From NCBI GenBank assembly GCA_016793885.1, contig JAEUHE010000203.1:1-64000 (forward strand): a stretch of 64,000 bases of DNA. Direction: 5' to 3'. The notes beneath the pieces are model-generated. The model was not told the origin of the DNA. It did not search any database and was given only the letters and a program-made list of their open reading frames with translations. The DNA is from Verrucomicrobiales bacterium. Its GTDB lineage: Bacteria; Verrucomicrobiota; Verrucomicrobiia; Limisphaerales; UBA11320. The position numbers and the translations under genes are program-made. Positions 1-64,000 of this stretch are shown piece by piece (within the stretch, counting starts at the first letter, position 1; each line of letters begins with the position of its first letter).

Positions 1-2
1 AG

Positions 3-161
3 GCGACGCGAGAACCATGGGATTGGGTATTCCAAACGAAAGGATTCTTTGAAGATTTCGATAGGAAGGACGAACAACAGAATGAGCGGAATAAGGGAAA
101 TGGAGTCGCACCCTCCACCCCGAAAGCCCCTTTTGTGAAGAAGGAGACGCGCTTCGGCTAA
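3..161 (+). CDS. C-terminal tail of an upstream protein, probably a CBASS CD-NTase (partial)
   Basis: An open frame enters from the left edge and stops with TAA directly before the ATG of the Cap2-like gene (TAAATG, no gap). The visible 52 residues are charged and flexible and end in KKETRFG. In type II CBASS the cGAS/DncV-like nucleotidyltransferase usually sits directly upstream of cap2 and has a disordered tail ending in Gly or Ala, which Cap2 conjugates to a target. The terminal Gly, the position and the abutting start all fit that role. No catalytic domain is visible, so the identity is inferred from context. An effector or another operon protein remains possible. Confidence 0.5.
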   Translation, partial: ATREPWDWVFQTKGFFEDFDRKDEQQNERNKGNGVAPSTPKAPFVKKETRFG

Positions 162-1907
162 ATGGCTTCGGTCTTCGAGCAACGGTTTGAATGGGCAGCG
201 GCCAAGGCAGCTCAACGACTCCTGGAACTCTTTCCGGAAGCAGGCGAGATCCACGTGGACGGTTACCCTCGCGCTTGGGAGATTGTGCTAGAGACAGGAA
301 TCGGAAATGTTGCAGCCGAGTTGCTTTTACTCGAGTCGTTTCCGTCGTCACTGCCGAAGATCCGCGTAAAGCCCATAAGCGACTTTCGATTCGTGATCCC
401 GCATGTCGAGGAGGACGGTAGCCTCTGCCTCACAACGAATGCTGCAGCCTCACAGATCTCAGCGCCCGAGGCAGCTATTGACCATGTAATCAACTATTCC
501 AAGACACTCCTAGAGTCTCCGAAAGACACCGACTTCGAGCAGGAATTTTTCAGCTATTGGAGAAGAAACGCGGGCGAAGGCGGTGATGTGTTAGTCCTCA
601 CACCCGATGCGGAGATACCCAAGCAAGCGTATTATCTACATGATGGCGCTCAGAGGATGATCGCGGAGGACAGGCTGAAGCTAAAAGAGTGGTGCAAAAG
701 AGCAGGCAAGCCCGAAACACCACTCCACGCCATAAAACGACTCAAACGGGTTGACCTGACCGACCGGTTGCTACCGCGGAAGTTCCCCAAGACTCTCGAG
801 GAGCTACTGCAGTTGCTAGAACCTGAGAATAGAACACTCACTGAATCGATCCGCTCGCATGTGACTCGGAAAACCGGAGAGTTCTTGATCCCCCTACGCA
901 TCCCAACATCCTCAGGGTTCATAGACGCCGCGGTGAGCTTTACTGCGAACGGGGGAAGCGGGAAGAAGGAGATCGTCAGAGGTTTTCGTAAAGGAACCGT
1001 GCCATGGGAAGTGCTGTCGCTCCGCGCGCCCAATGAAACAACCGAGCTCGCAGTCACTAGGCGGGGCGTCCAGTCAGTAAACCCACAACACATTCGAACA
1101 CGAGGAGGCAATGGGACCGATCTCTCCACCAAGCGAGTCGCTGTAGTTGGCTGCGGCTCTCTAGGCGGCTACGTAGCCCACATGCTAGCTCGGATGGGCG
1201 TCGGACATCTCCTCCTGATAGACAATGACACGCTCAGTTGGGACAACGCAGGGCGCCATGTTTTAGGTGGCCTGCAGGTTGGAACTAGGAAAGCAGAAGC
1301 GCTTCGAAAACTTCTTCAGATGGAGTCACCACACCTCGACATCGTTCATCTGAATTCGGACATCCGGAAGCTGCTTTCGATCACTCCCTCACAGCTAGAA
1401 GGGGTGGACCTGGTCGTTTCTACTATGGGTGTGTGGGAGGTAGAATACGATCTGAACTATTGGGCGCGCCGCACCGTCAATCCACTCCCTGTAGTCTTCG
1501 CATGGATAGAACAGCAGGGCCTTGCGGGTCACGCCTTGCTCGTACACCCGCTGGAAGGAGGATGCCTGGCCTGTGGCTGCAATGAGTGGGGTGAGTTCAA
1601 GCTCAGTGTCACGGACCCTGAGATCGTCAGCCAGGTTGCAGGCCGTGGATGCAGCGGTTTCTATCAACCTTACGGGGTAGCGGAGATGATGCCAACCGCC
1701 TCAATGACTGTAAAATTAGTCGCCGATACACTTGTTGCTCGTTGCAGGGAATCAGAGCTCCGTACTTACCTCGGTCCAAAGGAAGAATTTGACAGACATG
1801 GACTGATCGCGCGGTCTCCGTGGGACGCTATGATCCAAGCCTCACCCCACGGCAAGTTCCATAGCCAGTCGTGGGCTGTGGCGCGGGAGTGTTTAATCGG
1901 CCGTTAA
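162..1907 (+). CDS. cap2: Cap2-like E2-E1 fusion (ubiquitin-like conjugation enzyme of type II CBASS)
   Basis: 581 aa, the usual length for Cap2. Residues about 1-150 form an E2/UBC-like domain with the catalytic cysteine C89 in the context DGSLCL. A linker follows. Residues about 320-560 are a ThiF/E1 adenylation domain with the nucleotide loop VGCGSLGG (about 328-336), the acidic loop IDNDTLSWDNAGRH and cysteine-bearing segments CLACGC (about 470) and GRGCSGF (about 496), which include candidate E1 cysteines. In type II CBASS, Cap2 activates the C-terminus of the CD-NTase and conjugates it to cellular targets, priming the cyclase. It abuts the upstream tail ending in Gly and is followed 1 bp later by a JAB peptidase, the standard cap2-cap3 order. 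Base composition looks somewhat lower in GC than the genes after 6.5 kb, consistent with acquisition. Confidence 0.88.
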   Translation: MASVFEQRFEWAAAKAAQRLLELFPEAGEIHVDGYPRAWEIVLETGIGNVAAELLLLESFPSSLPKIRVKPISDFRFVIPHVEEDGSLCLTTNAAASQISAPEAAIDHVINYSKTLLESPKDTDFEQEFFSYWRRNAGEGGDVLVLTPDAEIPKQAYYLHDGAQRMIAEDRLKLKEWCKRAGKPETPLHAIKRLKRVDLTDRLLPRKFPKTLEELLQLLEPENRTLTESIRSHVTRKTGEFLIPLRIPTSSGFIDAAVSFTANGGSGKKEIVRGFRKGTVPWEVLSLRAPNETTELAVTRRGVQSVNPQHIRTRGGNGTDLSTKRVAVVGCGSLGGYVAHMLARMGVGHLLLIDNDTLSWDNAGRHVLGGLQVGTRKAEALRKLLQMESPHLDIVHLNSDIRKLLSITPSQLEGVDLVVSTMGVWEVEYDLNYWARRTVNPLPVVFAWIEQQGLAGHALLVHPLEGGCLACGCNEWGEFKLSVTDPEIVSQVAGRGCSGFYQPYGVAEMMPTASMTVKLVADTLVARCRESELRTYLGPKEEFDRHGLIARSPWDAMIQASPHGKFHSQSWAVARECLIGR

Positions 1908-1908
1908 A

Positions 1909-2442
1909 ATGGACTGGGAACGCGCAATCCAAGCAGGCATCGAGTTCCGAACAGGACCCGGGAATGAGATCCTTCGTATTGAGCCTCGAGCGCTTGCGAC
2001 ATTTGAACGTTACCGCCAACTCAGACCTACGGACCCAGAGGCTGGAGGGATGCTGCTAGCCAGCATCGAAACCAATTTCGTCCGCATCGCCCGGGCCACG
2101 GAGCCAGAAACACAAGACAAGCGGACCCGGTTGTCATTCCGGCCCGCCCTTGGACCTCAGCAACGCACCATCGACAGAGAGTTCAGCGCTGGGCTTCATT
2201 TTATCGGCGAATGGCACACGCACCCCGAACCATGCCCGGTGCCCTCACAAGTCGATGTTTGTTCCATGAACGACTGTTTTCGGTTATCCAAACATCAGCT
2301 CGCTGGTTTGGTAATGATTATTATCGGGACAGAGCGGTCTATGAAAGGTCTATGGATCAGTATCCACACCGACGACGCTTACCATCGACTCGTCACATCC
2401 GGTCCCATTACCCCTATCACACCAGAATCCTCCGAGGGCTAG
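1909..2442 (+). CDS. cap3: Cap3-like JAB/JAMM isopeptidase
   Basis: 177 aa, single JAB/MPN domain. The JAMM zinc motif is complete: GEWHTHPEPCPVPSQVD gives H103, H105, S113 and D116 in the form HxH-x7-SxxD. An upstream glutamate near residue 50-60 would serve as general base. In type II CBASS, Cap3 cleaves CD-NTase-target conjugates made by Cap2 and so counteracts priming. The gene starts 1 bp after cap2 ends and stops 3 bp before hsdR, so translation is probably coupled across the whole block. Eukaryote-like JAB peptidases also occur with other bacterial ubiquitin-like operons, but the E2-E1 fusion next door favours Cap3. Confidence 0.87.
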   Translation: MDWERAIQAGIEFRTGPGNEILRIEPRALATFERYRQLRPTDPEAGGMLLASIETNFVRIARATEPETQDKRTRLSFRPALGPQQRTIDREFSAGLHFIGEWHTHPEPCPVPSQVDVCSMNDCFRLSKHQLAGLVMIIIGTERSMKGLWISIHTDDAYHRLVTSGPITPITPESSEG

Positions 2443-2445
2443 ATC

Positions 2446-5400
2446 ATGTCCACCACTCCAAACTTTATCGAAGCCCTGATCAGCCAGATACCGGCGCTGC
2501 AGACGTTGCAACAACTGGGGTTCACCTATCTCACTCCTGAGGAATGCAACGAACAGCGGAGGAAGCGACTGGGGCGGGTGTTGCTGGAGGACATACTTGC
2601 AGGACAGCTCCGTCGCCTGAACAGAATCCACTTTAAGGGGCAAGAGTTGCCATTTTCGGAGGACAACATCGCCAAAGCTGTCGAAGTCTTACGGGATATC
2701 CCCTTCGAAGGCCTCGTGCGCACGAGTGAAAAAGTCTATGATTTGCTCACCCTAGGTAAAAGCCTCGACCAGACTATCGGTAGCGAGACGAAGGGATTCA
2801 CGGTCCGATACATCGACTGGCAGAACCCTCGCAACAACGTTTTCCACGTCACAGCCGAGTTTGAGGTAGAGCGGACGGGGAGCAAAGAGCCGCGTCGCCC
2901 GGATATCGTGTGCTTCGTGAACGGCATCCCGTTGGTGGTCATCGAGTGCAAGCGCCCAGACGAAAAGGATTCGCTGCAACAGGCCATGAACCAGCAGATC
3001 CGAAACTGGAAAGGGGACGAGATCCCCCAGCTCTTCCTCTACATCCAGCTCGTGGTGGCTTTGAACAAGAATGAGGCCAGTTTCGCTACCACCGGTGCGC
3101 CCCTGAAGTTCTGGGCCAAGTGGAAGGAAATGCAGGATGTCAAAGCCCAGGTCCGAGCGGTGGTGAACAGCCCCCTGCGCGCGGAGGACTACCGAAAACT
3201 CTTCACCGGCCCCTTTGCTCTGGCGCGGGAAACCTTTGAGCAACAGATGCTGCACGAGCGTGAGCCCACGGCGCAGGATTACTTACTCTGGTCGCTCTGT
3301 CGGCCGGAACGGCTCATTGAGTTAGCCCGGCAGTTCATCCTCTATGACGAAGGCGGTGCAGTGAAAAAAATCGCCCGCTACCAGCAATACTTCGCCATCA
3401 AGGCCACGCTGGAACGGGTGCGGCAACGGGATGCTCAGGGACGGCGCAAAGGCGGAGTCATCTGGCAGACCCAGGGAAGCGGGAAGTCACTAGCAATGGT
3501 GCTCCTTGGAAAGGCGCTGGCCATGGAGCCGTCCATCCCCAACCCGCGGATCGTGATCGTTACGGATCGCATCGACCTCGACGAGCAGATCACCAAGACC
3601 TTTCATCAATGTGGCAAGGAGCCTCAACAGGCGAAGACCGGGGCGCACTTGATCGAACTGCTCAAAGACGAGCGAGTGAGTGTCATCACTACAGTGCTGT
3701 TCAAGTTCGAGACGGCTGCCAAGGCCGCACGCGAGCTGCATCGCCTCAAAGATGACATCTTTGTGCTCGTGGACGAAAGCCATCGAAGTCAATACGGGGA
3801 CGCGAACATCCAGATGCAGAAGGCGCTGCCGAACGCATGCTACATCGGGTTCACCGGCACGCCGCTGATGAAGGCGGAGAAAAGCACGGCCACCAAGTTC
3901 GGTGGATTCATTGAGCCAGCCTATACCATCCGCGACGCGGTGGCAGATCAAGCGGTGGTTCCACTGCTCTACGAGGGCCGTCACATCGTGCAGAAGGTGA
4001 ATCAGAAACCAGTGGACGCGATGTTTGAGGCCATGAGCGAGGGCTTGACCCACGAACAGAAGGCCGATCTGAAGCGAAAGTTCTCAGCCCGCGACGAGAT
4101 TAACTGCCTCCAAAGCCGCCTCTACCTAATCGCGTGGGATGTGTCCCAACATTTCTCGAAGCAGTGGAAAGGAACGGGCTTCAAGGGTCAGATCACGGCA
4201 CCAGGCAAGAAGGAAGCGCTGTTGTTGAAGGCATACTTTGACCAGTTCGGCAAGGTGAGCACCGAGGTCATTATCTCCGGTCCTGGCGAGATCGAGAATC
4301 CTGAGGATCATTCAACGGCGGAAAAGGAAGAGAGCGTGGAAGTGTTCTGGAAAGCCATGATGACGAAGTATGGCACCGAGAAGGAATACAATCGCCGCAT
4401 CATCGACGCGTTCAAAAAGGCGGAAGATCCTGAGATCCTCATCGTGGTGGACAAGTTACTCACAGGGTTCGATGCCCCGCGCAACGTGGTGCTCTACATC
4501 GCTCGCAGTCTGAGTGGCCATACCCTTCTCCAAGCTATCGCCCGCGTCAACCGACTGCATCCTGGGAAGGATTACGGCTACATCATCGACTACTACGGCG
4601 TAGTTACCGAACTATACGATGCCCTGGAGCTTTACAGCAGCTTGGAGGGCAAATTCGATGCCGAAGATCTGGAAGGCACCCTCACGAATATCGCCGATGA
4701 GATCAAGACTCTCCCCTCACTGCACGACGCTCTGTGGGATCTCTTCAAGGCAGTGAAGAACAAGAGTGACGAAGAATCCTTTGAGTTGGCCCTGGAGCCA
4801 AAGGAACATCGGGAGGATTTCTATACCCGACTGTGGCGCTTCAGCCGTGTGCTGAGGATGGCCTGTTCCAGTATTCACTGGGTGACTGCCACGCCAGCGG
4901 AGCAAGCGCAGAGATACAAGAGTGACGCGGCCTTCTTCCAGAAACTGCGCGCCAGCGTGAAACTCCGTTATGCGGAGGAGATCGACTACCGCGACTATGA
5001 GAAGCAGATCCAGAAAATGCTGAACACCTACGTTCAGGCGGAAGAAGTCATCCAGGTAGTGGAACCGGTAAATATCTTCCAACGGGAAGCCTTCGCGGCC
5101 GAAGTAGACAAGGCGAAGTCTCCTCGTGCCAAGGCGGACACCATCGCCAACCGCACCAAGAAAACCATTACGGAGAAAATGGAGGAGGATCCGTTCTTCT
5201 ATCGCAAACTATCCGCCCTGCTTCAACAAGCCATTGAGGACTACAAGGCCGAACGGATCAGCGAGGCCCAATACCTCGAGAAAGTAACCGCGGTCATGGA
5301 ACAGGTACGGGTTGGCACCCGTGAAGGCATCCCATCCGTGCTCCACCAAAGCGACTTAGCCAGGGCCTATTTCGGCGCCCTGAAAGAACACATGATGGAC

Positions 5401-5709
5401 GGATCGAGCGGGGAAGATGCCCTCCGGGAGACCGCTCCTCCTTACCGCGCAAACGCTGATCGCGAGAAGACCGCTAACGTTCCAAGTGAGTTTCTCGCTG
5501 ACTTAGCCTGCAAGATTGAGGGGAGAATCAACGAGCATGCAGTCGTCCGGTGGCGCGACAGCCAGGATGCTCAGAACCGGATGCGCAATGACTTGGATGA
5601 CCTCCTCTTTCAAGCGCAACAGGAACGCGGTTTGAATCTGTCCTACTCTCAGATGGATGCCATTATCGAAGCCATTCTCCGGATCTCACGGAACCGGTCG
5701 GATGTCTGA
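2446..5709 (+). CDS. hsdR: Type I restriction enzyme, R (HsdR) subunit
   Basis: 1087 aa, normal for HsdR. The N-terminal nuclease has a PD-(D/E)xK core: D153 in RRPDIVCF, then E167 and K169 in VVIECKRP. The SF2 motor has Walker A QGSGKS (about 340-350), a DEAD-box variant DESH (about 443), GFTGTPL, and motif VI-like LLQAIARVNRLHPGKDYG. A helical C-terminal region follows. It would translocate DNA and cut unmethylated DNA together with HsdM and HsdS, neither of which is in the window. It begins 3 bp after cap3 and ends overlapping the YgjP-like gene by 8 bp. HsdR following a CBASS tail at this spacing suggests the two systems share a transcript. Confidence 0.95.
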   Translation: MSTTPNFIEALISQIPALQTLQQLGFTYLTPEECNEQRRKRLGRVLLEDILAGQLRRLNRIHFKGQELPFSEDNIAKAVEVLRDIPFEGLVRTSEKVYDLLTLGKSLDQTIGSETKGFTVRYIDWQNPRNNVFHVTAEFEVERTGSKEPRRPDIVCFVNGIPLVVIECKRPDEKDSLQQAMNQQIRNWKGDEIPQLFLYIQLVVALNKNEASFATTGAPLKFWAKWKEMQDVKAQVRAVVNSPLRAEDYRKLFTGPFALARETFEQQMLHEREPTAQDYLLWSLCRPERLIELARQFILYDEGGAVKKIARYQQYFAIKATLERVRQRDAQGRRKGGVIWQTQGSGKSLAMVLLGKALAMEPSIPNPRIVIVTDRIDLDEQITKTFHQCGKEPQQAKTGAHLIELLKDERVSVITTVLFKFETAAKAARELHRLKDDIFVLVDESHRSQYGDANIQMQKALPNACYIGFTGTPLMKAEKSTATKFGGFIEPAYTIRDAVADQAVVPLLYEGRHIVQKVNQKPVDAMFEAMSEGLTHEQKADLKRKFSARDEINCLQSRLYLIAWDVSQHFSKQWKGTGFKGQITAPGKKEALLLKAYFDQFGKVSTEVIISGPGEIENPEDHSTAEKEESVEVFWKAMMTKYGTEKEYNRRIIDAFKKAEDPEILIVVDKLLTGFDAPRNVVLYIARSLSGHTLLQAIARVNRLHPGKDYGYIIDYYGVVTELYDALELYSSLEGKFDAEDLEGTLTNIADEIKTLPSLHDALWDLFKAVKNKSDEESFELALEPKEHREDFYTRLWRFSRVLRMACSSIHWVTATPAEQAQRYKSDAAFFQKLRASVKLRYAEEIDYRDYEKQIQKMLNTYVQAEEVIQVVEPVNIFQREAFAAEVDKAKSPRAKADTIANRTKKTITEKMEEDPFFYRKLSALLQQAIEDYKAERISEAQYLEKVTAVMEQVRVGTREGIPSVLHQSDLARAYFGALKEHMMDGSSGEDALRETAPPYRANADREKTANVPSEFLADLACKIEGRINEHAVVRWRDSQDAQNRMRNDLDDLLFQAQQERGLNLSYSQMDAIIEAILRISRNRSDV

Positions 5710-6403
5710 ATCTTCGACCATCTCAACCGCTGTGGGTGAGTGCCGGCTGCGGCGGTCAAATCGACGCACTTTGGCGATCAGCGTACATCCCGATGGCACC
5801 GTCGAGCTGGCAGCTCCCAAAATGGCAGCAGTTGACGCCATCACCGCCAAAGTCGCCAAAAGGTCGGGTTGGATCAGGCTCCAGCGACAACGGTTCGCAG
5901 AGATGAATCGGGATCGCCTACCGCTTCGATATGTCAGTGGAGCCAGTCATCGCTACCTCGGCCGACAATACCGGCTCAAAGTCCGGAAGGCAGAGCCGAC
6001 GGAAGTTCGCTTGGTCGGCGGGTATTTCTTGATCAACGCCAAGTCTGACGATCAGGACGAAGTGAGAGCCTTGTTGGAGCGATGGTTCCGTAAACACGCT
6101 CAAGCTCTCTTCGCGCAACGGTTATCCCAGTGGTCCGAATGGTGCCGGGCTCGAAAACTGCCGGAACCCCGCCTGAGCCTGCTCAAAATGCCCAAGCGAT
6201 GGGGTAGCGCCCAGCGAGATGGTCGAATCCGGCTCAATCCGGAACTGGTCCGGATGCCCTCCATCTGCATCGACTACGTCGTGGCTCACGAAATCTGTCA
6301 CCTTCGATTTCCCACCCATGACCCAAGGTTCTACCGTCAACTCTCGGAGTTGATGCCGGACTGGCGAAAGATAAAGGCGCGGCTGGAATCCGAACCGCTT
6401 TAA
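5702..6403 (+). CDS. YgjP-like zinc metallopeptidase domain protein (DUF45)
   Basis: 233 aa from the ATG at 5702, which overlaps the hsdR stop by 8 bp. This start is preferred to an in-frame one at 5657 because it gives the usual coupled overlap. The C-terminal zincin motif VVAHEICHLRFPTHDPRF contains HExxH, preceded by the family block RWGSAQRDGRIRLNPELV. YgjP/DUF45 proteins are known to be encoded with type I restriction genes, often directly after hsdR. Their substrate is not established; control of restriction or processing of a subunit is a guess. This is the last gene of the defence block, followed by about 150 bp without a gene. Confidence 0.88.
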   Translation: MSESSTISTAVGECRLRRSNRRTLAISVHPDGTVELAAPKMAAVDAITAKVAKRSGWIRLQRQRFAEMNRDRLPLRYVSGASHRYLGRQYRLKVRKAEPTEVRLVGGYFLINAKSDDQDEVRALLERWFRKHAQALFAQRLSQWSEWCRARKLPEPRLSLLKMPKRWGSAQRDGRIRLNPELVRMPSICIDYVVAHEICHLRFPTHDPRFYRQLSELMPDWRKIKARLESEPL

Positions 6404-6550
6404 GGTGGGGTGTTTTGTCCTCGGGCCAGGAATGGAAACCGTGGTGACCAGAGCTATCAACTCCTTGGTAAGGCTCAACTTGCGGGCTCAGCCAGCCGAT
6501 AGTCTAAGGTAGGGCACGCGGGCCTTCCCGTCGTCGGGAGGCAAAGACGC

Positions 6551-7273
6551 GTGCTCCATCGCAATCGGATCGAGACAACGACAAGCAAACCGGATATCCA
6601 GGTGAACCCTCTGCAATGGATCGTCACCAACGCCACGCATCGAGGTATCGGCCGCACGCTGACCGTCGGACTCAGCTACGCCGAGGACTATCTCTTTGAT
6701 TGGCGCAATGGCACCGATACGGTGCGTCGAGTCGAAGTCGGAACTCTGGACTTTTCTTCCAATAACAAAGCTCAGGCCAAAACCTACGGAGCCACCAAAG
6801 CTCGGCCGTTTCTCAAGCTCCTGCAAATTCTCGATCTTCCGCGCGACGCCACCTTCGTCGACATCGGATCCGGCAAAGGCAGGGTGCTCATGCTCGCCGC
6901 TCAGGCGGGATTTCAGCGCGTCGTGGGCATCGATTTCTCCCCCCAGCTCTGCGAGATCGCCACGCAGAACATCGCCGCGTTCCGAAAGCACACCGGCGTT
7001 CAGGCCCAGATCGACATCCTTCAGGCAGACGCCACGGCGTATGAGTTCACTCCTGACCAACAGGTGTTTTTCATGTTCGATCCGTTTCTCCCAGCAGTGG
7101 TGAAACAAGTGATCAGCAACCTGGGCCGTTCGATCGAAGACTCCCCCCGGAAATGCTGGCTGATCTACCTAGCACCCAAATACCACTCGGCCATCGCCGA
7201 AACCAAGGTCTTCCCCGAGCCTCACGACTTCACCCTCTTTGGTGCCGACTACAAGGTCTACACCACCGCCTAG
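6551..7273 (+). CDS. Class I SAM-dependent methyltransferase
   Basis: 240 aa from a GTG start; another in-frame GTG lies at 6602 and the true start is uncertain. Motif I is clear: TFVDIGSGKGRVLMLAA (about 97-113), followed by the acidic end of strand 2 VVGIDFS and later an FMFDPF motif in the motif IV position. A conserved ATKARPF segment precedes the Rossmann domain. The substrate cannot be told. It lies 63 bp upstream of the ketoacyl synthase homologue on the same strand and may be the first gene of the acyl cluster, or a stand-alone enzyme between the defence island and the cluster. Confidence 0.8.
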   Translation: MLHRNRIETTTSKPDIQVNPLQWIVTNATHRGIGRTLTVGLSYAEDYLFDWRNGTDTVRRVEVGTLDFSSNNKAQAKTYGATKARPFLKLLQILDLPRDATFVDIGSGKGRVLMLAAQAGFQRVVGIDFSPQLCEIATQNIAAFRKHTGVQAQIDILQADATAYEFTPDQQVFFMFDPFLPAVVKQVISNLGRSIEDSPRKCWLIYLAPKYHSAIAETKVFPEPHDFTLFGADYKVYTTA

Positions 7274-7336
7274 CCGAGGTATGCCTCCCATCGCTGCATC
7301 ACTCCGCTTCGACCAGCCAACCTCATTCAACGCCCC

Positions 7337-8371
7337 ATGGCCATCAGTCACCTGATTCCCCCTCAACTTCGCGGTATCGTTTCGAGCGTGCCTAAACGTC
7401 GGTTCGATAACCTCGCCGATACCGTGCAATTTCCTAAAGAGGATGTGGAGAAGGTGGTGCGCATGGCCGGAGTCAAAGCGCGCCGGGTAGCCGATGATGA
7501 GACGTGCAGCAGCGATCTGTGTCGCGTCGCCGCCACGGAATTACTCCAGCAGCTGGGCTGGAGCCCGGATTCCATCGATGGGCTCATCTTCGTGACCCAA
7601 AGCCCCGATTACTTTCTCCCTTCCACCGCCTGCCTGCTTCATCGTGCGCTCGGGCTCTCGCCACACTGTGCCGCGTTTGACCTGGGATTGGGCTGCTCGG
7701 GCTATCCCTACGGGCTCTCGCTCGCCACGATGATGCTGCAGTCCTCCGGCTACCGCCGCCTGCTCCTGCTTCACGGCGAAACTCCCACGCGCTTCTCGGA
7801 TCAAGGCGACCGATCCGTAGCTCTGCTGTTCGGCGATGCCGGTTCCGCCACCGCTCTCGAGGCCGACCCTGAGGCCGCCCAACGAAGTCGGTGGACCTTT
7901 GATCTCCAAACCGACGGCACCGGCTCCGAGGATCTCATTATCCGCGGGGGTGGCTATCGCAAACGGTTCCCCACCGATCCGCGCGACTGTTTCGTCAACA
8001 TGAACGGAGCCAACGTGTTCAACTTTACGATCAAGCGCATCCCCGCACTCATCCAATCGACCCTCGCAGCCGCGCAGCGTTCCAAGGCCGAGGTGGATTA
8101 CTTCATCTTCCATCAGTCCAATCAGTTCATCATCAAACACCTCGCCAAGAAGGAAGGCCTCCCTGAGTCCAAATTGCCGCTCACCCTGGGAGAATTTGGC
8201 AGCGTGGGAGGTCCCTCCATCCCACTCACACTAACCCAGGGGGGCTTGCAGCGCCCTCCCGACCGCTCGTTGAGCCTGCTGCTACTGGGCTACGGAGTGG
8301 GGCTCTCCTGGGGATCCGCCCTGATCGACCTCGCCCCGACGACTCATCTGGGCCATGTCGAGTACCCCTAG
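7337..8371 (+). CDS. 3-oxoacyl-ACP synthase III (FabH)-like protein
   Basis: 344 aa, thiolase fold. The nucleophile is C120 in LGLGCSGYPYGL and the catalytic histidine is H259 in FIFHQSNQF. The third residue, Asn in canonical FabH (GNTSAASIPL), appears to be Ser here (S289 in EFGSVGGPSIPL). This suggests altered decarboxylating chemistry, for example acyl transfer or condensation with a non-malonyl partner. FabH-like proteins of this kind occur in surface-polysaccharide and small secondary-metabolite loci beside stand-alone carrier proteins, as here. Acyl substrate unknown. A 400 bp gap separates it from the first carrier protein gene. Confidence 0.85.
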   Translation: MAISHLIPPQLRGIVSSVPKRRFDNLADTVQFPKEDVEKVVRMAGVKARRVADDETCSSDLCRVAATELLQQLGWSPDSIDGLIFVTQSPDYFLPSTACLLHRALGLSPHCAAFDLGLGCSGYPYGLSLATMMLQSSGYRRLLLLHGETPTRFSDQGDRSVALLFGDAGSATALEADPEAAQRSRWTFDLQTDGTGSEDLIIRGGGYRKRFPTDPRDCFVNMNGANVFNFTIKRIPALIQSTLAAAQRSKAEVDYFIFHQSNQFIIKHLAKKEGLPESKLPLTLGEFGSVGGPSIPLTLTQGGLQRPPDRSLSLLLLGYGVGLSWGSALIDLAPTTHLGHVEYP

Positions 8372-8774
8372 CAGCCTGTCGGACTTGTCCACAAGGGAAG
8401 ATAGTCCGGCGGGGCGATTGACCTTATTTTCCGACCCCCGGGGGGTCATAGAGATTAGCCGGGTGATCGACGATCCCCGGAATCGATCCCCTAGATGGCA
8501 GAGCATCGCGCAGCGATGCCACGTCCGGCGGAGAGAAGGGTGGCCCCCCAATCGAAGGGGGAGTGTGAACTCACGCTCAAGGATGTCACAAAGCCTTCTC
8601 AATCCGTGTCATCCGTTCAATCCGTAGTCCCTCCATTCCCGGATTTAGGCTAAACCCGACGGCGATCGCTCCGATCAATCATTAGCCGCTGATTTCGGCG
8701 ATCAGGGTGGGAATGTGTCCCCTGCCCTCAGAGTGTCTCGGTTCGTCGAAGTCGAATGCGGCCCAAATCGCCGT
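8372..8774. other. 403 bp intergenic region with a short palindrome
   Basis: No convincing reading frame. It contains the palindromic unit at 8501-8523 (GCATCGC and GCGATGC arms) that recurs near 52.9 kb. Runs such as the CCCCCGGGGGG stretch near 8437-8447 and an inverted CCCCCAATCGAAGGGGG near 8545 could form small hairpins. No promoter was convincing. Confidence 0.5.
8501..8523. repeat. Short palindromic repeat, copy A
   Basis: GAGCATCGCGCAGCGATGCC followed by ACG; GCATCGC pairs with GCGATGC. The same 23 bases with one change occur at 52930-52952, also between genes. Confidence 0.6.
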
Positions 8775-9023
8775 ATGACATCGTTAACGGAAGCTCAAGC
8801 GCTGGAGTGGGTGGCTAACCTCTTTGCCGTCCCTCCAGATACCCTCAGCCTGGATACCTCCCGCAACGATATCGTTCTGTGGGATTCCTTGGGAGTGCTC
8901 ATGATTATCGCCAGTCTCGACGAAGAGTTCGGGATCACGGTCACCGATGCCGACATGCGTAACTGCACCAAGGTTCGGGATCTGGTCGCCCTGCTCAACA
9001 AACATGGAAGGATCGCGGCGTGA
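8775..9023 (+). CDS. Acyl carrier protein (first of two in the cluster)
   Basis: 82 aa from the ATG at 8775; an in-frame start at 8715 would add 20 residues unlike any carrier protein. The four-helix carrier fold is suggested by length, acidity and the phosphopantetheine site LWDSLGVLMII, with Ser in DSL at the start of helix 2. It would be converted to the holo form by a 4'-phosphopantetheinyl transferase encoded elsewhere. Placed between the FabH-like enzyme and the hexapeptide acyltransferase, it is the likely donor for the transferase. Confidence 0.86.
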   Translation: MTSLTEAQALEWVANLFAVPPDTLSLDTSRNDIVLWDSLGVLMIIASLDEEFGITVTDADMRNCTKVRDLVALLNKHGRIAA

Positions 9024-9069
9024 TCTCCTCGACGAGATTATCCCTGCACGCCCCTTCTACCACCGTCGC

Positions 9070-10188
9070 ATGCTGACCGACAAACCCAGGCTTCCGCTCC
9101 TGAGCATTGCGCTCACGGGCTTCTTACCGTCCTTTCTCAAGTGCTGGATCTACCGACTCCAAGGCTATCGAATCGGCAAAGGAGTCAAGTTTGGCCTGGG
9201 ATCGGTCCTCATCGGCAAGGACGTTGAAATCGGCGACCATTCGAGTTTCGGACTGCTGAGCGTCATCCGCGGGGAACGAATCCGGATCGGCAGCCACGTG
9301 GAATTTCGCGCGATGTCGATTTTTGACACGCCTCATCTCGAGATCGGCGACGGCACGCGCATCAATGAACAGGTCTTCGTAGGTGGCCTCCAGTCGGCCA
9401 AGTCCAAGCTGATCGTTGGCCGCAACTGCCAGATCATGCAGATGACATTCATCAACCCCGCGCGATCAATCACCATCGGGGACGATTCCGGAATCGGCGG
9501 ACACTGCCTGATCTTCGGTCACAGCTCTTGGCTCAGTGAGTTCGAGGGCTATCCCGTGGAGTTCGAGGATATCGTCATCGGCAAAAGCGTCTCGCTCACC
9601 TGGCGGGTCTTTGTGCTGCCAGGAACCACGATCGGTGATGGCGCGGTCATTGGCGCCAACTCGCTGGTCCGGGGCAAAGTCCCGGGACGCTGCCTCGCGG
9701 TTGGATTTCCGGCTCGGGTCGTCAGCCGCGAGCCGGATTTTCCTCGTCCCATGTCGTATGAAGACAAGCGCGAGGTTCTGGAAAAGCTCCTGGTCGAGTA
9801 TGAGCAATTTCTGAGCGAATACGGTTTCCAATGCCGCAGTGGGCCGGGAACGTTCCAGGTTCAGGATTCAAAGAGTGGAAAGAGCTGGCTCATGAAGGTG
9901 GCCTTCACGAGCGACGATCCGCTGCCCGCTCACGAAACCAGTGTGTTTCTGAGTCTGGCGACGCTTTCTCAGTCCCGTCGTGACGAACTCGATCGACTGA
10001 GAATTCCCTGGATCGACATCGCCTCTAAGGACCGATCCGATCAAGGAAACCATTTCGCCGAGGAGACAGTGCAGTTCCTGCGACGCTACGGCGTTCGCCT
10101 CTATCGACCCGGATGGCCACATGCCGAAGTCTCCGACAATCGCTCCACACAACCCGACGATCTACCCAATTACCGATCCGCCGCCTAA
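9070..10188 (+). CDS. Left-handed beta-helix (hexapeptide) acyltransferase with C-terminal extension
   Basis: 372 aa from the ATG at 9070. An ATG at 9004 overlaps the carrier-protein gene by 20 bp and is an alternative; neither has a strong ribosome-binding site. After a short hydrophobic N-terminus, residues about 30-215 show repeated I-G-x4 hexapeptides (IGKGVKFG, IGKDVEIGDH, IGSHVEFR, IGDGAVIGANSLV), ending with the typical VPGRCLAVGFPARVV. Such enzymes O- or N-acylate sugars or other acceptors. About 130 residues follow that are not hexapeptide repeat and are not recognised. The gene ends 7 bp before the NadE-like gene, so they are probably co-translated. Confidence 0.82.
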   Translation: MLTDKPRLPLLSIALTGFLPSFLKCWIYRLQGYRIGKGVKFGLGSVLIGKDVEIGDHSSFGLLSVIRGERIRIGSHVEFRAMSIFDTPHLEIGDGTRINEQVFVGGLQSAKSKLIVGRNCQIMQMTFINPARSITIGDDSGIGGHCLIFGHSSWLSEFEGYPVEFEDIVIGKSVSLTWRVFVLPGTTIGDGAVIGANSLVRGKVPGRCLAVGFPARVVSREPDFPRPMSYEDKREVLEKLLVEYEQFLSEYGFQCRSGPGTFQVQDSKSGKSWLMKVAFTSDDPLPAHETSVFLSLATLSQSRRDELDRLRIPWIDIASKDRSDQGNHFAEETVQFLRRYGVRLYRPGWPHAEVSDNRSTQPDDLPNYRSAA

Positions 10189-10195
10189 GATCCGC

Positions 10196-11191
10196 ATGAG
10201 CATCCCAGCCTTTCACTCCGACCAACTCAAGATCGACGCCGCCAAGGAGGTCGACAACATCGGCAACTTTCTGCGGGTTGCCCTGGCTCGAACGCTCCGC
10301 CGCCGCGGAATCGTGGTTGGAATTTCAGGGGGCATTGATAGCGCCGTCACCGCTGCACTGGCGGTCCGCGCCCTGGGTCCTGAGCGCGTCTTCTGTCTAC
10401 TCATGCCCGAACGCGAATCGAGCCCGGATACTCTCGCCCTGAGTCGCGGCCTGGCTCAACATCTGGACACGCGATTCGAAGTCGAGGACATAACCCAAAC
10501 GCTGGAAGCTGTGGGATTTTATCGTCGGTATCGCGATGCGGTTCGGAAAGTGGTACCCGACTACGGCGAAGGCTGGGGATCCAAAATGGTGGCCACCACT
10601 TCGGCTGAACAACGCGGATTCACCTTTTTCTCGTTGGTCGTGGCCAACCCCGCCGGAGAGACTCGAACGGTGCGATTGCCCATCGAAGTGTATCTCGAGA
10701 TCGTCGCGACCACCAATTTCAAGCAGCGCTGCCGCAAACTGCTGGAGTATCACTACGCTGATCGATGGAACTTCGCCGTTGCTGGAACTCCTAATCTTTT
10801 GGAATACGATCAAGGCTTCTTTGTCAAAAATGGGGACGGCGCCGCTGACATCAAACCCATCGCGCATCTCTACAAAACACAGGTGTATCAACTGGCTGAG
10901 TATCTCGGTATTCCGACGGAAATCCGCCAGCGTCCCCCCACCACCGACACCTACTCCCTGGCCCAAGGACAGGATGAGTTCTACTTTGCGCTTCCTTACC
11001 GGGAAATGGATCTCTGCCTCTACGGCTTAAACCACGGGATTCCAGCGAGTCAGGTCGCCCGCGCGGCCGGCATTTCGGAGGCTCAGGTGACGAACGCCTG
11101 GGCGAACATCCAGCAGAAGCGCAGCACCGTTCATTACCTTCACCTCCCACCTCTCGTGCTGCCGCGCACCCCTGAACTGCTGGCAGCCTAG
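10196..11191 (+). CDS. NAD synthase (NadE)-like ATP-dependent amide ligase
   Basis: 331 aa from the ATG at 10196, 7 bp after the acyltransferase stop. The PP-loop is VVGISGGIDSAVTAAL with SGGIDS at 44-49. Downstream GTPNLLEYDQGFFVKNGDGAADIKPIAHLYKTQV matches the NadE active-site block, but the family's NKSE reads NLLE. There is no glutaminase (nitrilase) domain, so it would use free ammonia or an amidotransferase partner. NadE adenylates a carboxylate and amidates it. The altered motif and the setting between acyl-transfer genes suggest a paralogue working on a cluster intermediate rather than on deamido-NAD. True NAD synthetase cannot be excluded. Confidence 0.82.
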   Translation: MSIPAFHSDQLKIDAAKEVDNIGNFLRVALARTLRRRGIVVGISGGIDSAVTAALAVRALGPERVFCLLMPERESSPDTLALSRGLAQHLDTRFEVEDITQTLEAVGFYRRYRDAVRKVVPDYGEGWGSKMVATTSAEQRGFTFFSLVVANPAGETRTVRLPIEVYLEIVATTNFKQRCRKLLEYHYADRWNFAVAGTPNLLEYDQGFFVKNGDGAADIKPIAHLYKTQVYQLAEYLGIPTEIRQRPPTTDTYSLAQGQDEFYFALPYREMDLCLYGLNHGIPASQVARAAGISEAQVTNAWANIQQKRSTVHYLHLPPLVLPRTPELLAA

Positions 11192-11218
11192 AATAAAACC
11201 ATTCAAACACTTCTTCCC

Positions 11219-11467
11219 ATGAGCGAAATCAAACAAAACGTTCGGCAATTTGTGGTGAACCACTTCCTCTTCGGCCAGGACCCCGGACTGACCGACGACG
11301 CCTCCTTCCTGGAACAGGGATTCATCGATTCCACCGGGGTGTTGGAACTGGTCGCGTTCATCGAGAAGGAATACGCGACCAAAGTCAGCGATGACGAATT
11401 GGTCCCCGACAACCTCGATTCCATAACCTCGATCGCTGATTTCATCGAACGGAAACGCTGCGCATAG
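11219..11467 (+). CDS. Acyl carrier protein (second of two in the cluster)
   Basis: 82 aa, acidic, with the phosphopantetheine attachment region EQGFIDSTGVLELVAFIE, Ser in DST. It differs from the first carrier protein and resembles the D-alanyl/amino-acyl type more than FabH-pathway ACP. It starts 27 bp after the NadE-like gene and ends 21 bp before the acyl ligase, which is the obvious enzyme to load it. Confidence 0.87.
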   Translation: MSEIKQNVRQFVVNHFLFGQDPGLTDDASFLEQGFIDSTGVLELVAFIEKEYATKVSDDELVPDNLDSITSIADFIERKRCA

Positions 11468-11488
11468 CAGCGTCATCCCAGGCTCTGA

Positions 11489-13066
11489 ATGGACGCACGC
11501 AACTCAACTCAACCCCTCATGCAACCCATGCTGGTCCAACACTTTTTGGAACACTCGGCCGAGCGGTTCCCTGAGAAGACGGCGCTGGTCTGTGAAGGCC
11601 GCCGATGGACCTATCGTCAGATGGATGACTTGGCCAATCGCGTGGCCAACAGTCTGATCGGCCTAGGGGTGAAGCGCGGAGATCGGGTAGGCATTTGCCT
11701 GCGCAACTCGGCGGAAGCCGTTGCGTCCATTTTCGGCATTCTCAAGGCCGGTGGGGTCTTTGTCCCCGTGAACGCCACGATCAAACGGGACAAGCTGGAA
11801 TACATTCTCAATAACTGCCAAGCCACCGCCCTCATTTTCGACAGCCGGACCTCCGCCAAGCTGACCCTGGCGGCAGACTCCACCACGGTGACCTCCTTGA
11901 AGGGGGGACTGGTGACCGGTCCGGAGGAAGGAACGCTGACGCGCTGGGGACGGCCCGTGCAACCTTGGTCGAGCCTCGAAGCGGCCCTGCCCTCGACGCG
12001 ACCGAAACCGCAGAACATCGATGTCGATCTCGCCTGCCTCATCTACACCTCGGGAACTACCGGGGATGCCAAGGGCGTGATGAGCGACCACAGCAACATG
12101 GTGTTTGCCTCCGGCTCCATCATGGAATACCTGGGCATGCGATCGGACGATGTGATCATCAACGTCCTTCCGCTTTCCTTTGACTACGGACTCTACCAAC
12201 TTCTGATGACTTTCCGAGCCGGCGGGACGCTGGTGCTGGAAAACTCGTTCGCTTACCCTGCCGCCATCCTGAACCTCCTGGTGAAGGAAAAGGTCACCGG
12301 ATTCCCGGGTGTTCCCACGTTGTTTGAGATCCTGCTCCGGCTCGACTTGAGCGCCTACGATCTGTCGTCGCTTCGCTTTCTGACCAACACCGCCGCAGCC
12401 CTTCCGCCGAGTCGTGTTCTAGACCTGCGGAACCGCTTTCCACAAGCGCGGGTGTTCTCGATGTATGGACTGACCGAGACCAAACGAACGCTTTATCTAC
12501 CCCCGGAGTGGCTCGACGCCAAACCGGGCTCGGTGGGCATCGCCATTCCCGGGACCGAAGTCTGGATCGAAGACGAGGCCGGAAATCGCCTCGGGCCAGG
12601 CCAGACCGGCGAGCTGGTGGCCCGTGGTCGACATGTGATGCGTGGCTACTGGCAGGCGGAGGAAGCCACCGCACGTCGTTTCCCTCCCGGCCGCACGCCG
12701 GGAGAACGGGTCTGCCGCACGGGAGATCTGTTCCGCATGGATGAGGACGGATGCTGCTATTTCGTCGCCCGCAAGGACGACGTCATCAAGAGCCGAGGAG
12801 AGAAAGTCGCACCGAAAGAAGTGGAGAACGTCATCTACGCCCTGCCCGGTGTGCGCGAGGTCGCGGTCGTGGGAGTCCCCGACCCGATCCTCGGGCAGGC
12901 GGTAAAGGCGCTCGTGGTGAGCGAATCGAAGGACCTCACCGCCGCGTCCGTCCTGGCTCATTGTCGCGCCCATCTCGAAGACTTCATGGTCCCCAAACTG
13001 GTCGAGTTCAGGGAATCCCTACCCAAGACCGAGTCGGGCAAGATCGCCCGAAAGGAGTTGGTCTAA
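11489..13066 (+). CDS. AMP-dependent acyl/amino-acyl ligase (ANL superfamily)
   Basis: 525 aa. ANL motifs in order: P-loop LIYTSGTTGDAKG (about 184-196), YGLTETKRT near 330, RTGDLFRMDEDG near 410, the hinge and C-lobe VARKDDVIKSRGEKVAPKEVEN, and the C-terminal catalytic lysine K518 in PKTESGKIARKEL. It would adenylate a carboxylic or amino acid and transfer it to a phosphopantetheine thiol, most simply that of the carrier protein 21 bp upstream. Its stop overlaps the next start by one base (TAATG). The substrate cannot be read from the sequence. Confidence 0.92.
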   Translation: MDARNSTQPLMQPMLVQHFLEHSAERFPEKTALVCEGRRWTYRQMDDLANRVANSLIGLGVKRGDRVGICLRNSAEAVASIFGILKAGGVFVPVNATIKRDKLEYILNNCQATALIFDSRTSAKLTLAADSTTVTSLKGGLVTGPEEGTLTRWGRPVQPWSSLEAALPSTRPKPQNIDVDLACLIYTSGTTGDAKGVMSDHSNMVFASGSIMEYLGMRSDDVIINVLPLSFDYGLYQLLMTFRAGGTLVLENSFAYPAAILNLLVKEKVTGFPGVPTLFEILLRLDLSAYDLSSLRFLTNTAAALPPSRVLDLRNRFPQARVFSMYGLTETKRTLYLPPEWLDAKPGSVGIAIPGTEVWIEDEAGNRLGPGQTGELVARGRHVMRGYWQAEEATARRFPPGRTPGERVCRTGDLFRMDEDGCCYFVARKDDVIKSRGEKVAPKEVENVIYALPGVREVAVVGVPDPILGQAVKALVVSESKDLTAASVLAHCRAHLEDFMVPKLVEFRESLPKTESGKIARKELV

Positions 13067-15066
13067 TGTGCGGGATTGCCGGAGCCTTCAACATTCGCGA
13101 GCAGGAAGCTCCGACGGAGGAGTTAATCCGCGGCATGCTGGGCGCGATCCGGCATCGGGGCCCGGACCAGTTTGGGATCCTGTTGAACAAAACCGCCGCA
13201 CTGGGCAGTGCGCGCTTGAGCATCATCGACCTGAGTCACGGCCGACAGCCGATCTCCAACGAAGACAAAACGCTCTGGATCGTTTACAACGGGGAGGTCT
13301 TCAACTATCTCGAACTCCGAACCGAACTTGAAGCCAAGGGCCACGTCTTTACCACCCACACCGACACCGAGGTGATCCTTCACCTCTATGAACAGTATGG
13401 GGAGGCCTGCCTTTCGCGACTGAACGGACAGTTCGCCATCGCCATTCTCGATACCCGCAACCGCCGCCTCTTCCTGGCGCGCGATCGGGTGGGGGTGCGG
13501 CCGGTCTACCACACGCTCGTCAACGGCCGCCTGCTTTTTGGATCCGAGATCAAGGAGCTGTTCATCGATCCCGCCGTGCGACGGGCGCTCAAGCCAAAGG
13601 TGCTCGAGGAGATCTTCGTGTATTGGTGTCCCAGCTCGGCCCAGTCACTTTTCGAAGGCATCGAGGAATTACCGCCGGGTTGCTACTTGGTGGCCGATCA
13701 ACGTGGTGTCCGTATCGAACGTTGGTGGGATTTCGCGTTCACATCGGCCAAGGATCTCCCGCCCGCCGCTCGAGAAAGAACGGCCGAGGGATGGGCTGAA
13801 ATGCTCCGCGATCGGTTGACGGAGGCGACCAAACTTCGCTTGCGCGCGGATGTCACGGTCGGAGCCTACCTCAGTGGCGGACTCGACTCCTCGGTCATCA
13901 GCGCCCTGGTGACTCAGATCCATCCATCTCAGCTCAACACGTTCTCCATCAGCTTCACCAATCCGGATTATGACGAGCGCGCCTTCCAGGTGGAAGTGGC
14001 CCGAGCTCTGAACACCAACCACACCGCAGTGGAGATCGACCATCCGGACATTGGGAACGCGTTCCCCGCAGTGATCTGGCATTGTGAGTCGGCCCTCACT
14101 CGAACCTCGCCGGTTCCGCTCTTTTTGCTCTCGAAAGCAGTCCGGTCAGCCGGAATCAAAGTCGTCCTGACGGGAGAAGGTGCCGACGAGTTCCTAGGTG
14201 GCTACGATATTTTCAAGGAGAACAAAATCCGCCGCTTCTGGGCGCGGGTCCCCGACTCCAAATGGCGGCATCGGCTGCTCGGTCGGCTCTATGAGGACAT
14301 TCCCGGGATTACCAAGCTGAGCACCGCCTACCTGGCTCGCTTCTTTGAGGAAGGTCTCACCGAGACGGGACTGCCTTACTATTCCCACTTGGTTCGATGG
14401 CGAAACAATCAGCGTTGCTGTCGATTCTTCTCCTCGTCGCTACAGCAGCGGCTCAACACGGAGAAGTTTCGACTCTGGGACACGCTCATCCCCCCCAGAG
14501 GATTCTCCAGCTGGAGCCCGCTAGAACAAGCGCAGCACTGGGAGATCAAACTCTTCCTGTCGCGCTACCTGCTCTCGAGTCAGGGAGATCGGGTCGGCAT
14601 GGCGCACTCGATCGAAGGGCGGTTCCCCTTCCTGGATCGCGATGTTCTCGAACTGTGCGCTCAGATGCCCAGCCATCTCAAGCTGCGTGGTCTCACGGAG
14701 AAATTCATCCTGCGGAAGGCGCTCGGACACTTGGTTCCTCCGATCATCGCCCAACGGCCGAAGCGACCGTACCGCGCCCCGATCCATCGCAGCTTCTTTC
14801 ACGAGAAGACCCCCAGCTATGTGCGTGAACTATTGTCTCCGGAAGCGATCGATGCCGCCGGATGGTTCAACGCCGGGGCCGTGAGCCAACTCGTCGCTCG
14901 AGTGGATAGCGGCCGACCGCTCGGCGAAACCGACGACATGGCCCTCGCAGGAATCCTGTCAACCCAACTCGTCCACGAACAGTTCATCCACCGCTTCCAA
15001 CCCCCACCCCCGTTGTCTGAGAAGGAAGATGTGGCGGTGATTAAGACGGTGAACGATTTGAGGTAG
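13066..15066 (+). CDS. asnB: Asparagine synthetase family, glutamine-hydrolysing
   Basis: 666 aa from the ATG that yields MCGIAGAF, exposing the class II amidotransferase nucleophile Cys2. The glutaminase domain contains RHRGPDQFG, VYNGEVFNYLELR and GSEIKELF. The synthetase domain has the PP-loop YLSGGLDSSVISAL (about 268-281) and TGEGADEFLGGYDIF. It should amidate a carboxyl group via an acyl-adenylate using glutamine. AsnB homologues in polysaccharide or peptide loci often act on substrates other than aspartate. Here it is translationally coupled to the acyl ligase. A classical asparagine synthetase role is the alternative. Confidence 0.93.
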   Translation: MCGIAGAFNIREQEAPTEELIRGMLGAIRHRGPDQFGILLNKTAALGSARLSIIDLSHGRQPISNEDKTLWIVYNGEVFNYLELRTELEAKGHVFTTHTDTEVILHLYEQYGEACLSRLNGQFAIAILDTRNRRLFLARDRVGVRPVYHTLVNGRLLFGSEIKELFIDPAVRRALKPKVLEEIFVYWCPSSAQSLFEGIEELPPGCYLVADQRGVRIERWWDFAFTSAKDLPPAARERTAEGWAEMLRDRLTEATKLRLRADVTVGAYLSGGLDSSVISALVTQIHPSQLNTFSISFTNPDYDERAFQVEVARALNTNHTAVEIDHPDIGNAFPAVIWHCESALTRTSPVPLFLLSKAVRSAGIKVVLTGEGADEFLGGYDIFKENKIRRFWARVPDSKWRHRLLGRLYEDIPGITKLSTAYLARFFEEGLTETGLPYYSHLVRWRNNQRCCRFFSSSLQQRLNTEKFRLWDTLIPPRGFSSWSPLEQAQHWEIKLFLSRYLLSSQGDRVGMAHSIEGRFPFLDRDVLELCAQMPSHLKLRGLTEKFILRKALGHLVPPIIAQRPKRPYRAPIHRSFFHEKTPSYVRELLSPEAIDAAGWFNAGAVSQLVARVDSGRPLGETDDMALAGILSTQLVHEQFIHRFQPPPPLSEKEDVAVIKTVNDLR

Positions 15067-15335
15067 GGCGAGATTCCACTCGAGCCCTGATAAGCCCATG
15101 GACATCAAATGGGATAGGGCCGCGTCGAGGAGAGCCAAGAGGGTGACGATCATCCAAAGCCCCTCGCGGAGATGCCCAATTTCCATGGTCGGCCTGGGGC
15201 CATCGTGGGCTCGAGCGGAGTCTCGCCCTACCCCGTGACGTCACTAAGGTAGGGCGAGACTCCGTCGAGCCCTGATAAGGCCATGGACATCAAATGGGAT
15301 AGGGCCACGTCGAGGAGAGCCCACATGGCGGGAAG
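15060..15335. repeat. Intergenic repeat block with GGTAGGGCGAGA units
   Basis: Two direct copies of about 78 bp, near 15063-15139 and 15250-15327, share GGTAGGGCGAGA, CGAGCCCTGATAAG and ATGGACATCAAATGGGATAG. Between them, near 15208-15235, lies an inverted copy of the GGGCTCGAGC/TCTCGCCCTACC end. The whole gap between asnB and the mdh terminator is repeat sequence with no reading frame. Related units occur near 25.48, 25.91 and 53.15 kb. Confidence 0.75.
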
Positions 15336-15371
15336 AAAAAAAAAGGGGCGATCTTTCTTCAAGATCGCCCC
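15336..15371 (-). terminator. Rho-independent terminator of mdh
   Basis: Perfect 11 bp stem GGGGCGATCTT / AAGATCGCCCC with a 5-base loop (15345-15371), followed on the minus strand by nine T residues (A-run 15336-15344). It lies 30 bp beyond the mdh stop codon. Confidence 0.93.
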
Positions 15372-15401
15372 CAAAATCCGTCGGAAATCCCGACGCCAAA
15401 C

Positions 15402-16394
15402 TCAGCCCTTCGGCAGCAGCTCGCTGACGAGGCTCTTCTCGTCCGTCAGTTCTTTCACCGTCGCGTCAATCTTGCCACGGCTGAACTCATTGATGGGCAG
15501 GCCTTGAACGATTTCCCAGGTCTTGCCGTTCGTGCGGATGGGGAAGGAGCTGATCAGCCCCTTCTCGACGCCATAGCTGCCGTCCGAGCAAACGCAAACG
15601 CTGGTCCAATCGCCTTCCTTGGTCGGTTCAACCAAGGAACGGACCGTGTCCACCACCGCGTTGGCGGCGCTGGCAGCGCTGCTGGCTCCGCGCGCCTTGA
15701 TGATGGCAGCGCCGCGTTGTTGCACCGTGGCGATGAAGTCGCCGTGCAGCCACTCATGATGTCCGATCACGTCGGTCACCGGACGGCCATGGATGCGGGC
15801 GTTGTAGAAATCAGGATATTGAGTGGCCGAGTGATTGCCCCAAACCGCCAGGTTGGTCACCGCAGTGGTGTCCACGCTCGCCTTCTTGGCCAATTGGGAC
15901 TTCGCCCGATTCTCATCCAAGCGAGTCATCGCGAAGAAACGATCCCGGGGGATGCTGGGCGCGTTGTTCATCGCGATCAGGCAGTTGGTGTTGCAGGGAT
16001 TTCCCACCACCAAGATCCGGACGTCGCTCGCGGCGTTACGGGCAATGGCCTGGCCCTGGCCGATGAAGATCTTGCCGTTGATGCCGAGCAGGTCCTTGCG
16101 TTCCATCCCCTGTTTGCGAGGAACGCTACCCACCAGGAGGGCCCAATTGACACCCTTGAAGCCTTCATTCAGGTCGGCGGTGGCGACGACGCCCTTCAGC
16201 AAGGGAAAGGCGCAATCATCCAGCTCCATCACCACACCCTGCAGGGCGGGCAAGGCAGGTTCAATTTCGATCAGATGCAGGATGACGGGCTGGTTCGGCC
16301 CGAACATGGCACCCGAAGCGATGCGAAAAAGCAGTGAGTAACCGATTTGGCCGGCAGCGCCGGTAACTGCGACACGAATTGGAGTGTGGCTCAT
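15402..16394 (-). CDS. mdh: Malate dehydrogenase (NAD-dependent, cytosolic type)
   Basis: 330 aa. N-terminal NAD loop [19 protein letters not shown], then [22 protein letters not shown], substrate-binding arginines in [36 protein letters not shown] and the catalytic region [14 protein letters not shown]. This is the group 2 type seen in many bacteria and eukaryotic cytosol. It interconverts malate and oxaloacetate in the TCA cycle. The gene is a single transcription unit with its own strong terminator. Confidence 0.96.
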
Positions 16395-16412
16395 AAAAAT
16401 TTATGGAGTCGG

Positions 16413-16441
16413 ATTATGTGAGCCGGGCTCCGGCGAAGCAA
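16413..16441 (-). promoter_or_regulatory. Candidate promoter of mdh
   Basis: Reading the minus strand, TTGCTT (16441-16436) and CATAAT (16418-16413) are separated by 17 bp, placing a start site about 10-15 bp before the mdh ATG. The -35 match is weak, and the leader would be short. Confidence 0.33.
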
Positions 16442-16513
16442 GAGGGAACCTGAGCCTAGGATTCTAATTGCCAAAATCGGCCTATTCCGTTGGTGTAGAT
16501 CGCATCAAGACTC

Positions 16514-18142
16514 ATGAAGATGCGCAAACTTAAGCCGAAACAAGCATACCTCATCGCCAACGGAGACCTCCGACTCGCCGCCAACCAAAAATGCTGGTCT
16601 GAGCAGTCGAAAATGGAAGCCACCCTGACCCAGGCCTTCCGCAAGGAGGGATGGAAACTCATCCGCGCCCATGGCTATGACGCCAAGCTCAAGCATGGCT
16701 TCATTGACTCCCAAAAACGCGGGCTTGAGGTCTTCCGCGACATCGATCCGGATGCCCCGCTGGTCGTGGCCGAATCGGTCTGGCAGTACAGCCAACATGT
16801 TCTCCCCGGCCTCTATACCCACCGCGGTCCGATTCTTACGGTCGCCAACTGGAGCGGCACCTGGCCGGGACTGGTCGGCATGTTGAACCTGAATGGCTCG
16901 CTGACCAAAATGGGCGTGGCCTACAGCACCCTCTGGAGCGAAAATTTTACCGATGGTTTTTTCCGCAACGGCCTGCGCGAATGGCTGAGCTCCGGAGCCG
17001 TGTCGCATGATCAAAGCCATGTGCATCCGCTGGACCTGGTAAAAATCCCCGAGAAAGACGCCTCCATCGGACGCGACTTCGCCCGCCGATTCCGCGCCGA
17101 GAAGGCAATTCTTGGAGTGTTCGACGAAGGGTGCATGGGCATGCACAATGCCATCATTCCGGATGAACTACTCAACCCCACCGGCGTCTTCAAAGAACGC
17201 TTGAGCCAATCGTCGCTCTACGCCGCGATACAGCAAGTAACCGACTCTGAAGCCAAGGAGGTGCTCGCCTGGTATCGCAAGAAGGGAGTGAACTTCCAGC
17301 TCGGCACGGACGAGGAAACCGAACTCACCGAAAATCAGGTTCTACAGCAGTGCAAGATGTACATCGCGGCCGTGCGGCTGGCCGATGACTTCGGCTGCGC
17401 CTCCATCGGCATCCAATATCAACAGGGACTCAAGGATCTGACCCCAGCCAGCGACCTGGTCGAAGGCACGCTCAACAATGCCGACCGCCCTCCGGTGAAA
17501 TCCCTCCGCACCGGCAAGGTGTTGTTCGCCGGTGAAGCCCTTCCCCACTTCAACGAAGTGGATGAGTGCGCGGGTCTGGATGGGTTGCTCACCTATCGCC
17601 TCTGGCGCGAACTTGGCTTCGCTCCGGAAAACACGCTGCATGATCTACGATGGGGACAGCACTACAAGGGCGCGGGAGTGGATGACTATGTCTGGGTGTT
17701 CCTGATCTCGGGCGCCGCGCCGCCGGCTCACTTCAACGGCGGCTGGCGAGGTGCTAGCAGCGAGCGGCAACCGGCCATGTATTTCCGCCTGGGCGGAGGA
17801 ACCCTCAAGGGTATCTCCAAGCGCGGTCACATTGTGTGGAGCCGCATTTTCATCAAGGACGGACGTCTCTGCGCCGATGTGGGCGTCGCCCGCATTGTCG
17901 ACCTGCCCGAGGCCGAAACCGAACGCCGCTGGCGCGAGACCACGCCACAATGGCCAATCATGCATGCCGTGCTGGACGGCGTCAGCCGTGACCAGATGAT
18001 GGCGCGTCACAAATCAAACCACATCCAGGTGGTCTACGCCCCCAATGCCGCCGAGGCCCAGCGGGGCGCGCGCATCAAGGCAGCAGCACTCACTGAACTA
18101 GGGCTTCAGGTGGCGCTCTGCGGCTCGGTCAATCTGGCGTAG
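16514..18142 (+). CDS. L-fucose/L-arabinose isomerase-like protein
   Basis: 542 aa, cytoplasmic, no signal peptide. The segment [29 protein letters not shown] and the following STLWSENF recall proteins annotated as fucose-isomerase-like in Verrucomicrobia and Planctomycetes; glutamate- and aspartate-rich stretches ([28 protein letters not shown]) and a C-terminal [23 protein letters not shown] fit the overall layout. If correct it would interconvert aldose and ketose sugars or a derivative. Assignment is from memory of family segments, so reaction and metal ligands are not confirmed. It starts a + strand run with the DUF192 lipoprotein and ceramidase-like genes 18-20 bp apart or overlapping. 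Confidence 0.55.
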
Positions 18143-18160
18143 ACTCTCCTCCTGCTCGTC

Positions 18161-18733
18161 ATGAACACGCGACTCCGATGCTCCCTGGCCCGCATCTTGC
18201 CGATCCTGCTGATCACCGTGACCAGCGGGTGCAGCGAACCGTCGTCGCCAGCCCCGACCAAACCGAAACCGACGACAACCTCCCCTGCTACCCCCGCTCC
18301 GCAGACTCTCAACGGACCGCTCAATCACGCCCAGCCCAAGCTGCCAACGGTCAAACTCTGGCTCGGACCCATCGAACTGGAAACCGAGGTAGCCTCGCGT
18401 CCGGTCGAGATCATGACCGGCATGATGTTCCGGGAAAAAATGGAGGACACCGAAGGCATGATCTTTGTCCTGCCGGGCACTCCCCGTAAGGCTTCCTTCT
18501 ACATGAAGAACACCAAGGTCCCGCTCTCCTGCGCTTACATCGACATGTCCGGCCGTATCCTGGAAATCCACGACCTGAAACCTTTCGACGAGACTCCGGT
18601 CGAATCCACGGCAGACGCCATCTCCTTCGTCCTCGAAGTGCCCCAAGGCTGGTTCACGCGACACAAGATCGAGGTCGGCACCTTGATTCGCAGTGACCGA
18701 GGGTCACTCCGAGAGACCTTCTACGGAAAATGA
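18161..18733 (+). CDS. DUF192 family lipoprotein
   Basis: 190 aa. A lipoprotein signal peptide ends in the lipobox VTSGC, giving lipidated Cys24. A Pro/Thr-rich linker (about 25-60) leads into a DUF192 domain with GMMFREKMEDTEGMIFVLP and KASFYMKNTKVPLSCAYID, ending VLEVPQGWFTRHKIEVGT. DUF192 proteins are small, usually exported and of uncertain function. The stop codon overlaps the start of the ceramidase-like gene (ATGA), so the two are probably translated together. Confidence 0.88.
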   Translation: MNTRLRCSLARILPILLITVTSGCSEPSSPAPTKPKPTTTSPATPAPQTLNGPLNHAQPKLPTVKLWLGPIELETEVASRPVEIMTGMMFREKMEDTEGMIFVLPGTPRKASFYMKNTKVPLSCAYIDMSGRILEIHDLKPFDETPVESTADAISFVLEVPQGWFTRHKIEVGTLIRSDRGSLRETFYGK

Positions 18734-20259
18734 AAGCACTCCTCCTCGCCGCCGCCGTTCTGTCGCTCGGTTATTCAGCTCCAACGGCCGAGTCGCAATC
18801 GACCGCCACCACCAGCTTCAAAGCTGGATTCGCAGAACGCGACATCACTCCGGACATCGGAATGGAAGCGCCGGGAGGGTATGGAAAAGACTACCACCGC
18901 AGCTTTCACGATCCGTGCAAGGCGCGGGCCGTGGTCTTCGACGACGGCAAGCAGCGGGTGGCGATGGTGGGCGTTGATATCTTGTTCGTCACCCGCCAAC
19001 TCACCAAGGACGTGCGGGCCGACATCCAAAGCCGCTGCGGGATCCGGGGCGAAAACGTCATGATTGCCGCCTCCCACTCCCATTCCTCCGGCCCCATCGG
19101 CATGAGCGAGCCCGGTGACTTCGACAACGCCTCGCCGCTCGTGCGCGACCTGGTGACCAACAAATCCATCGTCTCAGACCCGGGCTACACCCAACGGCTA
19201 CGACGCCAGATCGTCGACGCCGTGGTCGCAGCCAATGAACGTCGGGTTGACGCCAAGCTCGCGGCCGGGTTCGGTCACGAGGACAAGGTTTCCTACAACC
19301 GTCGCCTGCGGATGAAAGGTGGACTCACCTTCTCACACCCCGGCGCAGGCAACCCCGAGGTGATCGGCTATGCCGGTCCTATCGATCCGCAAGTGGGGGT
19401 CATCGGGGTCTGGGATCTGAAGAGCCGCCTGCTGGGAGTCGTGGTTAACTTCGCCTGCCACGCCACCACCAGTCCCGGGGGCATCTCGGCCAGCTGGATT
19501 GGTTCGATGGAGCAGACGTTGCGGGGCGCCACTCAAAACCCAGCCCTGTCGATGGTGTTCTTGCAGGGTGCCTGCGGGGACATCACTCAGGTCGACAACT
19601 TGACCCAGTTCCAGAATCCGGCGCCGGAAGAATGGTGGGAGATGGTGGGCGGCCGTATCGGCGCCGAAGCCTTCAAAACACTTCTGCTGATCCGACGAGG
19701 TGCCGGGACTAACATCCCCATCGATATCCGCCACAAGACCTGGAACATCAAACGGCGGCTCCCCACGCCGGAAAAAGTTCGGTTGGCCACCGAACTCGTC
19801 CAGAAGGAGCCACGTGAGGTCGGAGATACCGAATGGACCTTTGCCAAAGAGACCGTGACCTTGGATGCCATGGCCAAAGCTCGCCCCGAGGTCGAGGTGG
19901 AAGTCCAAGCCATCCAGGTCGGCCCCGTCGTCATGGTTTCCAACCCCGCCGAGTATTTCGTGCAGTACGGATTGGACATCAAGAAGGGCAGCAAGTTCCC
20001 CTTCACCTTTCCCGTCGAGCTCGCCAACGGCATCGTTGGTTATGTTCCTACCGAGGAAGCGATGGGCCCCAATGGTGGCGGGTATGAGACCCGACTCACC
20101 GCTTACAGCAATCTAGAGGTCGGCGCGGGACGCGCCATCGCCAATACCGGCATCGAATTGGCCAACCAGATGACCCCAGGTCCAATCCCGTTGCCACCCC
20201 CCGCCCCTCCCTTCCGCGCCCCCTGGAGCTATGGCAACAAGCCTCCCGAGCTGAAGTAG
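18730..20259 (+). CDS. Neutral/alkaline non-lysosomal ceramidase-like secreted protein
   Basis: 509 aa with an N-terminal signal peptide (about 1-22). Family hallmarks of the ceramidase N-terminal domain: FKAGFAERDITPD, ARAVVFDDGKQRVAMVGVDILF, MIAASHSHSSGPIG with likely zinc histidines, VNFACHATTSPGG and FLQGACGDITQVD. Members range from true ceramidases to uncharacterised hydrolases, widespread in Planctomycetes and Verrucomicrobia. At 509 aa it lacks much of the C-terminal domain of classical ceramidases. Coupled to the DUF192 lipoprotein by an ATGA overlap. Substrate not predictable. Confidence 0.82.
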   Translation: MKALLLAAAVLSLGYSAPTAESQSTATTSFKAGFAERDITPDIGMEAPGGYGKDYHRSFHDPCKARAVVFDDGKQRVAMVGVDILFVTRQLTKDVRADIQSRCGIRGENVMIAASHSHSSGPIGMSEPGDFDNASPLVRDLVTNKSIVSDPGYTQRLRRQIVDAVVAANERRVDAKLAAGFGHEDKVSYNRRLRMKGGLTFSHPGAGNPEVIGYAGPIDPQVGVIGVWDLKSRLLGVVVNFACHATTSPGGISASWIGSMEQTLRGATQNPALSMVFLQGACGDITQVDNLTQFQNPAPEEWWEMVGGRIGAEAFKTLLLIRRGAGTNIPIDIRHKTWNIKRRLPTPEKVRLATELVQKEPREVGDTEWTFAKETVTLDAMAKARPEVEVEVQAIQVGPVVMVSNPAEYFVQYGLDIKKGSKFPFTFPVELANGIVGYVPTEEAMGPNGGGYETRLTAYSNLEVGAGRAIANTGIELANQMTPGPIPLPPPAPPFRAPWSYGNKPPELK

Positions 20260-20260
20260 T

Positions 20261-20410
20261 GAAGTGGGGGCGGATCCCGACTCCGTCGGGTCCCGAAAAG
20301 CTGTAGAGGGCTACAGCACTCCAAAAGGCATGGCCATCTCGCGAAGCGTCTTGGAGTGCGGTAGCCCTCTACCGCTTTTGCCCCCCCGACGGAGTCGGGA
20401 TCCCCACTTC
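20261..20410. repeat. Palindromic intergenic repeat family 1, copy 1
   Basis: A 150 bp inverted repeat. The outer arms GAAGTGGGG...CCCGACTCCGTCGGG and CCCGACGGAGTCGGG...CCCCACTTC pair. Inside, AAGCTGTAGAGGGCTACAGC and GGTAGCCCTCTACCGCTTTT form a second pair beside CACTCCAAAA and TTGGAGTGCGG. It lies 1 bp after the ceramidase-like stop. Copies 2 and 3 lie at 37.2 and 40.1 kb. Confidence 0.85.
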
Positions 20411-20598
20411 CCCACTCCCAGAAGCCGAACTCCAACTCCCAATTTCGTATTGAGTTTCCCGCGGATCTTCCCCCACTCTAACCCCTTGCTTTGGGCCGGG
20501 CATCGATGGTGTTGTGCCGCCTGCGAACGAGGGTTCGACAGGGGGAAACCTCGATCCGACGGAGCCCCAGGCCCTTGAAACGATTGATCCATTCCACC

Positions 20599-21699
20599 AT
20601 GTCGATACTGAATCTGAAACCTGCCGGCACCTATCGTTGGGACATGATCGCCCTCGGTGAAATCATGCTTCGCCTGGACCCCGGCGAAGGACGCATCCGC
20701 GTCGCGCGTGAATTCAAAGTCTGGGAGGGCGGCGGCGAATACAATGTCGCCCGCGGCCTCCGTCGCTGCTTTGGCCTCAAGACGGCCGTCTGCACCGCCT
20801 TCGCCGATAACGATGTCGGCCGCCTGCTCGAAGACTTTGTCCTTCAGGGCGGCGTCGCCACGGATTTCGTGCTCTGGAAACCATTCGACGGTGTGGGCCG
20901 GGTGACCCGCAACGGTCTGAACTTCACCGAACGCGGCTTCGGCGCCCGTGGCGCGGTGGGTATTCCCGACCGTGGCAACACCGCGGCCAGCCAGCTCAAG
21001 CCCGGGGACTTCAACTGGGACGAGATCTTCGGCAAGCAAGGCGTTCGCTGGCTGCATACCGGCGGTATCTTTGCCGCGCTCAGCGAATCCACCGCTGCTC
21101 TGGTGGAAGAAGCCGTTCAAGCTGCCAAGAAATACGGCACCATCGTTTCCTACGACCTCAACTATCGCCCCAGCCTCTGGAAGAGCATCGGCGGCCTAAA
21201 AAAGGCTCAGGAGGTCAACAAGCGCATCGCCAAGTATGTCGATGTGATGATCGGCAACGAAGAGGACTTCACCGCCTCGCTCGGCTTCCATGTCGAAGGC
21301 GCCGATGAAAACCTCCTGCACATCGACGTCTCGGCCTTCAAGAAGATGATCGAGGCCGCGGTGAAGGAATATCCGAACTTCAAGGTGGTCGCGACCACCC
21401 TGCGCGCCGCCAAGACTGCCACCATCAATGATTGGGGTGCGATCTGCTACGCCAACGGCAAGTTCTTCCAAGCCATCCAACGCAACGATCTCGAGATCCT
21501 CGATCGCGTGGGCGGCGGCGACAGCTTCGCCTCCGGCCTCGTGTATGGCCTGCTCACGTCGGACGATGGACAGAAGGCGGTCGACTACGGCGCAGCGCAC
21601 GGCGCCCTCGCCATGACGACCCCGGGCGACACCTCCATGGCTTCCAAGGACGAAGTGGAGAAGCTCATGAAGGGTGGCGGCGCTCGCGTTCAGCGCTGA
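20599..21699 (+). CDS. PfkB-family sugar kinase, 2-keto-3-deoxygluconate kinase-like
   Basis: 366 aa from the ATG at 20599; an upstream in-frame start at 20491 would add 36 basic residues encoded in repeat-flanking DNA and is rejected. WDMIALGEIMLRLDPGEGRI and GGGEYNVARGL correspond to PfkB signature 1 and the sugar-binding region; RVGGGDSFASGLVYGL is signature 2 with the catalytic Asp. The N-terminal pattern resembles KdgK more than ribokinase or fructokinase. It would phosphorylate a sugar acid or sugar with ATP. Downstream lies a clear terminator, so it is probably monocistronic. Confidence 0.85.
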   Translation: MSILNLKPAGTYRWDMIALGEIMLRLDPGEGRIRVAREFKVWEGGGEYNVARGLRRCFGLKTAVCTAFADNDVGRLLEDFVLQGGVATDFVLWKPFDGVGRVTRNGLNFTERGFGARGAVGIPDRGNTAASQLKPGDFNWDEIFGKQGVRWLHTGGIFAALSESTAALVEEAVQAAKKYGTIVSYDLNYRPSLWKSIGGLKKAQEVNKRIAKYVDVMIGNEEDFTASLGFHVEGADENLLHIDVSAFKKMIEAAVKEYPNFKVVATTLRAAKTATINDWGAICYANGKFFQAIQRNDLEILDRVGGGDSFASGLVYGLLTSDDGQKAVDYGAAHGALAMTTPGDTSMASKDEVEKLMKGGGARVQR

Positions 21700-21728
21700 C
21701 CTGACCTGAACGAAGATGGTTTCAAGAC

Positions 21729-21768
21729 AGGCGCATCCGAGCCCTCTGGGGATCGGATGCGCCTTTTT
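21729..21768 (+). terminator. Rho-independent terminator of the PfkB gene
   Basis: 12 bp stem AGGCGCATCCGA / TCGGATGCGCCT (21729-21740 and 21753-21764) followed by TTTTTAT, 30 bp after the stop codon. Confidence 0.92.
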
Positions 21769-21841
21769 ATTTGTGAACACCGCAGAGACGGGAAGGACGC
21801 AGAGAAGACCAAATCCAGATGAGGTCGACTAGGGGAGCACG

Positions 21842-21986
21842 AGCGCCCTATGGACTGCGGTGGCACGACACCGCTGTTCCTTCACGCCGCCTCAGCCCCT
21901 CCCACGCGCGCGTTCACCTGTAACAGCCCCTTCGCCACTCCGCCGCGTGCAGGAAAAGCGGAGACGTGTCTCCGCAGTCCATAGAG
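21842..21986. repeat. Long inverted repeat, family 2
   Basis: Left arm contains CTATGGACTGCGGTGGCACG and ACACCGCTGTTCC; right arm contains GGAAAAGCGGAGACGTGTCT and CCGCAGTCCATAG. The arms pair over about 40 bp with a few mismatches across a 60 bp loop. A related piece, CTCTATGGACTGCTTGTGG, occurs near 40092. Upstream, 21778-21810 holds ACCGCAGAGACG/GACGCAGAG, another common intergenic motif. The whole 21769-22066 gap has no gene. Confidence 0.7.
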
Positions 21987-22066
21987 CCCACCCCTTCGCA
22001 CGCCTTAAACACCTCCTCACCTTCCGTGTGATCCCCGTGATCCGTGGGCCACCACTTCGGCTTCCC

Positions 22067-24124
22067 TCAGACCTCCGCCGGCTCTTCGTTGCGGAGCACT
22101 TCGAAGTAGGGACGATTTCGCAAGGCTTCCCCGTTGGCCCCATTGCGTCGAGCCGCGGGCGACGCGAGCAAGGTGCGATAATTCGCCAAGGCCAACAATG
22201 GCCAGGTGTTGCGATACATGTCGTACTTCAAATAGAACACGCGCGGAAACCCAGTTCCGGTGGTCTCGGCCTCGGTCCAGGATCCGTCGAGATTCTGCGA
22301 TCGCAGCAAATACTCGATCCCACGCTTGATGCTCGGCCGGTGCGGATCGCCGAACGCGATCAGGCCCATCAGCGCCCAGGCTGTCTGCGACGCCGTGCTG
22401 GGGCCCTGCCCCTTGTGCACCGGGTCGTCGTAGGTGTTGCACCGCTCGCCCCATCCGCCGTCCGGACGTTGCACCGATTCCAGCCAATCCCGCGCCTTAA
22501 GCAGCCAGGGCTTGTTCATGTTGAGCTTCATCGCCGCCAGGCCGCGCAACACCTGCCAGGTCCCGTAGATGTAGTTCACACCCCATCGACCATACCACGA
22601 GCCATCGGCCTCCTGTTGGCTGCGCACATACTCCAAACCCTTGCGCACCTGAGGATGATCAATCGAGTATCCTTCCTGGCCCAGCAATTCCAGAATCCGG
22701 GCGGTGATGTCCGCACACTCCGGATCCAGCATCGCGTTGTGATCCGCGAAAGGAACCTTCTCCAAAATGCTCTTGGTGCAATCTTTGTCGAACGCCGCCC
22801 ACCCGCCGTCCTTGCATTGAAACGCCATGGTCCATTTCAACCCGCGTTTGAAGCACTCGTCGCGGCGCTGCGGATTGTCGGTAGGGATCTTGCGCAACGC
22901 CAACAACACCATAGCGGTGTCATCCACATCGGGATTCCACTTGTTGTTGTATTCAAAAACCCACCCGCTGGGTTCCACTTTCGTCGGGTTCTTGTGATAC
23001 CAATCACCACGGAAACGGATCTCACGATCCATCATCCATTCGGTGGCCCGCTTCATTACGGGATGGTTACCCGGAATGCCCGATTCATGAAGACAGATCA
23101 GCGTGATCGCCGTGTCCCAAACGGGAGAGAAACAGGGCTCGATCCGGACGGTATCCTCCGTCTCATGCTCGAGCTTCTTCAACTCGTGCTCAGCTCGGCG
23201 AACCTGCGGATGATCATCGGCATAGCCCAAAGCCTTCAACGCGATGAGCGCGTTCAGCATCGCGGGAAAAATCGCTGCCAAGCCGTCGGATCCTTCAAAC
23301 CGTTCCAACATCCAGGCCTCGGCCTTTTTCAGCGCCTGTTTCCGGAAGGGATGCAAACCGGCCTTGACCCAGAGTTCCGCGAACTTGTGCAGCTTGTCCA
23401 AACGTAGGAAGAAGTTGCGCCAGGTGAAGAACTGGGGATCGCGAGGGAGCGCCAGGTCACGCTCATGGAAGCCCTCGGGATACAACTCATCCAGGGTCAC
23501 ATGGCACGGACGCGTCGGCTTGAAATGGTTGATGATGGCCAACGGAACCAGCATGGCGCGGCTCCAGTTGCTCATATCCCAAAAATTCACATGGAACCAC
23601 TTCCCAATGAGCAACACCTCGCACGGAATGGTGGGAACGTATTTCCAGGGATACAACCCAATCAGGGCCAGGTAGAGCTTCGAGAAGGTGTTCATCCGTG
23701 GAACCCCGCCCAAGCTGCGCGCCATCTCCCGCGCTTTCAACATCCTTGGGTCCGTCACCGGAACACCCGCGAGCTTCAAGGCCAGATAGGCTTTGATCGT
23801 GGCGTTCACTTCGGTCGGACCGCCATAGTAGATATTCCACCCGCCATCGGGCAGCTGCATCGAAAAGATGTGGTTGACCGCCTTACGCTGCCACTCGACG
23901 TCGACCTTCCCGTTCCAGTGGTGATAGGCTATCGTGTCGGAGACCAAGGTGGAATCCACCATGAGCTCACCCACCCAGAACCCGTCGGGTTTAACTTCGC
24001 CGAGCAGAAAGTTTTGGGATCGGGAGATTCCCGATTCCAAGCGAGCATACTGTTCTCGAGCGATCTGTTGTTCAGTGGCACTCGGCTGATCACTCGGAAG
24101 CCGACCCTTTTGCGCTGTTGTCAC
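22067..24124 (-). CDS. shc: Squalene-hopene cyclase
   Basis: 685 aa from the GTG at 24124, which has AAGGG six bases upstream. A longer frame begins with TTG at 24220 and another GTG is at 24130. The cyclase signature DVDDTAMVLLAL carries the catalytic DxDD, about residue 400. QW-type repeats are abundant (QLPDGGWNIYYGG, QRPDGGWGERC, QNLDGSWTEAE, QCKDGGWAAFDKD). It cyclises squalene to hopene at the membrane for hopanoid synthesis. Length is normal (630-720). No other hopanoid gene is adjacent, so squalene synthesis must be encoded elsewhere. Confidence 0.95.
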   Translation of the reverse strand: MTTAQKGRLPSDQPSATEQQIAREQYARLESGISRSQNFLLGEVKPDGFWVGELMVDSTLVSDTIAYHHWNGKVDVEWQRKAVNHIFSMQLPDGGWNIYYGGPTEVNATIKAYLALKLAGVPVTDPRMLKAREMARSLGGVPRMNTFSKLYLALIGLYPWKYVPTIPCEVLLIGKWFHVNFWDMSNWSRAMLVPLAIINHFKPTRPCHVTLDELYPEGFHERDLALPRDPQFFTWRNFFLRLDKLHKFAELWVKAGLHPFRKQALKKAEAWMLERFEGSDGLAAIFPAMLNALIALKALGYADDHPQVRRAEHELKKLEHETEDTVRIEPCFSPVWDTAITLICLHESGIPGNHPVMKRATEWMMDREIRFRGDWYHKNPTKVEPSGWVFEYNNKWNPDVDDTAMVLLALRKIPTDNPQRRDECFKRGLKWTMAFQCKDGGWAAFDKDCTKSILEKVPFADHNAMLDPECADITARILELLGQEGYSIDHPQVRKGLEYVRSQQEADGSWYGRWGVNYIYGTWQVLRGLAAMKLNMNKPWLLKARDWLESVQRPDGGWGERCNTYDDPVHKGQGPSTASQTAWALMGLIAFGDPHRPSIKRGIEYLLRSQNLDGSWTEAETTGTGFPRVFYLKYDMYRNTWPLLALANYRTLLASPAARRNGANGEALRNRPYFEVLRNEEPAEV

Positions 24125-24392
24125 TGGCACCCTTGAATTATGAGGGATCCGCCCCCCAATGTGTAAAGTGTTTTTAGGGGTGCAAAACCCTCTCTCACGT
24201 CCCTGCAACTCAGAGGCCAACTTGGCGGAATGACGGCCCTAGACCGCAACCTCAAGCATCACCGCTCCGTGCTTTGGAACAATCCGGCCCAAAACCCAAG
24301 GCCTGACGCCTCTCCTGACACCAAATGCCCAGCCTTGAGACACTATATGGTTAACGAAGAGGCAGGAGTTTTAACCACGGATTACCCGAGAA

Positions 24393-24420
24393 TTGACACC
24401 AGGTAGCACAATGCTACCTT
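24393..24420 (+). promoter_or_regulatory. Candidate promoter with overlapping operator of the toxin-antitoxin pair
   Basis: TTGACA (24393-24398) is followed 16 bp later by TACCTT. The perfect palindrome GGTAGCACAATGCTACC (24402-24418) fills the spacer and overlaps the -10. It lies about 10 bp before the antitoxin start, as expected for an autorepressor site of a DNA-binding antitoxin. Confidence 0.62.
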
Positions 24421-24426
24421 GCATCT

Positions 24427-24813
24427 ATGAGTCAGCCGGTAAAGCTCTCGGATGCCTTAGTCCTCGATGCTCGTTTGGCAGGTGAAGCCCTGGAGCGCTC
24501 GATCGCTGGGCAAGTTGAATTCTGGGCCAGGCTGGGCCGGGCCATCGAGCCCCTGTTGCAAGGCACACAGGTGCTCGCGCTCAGCCGCAAAGCGATGGCT
24601 CGCCCGCTGTCTGCGTGTCTTGCCTCGGTGGACTCCCCAGAAGGACGTCGCCGAGTGACTGAGTTTCTACAGACCCAGCCCTTCCCGCACTACAAGCCCG
24701 CGCCGGATGGCCCTGGCTTATTGATCCGCACGGAGGCTGATGGGAAGCAGACGGTGGGCAGATTCGTGAAACGGCAGTTCAAGCCTGTAAGTGCTCGACA
24801 GCCCAAAGGATGA
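24427..24813 (+). CDS. ParD-like antitoxin
   Basis: 128 aa. The N-terminal block SQPVKLSDALVLDARLAGEALERSIAGQVEFWARLGRAIEPLL matches the ParD-like antitoxin family (ribbon-helix-helix type with RSIAGQ...FWARLG). The C-terminal half ends in RTEADGKQTVGRFVKRQFKPV, likely the toxin-binding part. The stop overlaps the toxin start (ATGA). It would neutralise the downstream kinase-like toxin and repress the promoter through the palindrome at 24402-24418. The strong family resemblance makes the call safe; autoregulation is inferred. Confidence 0.85.
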   Translation: MSQPVKLSDALVLDARLAGEALERSIAGQVEFWARLGRAIEPLLQGTQVLALSRKAMARPLSACLASVDSPEGRRRVTEFLQTQPFPHYKPAPDGPGLLIRTEADGKQTVGRFVKRQFKPVSARQPKG

Positions 24814-25403
24814 AGCTCCCGCTGGATAACCGTCCCGTCATCGTCGCGCTGACAGGACCCAACGGGGCCGGAAAGACGACCTTCTACCAAGCTCATCTCG
24901 CACCCGCCGGCCTTCGTTTCATCAATGCTGACGTGTTCGCACGTGAACTCCCCCTTGATCCTTACGCCGCCGCGAAGGTGGCGGATGCTCTTCGACGCCA
25001 ATTGGTGAGCCAACGGGAGAGCTTTGTGTTTGAGACGGTCTTCTCGGACCCGGTCGGGGAAAAGCTGACTTTCCTGAAAGAGGCGGCGATAGCTGGGTAC
25101 ACCGTGGTTCTGTGTTTCATCGGAGTCTCGGGGCCGAAGGTATCGGAGGAGCGCGTGGCCATGCGTGTTTCCCAGGGCGGCCACGATGTGCCTACGGCGA
25201 AACTGATCGCTCGTTTTCCACGCATTCTGGTCAACCTCGAGGCCTCGATCCGCGAACTCCCGCATGTGCTGATCTTCGACAACGACGATCTACGCACCCC
25301 CTTTCGAGAGGTCGCTCAGTTCAGAAAAGGGCAACGATTGAGCCTGCGACCTCCGGTTCCCAAATGGCTCAAGCCGCTGCTCTCCCCCTGCACCCCGGAC
25401 TAA
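24810..25403 (+). CDS. Zeta-toxin-like P-loop kinase
   Basis: 197 aa. Walker A is ALTGPNGAGKTTFY (about 14-27), followed by INADVFARELPLD and ESFVFETVFSDP, the pattern of zeta/AAA_33 toxins with an acidic catalytic residue after strand 2 (N-A-D). RVSQGGHDVPTAKLIARFPRI is the substrate-side arginine region seen in this family. Zeta toxins phosphorylate UDP-N-acetylglucosamine; chromosomal homologues paired with ParD-like proteins are common and less well tested. Translationally coupled to the antitoxin by a 4 bp overlap. No frame damage is seen. Confidence 0.85.
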   Translation: MKLPLDNRPVIVALTGPNGAGKTTFYQAHLAPAGLRFINADVFARELPLDPYAAAKVADALRRQLVSQRESFVFETVFSDPVGEKLTFLKEAAIAGYTVVLCFIGVSGPKVSEERVAMRVSQGGHDVPTAKLIARFPRILVNLEASIRELPHVLIFDNDDLRTPFREVAQFRKGQRLSLRPPVPKWLKPLLSPCTPD

Positions 25404-26055
25404 TGTCGGTGGACCTGGCAGGCAAGTGGCCTCCACCTCACCATTAGCCGTCGCTTGGATGCCAAGCCTAAAAGGTAGGGAGAGACTTGATCGAGGATCG
25501 ATCCGGTTGAATTTACAGTTCTGATCTCGTTGAGCCCACTCCGCCCTAGGCTCAGGATGACAAGGGGCAACTCCGCGAGGGCCACTAAGTGATCGTCACC
25601 ACCTCGGCTCTCCGCGACGCAGCCCCCTGCACAGTTCGGTATCCTAGGGCCCATCACAATGAACCATTCGGGTTCAAGGCTCCGGGTGTGATTAGAAGTG
25701 GGTGAGATTCAGATCGAGTTCAACTGGTAACTGCCCGTGATGGTGCGGGCTGAGAGCCTCTCAATTTCGCTCACCCATGAACGCTCCTCGCCGTGACTCA
25801 GTAAACTCTGTCACACGTTGGGCATACATGGGCTCGAACGGAAATCAGAACTATAAACCTCGTCGGACCGCTTCGCGGTTAAGTCTCCCCCACCCCATAT
25901 CGTCACGGCGGTAGGGCGAGATTCCACTCGAGCCCACTCCTGCCCCAGGCTTAGAGCTGACAAAGGGGCAACTCCGCGAGGGCCACTGAGTGATCGTCAC
26001 CACCTTTATCACCCACTTCAAATCACACCCTTCGGACCTCCTACTCGAGTTCTAA
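25404..26055. repeat. Gene-free stretch made of dispersed repeat units
   Basis: Two direct copies of about 70 bp, 25533-25604 and 25934-26005, share GGGGCAACTCCGCGAGGGCC and GTGATCGTCACCACCT. Each follows a GGTAGGG(C/A)GAGA unit (25475 and 25914). The middle part (25700-25870), with GAGAGCCTCTCAATT, ACGCTCCTCG, CACACGTTGG and CATACATGGGCTCGA, resembles 53070-53150 near the tricorn gene. No frame or RNA gene recognised. Confidence 0.7.
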
Positions 26056-26733
26056 CTATCTGACAACCGAGTTTCGCGCACCAAAGCCTCGGCTTCTCTT
26101 CGGAAGTCCCACAATCAACCCGCATGCAACGGCGAACCCGAGGAACACCGTAACCTGAGGTTCCGGCACAATATAGAGCCCGATATACGATAAGAGTTCG
26201 GGCTTGCAACCCAGGATCGCATCACCCAGGTGAGGTTGCCCTTGTGCGTCAAAACCAGGTAGCTCGACCTCATGGACCAAACTTGTCGTAGCACGCGGAA
26301 TGGTATTATCTGCGAGGACTGCTGCCCAATCGCCGATCGTTCCCGATCGATTGTCCCAGAATCGAACCTGGAGAGTAACACGGTCACCACCAAAACTGTT
26401 GGGAATTTCTACGGGGGGCGTGCGGAAGAGTCCGAAGTTGAAAAGGTGACCTTGAGCGTTGGGCACAGCCCGCAGTGAGTCCTCATCGGCATTTCCGTCA
26501 GTCGACCACCATAGCTCCGCGGTGTAGCCGGTACCATTGAGCCAATCTCTTCCAGCAATGGCGGAACGATCCCGTCTGTTCAGCTTGGCGTAAGGATTGG
26601 CTGGGTCTGTTCCTAAGACCAGACCCTCTTTACCCACTCCACAGACGTTGGAAACGTATATCTTTCCTTGAGAATACGAGTTCAGCCCCAGACTGATCAA
26701 AACCCAAAAAGTGAGAAGCGCTTTGGTGATCAT
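26056..26733 (-). CDS. PEP-CTERM protein of unknown function
   Basis: 225 aa from the ATG at 26733, which begins a signal peptide MITKALLTFWVLISLGLNSYS. The body (about 23-190) is a secreted domain with YVSNVCGVGKEGLVLG and WSTDGNADEDSLRAVPNA and is not recognised. The C-terminus carries the sorting signal VPEP followed by a hydrophobic helix (TVFLGFAVACGLIVGL) and PKRSR, the PEP-CTERM layout. Such proteins are processed by exosortase and usually go to the outer surface or biofilm matrix. No exosortase is in the window. A related secreted body plan is common in Verrucomicrobia. Confidence 0.82.
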   Translation of the reverse strand: MITKALLTFWVLISLGLNSYSQGKIYVSNVCGVGKEGLVLGTDPANPYAKLNRRDRSAIAGRDWLNGTGYTAELWWSTDGNADEDSLRAVPNAQGHLFNFGLFRTPPVEIPNSFGGDRVTLQVRFWDNRSGTIGDWAAVLADNTIPRATTSLVHEVELPGFDAQGQPHLGDAILGCKPELLSYIGLYIVPEPQVTVFLGFAVACGLIVGLPKRSRGFGARNSVVR

Positions 26734-26804
26734 GGGATCCACTGTAATTCCTAAGCTAGGTGTGTCAATGACGCCACGAACTGTCCGACACAGGGGCGCA
26801 ATGA

Positions 26805-27800
26805 CTACGGCAATCGTCGCCACACAGTGTTGGCCAGAATCAACTCAAGGCACAGCGCCAACAGTCCTGGCACCACCGCCCACGGGAACAACTCCTCAAC
26901 CTGCACGTACTTCTTCACCTCGACCTCGGTCTTTTCCAGGCTGTCGATTTCCGCGTAGATCTTCTCGAGTGTCTCGGCGCTGTCCGCCCGAAAATACTTT
27001 CCGCCGGTCATGTTCGCAATCTTGGTCAAAGTGTCCTCATCGATGTCGACCTGCACCTGCCGATATCGCTTCTGACCAAAAGCGTCCACCACCGGCATCG
27101 GCGCCGTTCCGCGAATTCCCACGCCAATCGTATAGACTTTGATCCCCAACGCCCGAGCCGCCTCGGCCGCGGTCAAAGGCTGGACCTGACCGGCATTGTT
27201 CTGCCCATCGGTCATCAGAATCACGATCTTGCTCTTGGACTTGAGATCCCGCAAACGGTTGATGGCATTGCTCAACCCCGAGCCAATGGCCGTCCCATCC
27301 TCAATGGTGTGTAGCTCCAGGCGATCAATGTTCACCGTCAGAAACTCATGATCCAAAGTAAGCGGCGAGGCCACGTAATCGCGTCCTGCGAACACCACCA
27401 AACCGATCCGATCGCCCGGCCGCTTGAGAACGAAACTCTTCAGAACCTCCTTGGCCATGAAGAGACGGTTCACCTGTTTACCCCGATACCGGAAGTCCTC
27501 AGACTCCATACTCCCGGACAAGTCCAACGCCACGGCAATATCAATGCCGCTGGCCTTCATCGAGGATTCCTCCTGAACTTTCTGAGGCCGAGCCAACCCG
27601 ACGATCAGACCTATCAACGCCAACCAGCGCAACGCAGCCAGGATCCGCCCCGCATGAGATCGATGGATTCCCGTGACCGGCTTGACGATTTGAACCGATG
27701 AGTAGAGAAAGGCCGCTGGCTGCCCGCGCTTACCCTTGAGCCAAGCCAGCAGCGGCAAGGCGAGCAGCAACAACAAGAACCATGGATGCGCAAAGGTCAT
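26805..27800 (-). CDS. BatA-like von Willebrand factor A membrane protein
   Basis: 331 aa from the ATG at 27800, chosen because it overlaps the upstream gene by 4 bp and starts the membrane helix MTFAHPWFLLLLLALPLLAWL; a frame extension to 27962 is out of character. A second helix is LRWLALIGLIVGLA. The VWA domain (about 85-290) has the MIDAS motif DLSGSMES and TDGQNN. A final helix lies near the C-terminus (FPWAVVPGLLALCLELILA). This is the last gene of the MoxR-DUF58-DUF4381-VWA operon (30441 to 26805), of the aerotolerance (Bat) type. Its exact role is not settled; VWA proteins here likely assemble with the MoxR ATPase. Confidence 0.9.
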   Translation of the reverse strand: MTFAHPWFLLLLLALPLLAWLKGKRGQPAAFLYSSVQIVKPVTGIHRSHAGRILAALRWLALIGLIVGLARPQKVQEESSMKASGIDIAVALDLSGSMESEDFRYRGKQVNRLFMAKEVLKSFVLKRPGDRIGLVVFAGRDYVASPLTLDHEFLTVNIDRLELHTIEDGTAIGSGLSNAINRLRDLKSKSKIVILMTDGQNNAGQVQPLTAAEAARALGIKVYTIGVGIRGTAPMPVVDAFGQKRYRQVQVDIDEDTLTKIANMTGGKYFRADSAETLEKIYAEIDSLEKTEVEVKKYVQVEELFPWAVVPGLLALCLELILANTVWRRLP

Positions 27801-28426
27801 GGCGTGGAGGGAACGGGCGGCGGCAAAGGCTTGGCTGGTGATGAATCCGAAGCACCGACGGCGGTTGGCATGGTCTCGTCCACCAACCGATCCGCAATTC
27901 GATGCAACGCGCGCAGCTCGTTTTCGGTAGGCTCTGAGCGCGCGAACTTGACGAGATCGCACTGTTCCAAGAACTGGCCCAAGGTCGTCTTTTGATCGGG
28001 AAACAAGTGGTTCGTCCGCTGCAGCTCCAGCAGGAATTCCTCCGTGGTCCGGTCCGGCGCCCGCAGTTCGAAGCGCTCCTCCAGATAGACCCGCGTGGCA
28101 TCCGACACCGCGATACAGAAGAGACGCGGATCGCTGATCAAACCGAGCGCCTGTTCCAGCTTCTGCTTCGCGCGCACATGCGGCGGCACCACCACTTCAG
28201 GGGCGGCCGGGCGAACCCGACGCTGCCGTCGCAGCCACAGCCAGACTAACAGCCCCAAAAGGGACAACGCCAGTGCCCCTACGATCCAGGGCCACGGTCC
28301 CAAGGGAATATCCACGGGCGGCTTGATCGCGCGAAGCTCGTTGGTGCCGCCGGCACCGTCCATCGAGCCCGGCGGCGGAACCAGGGCGGTCGCTGTCGAA
28401 GTGCTATTGGTTTTCTTGATCGCCAT
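27797..28426 (-). CDS. DUF4381-like membrane protein of the Bat-type operon
   Basis: 209 aa. One transmembrane helix near residues 45-67 (WPWIVGALALSLLGLLVWLWLRRQRR), then a basic stop-transfer and a helical cytoplasmic domain (RAKQKLEQALGLISDPRLFCIAVSDATRVYLEERF). Proteins of this shape sit between DUF58 and VWA genes in MoxR operons. The stop overlaps the VWA start by 4 bp; the start lies 15 bp after the DUF58 stop. Function unknown beyond the operon association. Confidence 0.72.
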   Translation of the reverse strand: MAIKKTNSTSTATALVPPPGSMDGAGGTNELRAIKPPVDIPLGPWPWIVGALALSLLGLLVWLWLRRQRRVRPAAPEVVVPPHVRAKQKLEQALGLISDPRLFCIAVSDATRVYLEERFELRAPDRTTEEFLLELQRTNHLFPDQKTTLGQFLEQCDLVKFARSEPTENELRALHRIADRLVDETMPTAVGASDSSPAKPLPPPVPSTP

Positions 28427-28441
28427 CGGTGCTACTCTCGA

Positions 28442-29395
28442 TTAGCCGTGCATCATGCGCTTCTGCCGGGTCTCAAAGAACTTCGCCAGCGCGCTGCCAT
28501 AAGGCTCATTGGTGCGAAGCTGAAGGGAGTCAATCCGGGCCGAACGGAAAAGCTTCAGCAAGTCAGCCTGAGCGTCCAGCTGACGCCGCTTAAACGCCTC
28601 GCGATGACGCTTGTCCCCCGTGTTGATCTCCACCAACTCCCCCGTTTCTGCGTCTCGCAGCATGAGACGTCCGAGCGCAGGAAGCATCTGCTCATACCGA
28701 TCAGCCACCTGCACCGCCACCACATCATGACGCCGATTAGTCTGCCTCAGCGATCCAATCACTGACGCGCCCATGGGCAGGGAAGGCACCAGCGAGTTCG
28801 GCTTGCTCTTGGGAACCGCCGAAGTCATGTCGTTCTCCCCGAGGAAATCAGAGATCACGGCCACGATGGCCCGATGAGGCGTCACGCGGTTCAAAAACTC
28901 CAAAGCGAGATTCAAATTGGTCCCCCGGCGCTTGGGCTCAAAAAAGAGAATCTCCCGGATCACCCGCAGCACATGGCGCTTGCCCTTCTTGGGAGGAAAA
29001 TAGCGCTCAACCTCATCGCTAAATAAAATGAGGCCGACCTTGTCATTGTTGCGAATCGCGGAAAACGCCAGGACCGAGGCAATCTCAGCCGCCAATTCGC
29101 GCTTGGACTGATCTCCGGACCCAAACAGCCCCGAACCGCTAACATCCACCACCAACATGAGGGTAAGCTCACGCTCTTCGACATACTTTTTTACAAAGGG
29201 ATGGTTGATCCGCGCGGTGACATTCCAATCGATGAAGCGCACGTCGTCGCCCGGCTGATATTCGCGCACCTCTTCAAAGTTCATCCCCTGCCCCTTGAAG
29301 ACGCTATGATACTGCCCGCCCAGCGTCTCCGTCACGAGACGGTTGGTTCGCAGTTCAATCTGGCGGATCTTTTTAAGGATTTCCCGGGGTATCAT
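28442..29395 (-). CDS. DUF58 domain protein
   Basis: 317 aa. The DUF58 signature is GQGMNFEEVREYQPGDDVRFIDWNVTAR, followed by a VWA-like part with MLVVDVSGSGLFGSG. It is cytoplasmic with no membrane segment, unlike longer DUF58 proteins. The gene lies between moxR (56 bp upstream) and the DUF4381-like gene. DUF58 proteins accompany MoxR ATPases and may act as adaptors; the reaction is not known. Confidence 0.92.
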   Translation of the reverse strand: MIPREILKKIRQIELRTNRLVTETLGGQYHSVFKGQGMNFEEVREYQPGDDVRFIDWNVTARINHPFVKKYVEERELTLMLVVDVSGSGLFGSGDQSKRELAAEIASVLAFSAIRNNDKVGLILFSDEVERYFPPKKGKRHVLRVIREILFFEPKRRGTNLNLALEFLNRVTPHRAIVAVISDFLGENDMTSAVPKSKPNSLVPSLPMGASVIGSLRQTNRRHDVVAVQVADRYEQMLPALGRLMLRDAETGELVEINTGDKRHREAFKRRQLDAQADLLKLFRSARIDSLQLRTNEPYGSALAKFFETRQKRMMHG

Positions 29396-29451
29396 GGCAC
29401 CTGGGCGAAATTCGCGATTTGCGCGGAGGAGAGAGACCTACGCACGTGGCC

Positions 29452-30441
29452 TCATGGCACCGGCAGCTCGTCGAAGATCCGCTGAATGATGCTCTCACTG
29501 GTCTTCTCCTCCGCCTCCGCCTCGTAGGTGATGGACACCCGATGTCGCAAGACGTCCATGCCGATGCTTTTGACATCCTGGGGCGTAACGTAGCCGCGCC
29601 CTTTCAGAAAAGCGTAGGCTTTAGAGGCCAGGGTGAGCGCGATCGTCGCGCGCGGGGAGGCACCGAGCTGAATGAAATCCTTCACCTGGATCTTGTACTG
29701 CTCGGGCTGACGAGTGGCACAGATCAAGTCCACAATGTAATCCTTCACCTTGTCGTCGATGTAGATGTCATTGATGACCTTCCGAGCCGCCATGATCTGC
29801 TGGGCATCCACCACCGCAGACGTGGACGGCAGATTCGAGGTGCGGGCCATCAGGTCCAGAATTTGGCGCTCCTCGGCGCGGCTGGGATACCCAATCTTGA
29901 GCTTCAGCATGAACCGGTCGACCTGCGCTTCGGGGAGCGGATAAGTTCCTTCCTGCTCAATGGGGTTCTGGGTCGCCATCACGAGGAAGGGCTCTTCCAA
30001 TTTGTAGGTGGTATCACCCAGCGTGATCTGTTTCTCCTGCATGGCTTCCAACAGCGCGCTTTGAACCTTGGCTGGGGCGCGGTTGATTTCATCGGCCAAC
30101 ACCAGATTGGCGAAGATGGGCCCCTTGCGGGTGGTGAACCCACCGGACCGACCATCGTATATCTGAGTGCCCACCACATCGGCCGGAAGCATGTCCGGAG
30201 TGAATTGAATGCGCGAAAACTTGACGTTCAAACAGGCGGCGAGGGATTTGACGGAGAGGGTCTTGGCCAAACCAGGAACGCCTTCCAGCAAAACGTGGCC
30301 ATTGGTCAACATTCCGATGGTCAATCGCTCGATCAGGTAGTTCTGACCGATGACCACCTTGGCCAGTTCACTGAACAGCGGCCGTACAAACGCGCTCGCC
30401 CTTTGAACTTCCTCGTTGATAGCAGTAATTCCGGTGTTCAT
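29452..30441 (-). CDS. moxR: MoxR-family AAA+ ATPase
   Basis: 329 aa from the ATG at 30441. AAA+ motifs: Walker A LLEGVPGLAKT (about 49-59), Walker B LVLADEINRAPAK, sensor 1 MATQNPIEQEGTYPLPEAQVDRF with the arginine finger region, and a C-terminal lid including QLGASPRATIAL. MoxR ATPases act as chaperones for VWA-containing partners. First gene of the four-gene minus-strand operon. An in-frame extension to 30846 overlaps the ThuA-like gene and reads like non-coding sequence. Confidence 0.94.
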   Translation of the reverse strand: MNTGITAINEEVQRASAFVRPLFSELAKVVIGQNYLIERLTIGMLTNGHVLLEGVPGLAKTLSVKSLAACLNVKFSRIQFTPDMLPADVVGTQIYDGRSGGFTTRKGPIFANLVLADEINRAPAKVQSALLEAMQEKQITLGDTTYKLEEPFLVMATQNPIEQEGTYPLPEAQVDRFMLKLKIGYPSRAEERQILDLMARTSNLPSTSAVVDAQQIMAARKVINDIYIDDKVKDYIVDLICATRQPEQYKIQVKDFIQLGASPRATIALTLASKAYAFLKGRGYVTPQDVKSIGMDVLRHRVSITYEAEAEEKTSESIIQRIFDELPVP

Positions 30442-30549
30442 CGTTGAGGTAGTTAGTAGCGGGAAGGCGGCGGGAATTCCAGCACGTAGATTGGGCAATC
30501 GGCAAACCCCGTCTGAATAGGGTTGGCTCAGCTCGCGTCCTTTCCCATA

Positions 30550-31446
30550 ATGCACCTCATGACACCCCGCTCGATGGTTCGCTCCTGCGCGCTGGCGCTC
30601 TCGCTGCTGGCCCTTGCTCTCATGCCCGCAATGGCCGCCACCAAAAAGATCCTCCTCATCGCCGGAAGCCGAAGTCACGGCGCGGGGGAGCATGAATTCC
30701 GTGCCGGCTGCCTCCTGCTCCAGAAGGCGCTGAACCAGGTTCCGGGGGTGATTTCGGAGGTAGCCTCCAACGGGTGGCCTACGAGCGATGCCGCCTTCAA
30801 CGGCATCGATGCCGTGGTGATTTACTCCGACGGCGGCAACGGACACCCCGCCATCAAGCCAGAACGCCTCAAAAAGCTGCAGGAACTGATGGACCGCGGG
30901 GTGGGCCTAGGTTGTGCGCACTACGGAGTCGAAGTTCCCAAAGGAGAACCGGGGGATGCTCTGCTGCGCTGGATCGGTGGCTATTTCGAAATGTTCTGGT
31001 CCGTGAACCCGCACTGGACAGCCGATTTCTCCAATCTGCCCAAACACCCCATCACTCAAGGAGTTAAACCCTTCAAAATCAACGATGAATGGTATTATCA
31101 CATGCGCTTCCGTGAAGGCATGTCCGGGGTGACGCCACTGCTCAGCGCGCTGCCCCCCGCGTCCACTCTACAGAGACCCGACGGCCCTCATAGCGGCAAC
31201 CCCGCGGTCCGAGCGGCGGTAGGCCGGGGCGAAGCTCAACATGTGATGTGGTGCACCGAACGAACGGATGGTGGGCGGGGATTTGGATTCACAGGGGGAC
31301 ACTTCCACAAAAATTGGGGCGATGAAAACTTCCGGAAGATCGTGCTTAACGCAGTTTTGTGGATCGCCCATGCAACGGTGCCGCCGGATGGGGTTTCCGT
31401 TCCTATTAGCCCGGAGACCCTGAAGGCGAACCTGGATCCCAAGTAA
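30550..31446 (+). CDS. ThuA-like secreted protein
   Basis: 298 aa from the ATG at 30550 (another ATG at 30559). Signal peptide through about ALALMPAMAA. ThuA domain: KILLIAGSRSHGAGEHEF, VVIYSDGGNGHP, GLGCAHYGVEVPKG, INDEWYYHMRF and GFGFTGGHFHKNWGDENFRKIVLNAVLWIA, the family's glutamine-amidotransferase-like fold. ThuA-like proteins are abundant in PVC bacteria, are linked to carbohydrate metabolism and lack an agreed reaction. Divergent from the moxR operon with 108 bp between starts. Confidence 0.87.
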   Translation: MHLMTPRSMVRSCALALSLLALALMPAMAATKKILLIAGSRSHGAGEHEFRAGCLLLQKALNQVPGVISEVASNGWPTSDAAFNGIDAVVIYSDGGNGHPAIKPERLKKLQELMDRGVGLGCAHYGVEVPKGEPGDALLRWIGGYFEMFWSVNPHWTADFSNLPKHPITQGVKPFKINDEWYYHMRFREGMSGVTPLLSALPPASTLQRPDGPHSGNPAVRAAVGRGEAQHVMWCTERTDGGRGFGFTGGHFHKNWGDENFRKIVLNAVLWIAHATVPPDGVSVPISPETLKANLDPK

Positions 31447-31591
31447 GGGATGGATGGTCATTTTAGATGTTGGATTTGCGATTGAACGAAGCCGGAAGAG
31501 ATCCTTTTTTGGCTCGCTGCGCCAACATCCTCGCCCAAACCAATCCAACATCGGCAATCCAAAATCCAAAATCTAAAATCCAAAATGAGAG
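31447..31591. repeat. AT-rich inverted repeat with CCAAAAT units
   Basis: Near 31557-31585 four short units of the form TCCAAAAT/TCTAAAAT follow each other. CATTTTAGATGTTGGATTTG near 31460 pairs imperfectly with them and with CCAATCCAACATCGG near 31543. It separates the convergent ThuA-like and HDOD genes and may serve as a bidirectional terminator. Confidence 0.5.
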
Positions 31592-32818
31592 TCACTCCCC
31601 TGACGCCTGCTTGGCTCGCTGGAACGCAATTAAACCCGCGTTTTGCCACGCATCCAATCGGGCTGTGAGCCCTAGCGACATCAGGTATTCCACATCGGCC
31701 AACTGCTTGAAATGCTCGGGTTTACCCTCACTGTAGGCGTGATCCAGGGCATTTCCAACGTGCACGGCCGTCAGTGGGCTGAACTGGTTGGAGGGGCTCT
31801 CCATCGGTTCATTGTGAAACGCAACCGCTTCCACAATCGACTCAGGAAGCCCCCACAGCCCGAGTAGGTAGGCTGCCACCTGGGAGTGCGTGCAGCCAAA
31901 CACCTGCTTCTCCGCTTCATGCATGGAAATCTGAGCGCGGGTCGCCAGCGCCGTCGCCTCTCGGCACAAGGAGGACAGATTCGCGATCAACACCATCTTC
32001 CCCAAGTCGTGCAACAGGCCGGCGAGAAAGGCTTCTTCGCAAAAGGCGGATGCTTGATGCTCTTCTTGAGCGACACATCGAGCCAACACCCCAGTCCGCC
32101 AGCAATGTTCCCAGATCGCGGTAGGGGAATAGTCGCGCACGCGAACGCCATCGAAGCGAGAGTAAACCGGAACGGTCAGCACTAGCGCCTTGATGATCTG
32201 CAACCCCACATAGTTGATCGCCTCCCCCAGGGACTCGATGCGGCGGGGCAATCCAAAGAAGCTTGAGTTGACCAATTGAAGGATCTTGGCCGTAACGGAC
32301 GGATCGCGGGCGATGATCGCTTCGACTCGATCGATCGACGAATGCGGCGACTGAAGCTCTTTGCCCAGCTCGATATAGAGCGAGGGAATGGTAGGCAGCA
32401 AACTGCATTGGGCGATGAGCCGACGCAGAACGTCGTTGGAGAGCAAATCCCGCAAGCCGAAGACCCGGCGGATGGTTTGCCGAAAAACGTCCAAGCTAAG
32501 CGGCTTGGAAAAACACTGATGCGCCGGCACGGAAAGGCGGATGATGTCATCAGGGTCGAGCTGTCCCGACAAGATGAAGCGCATGGTCTGGGGTGACTGT
32601 TGTTGAACCTGATCCAACAGGTCCGCGCCGTCCATCTCCGGCATCTGAAAATCCGCCACTACCACGTCGAAGGGCGTAGAGCTCAACAACTGCAGGGCTT
32701 CAGCACCACGGGTCGCCGAGGCCATGACCCAGTTGGGCTCGGCGATCCGCAACGCTTCCTGAAAGGCCAGGAGGAACGTGGCATCGTCATCCACAAAGAG
32801 AATGTGCTTTTTTGTCAT
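31592..32818 (-). CDS. Response regulator with HDOD output domain
   Basis: 408 aa from the ATG at 32818. The receiver domain (1-120) has HILFVDDDATFL with the acidic pocket and the phospho-acceptor Asp in VVVADFQMPEMDG; the switch Lys is in CFSKPLS. The HDOD domain (about 140-340) has LPTIPSLYIEL, FGLPRRIESLGEAINYVGL and the degenerate HD motif FLAGLLHDLGKMVL. HDOD proteins act in signalling and regulation of motility or stress, usually without nuclease or phosphodiesterase activity; this one keeps an HD pair. No histidine kinase is next to it. Confidence 0.93.
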   Translation of the reverse strand: MTKKHILFVDDDATFLLAFQEALRIAEPNWVMASATRGAEALQLLSSTPFDVVVADFQMPEMDGADLLDQVQQQSPQTMRFILSGQLDPDDIIRLSVPAHQCFSKPLSLDVFRQTIRRVFGLRDLLSNDVLRRLIAQCSLLPTIPSLYIELGKELQSPHSSIDRVEAIIARDPSVTAKILQLVNSSFFGLPRRIESLGEAINYVGLQIIKALVLTVPVYSRFDGVRVRDYSPTAIWEHCWRTGVLARCVAQEEHQASAFCEEAFLAGLLHDLGKMVLIANLSSLCREATALATRAQISMHEAEKQVFGCTHSQVAAYLLGLWGLPESIVEAVAFHNEPMESPSNQFSPLTAVHVGNALDHAYSEGKPEHFKQLADVEYLMSLGLTARLDAWQNAGLIAFQRAKQASGE

Positions 32819-32902
32819 GAGCGCAGGTCGAGAGCGAACCGGGTTCGCATCTGAACAAACCAACTAACACATTGATCGTAAGCCCAGCCCCTCGGCTTAA
32901 CC

Positions 32903-34096
32903 CTAAAGTTTGAACGTCGAAAACACCAGAAAGGCGTGTTGCTCCAACAGGCTCCAACTGCCATCCCAGGACAGATACTGCGTCGCATACACGAAAACCA
33001 CATACAGTAGCGCTACCAACAACAAAACCAGTCGGCCGGCCCAGCGGAAGAACACATGCCGCGGCAACTGTCGCCGACTGGCCCTCCCAACCGCCCATCC
33101 GGTCAGAAGCCGGGCCGGGAACATGAACAGGACAAACACCAGACTGGGCAGCCAGGCGATTTCCCGAGGCGGCAGCTCGATTTTCAACAGATACAAAGGG
33201 AGCGCCAGAACCACGGTCACCAACCCGGTTAAACAGAACGCGACCGGGGCGCGGATGAACCACTGACGAATCGGCCCAAGCTCGAAGAACGCCGCCAACC
33301 GATTCTCCAACGCGAACCGGGCCTGCAGGAAGGGTAGATAAATGGCTACACACACCAGTCCCAAGCCACCTGCCAACGACAGGATTCCTCCGCCTTGTGC
33401 CGCCGGAAGCTGGGCGGCCCAGATCAACAGCCCTACGGGAACGGCCAGCCAGGCCAGCGAGCCCACCAATCCACGAAACCCAAGCCAGAAATAGTAATTC
33501 AGCCGAAGACTCGCGCCGTATTCCAGGACGGAGTGCCAGACCTGTCCCCACGGGCTACACGCCGCCACCGAACGAAAAAAGAGCCTCGGCGCCGGCCAGA
33601 GAAAATGCCGCAATCGACCGCCCCGCACACTCGCCCACACCACCTGGCCCGCAGCCAGGATCGCCATAATCCACAGACCCACCCGCCAACCCTGCGCCAG
33701 TCCACTCCCGGGATCCACCAACTCAGCGTCGCGCCACAGTCCCGAAACGAGACGCACGGGTAGAAACACCAGCCAGGCACCCAGCACGATCCTGCCCACA
33801 ACCGCAGCCTGGGGAAGACCAACAAAACCATCCCGAAGTCTCCCAGTGATTGCTACCCGCCCCGTCACATGCAGCAAATAACCCAAACTCAGCACATTGA
33901 GCACCGGGATAACTGCCAGCACCGCCAACCCCGCCATCAGGGACACCCAACCAAAACCCCAGTCCATGGCCTTCAGCAAAGCTCTCCCGCACCGCCGCCC
34001 CCATCCCTCTGGGATGGGAATCGGGGCAGTTTCGCTCTGAGCCGCCTGGATGACGCCTGCACTCAGCCCCACCGAATCATCAATCGTCGCCTGCAT
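32903..34096 (-). CDS. Polytopic membrane protein of unknown function
   Basis: 397 aa from the ATG at 34096; the longer frame to 34108 begins with TTG. At least seven hydrophobic segments are visible, for example WVSLMAGLAVLAVIPVLNVLSLGYLL, IVLGAWLVFLPVRLV, LAGGLGLVCVAIYLPFL, FCLTGLVTVVLALPLYLL and LVLLLVALLYVVFVYAT. LNVLSLGYLLHVTGRVA resembles the start of DUF4013-type proteins. No catalytic motif. It lies 84 bp upstream of the HDOD gene on the same strand. Confidence 0.72.
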   Translation of the reverse strand: MQATIDDSVGLSAGVIQAAQSETAPIPIPEGWGRRCGRALLKAMDWGFGWVSLMAGLAVLAVIPVLNVLSLGYLLHVTGRVAITGRLRDGFVGLPQAAVVGRIVLGAWLVFLPVRLVSGLWRDAELVDPGSGLAQGWRVGLWIMAILAAGQVVWASVRGGRLRHFLWPAPRLFFRSVAACSPWGQVWHSVLEYGASLRLNYYFWLGFRGLVGSLAWLAVPVGLLIWAAQLPAAQGGGILSLAGGLGLVCVAIYLPFLQARFALENRLAAFFELGPIRQWFIRAPVAFCLTGLVTVVLALPLYLLKIELPPREIAWLPSLVFVLFMFPARLLTGWAVGRASRRQLPRHVFFRWAGRLVLLLVALLYVVFVYATQYLSWDGSWSLLEQHAFLVFSTFKL

Positions 34097-34206
34097 TTTC
34101 TGAAACAAATCAGATGTCCTGCTGCTATTAATAACCAGAGCGTCGGGGTGAAAGTTTCAATGATCTGAAACGAAATCGTGGCCACCCCGAAGCCCTCGGC
34201 TGACTC

Positions 34207-35844
34207 ATGAACTCACGGCTCAAACTGATGATCGTCGGCACGCTGACGCTGGGAATCACAGCTTGGGGACTGGTGCGGTTGCTTCCGCCTGAACCCTTCG
34301 CACCGCCTCAAAGCCTGGAGGCCATCCTGACCTCCCGTCCGGAAATCCAAAAGATGACTCAGGAGATCGATCTGGGGTTCGCCCAGGTTTGGAAGCAGCA
34401 GAACCTCACGCCGGCACCGCGCGCGCCGGATCTCACGGTCGCTCGCCGCCTCTCCCTCGCCTTGGCCGGCACCATTCCCTCTGTCGAAGAAATCCGAGCG
34501 TTCGAAAAGGTCGAACCTTCCCAGCGTCTGGACTGGTGGCTGGCCCACCTGCTTGAAGACCGTCGCACCAGCGACTACCTCGCCGAGCGACTCGCCCGCA
34601 TTTCGGTGGGGGTTGAGGATGGGCCGTTCATTTTGTATCGCCGCCATCGGCTCGTCAGCTGGCTCAGCGACCAGCTCTACGCGAACCGGCCCTACGATGA
34701 GATCGTCCGCGAACTGGTTTCTGCCGAAGGCATCTGGACCTCGAAACCTGAGGTGAACTTCATCACGGTCACCGTCGATCCCAACAACGAAGAAAAAGGT
34801 CCGGATGAGCAAAAACTCGCCGCACGGGTTTCCCGCGCGTTTCTCGGAGTGCGTCTGGACTGTGTACAATGTCACGATGACCTTTTCGGAAAGCGTTGGA
34901 AGCAAACGGACTTCCACCAACTGGCTGCGTTCTTCGCCCCGGCCGAGATGTCGCTCACGGGGTTGCGCGACAATCCGAAGTTGGATTACCAGTTCCGATA
35001 TCTCCGGAGAGACGACTCAGAGACGATCGCCCCACAGGTGCCCTTTCAGCGGGAGTTGCTCCCGCAGTCCGGGCCGCCACGCGAACGCCTAGGACAGTGG
35101 ATCACCCATCCCGAGAACCGCGCCTTCGCCCGCACAACCGTCAATCGGCTCTGGGCTCTGCTCTTCAACCGTCCACTCCACAAACCGATTGATGACATCC
35201 CACTGGAAGGCCCATTCCCCCCGGGGATGGAGCTTCTGGCCGATGACCTCATCGCTCACCACTTCGACCTGCAGCGGCTCATCCGAATCATCGCGTCCAC
35301 CCGGGTCTTTCAACTCGACAGCCGATCGGCCGATCCCACCCACCCCATCGCGGCGCAGGCAGAAACGCACCTGGCGGCCTATCCCCTCACCCGTTTACGT
35401 CCGGAGCAGATGGCCGGAAGCATTCTCCAGTCCTCCACCCTTCGCACCCTGGATGCAGAGTCCCATGTGCTTGTCCGACTTATGCGGTTCGCCCAGCAAA
35501 AGGATTTCGTAAAACGATTCGGGGGCGTGGGAGAGGATGAGTTCGACGAATTTTCGGGAACCCTGCCCCAGCGACTGATCCTGATGAATGGAAAGCTGGT
35601 CCACGAGCGGACGAAGGAGGATTTGGCTCTCAATGCCTCCACCCGCATCGGAAAACTCGCTCCCAATCCATCGGTGGCAGTGGAGAGTGCTTATCTCGCG
35701 ACTCTAACCCGGCGTCCCACCTCCGCCGAGGCGGCACACTTCAAAGCCCAGTACCGGAAGCTGGGTATCCAGAGCAGCTCGTCATTCATGGAGGACCTGT
35801 TTTGGACGCTGATCAATTCGACTGAGTACTCTTGGAATCACTAA
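34207..35844 (+). CDS. DUF1549/DUF1553 domain protein
   Basis: 545 aa. An N-terminal helix (LMIVGTLTLGITAWGLVRLL) probably anchors it outside the cytoplasm. DUF1549 is marked by RRLSLALAGTIPSVEEIRAFE and the segment FLGVRLDCVQCHDDLFGKRW; DUF1553 by WITHPENRAFARTTVNRLWALLFNRPLHKPIDD. Members in Planctomycetes and Verrucomicrobia often carry a cytochrome c domain and run to 700-1000 aa; this one is short and has none, and its single CxxH-like site (VQCHDD) is not a haem motif. It stops 1 bp before the DUF1501 gene, the usual pairing. Function unknown. Confidence 0.88.
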   Translation: MNSRLKLMIVGTLTLGITAWGLVRLLPPEPFAPPQSLEAILTSRPEIQKMTQEIDLGFAQVWKQQNLTPAPRAPDLTVARRLSLALAGTIPSVEEIRAFEKVEPSQRLDWWLAHLLEDRRTSDYLAERLARISVGVEDGPFILYRRHRLVSWLSDQLYANRPYDEIVRELVSAEGIWTSKPEVNFITVTVDPNNEEKGPDEQKLAARVSRAFLGVRLDCVQCHDDLFGKRWKQTDFHQLAAFFAPAEMSLTGLRDNPKLDYQFRYLRRDDSETIAPQVPFQRELLPQSGPPRERLGQWITHPENRAFARTTVNRLWALLFNRPLHKPIDDIPLEGPFPPGMELLADDLIAHHFDLQRLIRIIASTRVFQLDSRSADPTHPIAAQAETHLAAYPLTRLRPEQMAGSILQSSTLRTLDAESHVLVRLMRFAQQKDFVKRFGGVGEDEFDEFSGTLPQRLILMNGKLVHERTKEDLALNASTRIGKLAPNPSVAVESAYLATLTRRPTSAEAAHFKAQYRKLGIQSSSSFMEDLFWTLINSTEYSWNH

Positions 35845-35845
35845 C

Positions 35846-37159
35846 ATGAACCCATCCACCGAACACAGCTGTGGATCCGCCGCCCATCTCTCCCGTCGAA
35901 CACTACTGAAATGGGGCGCTCTCGGAGGAATGACCTGGCTCACTCCCCTGGCCCGAACACTGGCTCGAGCGGAGGAAAAGGCGCCGCGCGGGAAGCCCGC
36001 CAAGGCCGTGATTCTCCTCTGGATGGCCGGCGGCCCCAGCCAGTTGGAAACCTTCGACCCGCACCCCGGAAAGAGCATCGCCCACGGCGCCAAGTCCATC
36101 AAGACTGCCCAGAGCGGGGTCCTGGTGGGTGAAGGATTGGATCAGATCGCCAGCCTCATGAACGACATCACGCTGGTGCGATCCGTGGTCAGCAAGGAAG
36201 CGGATCACGAACGGGCGGTCTACAATGTGAAGACCGGCTATCGCCCGAACCCAACCGTCATCCATCCCTCCATCGGAGCGGTGATCTGCCATCAACTCCC
36301 GGAAGACCCACTCGACATTCCACGTCATATTTCGATCCTGCCGGAAAACTGGCCCGCGCGCGGAGGCTACCTGGGAGCTCAATACGACGCCTTCCAGGTT
36401 TATGATCCGCAAGGGCCGATCCAGGATGTCGTGGCTCAGGTGGATTCGAAACGCCTGGACCAGCGCATGAGCAACCTGGCGGTGGTGGAAAAGGCATTCG
36501 CCGTCGGCCGACCTTCCAACCTGGAATCGAATCGCACACTCCACCAACTGTCCATGACGCGGGCTTTGAAGATCATGAGCTCGGCACAGCTGGCCGCCTT
36601 CGACGTGAAGCAAGCGCCAGCCAGCCAGCGTGCAGCGTATGGGGACACCCCCTTCGGGCGAAGTTGCCTGGCTGCTCTTCGACTCATCGAGACCGGTGTT
36701 CGCTGTGTGGAAGTCACCCTCAGCGGATGGGACACGCACGTGAACAATCACAAGCAGCAGCAACGCAACATCCAGATTCTCGATCCCGCCTTCGCGGCGC
36801 TGCTCCGGGATCTCAAGCAACGAAACTTGTTGGATTCCACCGTGGTCCTCTGCGGCGGGGAGTTCGGTCGAACACCGAAGCTCAATCCACTCGAGGGCAG
36901 GGATCACTGGCCGTACGGCTTCAGCGTGGCGATCGCCGGGGGCGGATTTCGAGCAGGCCATGTCAAAGGAGCAACCGATCCTGAAGGAGAGAAAAAAGAG
37001 CCCACGGATCCGGTCCGAGTCGAAGATCTGCACGCCACCATTCAACATAGCCTGGGCATCAACCCAGAGAAGGAGCTCATCACCCCCGTCGGCCGCCCCC
37101 TCACCCTCAGCGACGGCCGCATCCTTCGGGATTTGTTGCGCGTGGGTTCAAGGGGGTGA
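35846..37159 (+). CDS. DUF1501 protein, Tat-exported
   Basis: 437 aa. Twin-arginine signal SRRTLLKWGALGGMTWLTPLART. DUF1501 features: KAVILLWMAGGPSQLETFDPHPG, VRSVVSKEADHERAVYN, CVEVTLSGWDTHVNNHK and VVLCGGEFGRTPKLNP...GRDHWPYGFSVAIAGGG. The fold is alkaline-phosphatase/sulfatase-like and the reaction is not established. It starts 1 bp after the DUF1549/DUF1553 gene, forming the two-gene unit typical of PVC bacteria. A repeat element follows 27 bp after the stop. Confidence 0.9.
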   Translation: MNPSTEHSCGSAAHLSRRTLLKWGALGGMTWLTPLARTLARAEEKAPRGKPAKAVILLWMAGGPSQLETFDPHPGKSIAHGAKSIKTAQSGVLVGEGLDQIASLMNDITLVRSVVSKEADHERAVYNVKTGYRPNPTVIHPSIGAVICHQLPEDPLDIPRHISILPENWPARGGYLGAQYDAFQVYDPQGPIQDVVAQVDSKRLDQRMSNLAVVEKAFAVGRPSNLESNRTLHQLSMTRALKIMSSAQLAAFDVKQAPASQRAAYGDTPFGRSCLAALRLIETGVRCVEVTLSGWDTHVNNHKQQQRNIQILDPAFAALLRDLKQRNLLDSTVVLCGGEFGRTPKLNPLEGRDHWPYGFSVAIAGGGFRAGHVKGATDPEGEKKEPTDPVRVEDLHATIQHSLGINPEKELITPVGRPLTLSDGRILRDLLRVGSRG

Positions 37160-37186
37160 GGGTGTTTCCGATCCACCGGAAATTTC

Positions 37187-37302
37187 CGACTCCGTCGGAA
37201 TTGCGAAAGCTGTAGAGGGCTACAGCACTCCATATCGCTTCGCGCCAAAGGGGAGCATTTTGGAGTGCTGTAGCCCTCTACAGCTTTTCCGTCCCCCCGG
37301 AG
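37187..37302. repeat. Palindromic intergenic repeat family 1, copy 2
   Basis: Shows GACTCCGTCGGAA, then AAAGCTGTAGAGGGCTACAG with CACTCCA, and after a divergent loop TGGAGTGCTG with TAGCCCTCTACAGCTTTT and CCCCCCGG. The central arms pair perfectly over about 25 bp. The outer arm on the right is degraded compared with copies 1 and 3. Confidence 0.85.
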
Positions 37303-37389
37303 GGAGGATCGCCAAAGGTAAAAGTGCGTCGCTAGCTCTGAGTGACCTCCTTAGGGACCGCACACTCGCGAGCCCCAAGCAAGGAGATG

Positions 37390-37487
37390 TTAGCCGCAAG
37401 AAACGTAAAAGGACGAAAGAAAACTCGACCTAGGAAATCACAAACTCTGCTTCCTCGTTTTTCGTCGTCTTTCGCTTTTTGCGGCTA
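37390..37487. repeat. Imperfect long inverted repeat (GTTAGCCGCAA arms)
   Basis: GTTAGCCGCAAGAAACGTAA at the left and TTTCGCTTTTTGCGGCTAAC at the right pair imperfectly along about 35 bp. It lies between the convergent DUF1501 and P-ATPase genes and could act in both directions as a terminator. The rest of 37303-37620 holds no gene. Confidence 0.6.
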
Positions 37488-37620
37488 ACGCCCTCTCTCC
37501 ACTCGCGGCCCCAGCCCCAGCGCGGTTTGAGGAGCTTCCTCCAATGCTTACCATCCAAGTCATCCGGAAAAAACCGCGGTGACAACTGCCCCTCGTCTTT
37601 TCGCCAGTTGTCCGAGATCC

Positions 37621-40008
37621 TCACTTCTTCACTCGCAACAGCCGGAGCGAATTACCGATCACGAGCACATCCGATAGCCCCATCGAGAGGGCACACAGCA
37701 TCGGGTTCATGAACCCCAACGCGGCCAGCGGCACCGCCAGGGCGTTGTAAACAAAAGCCCAGAATAGGTTCTGCCGGATGATGCGCAGCGTTGCTCCAGC
37801 CAGGGAAAGGCTTTCAGGCACCGCGTGCAAATCAGCCCGCAACAACACCAGATCCGCTGACTCGCGCGCAATATCACTCGCCCGGGTGACCGCGATGCCG
37901 AGGTCCGCCTGAGCCAACGCCGGCGCGTCGTTAATCCCATCGCCCACAAACGCCACCCGATGTCCCTGCGCCTGCAGCTGCTTCAGCAAGTCGGCCTTAC
38001 TCTCCGGCTTCACCTCCGCGAACACTTCGGCCTCAGCCAAACCCACAGCCAGTCCGATCCCGCGCGCAGCGGCCACGCTATCCCCGGACACCATGCGCAC
38101 CGCTAAGCCCCGATCGCGAAGTTCTTGGACCACCGCCTTCGCTTCCTCCTTGGGTTGATCACGCAGGGCGAAATAGAGAACCGCACGATCTCCGACCCAC
38201 AGGCACAGCACGGTGGCCCCGGAACTCAGCCACATCTCCACGGCCGATCGAACCTCAGGAGCGAGGCTAGCCGACCCGTGAGTCCACGCGAGCGATCCAA
38301 GCCGAACTTCAGTCGCTGCCTTCCAAGATCCACCCCCCGCGGATAGGAGAGCCCCTGAACCTGAACCTCGATATTCCTTCCACCCGTCGAGCTTCATCCG
38401 TTCCGCAGACAAGCCGGCAATCGCTTGGCTCAGCGGATGGCTGGAGGGTGCCGCGAGACTCGAAGCGACCGCCAACCAGGTAGCGGTTTCAGCCTCCGAC
38501 TCAGAGAGCGAAGCAGAACGCGTCTCCATGACCGTCGGACGCCCACTCGTCAGCGTGCCGGTCTTATCGAAGAGCACAGTCGTGATCCGTCCCGCCTTCT
38601 CGAGGGCGATGGCGTCGCGCAACAAAATCCCCCGTCGAGCGGCCGCGTTCGACGCCGCCATCAAGGCCGCGGGCGTCGCAAGTCCCATCGCACAGGGACA
38701 AGCGATGATCAACACCGCCGTGGCATGAATCACCGCGTTGGCCCAGGGCTCAGCCGAGACCGGCACCACCCAAAGCCACGACGACAGCGCGCGCGACAGC
38801 CCTGCCGCCGCCTCCGGCCAAAATCCCCAGAACAAAAAGGTCGCCAGCGCGACGAACACCACCACCGGCACAAACACCTGAGTCACGCGATCCGCCAACC
38901 GCTGAATGCTCGCCCGACTCGACTGCGCCCGGCGGACCGCGGCAATGATCTGAGCCAGTGCCGTGGCCTCCCCCAACGCGGTCACTCGAAACACGAGTCG
39001 TCCATCCAGATTCGTGGTTCCTGCGTACAGCCGGGTGCCCAGCTTCTTCGCCACCGGGATGGATTCCCCAGTCAACATCGACTCGTCGACCGCCGACTCA
39101 CCTTCTGCCACCAAACCATCGGTCGGGATGCGATCCCCAGGACGCAGCACCACTTCTTGGTCGGGCATCAACTCGGCAATGGGAACCTCTCGTTCCTCCC
39201 CGTTCGGCATCCGCCTCCGCGCTGTGGAAGGAGCCAGGTGCAACAGCGCTCGCAGCGCACCCTCCGCCTGACGGCTCACGCGGGTTTCGATCCAGTGTCC
39301 GAGGCTGATGAACGTGAGAATCGCCGCCGTCTCCATGAAATACAAATGGCCGGGACGATGCAGAATCCAGGACACCGCGCTGAACAGATAGGCCGCGGAG
39401 GCTCCGAGGGTCACGAGCAAATCCATTCCGAACGCACCCACCTTCAACTGTTGCCAGGCACCGCGCGCAAAGCGGGATCCGCAACCCAGCCAGGCGATGG
39501 TGGCCAGCACGAAGCCAAGCGTATGAAACGTGGGGCTTCCGTGTGCGGAGAAAATCCATTCGCCGATCATCAGCGGCAGTGTGCAGATCGCCCCCAGAAC
39601 CGTGTTAAAACCCCATCCTTTCCAGGAAAATCGGGGGGACGGTTCCGCTACGGTCGATTCCGAAAGCACTTTCGCGGGATAGCCCGCCGCCGACACCGCA
39701 GCCGCGACCGCCGTATCGGGCATCGGCACCGCGTCTTTCCACCACACAGTCAGGCTATCCTTCTCAGGAAGTGCCTCCGCGATCGAGACCCCTGCCACAC
39801 TCAGAGCGGCTTCGCGCACGTGGCGCGCGCAGTTGCCGCAGGTCATCCCCGTCACTCGAAACCGGCTCATGCGACTACCTGCGGGGGGAAGTGGAGCTGC
39901 AGGCGGAGGTGAAGGTGGAGGAACGGCAGAGGGAGTCGGCTCCGAGGGTTTGCGGGCCGCCGCGCCCGCGCCTCGGGGCTTAAAGCGAATGTCGATAGAA
40001 TCGGCCAC
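37621..40008 (-). CDS. copA: Copper-type P1B ATPase
   Basis: 795 aa from a GTG at 40008; an ATG at 39870 would remove a Pro-rich leader. One heavy-metal-associated domain carries VTGMTCGNC (C57, C60). The metal-channel motif is IIACPCAMGLATP (CPC about 434-436). The phosphorylation site is LFDKTGTLTSGRPT, the P1B His-Pro motif is SHPLSQ and the hinge GDGINDAPALAQADLGIAV. Eight membrane helices fit the hydropathy. CPC plus HMA suggests Cu(I) export, with the exact metal inferred. No copper chaperone or regulator is adjacent. Confidence 0.94.
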   Translation of the reverse strand: MADSIDIRFKPRGAGAAARKPSEPTPSAVPPPSPPPAAPLPPAGSRMSRFRVTGMTCGNCARHVREAALSVAGVSIAEALPEKDSLTVWWKDAVPMPDTAVAAAVSAAGYPAKVLSESTVAEPSPRFSWKGWGFNTVLGAICTLPLMIGEWIFSAHGSPTFHTLGFVLATIAWLGCGSRFARGAWQQLKVGAFGMDLLVTLGASAAYLFSAVSWILHRPGHLYFMETAAILTFISLGHWIETRVSRQAEGALRALLHLAPSTARRRMPNGEEREVPIAELMPDQEVVLRPGDRIPTDGLVAEGESAVDESMLTGESIPVAKKLGTRLYAGTTNLDGRLVFRVTALGEATALAQIIAAVRRAQSSRASIQRLADRVTQVFVPVVVFVALATFLFWGFWPEAAAGLSRALSSWLWVVPVSAEPWANAVIHATAVLIIACPCAMGLATPAALMAASNAAARRGILLRDAIALEKAGRITTVLFDKTGTLTSGRPTVMETRSASLSESEAETATWLAVASSLAAPSSHPLSQAIAGLSAERMKLDGWKEYRGSGSGALLSAGGGSWKAATEVRLGSLAWTHGSASLAPEVRSAVEMWLSSGATVLCLWVGDRAVLYFALRDQPKEEAKAVVQELRDRGLAVRMVSGDSVAAARGIGLAVGLAEAEVFAEVKPESKADLLKQLQAQGHRVAFVGDGINDAPALAQADLGIAVTRASDIARESADLVLLRADLHAVPESLSLAGATLRIIRQNLFWAFVYNALAVPLAALGFMNPMLCALSMGLSDVLVIGNSLRLLRVKK

Positions 40009-40359
40009 CTGCTCAGTATGGAGTCTGCGGACTGGATGGCAACGTGGGAAAACACGTGGAAAACCCCCGGTTTGCGAGCCAATGGGACGCGCTCTATGGA
40101 CTGCTTGTGGAGATTTGAGTTGGGTGAGACCGGGGGATCCCGACTCCGTCGGTGCCGAAAAGCTGTAGAGGGCTACAGCACTCCAAATAGCGTCCCGGCC
40201 GCGCGGGGCGTCATGGAGTGCGGTAGCCCTCTACCGCTTTCGTCCCCCCGACGGAGTCGGCCCCACTAAAAATCTAGCCCATTTCAAACCCTCCGCCCCC
40301 ACCGCGATTCTCGATTGCCCACGCGGCCTCTTCCCGTTTAGCCTTACCCCGAACGACTC
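40009..40359. other. Intergenic region between copA and leuB with a repeat element
   Basis: Divergent promoters for copA and leuB should lie here. No good -10/-35 pair was found by eye. It contains a family 2 fragment (CTCTATGGACTGC near 40092) and family 1 copy 3. Confidence 0.5.
40131..40264. repeat. Palindromic intergenic repeat family 1, copy 3
   Basis: Starts GGGGGATCCCGACTCCGTCGG and ends CCCCCCGACGGAGTCGG. Inside are AAAGCTGTAGAGGGCTACAG and GGTAGCCCTCTACCGCTTTC flanking CACTCCAAAT / CATGGAGTGC. Almost the same layout as copy 1, with a different central loop. Confidence 0.85.
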
Positions 40360-41472
40360 ATGAAGACTTATCAGATTGCAGCTTTGGCAGGTGATGGAAT
40401 CGGACCCGAAGTGATGCGCGAAGCCATTCGCGTCCTTCGCGCGGTCGAACAAGCATTCAACCTCTCGTTCCAAGTGACCGAGGCGCCGGTGGGCTGGGCG
40501 GGAATCGATGCCGCCGGCAAAGCGCTCCCCGACGCCACCCTCGAACTCTGCCGCAAATCCGACTCCATTCTGTTCGGCTCGGTCGGATTGCCCGATCGCG
40601 ATCCCACGATCCCCAAGGAAGAACGCCCCGAACGCGCCGCCCTGCTCCGTATCCGCAAGGAATTCGGTCTCTTCGCCAATCTCCGCCCCGTCCAATTGCC
40701 CAAGGCCCTTTCGCACTCCTGCCCACTCAAGCTCGAGCGGCAAGGCGAAGGCATTGATGTCCTGGTCGTCCGCGAACTCACGGGCGGCATGTACTTTGGA
40801 CAACCGAAGAAAACCGAGACGATCTCCCCGGGTGTCCAACGTGCGACCGATACGATGGTCTACACCACTCCGGAGATCGAACGGATCGCCCACGTCGCTT
40901 TCAAAGCGGCACGCTTGCGCCGAAAGAAGCTCACCAGCATCGACAAGGCGAATGTGCTGGAGAACGGAATTCTGTGGCGTGAAGTCGTTACTCGCATTGG
41001 CAAGGAGTATCCCGATGTCGCTCTGGAGCACATGTTCGTCGATAACGGAGCGATGCAGCTCATGCTGCGCCCGACTCAGTTCGACGTGATGCTCTGCGAG
41101 AATATGTTCGGCGACATTCTGAGTGACGAAGCCGCTGCCTTGGCCGGATCCCTGGGAATGCTGCCCAGCGCCAGCCTGGGCGCCACCGCCGGGGAACAGA
41201 CCTTCGGTTTCTACGAACCCGCCGGCGGTACGGCCCCGGATATCGCCGGGAAGAACCTCGCCAATCCCATCGCCCAGATCCTCTCGGTGTCGCTCATGCT
41301 CCGCTACAGCTTCGGCTTAAACGAAGCGGCGCAATCGATCGATCGAGCCGTTGGGACTGTCATCGCAGGAGGCCTCCGCACCGGAGATATTTATCAGGCG
41401 GCTGATACCGGCTCGCGCAAAGTGGGGACCAGCGAAATGGGCGGCGCGATCGCCCAGGCGATCCGGAAGTAA
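40360..41472 (+). CDS. leuB: 3-isopropylmalate dehydrogenase
   Basis: 370 aa. N-terminal AALAGDGIGPEVMREAIRVL, substrate-loop arginines in RPERAALLRIRKEFGLFANLRP, VVRELTGGMYFGQPK, and the nucleotide/metal block VDNGAMQLMLRP...TQFDVMLCENMFGDILSDEAAALAGSLGMLPSA. The ENMFGDILSD sequence is typical of LeuB rather than isocitrate dehydrogenase. It catalyses the third step of leucine synthesis. No other leu gene adjoins it. Confidence 0.96.
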   Translation: MKTYQIAALAGDGIGPEVMREAIRVLRAVEQAFNLSFQVTEAPVGWAGIDAAGKALPDATLELCRKSDSILFGSVGLPDRDPTIPKEERPERAALLRIRKEFGLFANLRPVQLPKALSHSCPLKLERQGEGIDVLVVRELTGGMYFGQPKKTETISPGVQRATDTMVYTTPEIERIAHVAFKAARLRRKKLTSIDKANVLENGILWREVVTRIGKEYPDVALEHMFVDNGAMQLMLRPTQFDVMLCENMFGDILSDEAAALAGSLGMLPSASLGATAGEQTFGFYEPAGGTAPDIAGKNLANPIAQILSVSLMLRYSFGLNEAAQSIDRAVGTVIAGGLRTGDIYQAADTGSRKVGTSEMGGAIAQAIRK

Positions 41473-41521
41473 AAAGGCAGCGCCACGGTCCGACAGCCTC
41501 CCCATGAACTCTTTCCTCTCC

Positions 41522-41605
41522 GCGTTCTCCGCGCCTCCGCGAGAGATTTCGGCAGTCCTTCCGAGGCAGGGGAGGGATCTTTTCTCGCGGAGGCGCCGAG
41601 AACGC
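41522..41605. repeat. Inverted repeat between leuB and the DinG-like gene
   Basis: GCGTTCTCCGCGCCTCCGCG followed by AGAG at the left pairs with CTCGCGGAGGCGCCGAGAACGC at the right, with about 35 bp between. It separates convergent genes and could terminate both. CTCCGCG/GCGTTCTC units of this type recur in many bacterial intergenic regions. Confidence 0.65.
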
Positions 41606-41629
41606 ACACAGTGCAGGCGGGGTGCGCGG

Positions 41630-43789
41630 CTAAACGATCTCTACAGGACACTTGGGCAAGGCATCCAAAAAGGCCTGCCCATAACGCTTCACCAATAGAC
41701 GATTGTCTAGAATCACCACGATGCCCTGATCGCTCTTGGAACGGATCAGTCGTCCGACCCCCTGGCGGAACTTGAGAATCGCCTCGGGAAGAGAGAACTC
41801 GAAGAAAGAGTTTCCCCCGCGAGCTTCAATGGCTTCAACTCGAGCCTGGATCAGCGGGTGATCGGGAACGGCGAACGGCAGCCGTGTGATGATCACGTTC
41901 GACAACGCTTCTCCCGGAACATCCACGCCCTGCCAAAAGCTGTCGGTGCCGAAGAGCACCGAGTTCACGTCCGCCCTGAATTTCTCGAGCATGGCCGAGC
42001 GCGGAGTGCCGGTCCCCTGGACAAAGCAATCCAATCCCAATCGATTAAAAAACGGCTCCATGCTCTCGCCCAACTCCTGCATCAGGCGGGTGTTGGTAAA
42101 GAGCACAATCGCTTTGCCGTGGGTTTTCTCGATGAAGTGTTCCATCCAATGAACCAAGGCATCGCGATACCCCGCATCCCGTGGATCGGGCATCTTGGAC
42201 ACCACGAACACCTTCATCTGGTTCTCGTAGTCGAAAGGGGAGCCCACCTGCAAAAGTCGGGACGATTCAGCTCCCACCCGACCGGCGAAATAAGCGAGCG
42301 GTGAGCCTTTGGAACCCGAGCCTCCTCGAGAACGCGCCGCAGCCCGCTTCTCGCTTCCTTCCGAGCTGTCCTTCCGTGCAGTCAACCCTTCGGCAACGGC
42401 CAGGGTGGCGCTGGTCATGATGACCGAGGTACCGCTCTCGTAAAGTCGACGACGTAAAAACTCCGCCACATCCACTGGCGCGGCGTTGAGGGTCAAGTTG
42501 CGCTGATACCGCCCCCCGCGCTCCACCCAGTACACGTACTTCTCCGCCGATTGACTCAGGAAGGTGGCCACTTCCTCCCGAAGCTCTCCCAGTCGACGGT
42601 TGCATTCCATCAACTCCTGTCCGATCTCTGCGTCGGAGGAGGTCTCGATCAAATGGACGATGCTCTCCCGCAACGATTGAATGCCCAAGGTGAGAGTGTC
42701 CGGCACCAAGTCAGGTTGCCGAATCCGCAACTCGGACCAACCCCGGCGAGGTGCGCCCCCTTCCTTTTCAGCGGAATCCGACCCCGGTTGGTCCTTCGAA
42801 TCGCGCGCGGCCAGCGAGGAACACGCTTCCTCGACTCCATCGAAAAACGCCTCAGCCCGATCCATCAATTCGGCGACCTTGCTAACCGACGGTCCCTGCC
42901 TCAGTGACGCGAGCAGCCCTTTTTGAGATTTGGGATTGTACAGCCGACCCAAGGCAAAGCGAAGCTGCCCACTGGAGACACTCAAACCCACATGTCGCGA
43001 AGCGGTGGATTCAACCGTGTGGGCCTCGTCAAAGATCACGAAGTCATTCTTAAACAGAATCCCGCCCTCCTTCTCTTCCGCCCCCGACAGCAGCGAGAAG
43101 AAAAGAGTGTGGTTCAGCACCAGGACGTCGGAGCTGAGAATCCGACTGCGCGCCCGCTGAAAGAAGCAGGCGCCGTTCTGCTTGGCAAAATCCGAACTGT
43201 GACCGCAGGTCTTGGGAGTGCACAACCCGCGCTCCGAACAGACGCTGGCCCAAACCTTGGCATCGGGCTCGATTTGAAAATCAGACAGGCTGCCATCCTG
43301 GGTCACCGCCGCCCATTCCTTGATGCGCTGGAGCTCCGCCGCCTCAGGCGACGTGAACAAGCTCTCGGACTCCTTCAAAGCCTTCTGCAGACGGCGGAGG
43401 CAGAGATAGTTGGATCGACCCTTGAGCATCGCATACTGAAAGGGAGCCGGCAGCAGCTTCTGCAGCAGCGGAAGGTCCTTTTGGGTGAGCTGCTCTTGGA
43501 GATTGATCGTGTGAGTGCAAATGATCGCCTTCTTCTTCTCCGCGACCGCGTACAGGATGGCTGGAATGAGGTAGGCCAGGCTCTTCCCCACTCCGGTGCC
43601 TGCTTCCACGGCCAAGTGCCGTTTATCGACCAAGGCTTGAGCCACCGCCACGGCCATTTGCTGCTGCTGGGGCCGATACTCAAAGCCCGGCCCCTGGGAG
43701 AGCAACCCGTCCGGGGAAAAGATCGCTCCGACCTGTTCCACGAGCCCGCCGGTTCCGGCCCCCGGTAAATGGTCGTGCAGACTAATCAT
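41630..43789 (-). CDS. DinG/XPD-like ATP-dependent DNA helicase
   Basis: 719 aa. Walker A is VEAGTGVGKS (62-70). Walker B reads FDEAH (DEAH 254-257). Four iron-sulphur ligands are suggested by C130 (YLCLRRL), C184, C190/C195 (CSERGLCTPKTC) and C208 (ACFFQ). C-terminal motifs: ALVLFTNTRL-like region, FGTDSFWQGVDVPGEALSNVIITRLPF and FRQGVGRLIRSKSDQG with the Q-R-G-R arginine finger. It would unwind DNA 5' to 3' in repair or R-loop removal. No exonuclease domain is present. Confidence 0.93.
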   Translation of the reverse strand: MISLHDHLPGAGTGGLVEQVGAIFSPDGLLSQGPGFEYRPQQQQMAVAVAQALVDKRHLAVEAGTGVGKSLAYLIPAILYAVAEKKKAIICTHTINLQEQLTQKDLPLLQKLLPAPFQYAMLKGRSNYLCLRRLQKALKESESLFTSPEAAELQRIKEWAAVTQDGSLSDFQIEPDAKVWASVCSERGLCTPKTCGHSSDFAKQNGACFFQRARSRILSSDVLVLNHTLFFSLLSGAEEKEGGILFKNDFVIFDEAHTVESTASRHVGLSVSSGQLRFALGRLYNPKSQKGLLASLRQGPSVSKVAELMDRAEAFFDGVEEACSSLAARDSKDQPGSDSAEKEGGAPRRGWSELRIRQPDLVPDTLTLGIQSLRESIVHLIETSSDAEIGQELMECNRRLGELREEVATFLSQSAEKYVYWVERGGRYQRNLTLNAAPVDVAEFLRRRLYESGTSVIMTSATLAVAEGLTARKDSSEGSEKRAAARSRGGSGSKGSPLAYFAGRVGAESSRLLQVGSPFDYENQMKVFVVSKMPDPRDAGYRDALVHWMEHFIEKTHGKAIVLFTNTRLMQELGESMEPFFNRLGLDCFVQGTGTPRSAMLEKFRADVNSVLFGTDSFWQGVDVPGEALSNVIITRLPFAVPDHPLIQARVEAIEARGGNSFFEFSLPEAILKFRQGVGRLIRSKSDQGIVVILDNRLLVKRYGQAFLDALPKCPVEIV

Positions 43790-43837
43790 GGACGGCGTGA
43801 GAAGACATCAGCACAACGATCGTCGAGCCGACCTGGA

Positions 43838-44527
43838 TCAGGTCTCGCGCGGGCGGCGAACCACCACTTCAAACGGCGATTGATTCTTCACGATCATGTT
43901 CGCCGGGAGAATACTGCGCCAATGGACATTGGGATAGATGACCGAGTTCCGTCCGAGAATCGACCCCGGGCTCAGCACCGCATTGCACCCCACGTCGACC
44001 AAATCTCCCACCAACGCGCCAAACTTGCGCAGCCCGGTATCGTGAGGTTTGCCATCGATGTCGTCGATCAGGATGGTCCCCGGAACCAGCTTCACATTGG
44101 AAATCTTGACCCCTGCGCCCAGGTGAGCCTTGAAGCCAAGAATCGAATCTCCGACGTAGTTGAAATGAGGCACCGTGGCACCGTTGAACAGAACCGCATT
44201 CTTGAGTTCGCAGGAATTTCCCACGACGCAGTTGTCACCGATGATGACATCCTCGCGCAGGTAAGCGTTGTGGCGAATCTGACAGTTCTTTCCGATGATG
44301 GCCGGTCCCTTGATCATGACGCCATCCTCGATCACGGTGCCTTCGCCTATCACCACGCCGGCACCGATAAACACCCGCCCCTCGCAGCGAGGGCGCTGTT
44401 CCGGCTTCACTCTCGCCTTGAGATAGGGAGCAATCTTCGGCAAGGCTTCCCACGCATATTGGCATCCCTCGAAAAGGGCGGCGTGCTCGGTTTCGTTTAA
44501 ATTGAACAGGTCCGATGGACTGAACAT
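43838..44527 (-). CDS. Left-handed beta-helix transferase/nucleotidyltransferase-like protein
   Basis: 229 aa. Short helical N-terminus, then I-G hexapeptides (IGAGVVIGEGTVIEDGVMIKG, IGKNCQIRHNAYL, IGDNCVVGNSC), ending with ISNVKLVPG, DDIDGKPHDTGLRKFGALVGDLVDVGCNAVLSPG and HWRSILPANMIVKNQ. This resembles the C-terminal half of GlmU-like or UDP-GlcNAc diphosphorylase proteins. No N-terminal nucleotidyltransferase domain is visible, so it may be a partner acyltransferase. It lies 48 bp downstream of no same-strand partner but between rnc and the DinG-like gene, all on the minus strand. Confidence 0.75.
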   Translation of the reverse strand: MFSPSDLFNLNETEHAALFEGCQYAWEALPKIAPYLKARVKPEQRPRCEGRVFIGAGVVIGEGTVIEDGVMIKGPAIIGKNCQIRHNAYLREDVIIGDNCVVGNSCELKNAVLFNGATVPHFNYVGDSILGFKAHLGAGVKISNVKLVPGTILIDDIDGKPHDTGLRKFGALVGDLVDVGCNAVLSPGSILGRNSVIYPNVHWRSILPANMIVKNQSPFEVVVRRPRET

Positions 44528-44604
44528 GGGAGGAGATTACCAACCTGGACCGATTTGAAAAGCCCTCAATCTTAATCCGTGGGGGGGGAGGACGTGAAGG
44601 CCGT

Positions 44605-45306
44605 TCACTCGGCGGCTGGCTTGTGCTGCAAGGCCTTCAAGGCCGCGACGGCCGCCATGCTTTCCGCCTCTTTCTTGCTTTTTCCCAAACCTCGCCCCAA
44701 CTCAACCCCGCCATGTTTAACCCGACACTCGAAAAGACGGTCATGGTCAGGCCCACTGACCGAGGTTAGCTCATACTCGGGAGGATGGTTGGAGTTGGTC
44801 TGCAGGGTCTCCTGCAGTTCCCCCTTGGGGTTGTCCAGGTTGGGGATCTCAGTCAACTCACCGAACCCGCCGCGGAAGCACCGCAGGATAAACTCCCGGG
44901 CCGAGGCATAGCCGCCGTCGAGAAAAATTGCGCCGGTCACGGCTTCGAAGCAATCCGCCAGAGCCGATTGACGAACCCGGCCTCCGCTTAACTCCTCGCC
45001 GCGGCTGAGGATCAAGTGTCCACCGAGATCGAGGCGAAGGGCTTGAGCCGCCAGGGTGCGACGGTTCACCAACTGAGCCCTGGCTTTGGTCAGCGGACCC
45101 TCGCCAAAGCCGGGAAACTTGGAGAACAGCTCGTTGGTGATGACCAGGCCAAGAACCGCGTCGCCCAGGAACTCCAACCGCTGGTTGTGCTGGGCGCTAC
45201 CCGCCACATCGTGCGCCACCGAGGGATGCGTCAACGCGAGCGACAGAAGATCACTGCGCTCGAATCGATAGCCCAATCGTTCCTGCAATTCCGTTAGGTC
45301 CGACAC
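44605..45306 (-). CDS. rnc: Ribonuclease III
   Basis: 233 aa from a GTG start. RNase III signature QRLEFLGDAVLGLV (E45, D49), second acidic site ALADCFEAVTGAIFLDGG, then a dsRNA-binding domain in the C-terminal third (NPKGELQETLQ...KSKKEAESMAAVAALKAL). It cleaves double-stranded RNA, including rRNA precursors. It directly follows the zinc-ribbon gene (9 bp gap), which may share its transcript. Confidence 0.96.
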   Translation of the reverse strand: MSDLTELQERLGYRFERSDLLSLALTHPSVAHDVAGSAQHNQRLEFLGDAVLGLVITNELFSKFPGFGEGPLTKARAQLVNRRTLAAQALRLDLGGHLILSRGEELSGGRVRQSALADCFEAVTGAIFLDGGYASAREFILRCFRGGFGELTEIPNLDNPKGELQETLQTNSNHPPEYELTSVSGPDHDRLFECRVKHGGVELGRGLGKSKKEAESMAAVAALKALQHKPAAE

Positions 45307-45315
45307 ACCGTTGGG

Positions 45316-45993
45316 TTAGGCAGAGGGTTCAGGGACAGGGGCCGCCGCCGGAACCTCACTCGCCCCGCCGGAGGATGGAATAGAGTGGGGGTCCGGGTCC
45401 ATCGCCGCTGCGGCAGCCGGGGCGTCGCTGTCGAGTGGCGGCACCGGAGATACCGAATCCGCTGGGGTCGCGATGGATCCGTCCGCCGCCAGCCCATGCT
45501 CCAACAGATCGCCCACCATTCGCTGGACGGTCTCCAATTGATCCAGCTGCAGATCCGGATCCGGAATGGTAAAGATATCCCCGGTCTTCGGATGCTCGTA
45601 AATAAACGTCCTGCTCCCCCCCTGGCGCAGCTGTTCCTTCACCCGAAGAATGCGTTTACGTTCCAGCATGACCGCCAGGATATAGCTCGCAGCGCGATAC
45701 CGTGGATCGTTCAGTTCCACCAACTTGCGGAGCAAATCCTCCGCCGTGTCCTTGCGGATGGCATCCGGCGCCACCGCGGGAGGAGCTTCGTAAATGCCCT
45801 GCCAATGCGAGATGAACCCCCGCTGGTCGCGAGCCTCGGCAAACTGCTTCGTGTAGCAGCCGCTGCAGATATCCATTCGTTTCAACTCCCGCTTGTCGTC
45901 AAAGAGCAGCGTGTGGTAGCCCACGCGATCACGAAACGCCTCACCACAGCTCTGGCAAGCGTGGGCCCTGGATTGAATATGCCAATCGATCAT
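45316..45993 (-). CDS. Zinc-ribbon protein of unknown function
   Basis: 225 aa from the ATG at 45993; a longer frame begins with TTG. Four cysteines form two CxxC knuckles: ACQSCGEAF and DICSGCYTKQF, about 30 residues apart. A helical middle (RKDTAEDLLRKLVELNDPRYRAASYILAVMLERKRIL) follows, with an acidic, Ala/Pro-rich tail (about 170-225). The family with this layout is common in Verrucomicrobia and Planctomycetes and its role is not known. It ends 9 bp before rnc and starts 164 bp from the divergent branching-enzyme gene. Confidence 0.72.
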   Translation of the reverse strand: MIDWHIQSRAHACQSCGEAFRDRVGYHTLLFDDKRELKRMDICSGCYTKQFAEARDQRGFISHWQGIYEAPPAVAPDAIRKDTAEDLLRKLVELNDPRYRAASYILAVMLERKRILRVKEQLRQGGSRTFIYEHPKTGDIFTIPDPDLQLDQLETVQRMVGDLLEHGLAADGSIATPADSVSPVPPLDSDAPAAAAAMDPDPHSIPSSGGASEVPAAAPVPEPSA

Positions 45994-46157
45994 CTCAAGC
46001 AACGAGTTGAAAACCGAAACCCATTATTGTGAAGCGCCGGGGGACTGCAATGGCAAAGAAGAAGAGAGATCCAGACCAACAAGAGAAACCAGTTAACCAT
46101 TGCCAGGTCGGGGGGGATTCCGTTTCTATCGGGGAGGGAACTCGCGTTCTCCAAGCA

Positions 46158-47738
46158 ATGCACGGCTACCTGGCAATCATTTTGCACGCTCACCTGCCGT
46201 TTGTCCGGCACCCTGAGCATGACCGTTTTCTCGAGGAAAGCTGGCTGTATGAGGCTGTCCTGGAGACTTATCTACCCCTGATCCAGGTGATGGATGGCTG
46301 GCTCCGGGATGGAATGGAGACTCGGCTCACCCTCACCCTGTCGCCGACGCTGTGTTCGATGTTGTTGGATCCGCTCCTGCGCGACCGATGCAATCACCGT
46401 CTCAACTCCCTCATTGAGCTGGCGGAAAAGGAGATCCATCGAACGCATTGGGACCGTTCTTTTCAGCCTCTGGCACGGATGTATCACCAACGGCTCTGCG
46501 GATTGAGAGAGACCTGGGAAGCCTACGGCCGGAACGTCGTTGGGGCTTTCCGAAAGTTTCAAGAGCAGGGTCGACTGGAAATCATCACCACAGCCGCCAC
46601 TCACTCGGTATTCCCGCTTCTCGCCTCGCATCCCCCTTCCCTGCGCGCTCAAATCCTAGTCGCTCGCGACCACTATCGGGAGTGTTTCGGGTGCGATCCT
46701 TCGGGAATCTGGCTACCGGAGTGCGCCTTCACGCCGGGTGTGGAACTGGTCCTGCAGGAAGCCAACATCCGCTGGTTTGTCATGGACACCCATGGCCTGC
46801 TGCACGCGCATCCGCGTCCTCGCTATGGGGTTTATGCCCCGGTGTTCACCCCCAACGGGATCGCGGCCTTCGGTCGCGATCACGAATCGGCCACTCAGGT
46901 GTGGAGCCGACAAAGCGGCTACCCCGCCGACCACCGGTATCGGGACTTCTACCGGGACATCGGGTATGACCTCGATTACGACTATGTGAAGCCCTACTTG
47001 CCCGGAACGGAGACGCGCGGGTTCACGGGAATCAAGTACTACGCCATCACGGGAACCGCGCAAAAGCAAGTTTACGACCGTCCAGAAGCCCTGCAGGCCG
47101 CCGCCGATCAGGCGCAGCATTTCTTGGAAAGCCGCATCACCCAGGCTCAACGCATCGGAAACATCATCGGCCGCCCTCCCCTGCTCATCTCCCCATATGA
47201 CGCCGAACTTTTCGGCCACTGGTGGTACGAAGGCCCCGAGTTCCTGGACTATTTCGTTCGGAAGACCGTCCATGACCAGCAAATCGTCCGCCTCACCACC
47301 CCGCGCGATTACCTGCGCGAAAACCCCACCCAACAAGTAGCCACCCCCAGCCCTTCGACGTGGGGGGAGGAGGGGCATCTGAAGGTGTGGTTGAACGAGA
47401 AGAACCAGTGGATTGTGCCCCATCTCCACGTGGCCCAGGAGCGGATGACCGAGCTGGTCGATCGCAACCCCCATGCCGAGGGCGTCCAACTGCGGGCTCT
47501 GAAGCAAGCCGGCCGAGAGCTGCTTCTAGCCCAAGCGAGTGATTGGCCCTTCATCTTGCGCACCGGAACGAGCCCGGACTACGCTGAACGACGCGTCAAG
47601 GAGCACCTCCTTCGCTTCCTGGCGTTACACGAGCAGTTGACCACGACGCGCATCGACGAGAAACAACTCAGCATGATCGAGGGACAGGATAATCTGTTCC
47701 CCAACCTTGACTACCGCTATTGGCGAACCAGGGCCTAG
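46158..47738 (+). CDS. GH57 1,4-alpha-glucan branching enzyme
   Basis: 526 aa from the ATG at 46158, chosen because HGYLAIILHAHLPFVRHPEH is the family N-terminus; ATGs at 46029 and 46050 would add unrelated residues. Catalytic nucleophile E188 in IWLPECAF and acid Asp about 348 in ISPYDAELFGHWWYEG are the GH57 pair. The C-terminal DUF1957 domain contains WTEEGHLKVWLNEK-like sequence (GEEGHLKVWLNEKNQWIVPHLH). It branches glycogen by transferring alpha-1,4 chains to 1,6 positions. No other glycogen gene is in the window. About 14 bp separate it from the cyclase start. Confidence 0.92.
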   Translation: MHGYLAIILHAHLPFVRHPEHDRFLEESWLYEAVLETYLPLIQVMDGWLRDGMETRLTLTLSPTLCSMLLDPLLRDRCNHRLNSLIELAEKEIHRTHWDRSFQPLARMYHQRLCGLRETWEAYGRNVVGAFRKFQEQGRLEIITTAATHSVFPLLASHPPSLRAQILVARDHYRECFGCDPSGIWLPECAFTPGVELVLQEANIRWFVMDTHGLLHAHPRPRYGVYAPVFTPNGIAAFGRDHESATQVWSRQSGYPADHRYRDFYRDIGYDLDYDYVKPYLPGTETRGFTGIKYYAITGTAQKQVYDRPEALQAAADQAQHFLESRITQAQRIGNIIGRPPLLISPYDAELFGHWWYEGPEFLDYFVRKTVHDQQIVRLTTPRDYLRENPTQQVATPSPSTWGEEGHLKVWLNEKNQWIVPHLHVAQERMTELVDRNPHAEGVQLRALKQAGRELLLAQASDWPFILRTGTSPDYAERRVKEHLLRFLALHEQLTTTRIDEKQLSMIEGQDNLFPNLDYRYWRTRA

Positions 47739-47751
47739 GCGCCTATCCGCG

Positions 47752-49857
47752 ATGACCTCGGGTTCAAACAGGCTCTGGATCATGGCGGGCATCTGCGCGG
47801 GTTGCACGGTGCTGTTCAGTTTCCTGTTTGTGCTGCTTCCGGAAAGCTATCTCTACGAAATCGAGGTCTATTCCCAAGACTTGCGCCTCCGGCTCGGACA
47901 GCGAGCCCCGGTTGATCCTCGGCTGGCGTTCGTCGCCATCGATCAACCCAGCTACAATCAGGACTATCCCGATGCCGAATCCCGGCGCAATCGAGCGATC
48001 GAACTGATCTGCCAACGCTATCCCTGGCCTCGGGAGATCTGGGCGATCGCTATCGAAAGGCTCATCCAAGCCGGCGCTAAAGTAGTCGCTCTGGACATCG
48101 TCTTCGCAGGGGAAACCGAAGCGGACGAGAAACTCAAGGCGGTGCTGGATCGCTATCCCAACCAGGTGGTGGTGGGAGCCAACTACGTGTCATTGGAAGA
48201 GTCCGAAGGCAAGAATTACGATACGCTACAGTACCCTCCTGCCAGCGTCATCGACCCGGGCACCAATCATCCGATGCAGGATCTTCGGATTGGGCTCATC
48301 CGTACGGAACGGGACGCCGATGGGGCTATCCGGCGGATCGCTTTCCAGAAAGGCGGAGACATCGCCTCCGTGGTTCCCCCGGAGGTCACCATCGAGTCGT
48401 TTGCCGGTCGAATCCTCAGGCAGGCCGGACGAGCCGACATGATTCTTCCCGGGACCGAATCGCACCGATTTCGCTACGCGGCGAAGCCCAATCAAGGATT
48501 TGCGCGGGTGCCTTTCATTGATCTCTTTCACCCGATGGTCCTCGAAAAAAACTATAACCCCAAAGGCTACTTCAAGGACAAGATTGTCATCATCGGCCCG
48601 GCGGCCTCCATTTTTCACGACGAGCACCGCACGCCGTTTGGGGGCGAAGTAATGCTGGGGCCCGAAATCCACCTCAACTTCCTCAGCGCAGCCCTCAACA
48701 GCCAATTTCTCAAGGAAGCAACCTTCGCAACCAACCTGGCCCTCACCGCTTGGGGTGGCTTGGTGGCCTGGCTCTTTAGCTGGAGATTCCCTCGTCTGTT
48801 CCAGCGATTCTCGCTGTCCATACTCTGCGTCACGCTCTACCTGCTCACCGCTCAGTTTCTCTACGATTACGCCGACCTCTTTATCGCAGTAGTCGCCCCG
48901 GTCGCCGTCCTACTCACCAGCGGTTCCGTCGGGCTTGTCTACGACTTTGCCCAAGCCCGCCGGGAAAAGGCCCAGCTACGCCGAACCCTGGAACGATACG
49001 TGGCAAAGGACGTCGTCAGAGAACTGCTGGACAACCCGCAAACCTACCTCAACTCGCTGGTCGGGGTCCGCAAGCCGGTCACCATCCTTTTCTCTGACAT
49101 CCGCGGATTCACCTCTCTAACCGAGGGGGCTAACGCCGCGCTGCTCGTGAAGCAGTTGAACGAATACTTTCAAGAAATGGTCGGGACGGTGGTTAAAAAC
49201 CGCGGGCGACTCGATAAGTTCATCGGGGACGCGGTGATGGCCGATTGGGGAAGCTTCGTCAGCGGAGGGGTGGCGACGGATGCGGAACGAGCGGTTCTGA
49301 CGGCGCTCCAAATGCGCGAGGGCTTGAAGAAATTGAACCTGGCCTGGCAGGCGAGCGGCCTGCAACCCCTGGCGTTCGGCCTGGGGATCAATCATGGCGA
49401 GGTCATTGTGGGAAATCTCGGGTCGGAGGAAAAGATGGAGGTATCGGTGATTGGCGATGCCGTGAATCTGGCGTCCCGCCTCGAGAGCCTCACCAAACAA
49501 TACCACCTGGATTTGTTGCTCGGCGAAAGCGTCGCGTCTTTTGTCCGCGAACGCTTCACTCTCCGCTCGGTCGATTTTGTGCGAGTCCAAGGCAAGACCA
49601 AACCCGTCGAAGTCTTCACCATCCCTCCTCAAGCCGCAGATCAAAAGCTGGATCTGGATTGGCTGCGCCACTACGAGAAAGGGGTCGTGCTCTACCGCCA
49701 ACGTAACTTTCAAGCGGCGATCGAAGCCTTCCAGGAATCGCTGCGCTTGGAACCTCAGGATGAACTCACACCCATCTATCTCGAACGGTGCGAAAAACTC
49801 CTGAATTCCCCACCTCCCGAAGGGTGGAGCGGAGTGTTCGAAACCAGCAAGAAGTAA
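47752..49857 (+). CDS. CHASE2-domain class III adenylate cyclase with C-terminal repeat
   Basis: 701 aa from the ATG at 47752. One N-terminal helix, a periplasmic CHASE2 sensor (about 35-330), then three membrane helices. The class III cyclase domain (about 440-610) keeps both metal Asp residues (FSDIRGFTSL and FIGDAVMADWGSF), the substrate Lys in LDKFIGD, and the Asn/Arg pair in GDAVNLASRLESLTK, so it should be active on ATP. After it, HYEKGVVLYRQRNFQAAIEAFQESLRLEPQD is a single TPR-like hairpin. It turns an external signal into cAMP. Ends 332 bp before the LRR gene. Confidence 0.94.
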   Translation: MTSGSNRLWIMAGICAGCTVLFSFLFVLLPESYLYEIEVYSQDLRLRLGQRAPVDPRLAFVAIDQPSYNQDYPDAESRRNRAIELICQRYPWPREIWAIAIERLIQAGAKVVALDIVFAGETEADEKLKAVLDRYPNQVVVGANYVSLEESEGKNYDTLQYPPASVIDPGTNHPMQDLRIGLIRTERDADGAIRRIAFQKGGDIASVVPPEVTIESFAGRILRQAGRADMILPGTESHRFRYAAKPNQGFARVPFIDLFHPMVLEKNYNPKGYFKDKIVIIGPAASIFHDEHRTPFGGEVMLGPEIHLNFLSAALNSQFLKEATFATNLALTAWGGLVAWLFSWRFPRLFQRFSLSILCVTLYLLTAQFLYDYADLFIAVVAPVAVLLTSGSVGLVYDFAQARREKAQLRRTLERYVAKDVVRELLDNPQTYLNSLVGVRKPVTILFSDIRGFTSLTEGANAALLVKQLNEYFQEMVGTVVKNRGRLDKFIGDAVMADWGSFVSGGVATDAERAVLTALQMREGLKKLNLAWQASGLQPLAFGLGINHGEVIVGNLGSEEKMEVSVIGDAVNLASRLESLTKQYHLDLLLGESVASFVRERFTLRSVDFVRVQGKTKPVEVFTIPPQAADQKLDLDWLRHYEKGVVLYRQRNFQAAIEAFQESLRLEPQDELTPIYLERCEKLLNSPPPEGWSGVFETSKK

Positions 49858-49945
49858 TCCCCCGAAGCACATTCCTCCCCCACTTCCTTGGCGTCCGTAA
49901 CACCTTAACTTGTCTCTAACAATGTCACCGACCCACCAAGGTCGA

Positions 49946-49969
49946 TCAATCCCTACAACTAGGGATTGA
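49946..49969. promoter_or_regulatory. Perfect 10 bp hairpin upstream of the LRR gene
   Basis: TCAATCCCTA / TAGGGATTGA separated by CAAC. No T-run follows on either strand, so a terminator is unlikely. A protein-binding palindrome or RNA hairpin is possible. Confidence 0.45.
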
Positions 49970-50037
49970 GGAAAAGTAAAGCGGGAGCTATTCACTAGAA
50001 TTAGGGAATGCCAGAGTTTCACACGCTGTGGGCAGGA

Positions 50038-50077
50038 CCCGAACCCGCAGGGTTCAAAGAGATCTAGCCGGGGGTGC
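50038..50077. repeat. GAACCCGC dispersed repeat, copy A
   Basis: CCCGAACCCGCAGGGTTCAA followed by AGAGATCTAGCCGGGGGTGC. The core GAACCCGCAGGGTTC is palindromic. Copy B at 52861-52902 is nearly identical and has a complete following hairpin that is broken here. Confidence 0.72.
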
Positions 50078-50189
50078 AAGTCCGACGGGCTGCTCGACAC
50101 CAAAAAGTCTTGCGCTGCTTTTGGGATTGCGCCATTTAGGTTCAAGAATGCTCCAACAAAACATCACTTCGGGTCGTTACCGCGTTTCG

Positions 50190-51026
50190 ATGAGACTTTT
50201 TTGCCTGGCATGGATCTCGGCGGGGCTTCTCACTTACGCTGCGGAGCCGGCTGCCCCGGCGCCTCCCAGCCCCCCCATCTTCGCCGACAAGAATCTGGAG
50301 TCGGCCGTGAGACGCTATGTGTTTGAAAAGCGGGATACCGACAAGCCGATTGTCGAGGCGGATGTGGTAAACCTCTCCACCCTGGAAGCTCGCGGCCTGG
50401 GCATTACGAATCTCGCCGGTCTGGAAAAATGCCGCAGCTTGGCTTTGATCGATCTCAGCCGGAATCGAATTAAGGATGTCAGCGCTCTCAAGGGCCTGGG
50501 CATGCTTCAGTCGCTGACCCTGTCTGACAATGCGCTCGAGGATATCGCGCCCCTCGCCTCGCTTCCCTCGCTACAATATCTCGAGCTAAGCCGGAATCGG
50601 CTCAAAACCCTCGAGGCCGTGCGGGGACTCACCAATCTGAACGCTCTCTACGCCAGCTCCAATCGGATCGCGGATCTGTCTCCCGTCCTCGGGCTCAGGC
50701 GGCTCTCCTCCCTCTATTTGGATGACAACAAACTCAAGAGTATCGAGGGAATCGGAACGCTCAAAGCGCTGTTCACCCTGTCGCTTAACCGGAATTCGAT
50801 CGCAGATCTGGCGCCGCTAGATGGGGTAGGCACCTTGTTCAACCTCTTCATCGAAGGAAATCGGATCCGCAACCTGACCCCGCTCATCGAGATTGCCAAA
50901 AAGGACACCGAGCACCGGTTCGCCCCCTTCCTGACCGTCTATCTCAAGGGAAACCCGCTTTCGTCCAAAGCGCGGAAGGAACAGATCGACGAACTCAAGG
51001 CGATCGGAACAAAGGTCGTGCAGTAG
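50190..51026 (+). CDS. Secreted leucine-rich-repeat protein
   Basis: 278 aa from the ATG at 50190, which starts a signal peptide MRLFCLAWISAGLLTYA; an upstream ATG at 50148 would bury it. Seven or so 22-residue LRRs of the internalin/SDS22 type run from about residue 60 to 250, with the pattern LxxLxLSxNxIxDISPL (LALIDLSRNRIKDVSAL, LQSLTLSDNALEDIAPL, LFTLSLNRNSIADLAPL). These build a curved scaffold for protein binding. No enzymatic domain and no anchor are visible; the ligand cannot be inferred. Confidence 0.88.
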   Translation: MRLFCLAWISAGLLTYAAEPAAPAPPSPPIFADKNLESAVRRYVFEKRDTDKPIVEADVVNLSTLEARGLGITNLAGLEKCRSLALIDLSRNRIKDVSALKGLGMLQSLTLSDNALEDIAPLASLPSLQYLELSRNRLKTLEAVRGLTNLNALYASSNRIADLSPVLGLRRLSSLYLDDNKLKSIEGIGTLKALFTLSLNRNSIADLAPLDGVGTLFNLFIEGNRIRNLTPLIEIAKKDTEHRFAPFLTVYLKGNPLSSKARKEQIDELKAIGTKVVQ

Positions 51027-51627
51027 GCGGGACGGCTTGCATTTCCCCCTCTAGGAGACGACGTCAGTCTTCGGGACCGCAGGGGGATTTACCGCCCCCG
51101 AGGACTCGTCCCCTACACAAAGAAGACTCCGGACCGTAAGGGACGCTCGTCCCGCCATAGGCTCGGCGGCGCCGGAACGTCGGGAAGTCTTGGGAGGAGT
51201 GCCTCCCTCGGCACCCCGTCGAGGCCGTTTCCTCCACGTGCCAAAAAAGAAAACTGGCGGCTCACACTCGCGAACCGCCAGGCTACAACCCAATTGTGCA
51301 GGACGCTAAACGTGTCAACGCATAGCGCTGTTAGGTAGGCAAAAGATGTGACTTTTTGCCGAGGCTAAGATAACCACGGCGGAGAGTAATACCTTGTCCC
51401 GGTTGTCGAAACTCAGTATTGCATTCATACTGGCCTGGGCAGCAACACCCGTACCAAGGCCTCAGTGTCGGGGGAATCCCACGAATCCCGAGGATTTTAA
51501 ACCTGAATTTCGGTTTCGACGACACGGAGGGAGCAGATATTGCCTGACATTGAGGCAGAAATGTACCGACCCTTGTCTCAGTGTGTGACAAATTGCGCAG
51601 CCCAACCCAATTAAGGGTTAGAATCGA
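51027..51627. other. 600 bp region between the LRR gene and hscB
   Basis: No reading frame of good quality; short frames at 51331-51591 (minus) and 51394-51588 (plus) look random. A minus-strand terminator sits at 51243-51281. Between it and hscB the sequence has small hairpins such as GGCAAAA/TTTTGCC (near 51340-51360) and AACCCAATT/AATTGGGTT-type pairs. It might carry an unrecognised minus-strand RNA or a long 3' UTR. Confidence 0.4.
51243..51281 (-). terminator. Minus-strand rho-independent terminator
   Basis: Stem CTGGCGG / CCGCCAG (51254-51281, with extra pairing inside) followed on the minus strand by TTTTCTTTTTT. It lies about 345 bp beyond the hscB stop. Confidence 0.75.
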
Positions 51628-52251
51628 TCAGGCAAGCTCCGCCAAACGCTGCTGAATCTGCTCAGTCCAACGCGACACATAGCTCAAACCGCGGTAAATC
51701 TGTTCAATTTTGTCCAGGGGGAGCTTGGCTGCCCGATCTGGGGAGGAGGATCCGGCATCCAAAGCCTCCCAAGTTGCGTTCATCGGAGGCAGCTCAGAAA
51801 CCAACAGGTCGCGCTTCGCGTTAACCATCTGCTGCAGGCGGCCTAGTTCGTCGACCCAGCCCAACGCTTTACGGAAGTACTGCACTTTCACCAAGGGAGA
51901 GGTGACCTCGCTCCGTTCTTTCAAAAAGGTATCGATGTCCCGGCAGGCCTGTCCGATTTCCACAAAAAGATCCATTGTTCCCGGCGGAATCTTTTGAATG
52001 TCGCCGGGGCGGCTGCCTCGTTCGAGCTCCAGCAGGTGTAGCAGGCGATCCTTGGGCTCTTTCAGAGTGGTGTAGGCGGCGTTGAGCGAGGCATAGGTTT
52101 TGGTGGCCAGCTCCTTCTCGCAGTCAGTGGCCTGGTGAAACCGGTCGGGATGCACCTCGCTGGAGAGTGCGTGAAATTTGGACTTGAGATGCTCCGGGTC
52201 GATCCACGGGCGACGCGGCTCGTTGAGCAATGCAAAAAGATCGGTGATCAT
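51628..52251 (-). CDS. hscB: Fe-S cluster co-chaperone HscB
   Basis: 207 aa from the ATG at 52251, 8 bp after the IscA-like stop; an in-frame start at 52290 would overlap it by 31 bp. J domain with the catalytic HPD loop in SSEVHPDRFHQ, preceded by DLFALLNEPRRPWIDPEHLKSKFH and followed by NAAYTTLKEPKDRLLHLLEL. The C-terminal helical domain (about 100-200) binds the IscU scaffold. It passes scaffold-bound clusters to the HscA chaperone. Paired with the IscA-like gene; HscA is not in the window. Confidence 0.92.
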   Translation of the reverse strand: MITDLFALLNEPRRPWIDPEHLKSKFHALSSEVHPDRFHQATDCEKELATKTYASLNAAYTTLKEPKDRLLHLLELERGSRPGDIQKIPPGTMDLFVEIGQACRDIDTFLKERSEVTSPLVKVQYFRKALGWVDELGRLQQMVNAKRDLLVSELPPMNATWEALDAGSSSPDRAAKLPLDKIEQIYRGLSYVSRWTEQIQQRLAELA

Positions 52252-52259
52252 GCCCTGGC

Positions 52260-52649
52260 TCAGGCGCTGAAACTCTCGCCGCACGAGCAACTGGTCGCTG
52301 CATTGGGATTCTTAACCTTGAAGCCGCCCTCCTGAAGAGCATCCACATAGTCGAGCTCGCTCCCGGTCACATACAAAGCACTCTTGGGATCAACGACAAC
52401 CCGGATACCGGCCGATTCCACCAAGATATCACGGTTGGCCGGCGCGTCTTGCAGGTCCATCTTGTACTGGAGACCGGAACAACCCCCTCCTACAACCGCC
52501 ACCCGCAGAACGCCTTGCGGTCGACCCTGCTTCGCGAGCAGAGACCCCACCTTCTTGGCGGCGCTCGGAGACACCTTGATCAACCGTTCATCACCCAGCC
52601 GAAAGCTGGGCGCGGCCGAAACTGATTTGTTTGCAGAAGAGCCAATCAT
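52260..52649 (-). CDS. IscA/ErpA-like A-type Fe-S carrier
   Basis: 129 aa. The three conserved cysteines are present: GGGCSGLQYKMDL and the C-terminal SCSCGESF. The family core RLIKVSPSAAKKVGSLLAKQG starts near residue 22, leaving a short extra N-terminus. It carries iron-sulphur clusters to apo-proteins. It is first in a minus-strand pair with hscB, and the genes for SufS and the SufE-TatD fusion lie about 6 kb away. Confidence 0.94.
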   Translation of the reverse strand: MIGSSANKSVSAAPSFRLGDERLIKVSPSAAKKVGSLLAKQGRPQGVLRVAVVGGGCSGLQYKMDLQDAPANRDILVESAGIRVVVDPKSALYVTGSELDYVDALQEGGFKVKNPNAATSCSCGESFSA

Positions 52650-52860
52650 ACAAGATCTAAGAACTGACTCCCAAGCTACCGTCGGCAGGAGCCCGAGTCA
52701 ACGTGTCTATACCGACGGCCAACAGTTCACAGTTTGGAGGCACGTCCTACCCGACGGAGGTGGGAAAGCCGTAGAGGGCTCTCCTCTTTGCCATTGAAGA
52801 TCGAGACTAAGCCTAAGCAAGCTGGGCAACACGGCGGCCTCTGACCTTGGTGTTTGGGGA

Positions 52861-52913
52861 GCCCGAACCCGCCGGGTTCAAAGAGATATAGCCGGGGGTG
52901 CTCGCACCCCCGG
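52861..52913. repeat. GAACCCGC dispersed repeat, copy B with adjoining hairpin
   Basis: CCCGAACCCGCCGGGTTCAA then AGAGATATAG, followed by the perfect hairpin CCGGGGGTG-CTCG-CACCCCCGG (52892-52913). Confidence 0.75.
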
Positions 52914-52929
52914 AACTGTTTAAAGTACG

Positions 52930-52952
52930 GAGCATCGCTCAGCGATGCCACG
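52930..52952. repeat. Short palindromic repeat, copy B
   Basis: GAGCATCGCTCAGCGATGCC then ACG; matches 8501-8523 at all but one position. Confidence 0.6.
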
Positions 52953-53179
52953 CGCTTCTGAGACTTGCGTCACCTGACTCAAGGGAGATTCGATTGAGCT
53001 TATAATTCTGGTCTCCGTCGATCCCGCAGTGGCCTCAGACTCAGCTCCACACGGAGGGTTACCCCCATGAGGGCCTCTCAACGTAGTTTACCCCTAAACG
53101 CTTCTCGACGCGGCTCCTCCAAGCTTTTCGCACGTTGAACGTTCATGGGCTCGACGGAGTCTCTCCCTACCCTCCTGAA

Positions 53180-53229
53180 AGAGTCACAGCCACAGCTCGA
53201 CGATACTTCGTCGAGCTGTGGCTGTGACT
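53180..53229. terminator. Long perfect hairpin after the tricorn-like gene
   Basis: 23 bp perfect stem with a 4-base loop (TACT), arms about 53180-53202 and 53207-53229 (one base uncertainty), a few bases beyond the tricorn-like stop codon. The T-run is only three bases on the minus strand, so classical termination would be weak. mRNA 3'-end protection or a recently copied repeat is also possible. Confidence 0.5.
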
Positions 53230-53232
53230 CCT

Positions 53233-56200
53233 TCATTGCGTCAGCAACTCAATGGCTTTAAGCAATTGCGGATCCCGGTCCTCCAACCAGTCCTGGGGTG
53301 ACAGCGGCACTTCCACATCTGGCACCTCACCGCTGTTCTCCTGAGTGGTCCCATCCAGACGATAGAATCCAGTCATCGGCATGCGAGCGCCGGTCCCGTC
53401 CACCAACCGGAATTCCCACGTCCAAATCACATACCCAGGGGTCGCTTTTCCCACCAACCGCGCCAAACCCCGAGCCCGTAAGGCATAGGGGAACATCTCG
53501 GCGTTCGAATAGCTGTGCTCGTTCATCAGCACAATGAGCTTCTTGTTCCAGGCCAGCGCAGGAGAGGGCTCCGCGCGGCCGTCGCGCAACCGCATGTAGC
53601 CGTGAACGCGTCGCTCCAACCAGTCAATGAGGGTGTCGGAGATATTTCCCCCGGTATTGAACCTCACATCGATGATCATCGCATCCTTCCCCACCATGTC
53701 CTCGTAAATCTCCCGCTCGAACTTGGCCTGGTTGGCGGACAACATGCCGGAAACATGGAGATAGCCAATCCGATCCTGACCAGCGGTCTGGACCAGCTTG
53801 CGACGCCGCTCGACTCGGTTTCGATACTCCAATTCGTTCCAATCTTCGGAGGTAAGCACCTTATACTTCACCAGCCGCGCTTGGTTGGTGGAGGTCGTGG
53901 AACTCACGGTGAACTCAAACTCGCGATCCTGCTTATCATTGATCCATTCATAGAGCCGCTCGTCAGCGCGCACCTCGCGTCCATCGATCGCCAGCACATA
54001 CTCGCCTGGCCGCAGCAAGGTCTTGGAAAACCATCCGGGCGCCCCCTCCGGGACCCTCTGAATCCGCAGCCCCGGCCCAGGATGACTGTAATCAAACGTG
54101 AAGCCGAGATGGGGCGTGATCGGCGAGGGCGCGGGAGCCGCCGACTTAACCTCAGCATGAGAGGCATCCAACTCTCCCACCATCATGCCGAGTAACTGGC
54201 TAAACTCGTCGCTGGTCTCCACCGCGCCCAGCAATGGCTCATACCGCTTCCGGATAGCTTCCCAGTCGCGGCCATGGAAATTCCCGTCGTAGAAGGCCCG
54301 ATGGTAGGATCTCCAGAACTGTGTAAAAGCCGCCTTCCGCTCCAAGATCACATCCCGTTCCCAATCGGCGGTAAACGCCACCTTCTCGCTCGATTTTGAG
54401 TCGAGGCTCAGGGTGTACAAGTCCCCGTTCTGAGTGTAAAAGCCCTTCTTGCCTTCGGCAGCGATCCTAAAATGGCTTTTCCCGCCGCCCGTGGTGGCTC
54501 GACGTGCATCGCGGCCATCCCATCCCACCGACCAAATATCGCCCTCCGACAAAAACCAAATGATACCGTCCGTCGTCATCGCCAGATCGTCCTGAGGCTG
54601 CTGAGGAGTCACCTTGCGGATGCGACGGGAAATATCCCGGAAGTCGATCTCCACCTCCACCGAACCAGCCGGCTTTTCATACTTCAAATCCGTATCGAGG
54701 GTCCGCGCCTCTTCCCACTTGAGAGGCAGGACATAAAGACCGCTGCCATCCCGATTACTGGAAAACAACAGATACTTGCCGTCGGGAGACCAAACTGGAT
54801 CGCCGTGCTGGGCATACAACCGTGTGACATTGATAGGCTCCCCGCCATCCACGGAGATTACCCAGATGTTCTGGCTCAGCCTATCCCCTCTGCCCTCGTA
54901 GGCCAGCCAGCGCTGGTCCGGGGACCAGGAGAAACGACCTCCGCCCGAGCCATAAACCTGCGGCCCAGGCAGCTTGATCAACCGACGGGCCTGAAGCGTG
55001 TCGAGCGACATGAGGAACAGCCCGCCCTCCTTGCCGGACACCCAGAACCCAAGCGTCTTGCCATCCGGGGACAGACGCGGCCCGGTAACGTCTTCGTCCC
55101 GCAACCACAATGGACTGATTGCCTTGGTCTCGAGATCGAGCTGGTAGAGCCGTTGGTTGAACTCTCGATCCGAGGTGAAGATCAATCGCTTACCATCGCG
55201 GGTCCAAACGAAATCCGAATCATCGCCCGCCCAGTCCGTCAGCCGTCGAGCAAACTCCGCCGACCGACCGGCCACTCCCTTGGGCTTTTCCACCGGAATC
55301 GCCCACAGATCCCCCCGAAGTCCAAACGCAAAGCGTTTCCCGTCCGGTGAAGGCTCAGCCTCACTGACACCGCCGGTAAGCTTCTCCCGACGCCGAGTGC
55401 TCTGCTTTTCGTCGGTGGAGACGTAAAGCGTGATGCGCTCAGGCTCCTTGGCCCCCGGCCTAAGTCGCCAGACGTCAAGGCCCTGCTCGAAGGCAATGTC
55501 CCCGGATCGACGGGCCACGCTGGGGAAACGCACCGGGGCGCCGGTAAAGTGGGTGAGCGGGCGACCTTCCCCTTCCAGGTTAAACTCCCAGAGATTGGGG
55601 GTCCGACGCGGTGAATCCACCACCTTCGGCAAGACCTGCTGAAGCGTGCTCGTCGATGGCGTGGGCTCCGCCACCGTCACACAGACCAAGCGACGCCCGT
55701 CGGGTTGGAATTGGGTCCACAAATGCTGGAATCCGTCCTGAGTCACCGCATAGCGCGCCTGGCGCTCCAGGTCCATGATCCAGATCTGAGCGGCGGCGGA
55801 TCCATGATACCGCGGCCGGGTCCAAGGAAAGCCATAGCGACCGTAAACCACACGCTTCCCGTCGGCGGCGAACGACGGGGAATGGAGAGCGGCGTAATCT
55901 TCACACAGCAGCTCAGTGCGGAGGGTTTGAACGTCGAGCGCGAAGATGCCGAAGTTGGCACTGTCACGTTTGCCTGAGAACAGTAGCCGCTGACCATCCG
56001 GACTCCAGCCGCAGGGCAGATCCACACCGCCATGCCAGGTCAGCTGGCGCGGTGATCCGCCATCGACCGAGACGGCAAAGATGTCCGAGTTTCCCGTGCG
56101 CTTGCTCGCAAACGCCACCCATCGGCCATCCGGAGAGAAAAGCGGGTAGGCATCTGTCTCGATGTTTTGAGTCAGGGCGACCGCACGGCCCCCTTCCGCC

Positions 56201-56388
56201 GATGCGAGCCAAAGGTCTCCGCGATAAACAAAGGCGAGTCGCGTTCCATCCGCGCTCAGCGCGGGCATGCGCGCACCGATCACCGGTTCCTGACGAGCGG
56301 GAGAGAGCTGGGCGTCGGCAGGGATGCCGAGCGCGACCGTGAGGAAGCACAGCAGGGATCGGAGCGGCAGGCACGGCGAGAGGCGCAT
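53233..56388 (-). CDS. Tricorn-like protease (PD40 propeller, PDZ, S41 peptidase)
   Basis: 1051 aa with a signal peptide (1-26). A long propeller region (about 35-640) contains PD40/TolB-like repeats (LFSPDGRWVAFASKRTGNSDIF, GWSPDGQRLLFSG, WSPDGKYLLFSSNRDGSGLYVL). A C-terminal PDZ follows (about 770-850, YVLAIDGREV), then an S41 peptidase with MNEHSYSNAEMFPYALRARG, where the Ser of SYSN (about 957-960) is the expected nucleophile, and GKATPGYVIWTWEF. It would degrade peptides in the periplasm. It sits 9 bp downstream of the coiled-coil gene on the same strand. Confidence 0.93.
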   Translation of the reverse strand: MRLSPCLPLRSLLCFLTVALGIPADAQLSPARQEPVIGARMPALSADGTRLAFVYRGDLWLASAEGGRAVALTQNIETDAYPLFSPDGRWVAFASKRTGNSDIFAVSVDGGSPRQLTWHGGVDLPCGWSPDGQRLLFSGKRDSANFGIFALDVQTLRTELLCEDYAALHSPSFAADGKRVVYGRYGFPWTRPRYHGSAAAQIWIMDLERQARYAVTQDGFQHLWTQFQPDGRRLVCVTVAEPTPSTSTLQQVLPKVVDSPRRTPNLWEFNLEGEGRPLTHFTGAPVRFPSVARRSGDIAFEQGLDVWRLRPGAKEPERITLYVSTDEKQSTRRREKLTGGVSEAEPSPDGKRFAFGLRGDLWAIPVEKPKGVAGRSAEFARRLTDWAGDDSDFVWTRDGKRLIFTSDREFNQRLYQLDLETKAISPLWLRDEDVTGPRLSPDGKTLGFWVSGKEGGLFLMSLDTLQARRLIKLPGPQVYGSGGGRFSWSPDQRWLAYEGRGDRLSQNIWVISVDGGEPINVTRLYAQHGDPVWSPDGKYLLFSSNRDGSGLYVLPLKWEEARTLDTDLKYEKPAGSVEVEIDFRDISRRIRKVTPQQPQDDLAMTTDGIIWFLSEGDIWSVGWDGRDARRATTGGGKSHFRIAAEGKKGFYTQNGDLYTLSLDSKSSEKVAFTADWERDVILERKAAFTQFWRSYHRAFYDGNFHGRDWEAIRKRYEPLLGAVETSDEFSQLLGMMVGELDASHAEVKSAAPAPSPITPHLGFTFDYSHPGPGLRIQRVPEGAPGWFSKTLLRPGEYVLAIDGREVRADERLYEWINDKQDREFEFTVSSTTSTNQARLVKYKVLTSEDWNELEYRNRVERRRKLVQTAGQDRIGYLHVSGMLSANQAKFEREIYEDMVGKDAMIIDVRFNTGGNISDTLIDWLERRVHGYMRLRDGRAEPSPALAWNKKLIVLMNEHSYSNAEMFPYALRARGLARLVGKATPGYVIWTWEFRLVDGTGARMPMTGFYRLDGTTQENSGEVPDVEVPLSPQDWLEDRDPQLLKAIELLTQ

Positions 56389-56397
56389 AGCAGCAAC

Positions 56398-57381
56398 TCA
56401 GAACAATTCACGAATCTCGGCCGAGCCGCCCCCTGAAGTGGTGTCCCGGCGTTCCTCCGGCTCGGGATCGGAGACCGGGCCTCGGAGGGTCTCGATCTCC
56501 TTCTGATACTGGACGCAGCGCTCCTCGAGCAGCACCGCCAAGTCTTTCACGCGCTCCAACTCCGTTTCCAGTTGCTTGGCGGCAGCCACACGCTCATCCG
56601 CCTGGCTCAACTCGGCCGCCATCTGGGTGAGCTTCGCCTGAAGCCCGGAGCGGGCCTGACTCCACTCCTCGCTCTGCTGACTCACCATGGCGGCTTGTTG
56701 TCGGAGCGCCACCAGCTCACCCTCGAGTTGGTTGTTTCGACTCTGCAGCTCACCTCGCGACTTGCTGAGCGCATCTTTGTCCGCGACGGCCGCGGCAGCC
56801 TGCTGGCGCAACACGACCGCGGTCTGCTCAGCGGCTTGCAGCTTGGTCTGAGCTTCCGCGGCCGCCTTCTCCAAGGCCTGACGATCCTTCTGCACGGAAG
56901 AGGACTCGAGCCGCAGGCGTTTCAAGTCGGCCTCGGCCATCACGAGGGCTCCCTCCAGCTCCACCCTCCGACCCACCAGCGCCTCGTTCTCAGCGATCAG
57001 CTCGGCCGTGCGCTTCTCCGACGCGGAGTTAACCTCCTGAAGCGATGCTAGCTGACCCTGCAGCTCGGACCGGAGGGATTCCCAGCTCGCGCGCTCTTGC
57101 TCCGCAGCTGAGAGAGCCTCGAGAGATCGCGCCACTTCGGCCTTGGCTGTAGCAGCAGCAGCTTGCAGCTCATCGCGTGTTCGATTGAGCTCATCGCGCT
57201 CCCGGGTCAACCTTTGCGTCCGCTCTCGCTGCTGCTGCAGCTCCGTCTGCAGGGAGGCGCACTGCGACTCGAACTTGCCCCACCACCACCATCCAGCCAC
57301 CAGGCCAATGGCTCCGGCCAGCACGGCCAGGGTCAAATGAAGCGTGAAACTGTGGGTCAAAAAATAGGCAATAGGCTCCAT
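56398..57381 (-). CDS. Membrane-anchored coiled-coil protein
   Basis: 327 aa. One N-terminal helix (FTLHLTLAVLAGAIGLVAGWWWWG) followed by a continuous heptad-rich coiled coil from about residue 38 to 300, rich in Glu, Gln, Ala and Leu (LQTELQQQRERTQRL, LEGALVMAEADLKRLRLE). No catalytic motif. It lies 5 bp downstream of the OmpA-like gene and upstream of the tricorn-like gene, so the three probably form one operon, perhaps spanning the inner membrane to the cell wall. Low-complexity composition precludes a family call. Confidence 0.75.
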   Translation of the reverse strand: MEPIAYFLTHSFTLHLTLAVLAGAIGLVAGWWWWGKFESQCASLQTELQQQRERTQRLTRERDELNRTRDELQAAAATAKAEVARSLEALSAAEQERASWESLRSELQGQLASLQEVNSASEKRTAELIAENEALVGRRVELEGALVMAEADLKRLRLESSSVQKDRQALEKAAAEAQTKLQAAEQTAVVLRQQAAAAVADKDALSKSRGELQSRNNQLEGELVALRQQAAMVSQQSEEWSQARSGLQAKLTQMAAELSQADERVAAAKQLETELERVKDLAVLLEERCVQYQKEIETLRGPVSDPEPEERRDTTSGGGSAEIRELF

Positions 57382-57386
57382 AACCG

Positions 57387-58481
57387 TTACGGGATCCGGG
57401 ATGCGTTGTCCTTCGCTGTCACTTCCACCCGGCGGCTTCGTCGGCGCGCGTCCGGGTTCTTGTTCTGTGCTGCACTGAGCTTCTCGATCACGGATCTAAG
57501 CTCGAGCTGCCCGCGGGGAAGCCCGCGAGCCACCATCAGGGCCGCCACCGCCTCCGCGCGTCCGAGGCTCAGCCGCTGGTTCACGGAAGCGGCTCCGGAG
57601 GAATCCGAGAAACCAGTGACCACAAATTTACCCTGGGGCGCCAACTGACGAATCGCGGCCACCACTTGGTCCACCTTGGCCGCCTCCTCCGGCTTGAGCA
57701 CAGTGGAACCGGAATCGAAGAAGATCGGAAAGCTGCGCAGGGCACGCCCCAGATCCAACCCCGGAATTCCTGCCCCAACCCAGGCCTGTCCACGCCCCCG
57801 TTGGTCAGCACCAGCCGCCAGCACGATGTTGTTCTCCACCACCGGATTCCCTGGTCCCGGCATGCTCCGCTGAGCCAACGAGTGCAACGCAAGCTTCTCG
57901 GTCTCCGTGCGCACCGTGCCGGACAACGCAAGTCGGTTGGGCTCCAATACCAATGCCCCTTGGCTAACGCTCGCAAAGAACGAACCCAGCAAGGAGGGCA
58001 AGCTGGCCTGGTCCAGATAGGCCGGATCGAGAACCGTCGGGTCCACCTGAATAGCCGTCACATCGAAAACCTGCCGGGGAGCGCAGGTGGCCAACAGGGC
58101 AGCGACCCGATCCCGCCAAAGATCCGAAGGCATCCAGCCGCTGACCCGGTATCCGCCAGCGCTCTGAGGATCCAGTCGAAGCACCGGCGAAACGCGAATC
58201 TGGTTCCAGCTCGTAAGCGCTCGCGCACCGGCCAAGGCATGGATCTTTTCCTGGGCTTCGAGCCGAAAACGCGGATGGGAAACGAACCCGCTCAGCCGGG
58301 CATCCAAGCCCTGGAAGGAGAGACTGACTTGGCTGAGCTCAGGATTCGAACGCAAAGCCCGAGTCCCTTCCGACATGAGGGACTGCTCAAACCGATGTTG
58401 GTAAATCTTGAGATGGGCGTACGAGAAGCAGGCCGACAACAGGATCAAGAGGACCAAGATGAATGCCGCCAACAGTTTCAC
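57387..58481 (-). CDS. OmpA-family peptidoglycan-binding protein
   Basis: 364 aa from a GTG at 58481 that opens a membrane helix VKLLAAFILVLLILLSACFS; a longer frame to 58601 would overlap sufS. A middle part (about 55-230) has BON-like repeats (LSFQGLDARLSGFVSHPRF, LSGTVRTETEKLALHSLAQ). The C-terminal OmpA domain (about 245-350) shows FPIFFDSGSTVLKPEEAAKVDQVV and GFSDSSGAASVNQRLSLGRAEAVAALMVARG, with RRVEV at the end. It would tether the membrane to peptidoglycan. First gene of the OmpA/coiled-coil/tricorn run. Confidence 0.87.
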   Translation of the reverse strand: MKLLAAFILVLLILLSACFSYAHLKIYQHRFEQSLMSEGTRALRSNPELSQVSLSFQGLDARLSGFVSHPRFRLEAQEKIHALAGARALTSWNQIRVSPVLRLDPQSAGGYRVSGWMPSDLWRDRVAALLATCAPRQVFDVTAIQVDPTVLDPAYLDQASLPSLLGSFFASVSQGALVLEPNRLALSGTVRTETEKLALHSLAQRSMPGPGNPVVENNIVLAAGADQRGRGQAWVGAGIPGLDLGRALRSFPIFFDSGSTVLKPEEAAKVDQVVAAIRQLAPQGKFVVTGFSDSSGAASVNQRLSLGRAEAVAALMVARGLPRGQLELRSVIEKLSAAQNKNPDARRRSRRVEVTAKDNASRIP

Positions 58482-58582
58482 GGAAGGGAAGCCTAGACAG
58501 TGACCCCCCTGGAGGTAAAGAAGTTGTATGAGGCATAAATGGACTCGCCCACCTGCCGCACGGACGGATAGAACAGTGTGCA

Positions 58583-59845
58583 GTGATCGATCCCCGTTCA
58601 ATCGAGGCTCCGACTACGCCACCCCGGTTTGATCCCGCGGTGCTGCGCCGGCAATTTCCCGCCCTGGACCAAACCGTCCACGGCCATCCCTTGGTGTACC
58701 TCGACAATGCCGCAACCACCCACAAGCCTCAGCAGGTAATTCGGACACTCACACGCTTCTACGAGCGGGACAACGCCAATGTGCACCGGGCGATTCACGA
58801 ACTGGCCGAACGATCCACCATCGCCTTCGAAGCCGCTCGCGCCCGGGTGGCCCGCTTCCTGAAAGCCAAAGAGCCAGCTGAGATTGTTTTTACCCGGGGA
58901 ACAACCGAGGCCATTAATCTGGTGGCCCAGTCCTGGGGACGTCGCCAACTGCGCGCCGGAGATCAGATCCTCCTAAGCCCTCTCGAGCACCATAGCAATC
59001 TGGTTCCCTGGCAGATGCTCTGCCGTCAGACGGGAGCCGAGCTGCGTTTCCTGCCCCTGGACCGCTCAGCGCAGGAAGTTCGCTGGGACCAGCTCGTGTC
59101 GCTGCTCACTCCGCAGGTCAAATTACTTGCGTTCACCCACCTCTCCAATGTGTTGGGAACGGTCAGCCCCGTCTCCGAAGTATGTGCCGTCGCGCGCGCG
59201 CGCGGTGTGGTGACGCTGGTAGATGCCGCCCAAAGCGCCGGGCACCTCCCCCTGGATGTGCAGGATCTGAATTGCGACTTCCTCGCCTTCTCCGGTCATA
59301 AAGTATACGGCCCCACGGGTATCGGCGTTCTCTACGGCCGCAAGGAGAGACTGCTCACCATGGATCCCTGGCAAGGCGGCGGAGAGATGATCGAAAATGT
59401 CTCCTGGTTGGATTCCACGTTTGCTCCCCCGCCCCAACGCTTCGAGGCGGGAACGCCCGCGATCGCGGAGGCGATCGGCCTCCACGCAGCCCTCGATTTC
59501 CTCGACCAGATCGGACGTCCGAGCCTGGAACGGCAGGAACGCGAGCTCACTCACCTCGCGTTGGAACAACTGGAGGCGCTTCCAGGACTTCGGGTGCTGG
59601 GCTCGCGGGAAAATCGCAGCGGGGTACTGTCGTTTACTCTCGAGGGAGTTCACGCCCACGACTTGGTGACATTCGCCAATGAACGGGGCATTGCCCTTCG
59701 CTCCGGACACCACTGCGCCCAGCCCCTGCTGTCCGAACTCGGCCTCAGTTCGGTAGCCCGGGCCAGCCTGGCTCTCTACAACACCCCGCAGGACATCGAC
59801 CGATTGGTGAGCGCCACTCGCGAGGCCCTCACGTTCTTCGCCTAA
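58583..59845 (+). CDS. sufS: Cysteine desulfurase SufS
   Basis: 420 aa from a GTG start; no ATG precedes the family N-terminus in frame. PLP enzyme with the fold-type I landmarks YLDNAATTHKPQQV, RGTTEAINLVA, LEHHSNLVPW, LVDAAQSAGH, the PLP-lysine in FSGHKVYGPTGIGVLYG and the persulfide cysteine in LRSGHHCAQPLL near the C-terminus. It removes sulphur from cysteine for Fe-S assembly and hands it to SufE. The SufE-TatD fusion gene follows after 10 bp, matching that partnership. No SufBCD is in the window. Confidence 0.95.
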   Translation: MIDPRSIEAPTTPPRFDPAVLRRQFPALDQTVHGHPLVYLDNAATTHKPQQVIRTLTRFYERDNANVHRAIHELAERSTIAFEAARARVARFLKAKEPAEIVFTRGTTEAINLVAQSWGRRQLRAGDQILLSPLEHHSNLVPWQMLCRQTGAELRFLPLDRSAQEVRWDQLVSLLTPQVKLLAFTHLSNVLGTVSPVSEVCAVARARGVVTLVDAAQSAGHLPLDVQDLNCDFLAFSGHKVYGPTGIGVLYGRKERLLTMDPWQGGGEMIENVSWLDSTFAPPPQRFEAGTPAIAEAIGLHAALDFLDQIGRPSLERQERELTHLALEQLEALPGLRVLGSRENRSGVLSFTLEGVHAHDLVTFANERGIALRSGHHCAQPLLSELGLSSVARASLALYNTPQDIDRLVSATREALTFFA

Positions 59846-59855
59846 CTCAACGGAT

Positions 59856-61103
59856 ATGGAGCTGGCAGACAAGCATCGACAGTGGCTGCAGGAGTTAAGG
59901 AGCCTGGGCGATTCGCAGGAGCGAATGTCGTACCTGGTCCGACGAGCCCGCCAGTCGAGCCCTTTCCCGGCCGCATTCAGGACCGACGCGCATCGGATTC
60001 CTGGATGTTTGTCGAAACTCTGGTTGGCCGCCGAGCTGCTTGAAGGGAAATGCCAATTTCAAACCGATTCAGACTCGGCCATCGTGAAAGGAGTGGCTTC
60101 CCTGCTCTGCGAATTTTTTAGCGGAGCCACCCCCGCTGAAATCCTGGCCTACGAGGGCGATGCGCTGGCGGAATCTGGCATCCAGGCGCATCTCAGCCCT
60201 AACCGCCGAAACGGCCTGGGGAAGCTCAGGGAACGCATCCGTGACTTCGCGCAACAATACCAGTCGGCCGAAACAATCACCCCCGCTCAGACTTCCCGCC
60301 TCCCCAAGCTGTACGACGCCCACAACCACCTCCAGGACGCCCGGCTCAACCTCAACGCCGAGGGTCTCATGCAAGCCGCGGCGGCAGCCGGGATCGAACG
60401 GATGGTGGTCAACGGTTCTTGCGAAGAGGATTGGCCGCACGTCCAGGATCTGGCCACCCGCTTTCCACGCATTCTTCCCAGCTTCGGCTACCATCCCTGG
60501 TACATCACGGAAAGAACTCCAGCCTGGAAAGAGTCCCTGCAGAAATTCCTCGAACTTCCCGGTGCTGGCATCGGGGAAGTGGGATTGGACCGATGGATTC
60601 CCGACCCCAACATGGAGGATCAGGAGGAGGTGTTCGTCTGGCAGCTGCGTCTGGCCGCCGAAAGAAATCTCCCCCTGACCATCCACTGCCTGAAGGCCTG
60701 GGGCCAGTTGGAAGCATGCCTGAGACGGGAAGCTCGCCCCGCGCGGGGCTTTCTCCTCCACTCTTTCGGCGGCCCTCCGGAGATGATTCCCTCGTTCGCC
60801 AGGCAGGGTGCCTACTTCTCCTTCCCGGGTTACTATCTGCACGCACGCAAAGCGAAGCAGCGGGAAACCTTCCGGCAAGTGCCGCTCGACCGACTGCTGG
60901 TCGAAACCGATGCTCCCGACCAATTGCCGCCCCCCGAGAGGTGTCCGTTCCCGCTGGTCGCACCAGACACCTTGAAACCGATCAACCATCCCGCCAATCT
61001 CGCCGCCATCTATCAAGGGCTGGCCGACTTCCTTGGCATCCCTCTAGATGCCCTGGCCCATCAAGTCGGCTCCAACTTTCACCGCCTGTTCGGAACAGCG
61101 TGA
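59856..61103 (+). CDS. Fusion of SufE-like sulphur acceptor and TatD-like hydrolase
   Basis: 415 aa. Residues 1-140 are SufE-like, with the acceptor cysteine C51 in HRIPGCLSKLWLAAEL and the tail GDALAESGIQAHLSPNRRNGLGKLRERI. From about 150 a TatD-type metal-dependent hydrolase begins: YDAHNHLQD (H156, H158), GEVGLDRWIP with the bridging Glu, IHCLKAWGQL, HSFGGPPEM and VETDAPDQLPP. SufE accepts persulfide from SufS, encoded 10 bp upstream; TatD enzymes hydrolyse DNA or other phosphodiesters. The two parts are in one frame with no internal stop and both keep their key residues, so the fusion looks real rather than a sequencing join. Confidence 0.88.
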   Translation: MELADKHRQWLQELRSLGDSQERMSYLVRRARQSSPFPAAFRTDAHRIPGCLSKLWLAAELLEGKCQFQTDSDSAIVKGVASLLCEFFSGATPAEILAYEGDALAESGIQAHLSPNRRNGLGKLRERIRDFAQQYQSAETITPAQTSRLPKLYDAHNHLQDARLNLNAEGLMQAAAAAGIERMVVNGSCEEDWPHVQDLATRFPRILPSFGYHPWYITERTPAWKESLQKFLELPGAGIGEVGLDRWIPDPNMEDQEEVFVWQLRLAAERNLPLTIHCLKAWGQLEACLRREARPARGFLLHSFGGPPEMIPSFARQGAYFSFPGYYLHARKAKQRETFRQVPLDRLLVETDAPDQLPPPERCPFPLVAPDTLKPINHPANLAAIYQGLADFLGIPLDALAHQVGSNFHRLFGTA

Positions 61104-61437
61104 CGAAAGCGATCGCGAACGGTCAGATCTTCTATAGGCTCGCTGAAACGATCAGCTCCGGAGGACTCTGAGAAAAAGTTCCTCCGCAGAATCGCCGCCG
61201 CGAGCGGATCGAGGACGGCCGGCAAAAACCCAACCACGGGGAAAGCCTCTCATTCCATGGTCCGAACACAGGAACAAGCACGCAACGGGACGAGCGCCTG
61301 ATCAGCTCCAACTGCAGCTATTGACAATCCCCTGATTCCACCCTCTGTTGAAAGTGTCAGCGTGGGGAGCTAAACAGGGGAGTCGAGGCGCCAAGCGCCT
61401 GGGAAACATCAACCACCCTTAACCGGAAGAGGTCCAT
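61104..61437. other. 334 bp region upstream of the prepilin-like gene
   Basis: No gene seen. TTGACA at 61321-61326 is followed 17 bp later by a poor TCTGTT -10. A good ribosome-binding site AAGAGGT lies 6-7 bp before the ATG at 61438. The leader between them contains a C/G-rich stretch near 61390. Confidence 0.35.
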
Positions 61438-62166
61438 ATGCATCCACTCACTCAATCGTTACGGCGTCGGAAACGCGGTTTCACCCTCATCGAGCTGCTG
61501 GTCGTTATTGCGATTATCGGAATCCTAGCCAGCATGATTCTCCCGGCACTCAACCGAGCCAAAGCCAAGGCACGGCGGGTGCAGTGCATCTCGAACGTGA
61601 AACAAATCGGTCTCGCCTATCAGCTGTGGCTCCAAGATAACGAGGATAAATTTCCCTGGATGATCTCCTATCCCAAGGGCGGCAGCAACGGGCGCACCAC
61701 GGCTGCGGAGCACTATTCCGTGATGTCCAACCAGCTCAATGCCGCCAAGATTCTGACCTGTCCGACGGTGGAGAAATGGCGTCCGGCGGCGGTGTCGTTC
61801 GGCCGCTTGCGCGACATCAATATAGCCTACGGAATCGGAACCGATGCCCGCGTGCTCATGGACGGGACGGGCTCCCAAGCCAATGCCAGCGGAGGTCAAA
61901 CGTTCACCACCACCGACTTTGATATCGAGGGCGGGGATACTGCCACCTGCACTCGAGCGGGAAGGATCACGGTGGCCCGGTTCGCCGGCAGCTACGGAAA
62001 ACCGGACACCTACCAAGCCAGGTGGTCGAGGACGAACCACATCAACGGTGGCCAAATGGCGCTGGTCGATGGCACGGTGGTCATCGTGGACACCATGGGG
62101 CTTCGACGCCAGCTCAGCCTGTCACAGGATGTCGGAAACGATTCCCACACCCTGATACCCAGGTAA
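61438..62166 (+). CDS. Type IV prepilin-like secretion protein
   Basis: 242 aa. Prepilin peptidase site and N-terminal helix [27 protein letters not shown] with Gly-Phe cleavage and Glu at +5. The C-terminal part contains [15 protein letters not shown], the H...DG motif seen in the many DUF1559-like or H-X9-DG prepilin-type proteins of Planctomycetes and Verrucomicrobia. These pseudopilin-like proteins occur in large numbers and have no defined role; export through a type II-like system is assumed. Monocistronic by context. Confidence 0.9.
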
Positions 62167-62232
62167 GACAGGCGACGAGCGAGCCCGGCACGGATCGATC
62201 GAGTCGGCCGGGTTCGACAGGTGTTTCCAGGT

Positions 62233-64000
62233 TTAGTTCAGGGAGTGCTTGGAAAGCAATAGAGCATCGCGAGCGCGCGCGGCTTCCAAGCGCTCCTTCG
62301 CCAGTTGGATCTTGGCTTGGATCAGCTCCTTGTTCTCCAAACCTTTCAAAGCGAGTTGATGCTCGAGTTCTACGATGCGACGTTGGTAGGCGCTCAGGCG
62401 CTGCTGCAACGGGGCCTGGACCGCTTCCAGCCGTCGGTCCAACTGCGCAAGATCCTGAGCCGCCCGCTCCTGCACGCGCATGAGGTCCCGTTTCTGTCCC
62501 ATCAACCTCGGAATAGCCGATTCCATCATCACTCTCGCCAAGTGCCGCAGCATGCCGTCCCGAGCCGTCTCTAGAGGCAATACCTCCATGCGACCCGAGG
62601 AAACCACGGCGCCAATCGTCAGTTCAGAAAGACCTAGGCCGGCTGATCGCTCCCGCATCCAGCGGCGAAACACCACGATCAACAACCCCAGACCTAGAAG
62701 CGAAGCCCCCACGGCAATCGATCGCCACGGACCATCCCATACCCGAGTAAGCATCCCGACCGGCACCGCGCCCATCGGGGCCAATCCTTCCGAACCGGGA
62801 GAACCCGCAGTCTCGAGACTCCGTGGGACACTCATTCCCAATTTGGAACGATCGGTCACCCAGGCTGGCACCCCGGTCCCGAACAAGGCTTCCCTCAGGC
62901 CCGGCTCCGGCTGCCGGTCGGAATCCGACCAGTAACGGTAATCACCTTTCCAGCCCAGAATCGCCCACCCCATGCCCACTTCGTCTAGCGACTTGCGAAA
63001 GGAATAATAATATCTCGCCCGCGAAACGGGATCCGCCTGAGCATGACACCCCAACTCCCCAAAATAGACCGGCCGACCATAATGCGCAGACCATTGCCTG
63101 GCCAAAGCGATCAGGCCCCGAAAGGCCGCCGGGCTGGACGGATTACGGTCACCCGCTCGCTGATTGTAGCGACCAAGCCAGCGGGACTGTTCGGCAGTAA
63201 GCGTGGCACCCTCGCCAGAGGCGAGCGGCGTCTCCGGTGGCCCCGGGAATAGCACCCCTTTCAAAGGAGCCGACGTGCGCCCCTGCTGCGTAAAGAGGAC
63301 CGGATCCGCACAATCAATCGTCACGATCAAGTTGTCATCCCCCGGCGGCAGACGGAGCTTGGCGAGACTGGCGAAGGTCCCTGCTCCGCTGGGAGCGACA
63401 AAGATCGTCCGGCGAGCGGAATGCGCGCGAACCATGGGGATGATTTCCTCATAGGCGGACATCAACGCCTGGGTGGGCACCTCGCTTCCAGGTTCGTCCA
63501 GGATCTCAAAGGCCAGGTGGTCAGAAACGTCAGCGAAACGTTGGGAGATCTGCTCCCAGATGACAAACAGCCGCGCTGCCCCCCCGCTGGGATTCTGAAC
63601 CAACTCATTAAAGCCGTGAAAACTCATCACTACCGAGAGGCCGCATCGGCGCGCAGCCGAAATCAATTCTTCCACCTGCGCGAAGAGCTCCTTGGGAACC
63701 ATGCTGCCCGTTTCCCGTTGCAGATGGAGATGCCAAGCCACCGGCAGGCGCACGTGATCAAATCCCTGGCTCCGGATCTCGGAGAGATCCGCCTCCGCAA
63801 TCGGAACACGCTGGGGATCACTCAGTGAAACCTCCAGGAACTTGCGGAGGGTCACCCCTCTGGCATAACGGCGCGCGGCCTCATGAGCCCGGGTCGACTT
63901 GGAAAGCAGCGGCTTCATCTCAGTCCACCCCTCCGGACGCACCGCCTGCGCAGCCACCCGGAGGACCACCGGCGTGTCCTTGGTGACCCGGACCGGCAGA
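62233..64000 (-). CDS. GH5-like glycosidase with membrane helix and C-terminal coiled coil (5' end cut by window)
   Basis: The frame is open to the right edge: upstream of the GTG at 63969 it continues in phase, so the start lies outside. Visible about 588 aa. The catalytic barrel resembles GH5: RRYARGVTLRKFLEV, IRSQGFDHVRLPVAWHL, VVMSFHGFNELVQN, FEILDEPGSE with the acid/base Glu (usual NEP reads DEP) and VYFGELGCHAQ with the nucleophile Glu. Near residue 430 a helix (SIAVGASLLGLGLLIVVFRRW) is followed by a coiled-coil tail (AQDLAQLDRRLEAVQAPLQQRL). The protein should be exported and anchored with an inside tail. Substrate unknown. Confidence 0.8.
   Translation of the reverse strand, partial: LPVRVTKDTPVVLRVAAQAVRPEGWTEMKPLLSKSTRAHEAARRYARGVTLRKFLEVSLSDPQRVPIAEADLSEIRSQGFDHVRLPVAWHLHLQRETGSMVPKELFAQVEELISAARRCGLSVVMSFHGFNELVQNPSGGAARLFVIWEQISQRFADVSDHLAFEILDEPGSEVPTQALMSAYEEIIPMVRAHSARRTIFVAPSGAGTFASLAKLRLPPGDDNLIVTIDCADPVLFTQQGRTSAPLKGVLFPGPPETPLASGEGATLTAEQSRWLGRYNQRAGDRNPSSPAAFRGLIALARQWSAHYGRPVYFGELGCHAQADPVSRARYYYSFRKSLDEVGMGWAILGWKGDYRYWSDSDRQPEPGLREALFGTGVPAWVTDRSKLGMSVPRSLETAGSPGSEGLAPMGAVPVGMLTRVWDGPWRSIAVGASLLGLGLLIVVFRRWMRERSAGLGLSELTIGAVVSSGRMEVLPLETARDGMLRHLARVMMESAIPRLMGQKRDLMRVQERAAQDLAQLDRRLEAVQAPLQQRLSAYQRRIVELEHQLALKGLENKELIQAKIQLAKERLEAARARDALLLSKHSLN

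What the first reader, a model, noticed from the sequence alone, without database searches (positions are those of the whole stretch)
3..6403. Type II CBASS tail fused in one tight block with hsdR and a YgjP-like peptidase
Seen: a tail ending in Gly, cap2-like E2-E1 fusion, cap3-like JAB, hsdR and a YgjP-like gene follow one another with gaps of 0-3 bp or overlaps. Known: Cap2/Cap3 belong to type II CBASS, and YgjP-like genes accompany type I restriction. Inferred: the CBASS module is nested within, and co-expressed with, the type I operon, coupling abortive signalling to restriction. An insertion between hsdS and hsdR is the simplest history.
Basis: partly seen in the sequence, partly recalled or inferred. 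Interest (0 to 1): 0.75.

Follow-up and report, generated by a model that had tools for sequence, protein, structure and literature searches.

The report
CBASS immune genes inside restriction operon
A complete bacterial 'suicide-signal' antiviral system (type II CBASS with a DNA-shredding effector) sits inside a type I restriction-modification operon, between the gene that recognises DNA and the gene that cuts it, and relatives show that this spot is a recurrent docking site for exchangeable defence genes, CBASS among them.

Summary
The window starts at a contig edge inside the cyclase gene. The missing upstream piece is contig C171: its last 29 bases equal window 1-29, and that 29-mer occurs nowhere else in the genome. 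The joined operon reads half-hsdS, hsdM, rhuM, hsdS, nucC, CD-NTase, cap2, cap3, hsdR, ygjP; from hsdS on, every junction lies between -17 and +3 bp. The 'tail' is the CD-NTase C-terminus (ends ...ETRFG); the effector is NucC. A distant Verrucomicrobia MAG carries the same ten genes. In 387 sampled genomes of the window's phylum, 6 of 26 CD-NTase places lie between hsdS and hsdR. The slot is empty in 3 of 26 assessable loci and otherwise filled in 18. NucC-CBASS there comes with three signalling modules: type I-like, short type II, long type II. The hsdS/hsdR slot is a published hotspot (DarTG2, TgvAB); nine searches of an open-access library showed me no report of CBASS in it. Most likely: two-layer defence, restriction first, NucC abortive infection second, co-transcribed. 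Biochemical coupling between the layers is not shown.

The parts
1..29 (+). contig-end overlap with C171:7212-7240, joining the upstream half of the operon
   Evidence: exact 29-bp match, two occurrences in the genome, 0 for the reversed control
3..161 (+). 3' end of CD-NTase (last 52 of 346 aa), C-terminal ...ETRFG with terminal Gly suited to Cap2 conjugation
   Evidence: frame continues from C171:6332; joined protein 75% identical to the L021 cyclase; PADLOC cyclase 1.4e-88 on the upstream part
162..1907 (+). cap2, E2-E1 fusion (581 aa); putative E2 Cys89 in GSLCLTT
   Evidence: Pfam Prok-E2_B + ThiF, PADLOC E1-E2 1.6e-124; Cys89 conserved in L021
1909..2442 (+). cap3, JAB/JAMM isopeptidase (177 aa)
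   Evidence: PADLOC JAB 1.1e-49; HTHPEPCPVPSQVD motif
2446..5709 (+). hsdR, type I restriction subunit (1087 aa)
   Evidence: TIGR00348 over cut-off, PADLOC REase_I 1.3e-206; nuclease and helicase motifs
5702..6403 (+). ygjP-like/SprT-like zinc metallopeptidase (233 aa)
   Evidence: PF01863 3.9e-53; HEICH
6395..6408 (+). weak terminator-like hairpin at the end of ygjP; possible operon end
   Evidence: total terminator count not above shuffles (9 against 7.1 +/- 3.4)

Best explanation
A complete long type II CBASS (NucC effector, CD-NTase, Cap2, Cap3) occupies the hsdS/hsdR cargo slot of a widespread type I restriction family whose frame is half-hsdS, hsdM, (slot 1), hsdS, (slot 2), hsdR, YgjP. 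Shown here: gene content, order, near-zero spacing, intact motifs, the same order in a distant genome, empty and differently filled slots in relatives. Inferred: one transcript from the front of the operon. Inferred from known families: HsdMSR cuts unmodified incoming DNA. If a phage survives, Cap2 primes the cyclase by conjugating its C-terminal Gly, Cap3 reverses this, the cyclase makes a cyclic oligonucleotide (probably cA3, recalled as the NucC ligand), and NucC destroys DNA and aborts infection. Also inferred: the slot persists because cargo there inherits the promoter and is lost only together with the R-M module, and modules are swapped by recombination at conserved hsdS, nucC and hsdR ends.
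For: Join. Families. NucC: Serratia NucC 7zgv E 1.1e-74, E. coli NucC 6p7o 1.2e-44, D...ExK residues aligned. Same order in L021. CBASS in slot 2: own, G175, G333, G434, G140, G373 = 6 of 26 CD-NTase places from 387 genomes, plus L021. Slot census of 35 HsdR places: 26 assessable, 5 CBASS, 3 empty, 18 otherwise filled. HsdR tree: CBASS state changes at least 6 times for 6 CBASS rows. GC3 step: nucC, CD-NTase, cap2, cap3 0.58-0.60 against hsdM 0.74 and hsdR 0.71; the same direction in L021, L040, L041. Six hand-picked named plasmids (Pseudomonadota, Deinococcota) show the frame with Abi, Shedu + DUF3800, Fic, DUF3800, TIGR04141 or nothing in the slot.
Against: No RNA or phenotype data. hsdS and half-hsdS also have low GC3 (0.61, 0.59), so the step is not unique to the cargo. 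A 9-of-12 promoter-like site lies in hsdS about 110 bp before nucC (L026:5424-5451; count at chance level), so CBASS may have its own promoter; and rhuM-hsdS has an 85-bp gap. In G333 the gene before nucC is only a 142-aa HsdS piece, so restriction there may be dead while CBASS remains. Module swapping behind a resident NucC rests on pairwise identities; the trees are weak, and the best NucC tree puts a non-slot NucC (G152) among the slot ones (NucC clade p 0.12; CD-NTase clade p 0.035). Other cargo is commoner than CBASS, so the slot is not CBASS-specific. Most CD-NTase places (18 of 26) have no T1RM gene of this family nearby, apart from one fragment.
Confidence: 0.85

Rival explanations
1. 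Independent neighbour: CBASS has its own promoter and regulation inside the operon, and the nesting only reflects a tolerated landing site in a defence island, without functional cooperation.
For: The slot takes many unrelated cargos; promoter-like site before nucC. In V. cholerae, T1RM-embedded TgvAB alone protected, though less than the whole cluster (PMC11411939, passages).
Against: Overlapping or near-zero junctions on both sides of the cargo in own, L021, L040 and L041; no + strand terminator-like site in the gaps of own.
Confidence: 0.4
2. Direct biochemical coupling: restriction intermediates, or the Hsd complex as Cap2 conjugation partner, switch the cyclase on or off.
For: Recurrent nesting in the same slot; slot-resident NucC is 77-83% identical across four loci while the two groups of cyclases are only 41-45% identical. 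[quoted passage not shown] PMC11153139, passages).
Against: L040 (G175) lacks Cap2 and Cap3 yet keeps the place; non-CBASS cargo uses the same slot.
Confidence: 0.1
3. Assembly chimera joining unrelated contigs, or a binning artefact.
For: The window begins exactly at a contig edge.
Against: 29-bp overlap unique in the genome; reading frame and sequence across the joint match the uninterrupted L021 cyclase.
Confidence: 0.02

Closest known systems
RRDM defence island of enteropathogenic E. coli (RptR, hsdM, hsdS, darTG2, hsdR, M48 peptidase; PMC12255303, passages and section 25 read)
   Same: Abortive-type defence module between hsdS and hsdR, metallopeptidase gene downstream of hsdR; the authors call the site a potential recombination hotspot for defence systems
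   Different: Cargo is a DarTG2 toxin-antitoxin, not CBASS; RptR regulator at the front; no half-hsdS mentioned in the passages read
TgvAB embedded in the VPI-2 T1RM of V. cholerae (PMC11411939 and PMC12409362, passages read)
   Same: Two-gene defence module (VC1767-66) embedded in a T1RM cluster, by gene numbers between HsdS VC1768 and HsdR VC1765
   Different: Modification-dependent type IV nuclease, not nucleotide signalling
Type II CBASS with Cap2 and Cap3 (e.g. B. cereus system, PMC11153139, passages read)
   Same: CD-NTase, E1-E2 Cap2, JAB Cap3, one effector
   Different: Effector here is NucC and the genes are inside a T1RM; that B. cereus system uses Nuc-SAVED (Cap4)
NucC-CBASS on Desulfosarcina ovata plasmid Do28_1
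   Same: NucC, cyclase, Cap2, Cap3
   Different: No R-M gene in the stretch shown; divergent arrangement with a WYL regulator; cyclase and Cap2 only 21-22% identical to own
CapK/CapS-linked R-M and CBASS loci (PMC13373217, passages read)
   Same: R-M and CBASS in one larger locus
   Different: The immune operon lies downstream of the R-M operon behind CapK/CapS, not nested

Membership tests
Type II CBASS | CD-NTase | tested here: met
   PDLC00783 1.4e-88, DncV-like_NTFase PF21654 2e-18, GS...DYDID motif
Type II CBASS | E1-E2 Cap2 | tested here: met
   PDLC00836 1.6e-124; Prok-E2_B + ThiF
Type II CBASS | JAB isopeptidase Cap3 | tested here: met
   PDLC00891 1.1e-49; JAMM motif; below the NCBIfam Cap3 equivalog cut-off (68.8 of 200 bits)
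Type II CBASS | cyclic-oligonucleotide effector | tested here: met
   NucC PDLC00745 7.9e-90; 7zgv 1.1e-74
Type II CBASS | cyclase C-terminal residue suited to conjugation | tested here: met
   terminal Gly in own and L021, last 11 residues identical; conjugation itself not testable
Type II CBASS | cyclic nucleotide synthesis and phage protection | not testable with these tools
   needs biochemistry
Type I restriction-modification | HsdM, HsdS, HsdR in one locus with motifs | tested here: met
   HsdM PF02384 1e-107, HsdM_N, NPPF; HsdS Methylase_S in two stretches; HsdR motifs
Type I restriction-modification | methylation motif and restriction activity | not testable with these tools
   needs methylome data
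T1RM-embedded defence module (hsdS/hsdR slot) | defence genes between hsdS and hsdR, same strand, tight spacing | tested here: met
   hsdS-nucC overlap 17 bp; cap3-hsdR gap 3 bp
T1RM-embedded defence module (hsdS/hsdR slot) | relatives of the same operon without the insert | tested here: met
   G205, G184, G330: hsdS-hsdR gap 4 bp, overlap 1 bp, overlap 4 bp; none of the three is among the nearest HsdR relatives
RptR-regulated island | rptR before hsdM | not tested
   no RptR search was run; one search lists no + strand ORF of 100 aa or more before half-hsdS, and RptR is only 79 aa

The most novel reading that the evidence does not exclude
The restriction family is a defence chassis in which NucC has become a resident second nuclease of the operon, while the signalling module behind it is swapped (cyclase with AGS-C, cyclase + E2, cyclase + Cap2 + Cap3); restriction products or the Hsd complex feed the trigger, making restriction and abortive infection one two-stage machine.
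Probability: 0.15. Interest if true: 0.8.

Novelty: new variant of a known kind. Interest (0 to 1): 0.52.

Why it matters
It adds second-messenger immunity to the known cargo of the hsdS/hsdR slot, shows CBASS of three types entering that slot repeatedly in distantly related genomes, and gives a compact natural construct in which cooperation between restriction and abortive infection can be tested by single-gene removal. It also means that looking at CBASS and R-M loci apart misses their joint architecture.

Tried and rejected
Reading the tail alone against Pfam (sCache_2, E 0.12), NCBIfam (nothing) and PDB (one match, E 1.5): uninformative. Own-genome AGS_C search: none. Cap2 in 58 genomes of the relatives search: apart from the query itself, matches are confined to the E1/ThiF part, best 38% in the own genome, so no close Cap2 there. 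Plasmids: own Cap2 finds 327 records, best place 29.9% identical; NucC finds 123 records, of which I looked at the top 3 neighbourhoods (H21-H23), none with an R-M gene in the stretch shown. Phages: HsdR matches in 3 records, 29-37% identical; not followed. Repeats between half-hsdS and hsdS that would suggest shuffling: none; only one 33-bp, 76% pair between rhuM and hsdS. NucC and CD-NTase trees to prove module swapping: weak, reported as such. Chance estimates: 5 of the 25 CD-NTase places other than the own one in the slot under uniform placement, p about 9e-13 (I assumed 2 slots per 4500 genes); 5 of 7 T1RM-proximal ones in the slot, p 6e-6 if the slot is 1 of 20 positions, 0.005 if 1 of 5. 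These rest on my assumed denominators, and counting the G427:C15 locus with a 76-aa HsdM fragment would make it 5 of 8. The claim that L021 lies in another phylum was dropped: the window's phylum is not named and the tools tell no kinship for L021; it may be the same phylum.

Literature: nine searches of an open-access library. All 16 papers holding both 'CBASS' and 'hsdS' were seen as a list; passages were read in four of them (PMC12255303, PMC11411939, PMC8565338, PMC12409362). None of what I read describes CBASS between hsdS and hsdR. The Payne 'genetically embedded' preprint is not held, so it may list such cases.
Full report
What is there. The window is C203:1-64000 of an 8.7-Mb assembly in 274 contigs, so its left edge is a contig edge. 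Reading frames 3-161, 162-1907, 1909-2442, 2446-5709 and 5702-6403 abut with gaps of 0, 1 and 3 bp and an 8-bp overlap. Pfam and PADLOC agree on cap2 (E2 + ThiF-type E1), cap3 (JAB) and hsdR; NCBIfam confirms hsdR over its cut-off and puts cap3 below its Cap3 cut-off; Pfam names the YgjP-like metallopeptidase. The 52-aa tail scores weakly as the end of a CBASS cyclase.

The missing half. A CBASS cyclase model finds one place in the genome, C171:6338-7240, running off that contig's end; an hsdM model finds C171:2165-3073 among three places. C171 is 7,240 bp. Its last 29 bases equal the window's first 29, and this 29-mer occurs exactly twice in the genome, at those two ends, with none for the reversed control. 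The cyclase frame runs through the joint, and the L021 cyclase shows closely similar sequence there without a break. The joined operon is half-hsdS (193 aa), hsdM, rhuM, hsdS, nucC (257 aa), CD-NTase (346 aa), cap2, cap3, hsdR, ygjP. Spacing from hsdS on: -17, -4, 0, +1, +3, -8 bp; before it, rhuM and hsdS are 85 bp apart. The effector matches Serratia NucC (1.1e-74) and E. coli NucC (1.2e-44), with the D...ExK residues aligned (that these are the NucC catalytic residues, and that NucC responds to cA3, I recall). Cap3 has the JAMM motif, HsdR its nuclease, Walker A and DESH motifs, HsdM NPPF, YgjP HEICH. No + strand terminator-like site lies in the gaps; one lies at the end of ygjP; counts do not exceed shuffles.

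Relatives. The one genome contigs locus found with a close Cap2 (Verrucomicrobia MAG WAS_Bin_16, L021) has the same ten genes in the same order. Identities by tblastn: HsdM 79, RhuM 57, NucC 84, CD-NTase 75, Cap2 64, Cap3 66, HsdR 64, YgjP 57, HsdS 31 and half-HsdS 39%. The window's own phylum is not named, so I cannot say whether L021 is of the same phylum. In 387 genomes of the window's phylum, CD-NTase models PDLC00783 (11 places) and SMODS (20 places) give 26 distinct places, some of them weak matches. I fetched surroundings for all 26 and looked for T1RM subunits with queries and models from this family, which can miss distant T1RM families; several loci are also cut by contig ends. Six lie between hsdS and hsdR: own; G175 (NucC + cyclase with AGS-C sensor, type I-like); G333 (NucC + cyclase + stand-alone E2, short type II); G434 (Cap15-type effector + cyclase + E2, then rhuM); G140 (SMODS-AGS_C cyclase + 2TM effector split in two frames); G373 (SMODS-AGS_C cyclase + SLATT_6 2TM effector). 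In G333 the hsdS before nucC is only 142 aa. Two more places are beside a T1RM but outside the slot (G316, G200); the other 18 show no clear T1RM set of this family: models found only a 76-aa HsdM fragment at G427:C15, and a looser single-sequence search gave a weak HsdM match (28%, 6e-5) at G424. Of the 6 places with a NucC match below E 1e-80 in the same genomes, 3 are in the slot.

The slot. HsdR homologues at E <= 1e-100 occur at 35 places in 34 of 387 genomes. In 26 of them an hsdS (in a few cases a piece) lies upstream on the same contig; 8 are cut by contig ends and in one (G226) no hsdS was recognised. Of the 26, 5 hold CBASS, 3 are empty (G205, G184, G330), 17 hold other genes and one (G147) about 1 kb with only small frames. 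Other cargo named by Pfam or PADLOC: Fic, Schlafen/AlbA, KAP NTPase, DUF6119, RhuM, a Thoeris ThsB-like TIR protein, PADLOC candidates HEC-07, PDC-S39, PDC-M04A; several cargo genes had no match and not every one was scanned. G434 was reached through its cyclase, not through this HsdR list. Six named plasmids that I picked from the 30 listed HsdR matches (443 records in all) show the same frame, with Abi, Shedu + DUF3800, Fic, DUF3800, TIGR04141 or nothing between hsdS and hsdR, and a SprT-type metalloprotease after hsdR in all six.

History. On a quick HsdR tree the own protein pairs with G291 (99% SH-aLRT), whose slot holds Fic, and the CBASS/non-CBASS state needs at least 6 changes for 6 CBASS rows; some long branches make deep places unsure, and cut or unclear loci were left out of the count. 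Slot-resident NucC is 77-83% identical over own, L021, G175 and G333, while the cyclases split into own/L021 (76%) and G175/G333 (68%), 41-45% apart; the G333 cyclase is as close to a non-slot one (G152, 67%) as to G175; HsdR of own is closer to G175 (71%) than to L021 (65%). This suggests exchange of the cyclase module beside a retained NucC. Formal trees are weak: with seven rows, holding the four slot cyclases as one clade gives p 0.035 and the four slot NucC p 0.12, and the best NucC tree puts the G152 NucC among them. Third-position GC falls from 0.71-0.74 (hsdR, hsdM) to 0.58-0.60 (nucC to cap3), with the same direction in L021, L040 and L041; hsdS and half-hsdS are also low in own.

Mechanism. 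Most likely a two-layer defence under one promoter: HsdMSR restricts unmodified DNA; surviving phage triggers the Cap2-primed cyclase, and NucC ends the infection. The operon layout is shown; single transcription, ligand identity and activity are inferred from families. That restriction and CBASS act on each other is possible but unsupported beyond layout. The locus with no Cap2 or Cap3 (G175) and the many non-CBASS cargos argue that the slot's main property is co-expression and co-inheritance.

Compared with what is known. The hsdS/hsdR position as a defence hotspot, with a metallopeptidase gene downstream of hsdR, is published for DarTG2 in enteropathogenic E. coli (PMC12255303, passages and section 25), and a defence module inside a T1RM cluster for TgvAB in V. 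cholerae (PMC11411939, PMC12409362, passages). R-M operons followed by CapKS and an immune operon such as CBASS are published (PMC13373217, passages). I found no report of CBASS inside the slot in nine searches; the Payne preprint on embedded systems is not held and may contain it. Hence: a known kind of arrangement with a cargo I did not find reported there, and a recurrent one.

Noticed in passing
L026:1095-1676 (C171): A stand-alone half-HsdS (one target-recognition domain) lies before hsdM in 22 of 24 loci of this T1RM family that have hsdM with enough upstream sequence (absent in L081 and L043; counted by hand) and in 4 of 6 named plasmids. Its role is unexplained.
   Followed up: partly
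L026:3178-4206 and relatives: A second cargo slot between hsdM and hsdS holds RhuM (own, L021, plasmid L112), other genes in several relatives (L041: KilA- and AlbA-like by eye) or a MazEF pair (L113).
   Followed up: no
L041:10548-10976 (G333): The hsdS piece before nucC is only 142 aa, so restriction may be broken at this locus while the CBASS frames are open.
   Followed up: no
L063:11736-12327 (G140): The 2TM CBASS effector is split into two overlapping reading frames matching PDLC00695 1-88 and 85-190: a frameshift or a sequence error.
   Followed up: no
G311:C1:4002189-4002917: A strong NucC match with one internal stop.
   Followed up: no
L037 (G316): A short type II CBASS-like set (cyclase, E2, 205-aa neighbour) transcribed away from a half-hsdS/hsdM/hsdS operon: next to, not inside.
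   Followed up: partly
G000:C38:2006-2608: Another E1/ThiF-like stretch, 38% identical to the Cap2 E1 part, elsewhere in the same genome.
   Followed up: no
window 6551-13066: Directly downstream lies an unrelated-looking cluster (methyltransferase; by eye ketoacyl-synthase-, acyl-carrier-, acetyltransferase- and AMP-ligase-like frames).
   Followed up: no

What the first reader, a model, noticed from the sequence alone, without database searches (positions are those of the whole stretch)
59856..61103. SufE-TatD fusion encoded next to SufS
One frame joins a SufE-like domain (C51 intact) with a TatD-type hydrolase (HxH, Glu, two His and Asp intact) and lies 10 bp after sufS. A link between Fe-S sulphur transfer and a nuclease-type enzyme is not part of the standard SUF system. 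The fusion might couple cluster damage repair to nucleic acid processing, or the hydrolase may act on a sulphur-transfer by-product.
Basis: partly seen in the sequence, partly recalled or inferred. Interest (0 to 1): 0.7.

Follow-up and report, generated by a model that had tools for sequence, protein, structure and literature searches.

The report
Sulphur-acceptor fused to TatD tRNA-module hydrolase
The fused gene is real. It arose because two neighbouring genes lost the stop and start between them, something that happened several times in this bacterial phylum, and the hydrolase half almost always occurs together with the enzyme that makes a cyclic tRNA modification, so the fusion probably belongs to tRNA modification rather than to iron-sulphur cluster repair.

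Summary
Window 59856-61103 is one 415-aa frame: SufE (PF02657, residues 12-129) joined to a TatD metallohydrolase (PF01026, 154-413), 10 bp after a SufS-type desulfurase. It is not an artefact: a second species of the genus has the same sufS then sufE-tatD fusion (53% identity) in a separate assembly. The fusion is derived. In most Verrucomicrobiota sufE and tatD are separate, touching genes. Four fusions were found, with at least three origins on the TatD tree, each losing both the intervening stop and the tatD start.

The SUF/cluster-repair reading is not supported. The four genus members tested have no SufB/SufD; this genome has a NifU/IscU-NifS-ApbC set.

The stronger signal is TcdA, the ct6A37 tRNA-modifying enzyme. 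In 167 genomes of the order this TatD paralogue and TcdA are both present in 120, both absent in 40, discordant in 7. They are neighbours in 36 of 119 order genomes and 26 of 68 across the phylum, tail-to-tail or tatD-tcdA on one strand. In E. coli TcdA works with the SufE-like CsdE and CsdA. I therefore read the fusion as a CsdE-like sulphur acceptor joined to a TatD hydrolase of the ct6A module. The hydrolase's substrate is unknown.

The parts
59856..61103 (+). sufE-tatD fusion gene, 415 aa
59889..60242 (+). SufE/CsdE-like domain (Pfam PF02657 match; C51 = persulphide cysteine)
   Evidence: Pfam 115 bits; family hit at these coordinates; C51 invariant 43/43; closest solved structures are E. 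coli CsdE (44.7 bits) then SufE (39.5 bits)
60243..60311 (+). linker replacing the ancestral sufE stop and tatD start; no in-frame ATG/GTG/TTG
   Evidence: codon view; low pLDDT near 131-150
60315..61094 (+). TatD-type metallohydrolase domain (HxH H156/H158, E241, H277, H302, D352)
   Evidence: Pfam 195 bits, residues 154-413; invariance 77/77; Foldseek to TatD structures
58583..59845 (+). sufS-type cysteine desulfurase, start GTG as listed
   Evidence: TIGR01979 549 bits, cut-off 475; same neighbour in G242 and G243

Best explanation
It is the sulphur-acceptor arm of a Csd-like (CsdA-CsdE-TcdA) tRNA-modification module, with an added TatD-family hydrolase. SufS makes a persulphide from cysteine and passes it to C51 of the SufE domain, which delivers it to TcdA (encoded elsewhere, G000:C97). 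TcdA cyclises t6A to ct6A at A37 of tRNAs that read ANN codons. The attached TatD domain is a dedicated metal-dependent hydrolase of the same pathway and acts on the same tRNAs, most likely opening or proofreading the modified base, or else trimming faulty tRNA. Fusion of neighbouring sufE and tatD fixes the two in one polypeptide. Shown by computation: the fusion, intact residues, repeated fusion, absence of SufB/D, and co-occurrence and adjacency of this TatD with TcdA. Inferred: sulphur transfer to TcdA and a tRNA substrate. Guess: the exact reaction.
For: Domains and residues. SufE is followed directly by this TatD in 45 of 67 SufE genes in genomes where a TatD row was listed. Nonredundant loci: SufE upstream in 41 of 75, TcdA tail-to-tail in 29 of 75; other neighbour families are small. 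TatD clade versus TcdA in 167 order genomes: 120 both, 40 neither, 5 and 2 discordant; agreement 160 of 167 against a within-family shuffle mean of 133, 0 of 20,000 shuffles reaching it. Two arrangements, tail-to-tail (48 genomes) and tatD-tcdA on one strand (14 genomes). SufB/D absent in G000, G242, G243, G244. At least 3 independent fusions. The TcdA name is secured by NCBIfam PRK15116 (307.7 bits, cut-off 304, in relative L034). Published: E. coli ct6A falls to 2% (delta-csdE) and 12% (delta-csdA), CsdE contacts TcdA, and the sulphur requirement is called enigmatic (PMC4405576; PMC5646864).
Against: In the window's own genus tcdA is not next to the fusion (G000:C97; 16 kb away in G242). Many genomes have TatD and TcdA without a nearby or detectable SufE, so SufE is an optional partner. 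Adjacent genes can be lost together, and several of the mixed families keep them adjacent, so co-occurrence may partly reflect one deletion. The own-genome TcdA scores 275.7, below the NCBIfam cut-off of 304 though its best family. Outside the order many TcdA hits are weak (E about 1e-30 to 1e-40). No activity is tested.
Confidence: 0.55

Rival explanations
1. Neutral fusion: sufE and tatD sit in one transcription unit for historical reasons; loss of the stop fused them with no functional meaning, and both halves do their ordinary separate jobs.
For: Genes already touch or overlap in relatives, so stop loss is easy; linkers differ and are unconserved (15% identity over 13 aligned linker residues between G000 and G243).
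Against: The pair is kept across families at a median of 52% TatD identity while few other neighbours recur; at least three fusions; TatD tracks TcdA genome by genome.
Confidence: 0.25
2. Sulphur delivery to an Fe-S assembly pathway, with TatD giving oxidative DNA or cluster damage repair.
For: SufS next to SufE; TatD-family proteins are described as exonucleases in the family models.
Against: No SufB/SufD in four genomes of the genus; the Fe-S machinery is the NifU/IscU-NifS-ApbC set at G000:C236; conserved context is TcdA, not suf genes.
Confidence: 0.1
3. The TatD domain is a tRNA or RNA 3'-5' nuclease that removes wrongly modified tRNAs in the TcdA pathway rather than a ring-opening enzyme.
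For: Nearest named models and structures are TatD nucleases; TcdA works on tRNA (PMC4405576).
Against: The clade scores below the TIGR00010 nuclease subfamily cut-off (146 of 206) and has its own invariant residues (W215, W224, R246-W247, NHPAN).
Confidence: 0.3

Closest known systems
E. coli CsdA-CsdE-TcdA (CsdL) sulphur relay for ct6A37
   Same: Cysteine desulfurase plus SufE-like acceptor linked to TcdA; SufE domain scores slightly closer to CsdE than SufE by sequence
   Different: No TatD partner is named in the Csd/TcdA papers searched; here the acceptor is fused to or next to a TatD hydrolase and TcdA may be remote
TatD / YcfH / YjjV nucleases (PF01026)
   Same: Fold and metal-site residues
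   Different: Only about 18-28% identity to solved TatDs; separate clade with its own invariants; a second, ordinary TatD (29%) exists in the genome; tied to TcdA
SUF system (SufS-SufE-SufBCD)
   Same: SufS and SufE present and adjacent
   Different: SufB/SufD absent from the genus members tested
EboB of the ebo cluster (PMC5133447)
   Same: A TatD-like metallohydrolase placed in a biosynthetic gene cluster
   Different: Different pathway and family; only a precedent

Membership tests
TatD family (PF01026) | Profile match and metal-binding HxH, E, H, H, D | tested here: met
   195 bits over cut-off 27; residues invariant 77/77
TatD nuclease subfamily (TIGR00010) | Score over curated cut-off | tested here: not met
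   146.3 against 206
TatD nuclease | Exonuclease activity | not testable with these tools
   needs assay
SufE family (PF02657) | Profile match and catalytic Cys | tested here: met
   115 bits; C51 43/43
SufE or CsdE equivalogs | Score over PRK09296 or TIGR03391 cut-offs | tested here: not met
   54.9 of 160; 53.3 of 136.4
SUF system | SufB/SufD scaffold | tested here: not met
   0 matches in G000, G242, G243, G244; 14 of 14 control genomes ring
Csd-TcdA module | SufE-like acceptor beside a cysteine desulfurase | tested here: met
   desulfurase passes the SufS model (549 of 475), not CsdA (438.4 of 493.6)
Csd-TcdA module | TcdA encoded in the genome and linked in relatives | tested here: met
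   G000:C97 (below the TcdA cut-off); linked in relatives
Csd-TcdA module | Persulphide transfer to TcdA; ct6A depends on it | not testable with these tools
   needs assay

The most novel reading that the evidence does not exclude
This TatD paralogue is a previously undescribed enzyme of ct6A metabolism: an amidohydrolase-fold enzyme that opens, edits or recycles the cyclic (hydantoin/oxazolone) base made by TcdA, physically joined to the sulphur acceptor. It might help explain why a non-thiolated modification depends on a sulphur relay in vivo.
Probability: 0.2. Interest if true: 0.85.

Novelty: new variant of a known kind. Interest (0 to 1): 0.6.

Why it matters
Why ct6A, which holds no sulphur, needs CsdA-CsdE in E. 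coli is called enigmatic in print (PMC4405576). A hydrolase whose presence or absence agrees with TcdA in 160 of 167 genomes, and which fuses to the sulphur acceptor, gives a concrete candidate partner. It can be tested by one gene deletion and tRNA mass spectrometry.

Tried and rejected
Assembly artefact: rejected, since G243 has the same fusion independently and the tatD start codon is also gone. Unique stop loss: rejected, four fused genomes. SUF or cluster repair: weakened by the lack of SufB/D. Gene order conserved merely because these genomes are collinear: tested; setting aside SufE, TatD, TcdA and frames antisense to them, recurring neighbour clusters are small (up to about 7 of 57 loci by my reading of the clusters), and the clearest are within close relatives. 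Literature searches for TatD with TcdA/CsdE, TatD with threonylcarbamoyladenosine dehydratase, SufE with TatD fusion, and Verrucomicrobia with SufE and TatD found nothing on point. D-aminoacyl-tRNA deacylase DTD3 as a TatD relative was recalled from memory; the papers found did not confirm it, so it is not used.

Full report
Observation. The frame at 59856-61103 is one 415-aa protein with a SufE domain and a TatD domain, both far over Pfam cut-offs, 10 bp after a SufS-type desulfurase. C51 of the SufE part and H156, H158, E241, H277, H302 and D352 of the TatD part are intact and invariant among relatives (43/43 and 77/77). AlphaFold2 predicts two confident domains joined by a weaker linker (mean pLDDT 93.7, pTM 0.73), matching solved TatD and SufE/CsdE structures.

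Is the join real? Yes. In the same genus G243 carries sufS then a sufE-tatD fusion at 53% identity in another assembly, while G242 has sufS, sufE and tatD as three genes and G244 has separate sufE and tatD at a contig end. Fusions also occur in G512 and G343 of the order, without SufS found next door (the G512 contig leaves little upstream sequence). The TatD tree needs four label changes for 'fused' and starred branches force at least three. In each fused gene the sufE stop and the tatD start at the ancestral position are both gone, so a single base error cannot explain it. The fused genes of G000 and G243 differ less at codon positions 1 and 2 than at 3 in both domains, as under purifying selection (dN/dS was computable only for TatD, about 0.15, with near-saturated dS).

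The ancestral state is a pair of neighbouring genes. Crossing the SufE hits with the TatD hits, SufE is followed at once by this TatD in 45 of 67 cases where the genome had a listed TatD row. In 77 nonredundant loci, SufE lies upstream in 41 of 75 with enough flank, and tcdA lies tail-to-tail downstream in 29 of 75.

Not SUF. SufB/SufD are missing from G000, G242, G243 and G244, while the control genomes all ring. The NifU_N scaffold is present in all five genus genomes searched, and in G000 it lies beside a NifS/IscS-like desulfurase and ApbC. In each of the six fused or near relatives tested, this is the only SufE in the genome.

TcdA link. The TatD clade is distinct from the ordinary TatD paralogue, which matches at only 29% in this genome. 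Its presence follows TcdA: of 167 order genomes at least 90% complete, 120 have both, 40 neither, 5 TcdA only, 2 TatD only. Eight families contain both states. Shuffling within families gives a mean agreement of 133 and never reached the observed 160 in 20,000 trials. Thresholds were set at E = 1e-25, which falls in a gap for TcdA (1e-20 to 1e-32); for TatD the gap is narrower (1e-24 to 1e-26), the one hit at 1e-26 being a 63%-identical fragment. The genes are tail-to-tail in 32 order and 16 phylum genomes, and on one strand as tatD-tcdA in 4 and 10. Two different arrangements of the same neighbours argue for selection rather than inherited order. The caveat is that adjacent genes can be deleted together.

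Mechanism. In E. coli CsdA and CsdE are needed in vivo for ct6A made by TcdA, CsdE touches TcdA near its catalytic cysteine, and the reason for the sulphur need is described as enigmatic (PMC4405576; PMC5646864). By analogy SufS-SufE here would serve TcdA. The TatD half would be a hydrolase of the same pathway. ct6A is now held to be a hydantoin in tRNA (PMC13139853), and TatD proteins belong to the amidohydrolase clan (PMC5133447), which from general knowledge includes hydantoin-opening enzymes. That makes a ring-opening or proofreading role possible but unproven; a tRNA nuclease role is about as likely.

What is new. Searches of the open-access library found no description of a SufE-TatD fusion or a TatD-TcdA link. 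Subscription papers were not covered. The fusion by itself is a modest find; the TatD-TcdA co-occurrence is the part worth following.

Noticed in passing
58583-59845: The SufS's best NCBIfam hit is the family 2A encapsulin cargo desulfurase model (594 bits, below its 800 cut-off), ahead of the SufS model; whether an encapsulin is present was not checked.
   Followed up: no
1116-1586: A ThiF/E1-like domain within a 581-aa open frame; the genome has 8 ThiF-family matches against 3 in each of three genus relatives.
   Followed up: no
57387-58601 and 56398-57381: Divergent gene with an OmpA-like C-terminus (by eye) and a coiled-coil-like gene upstream of sufS are kept in G242 in the same order (L164), followed there by an HscB-like gene (below cut-off).
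   Followed up: partly
SufE C85 (window 60108-60110): A second cysteine near-invariant (39/43) in the TatD-linked SufE proteins; its role is unknown.
   Followed up: no
L067 linker: The G512 fusion linker contains a short GC-rich inverted-repeat-like insert, so that fusion may have arisen through a repeat insertion.
   Followed up: no
L014, L015: In two class relatives (G182, G170) sufE and tatD are separated by about 0.6 kb, and so are tatD and tcdA.
   Followed up: no
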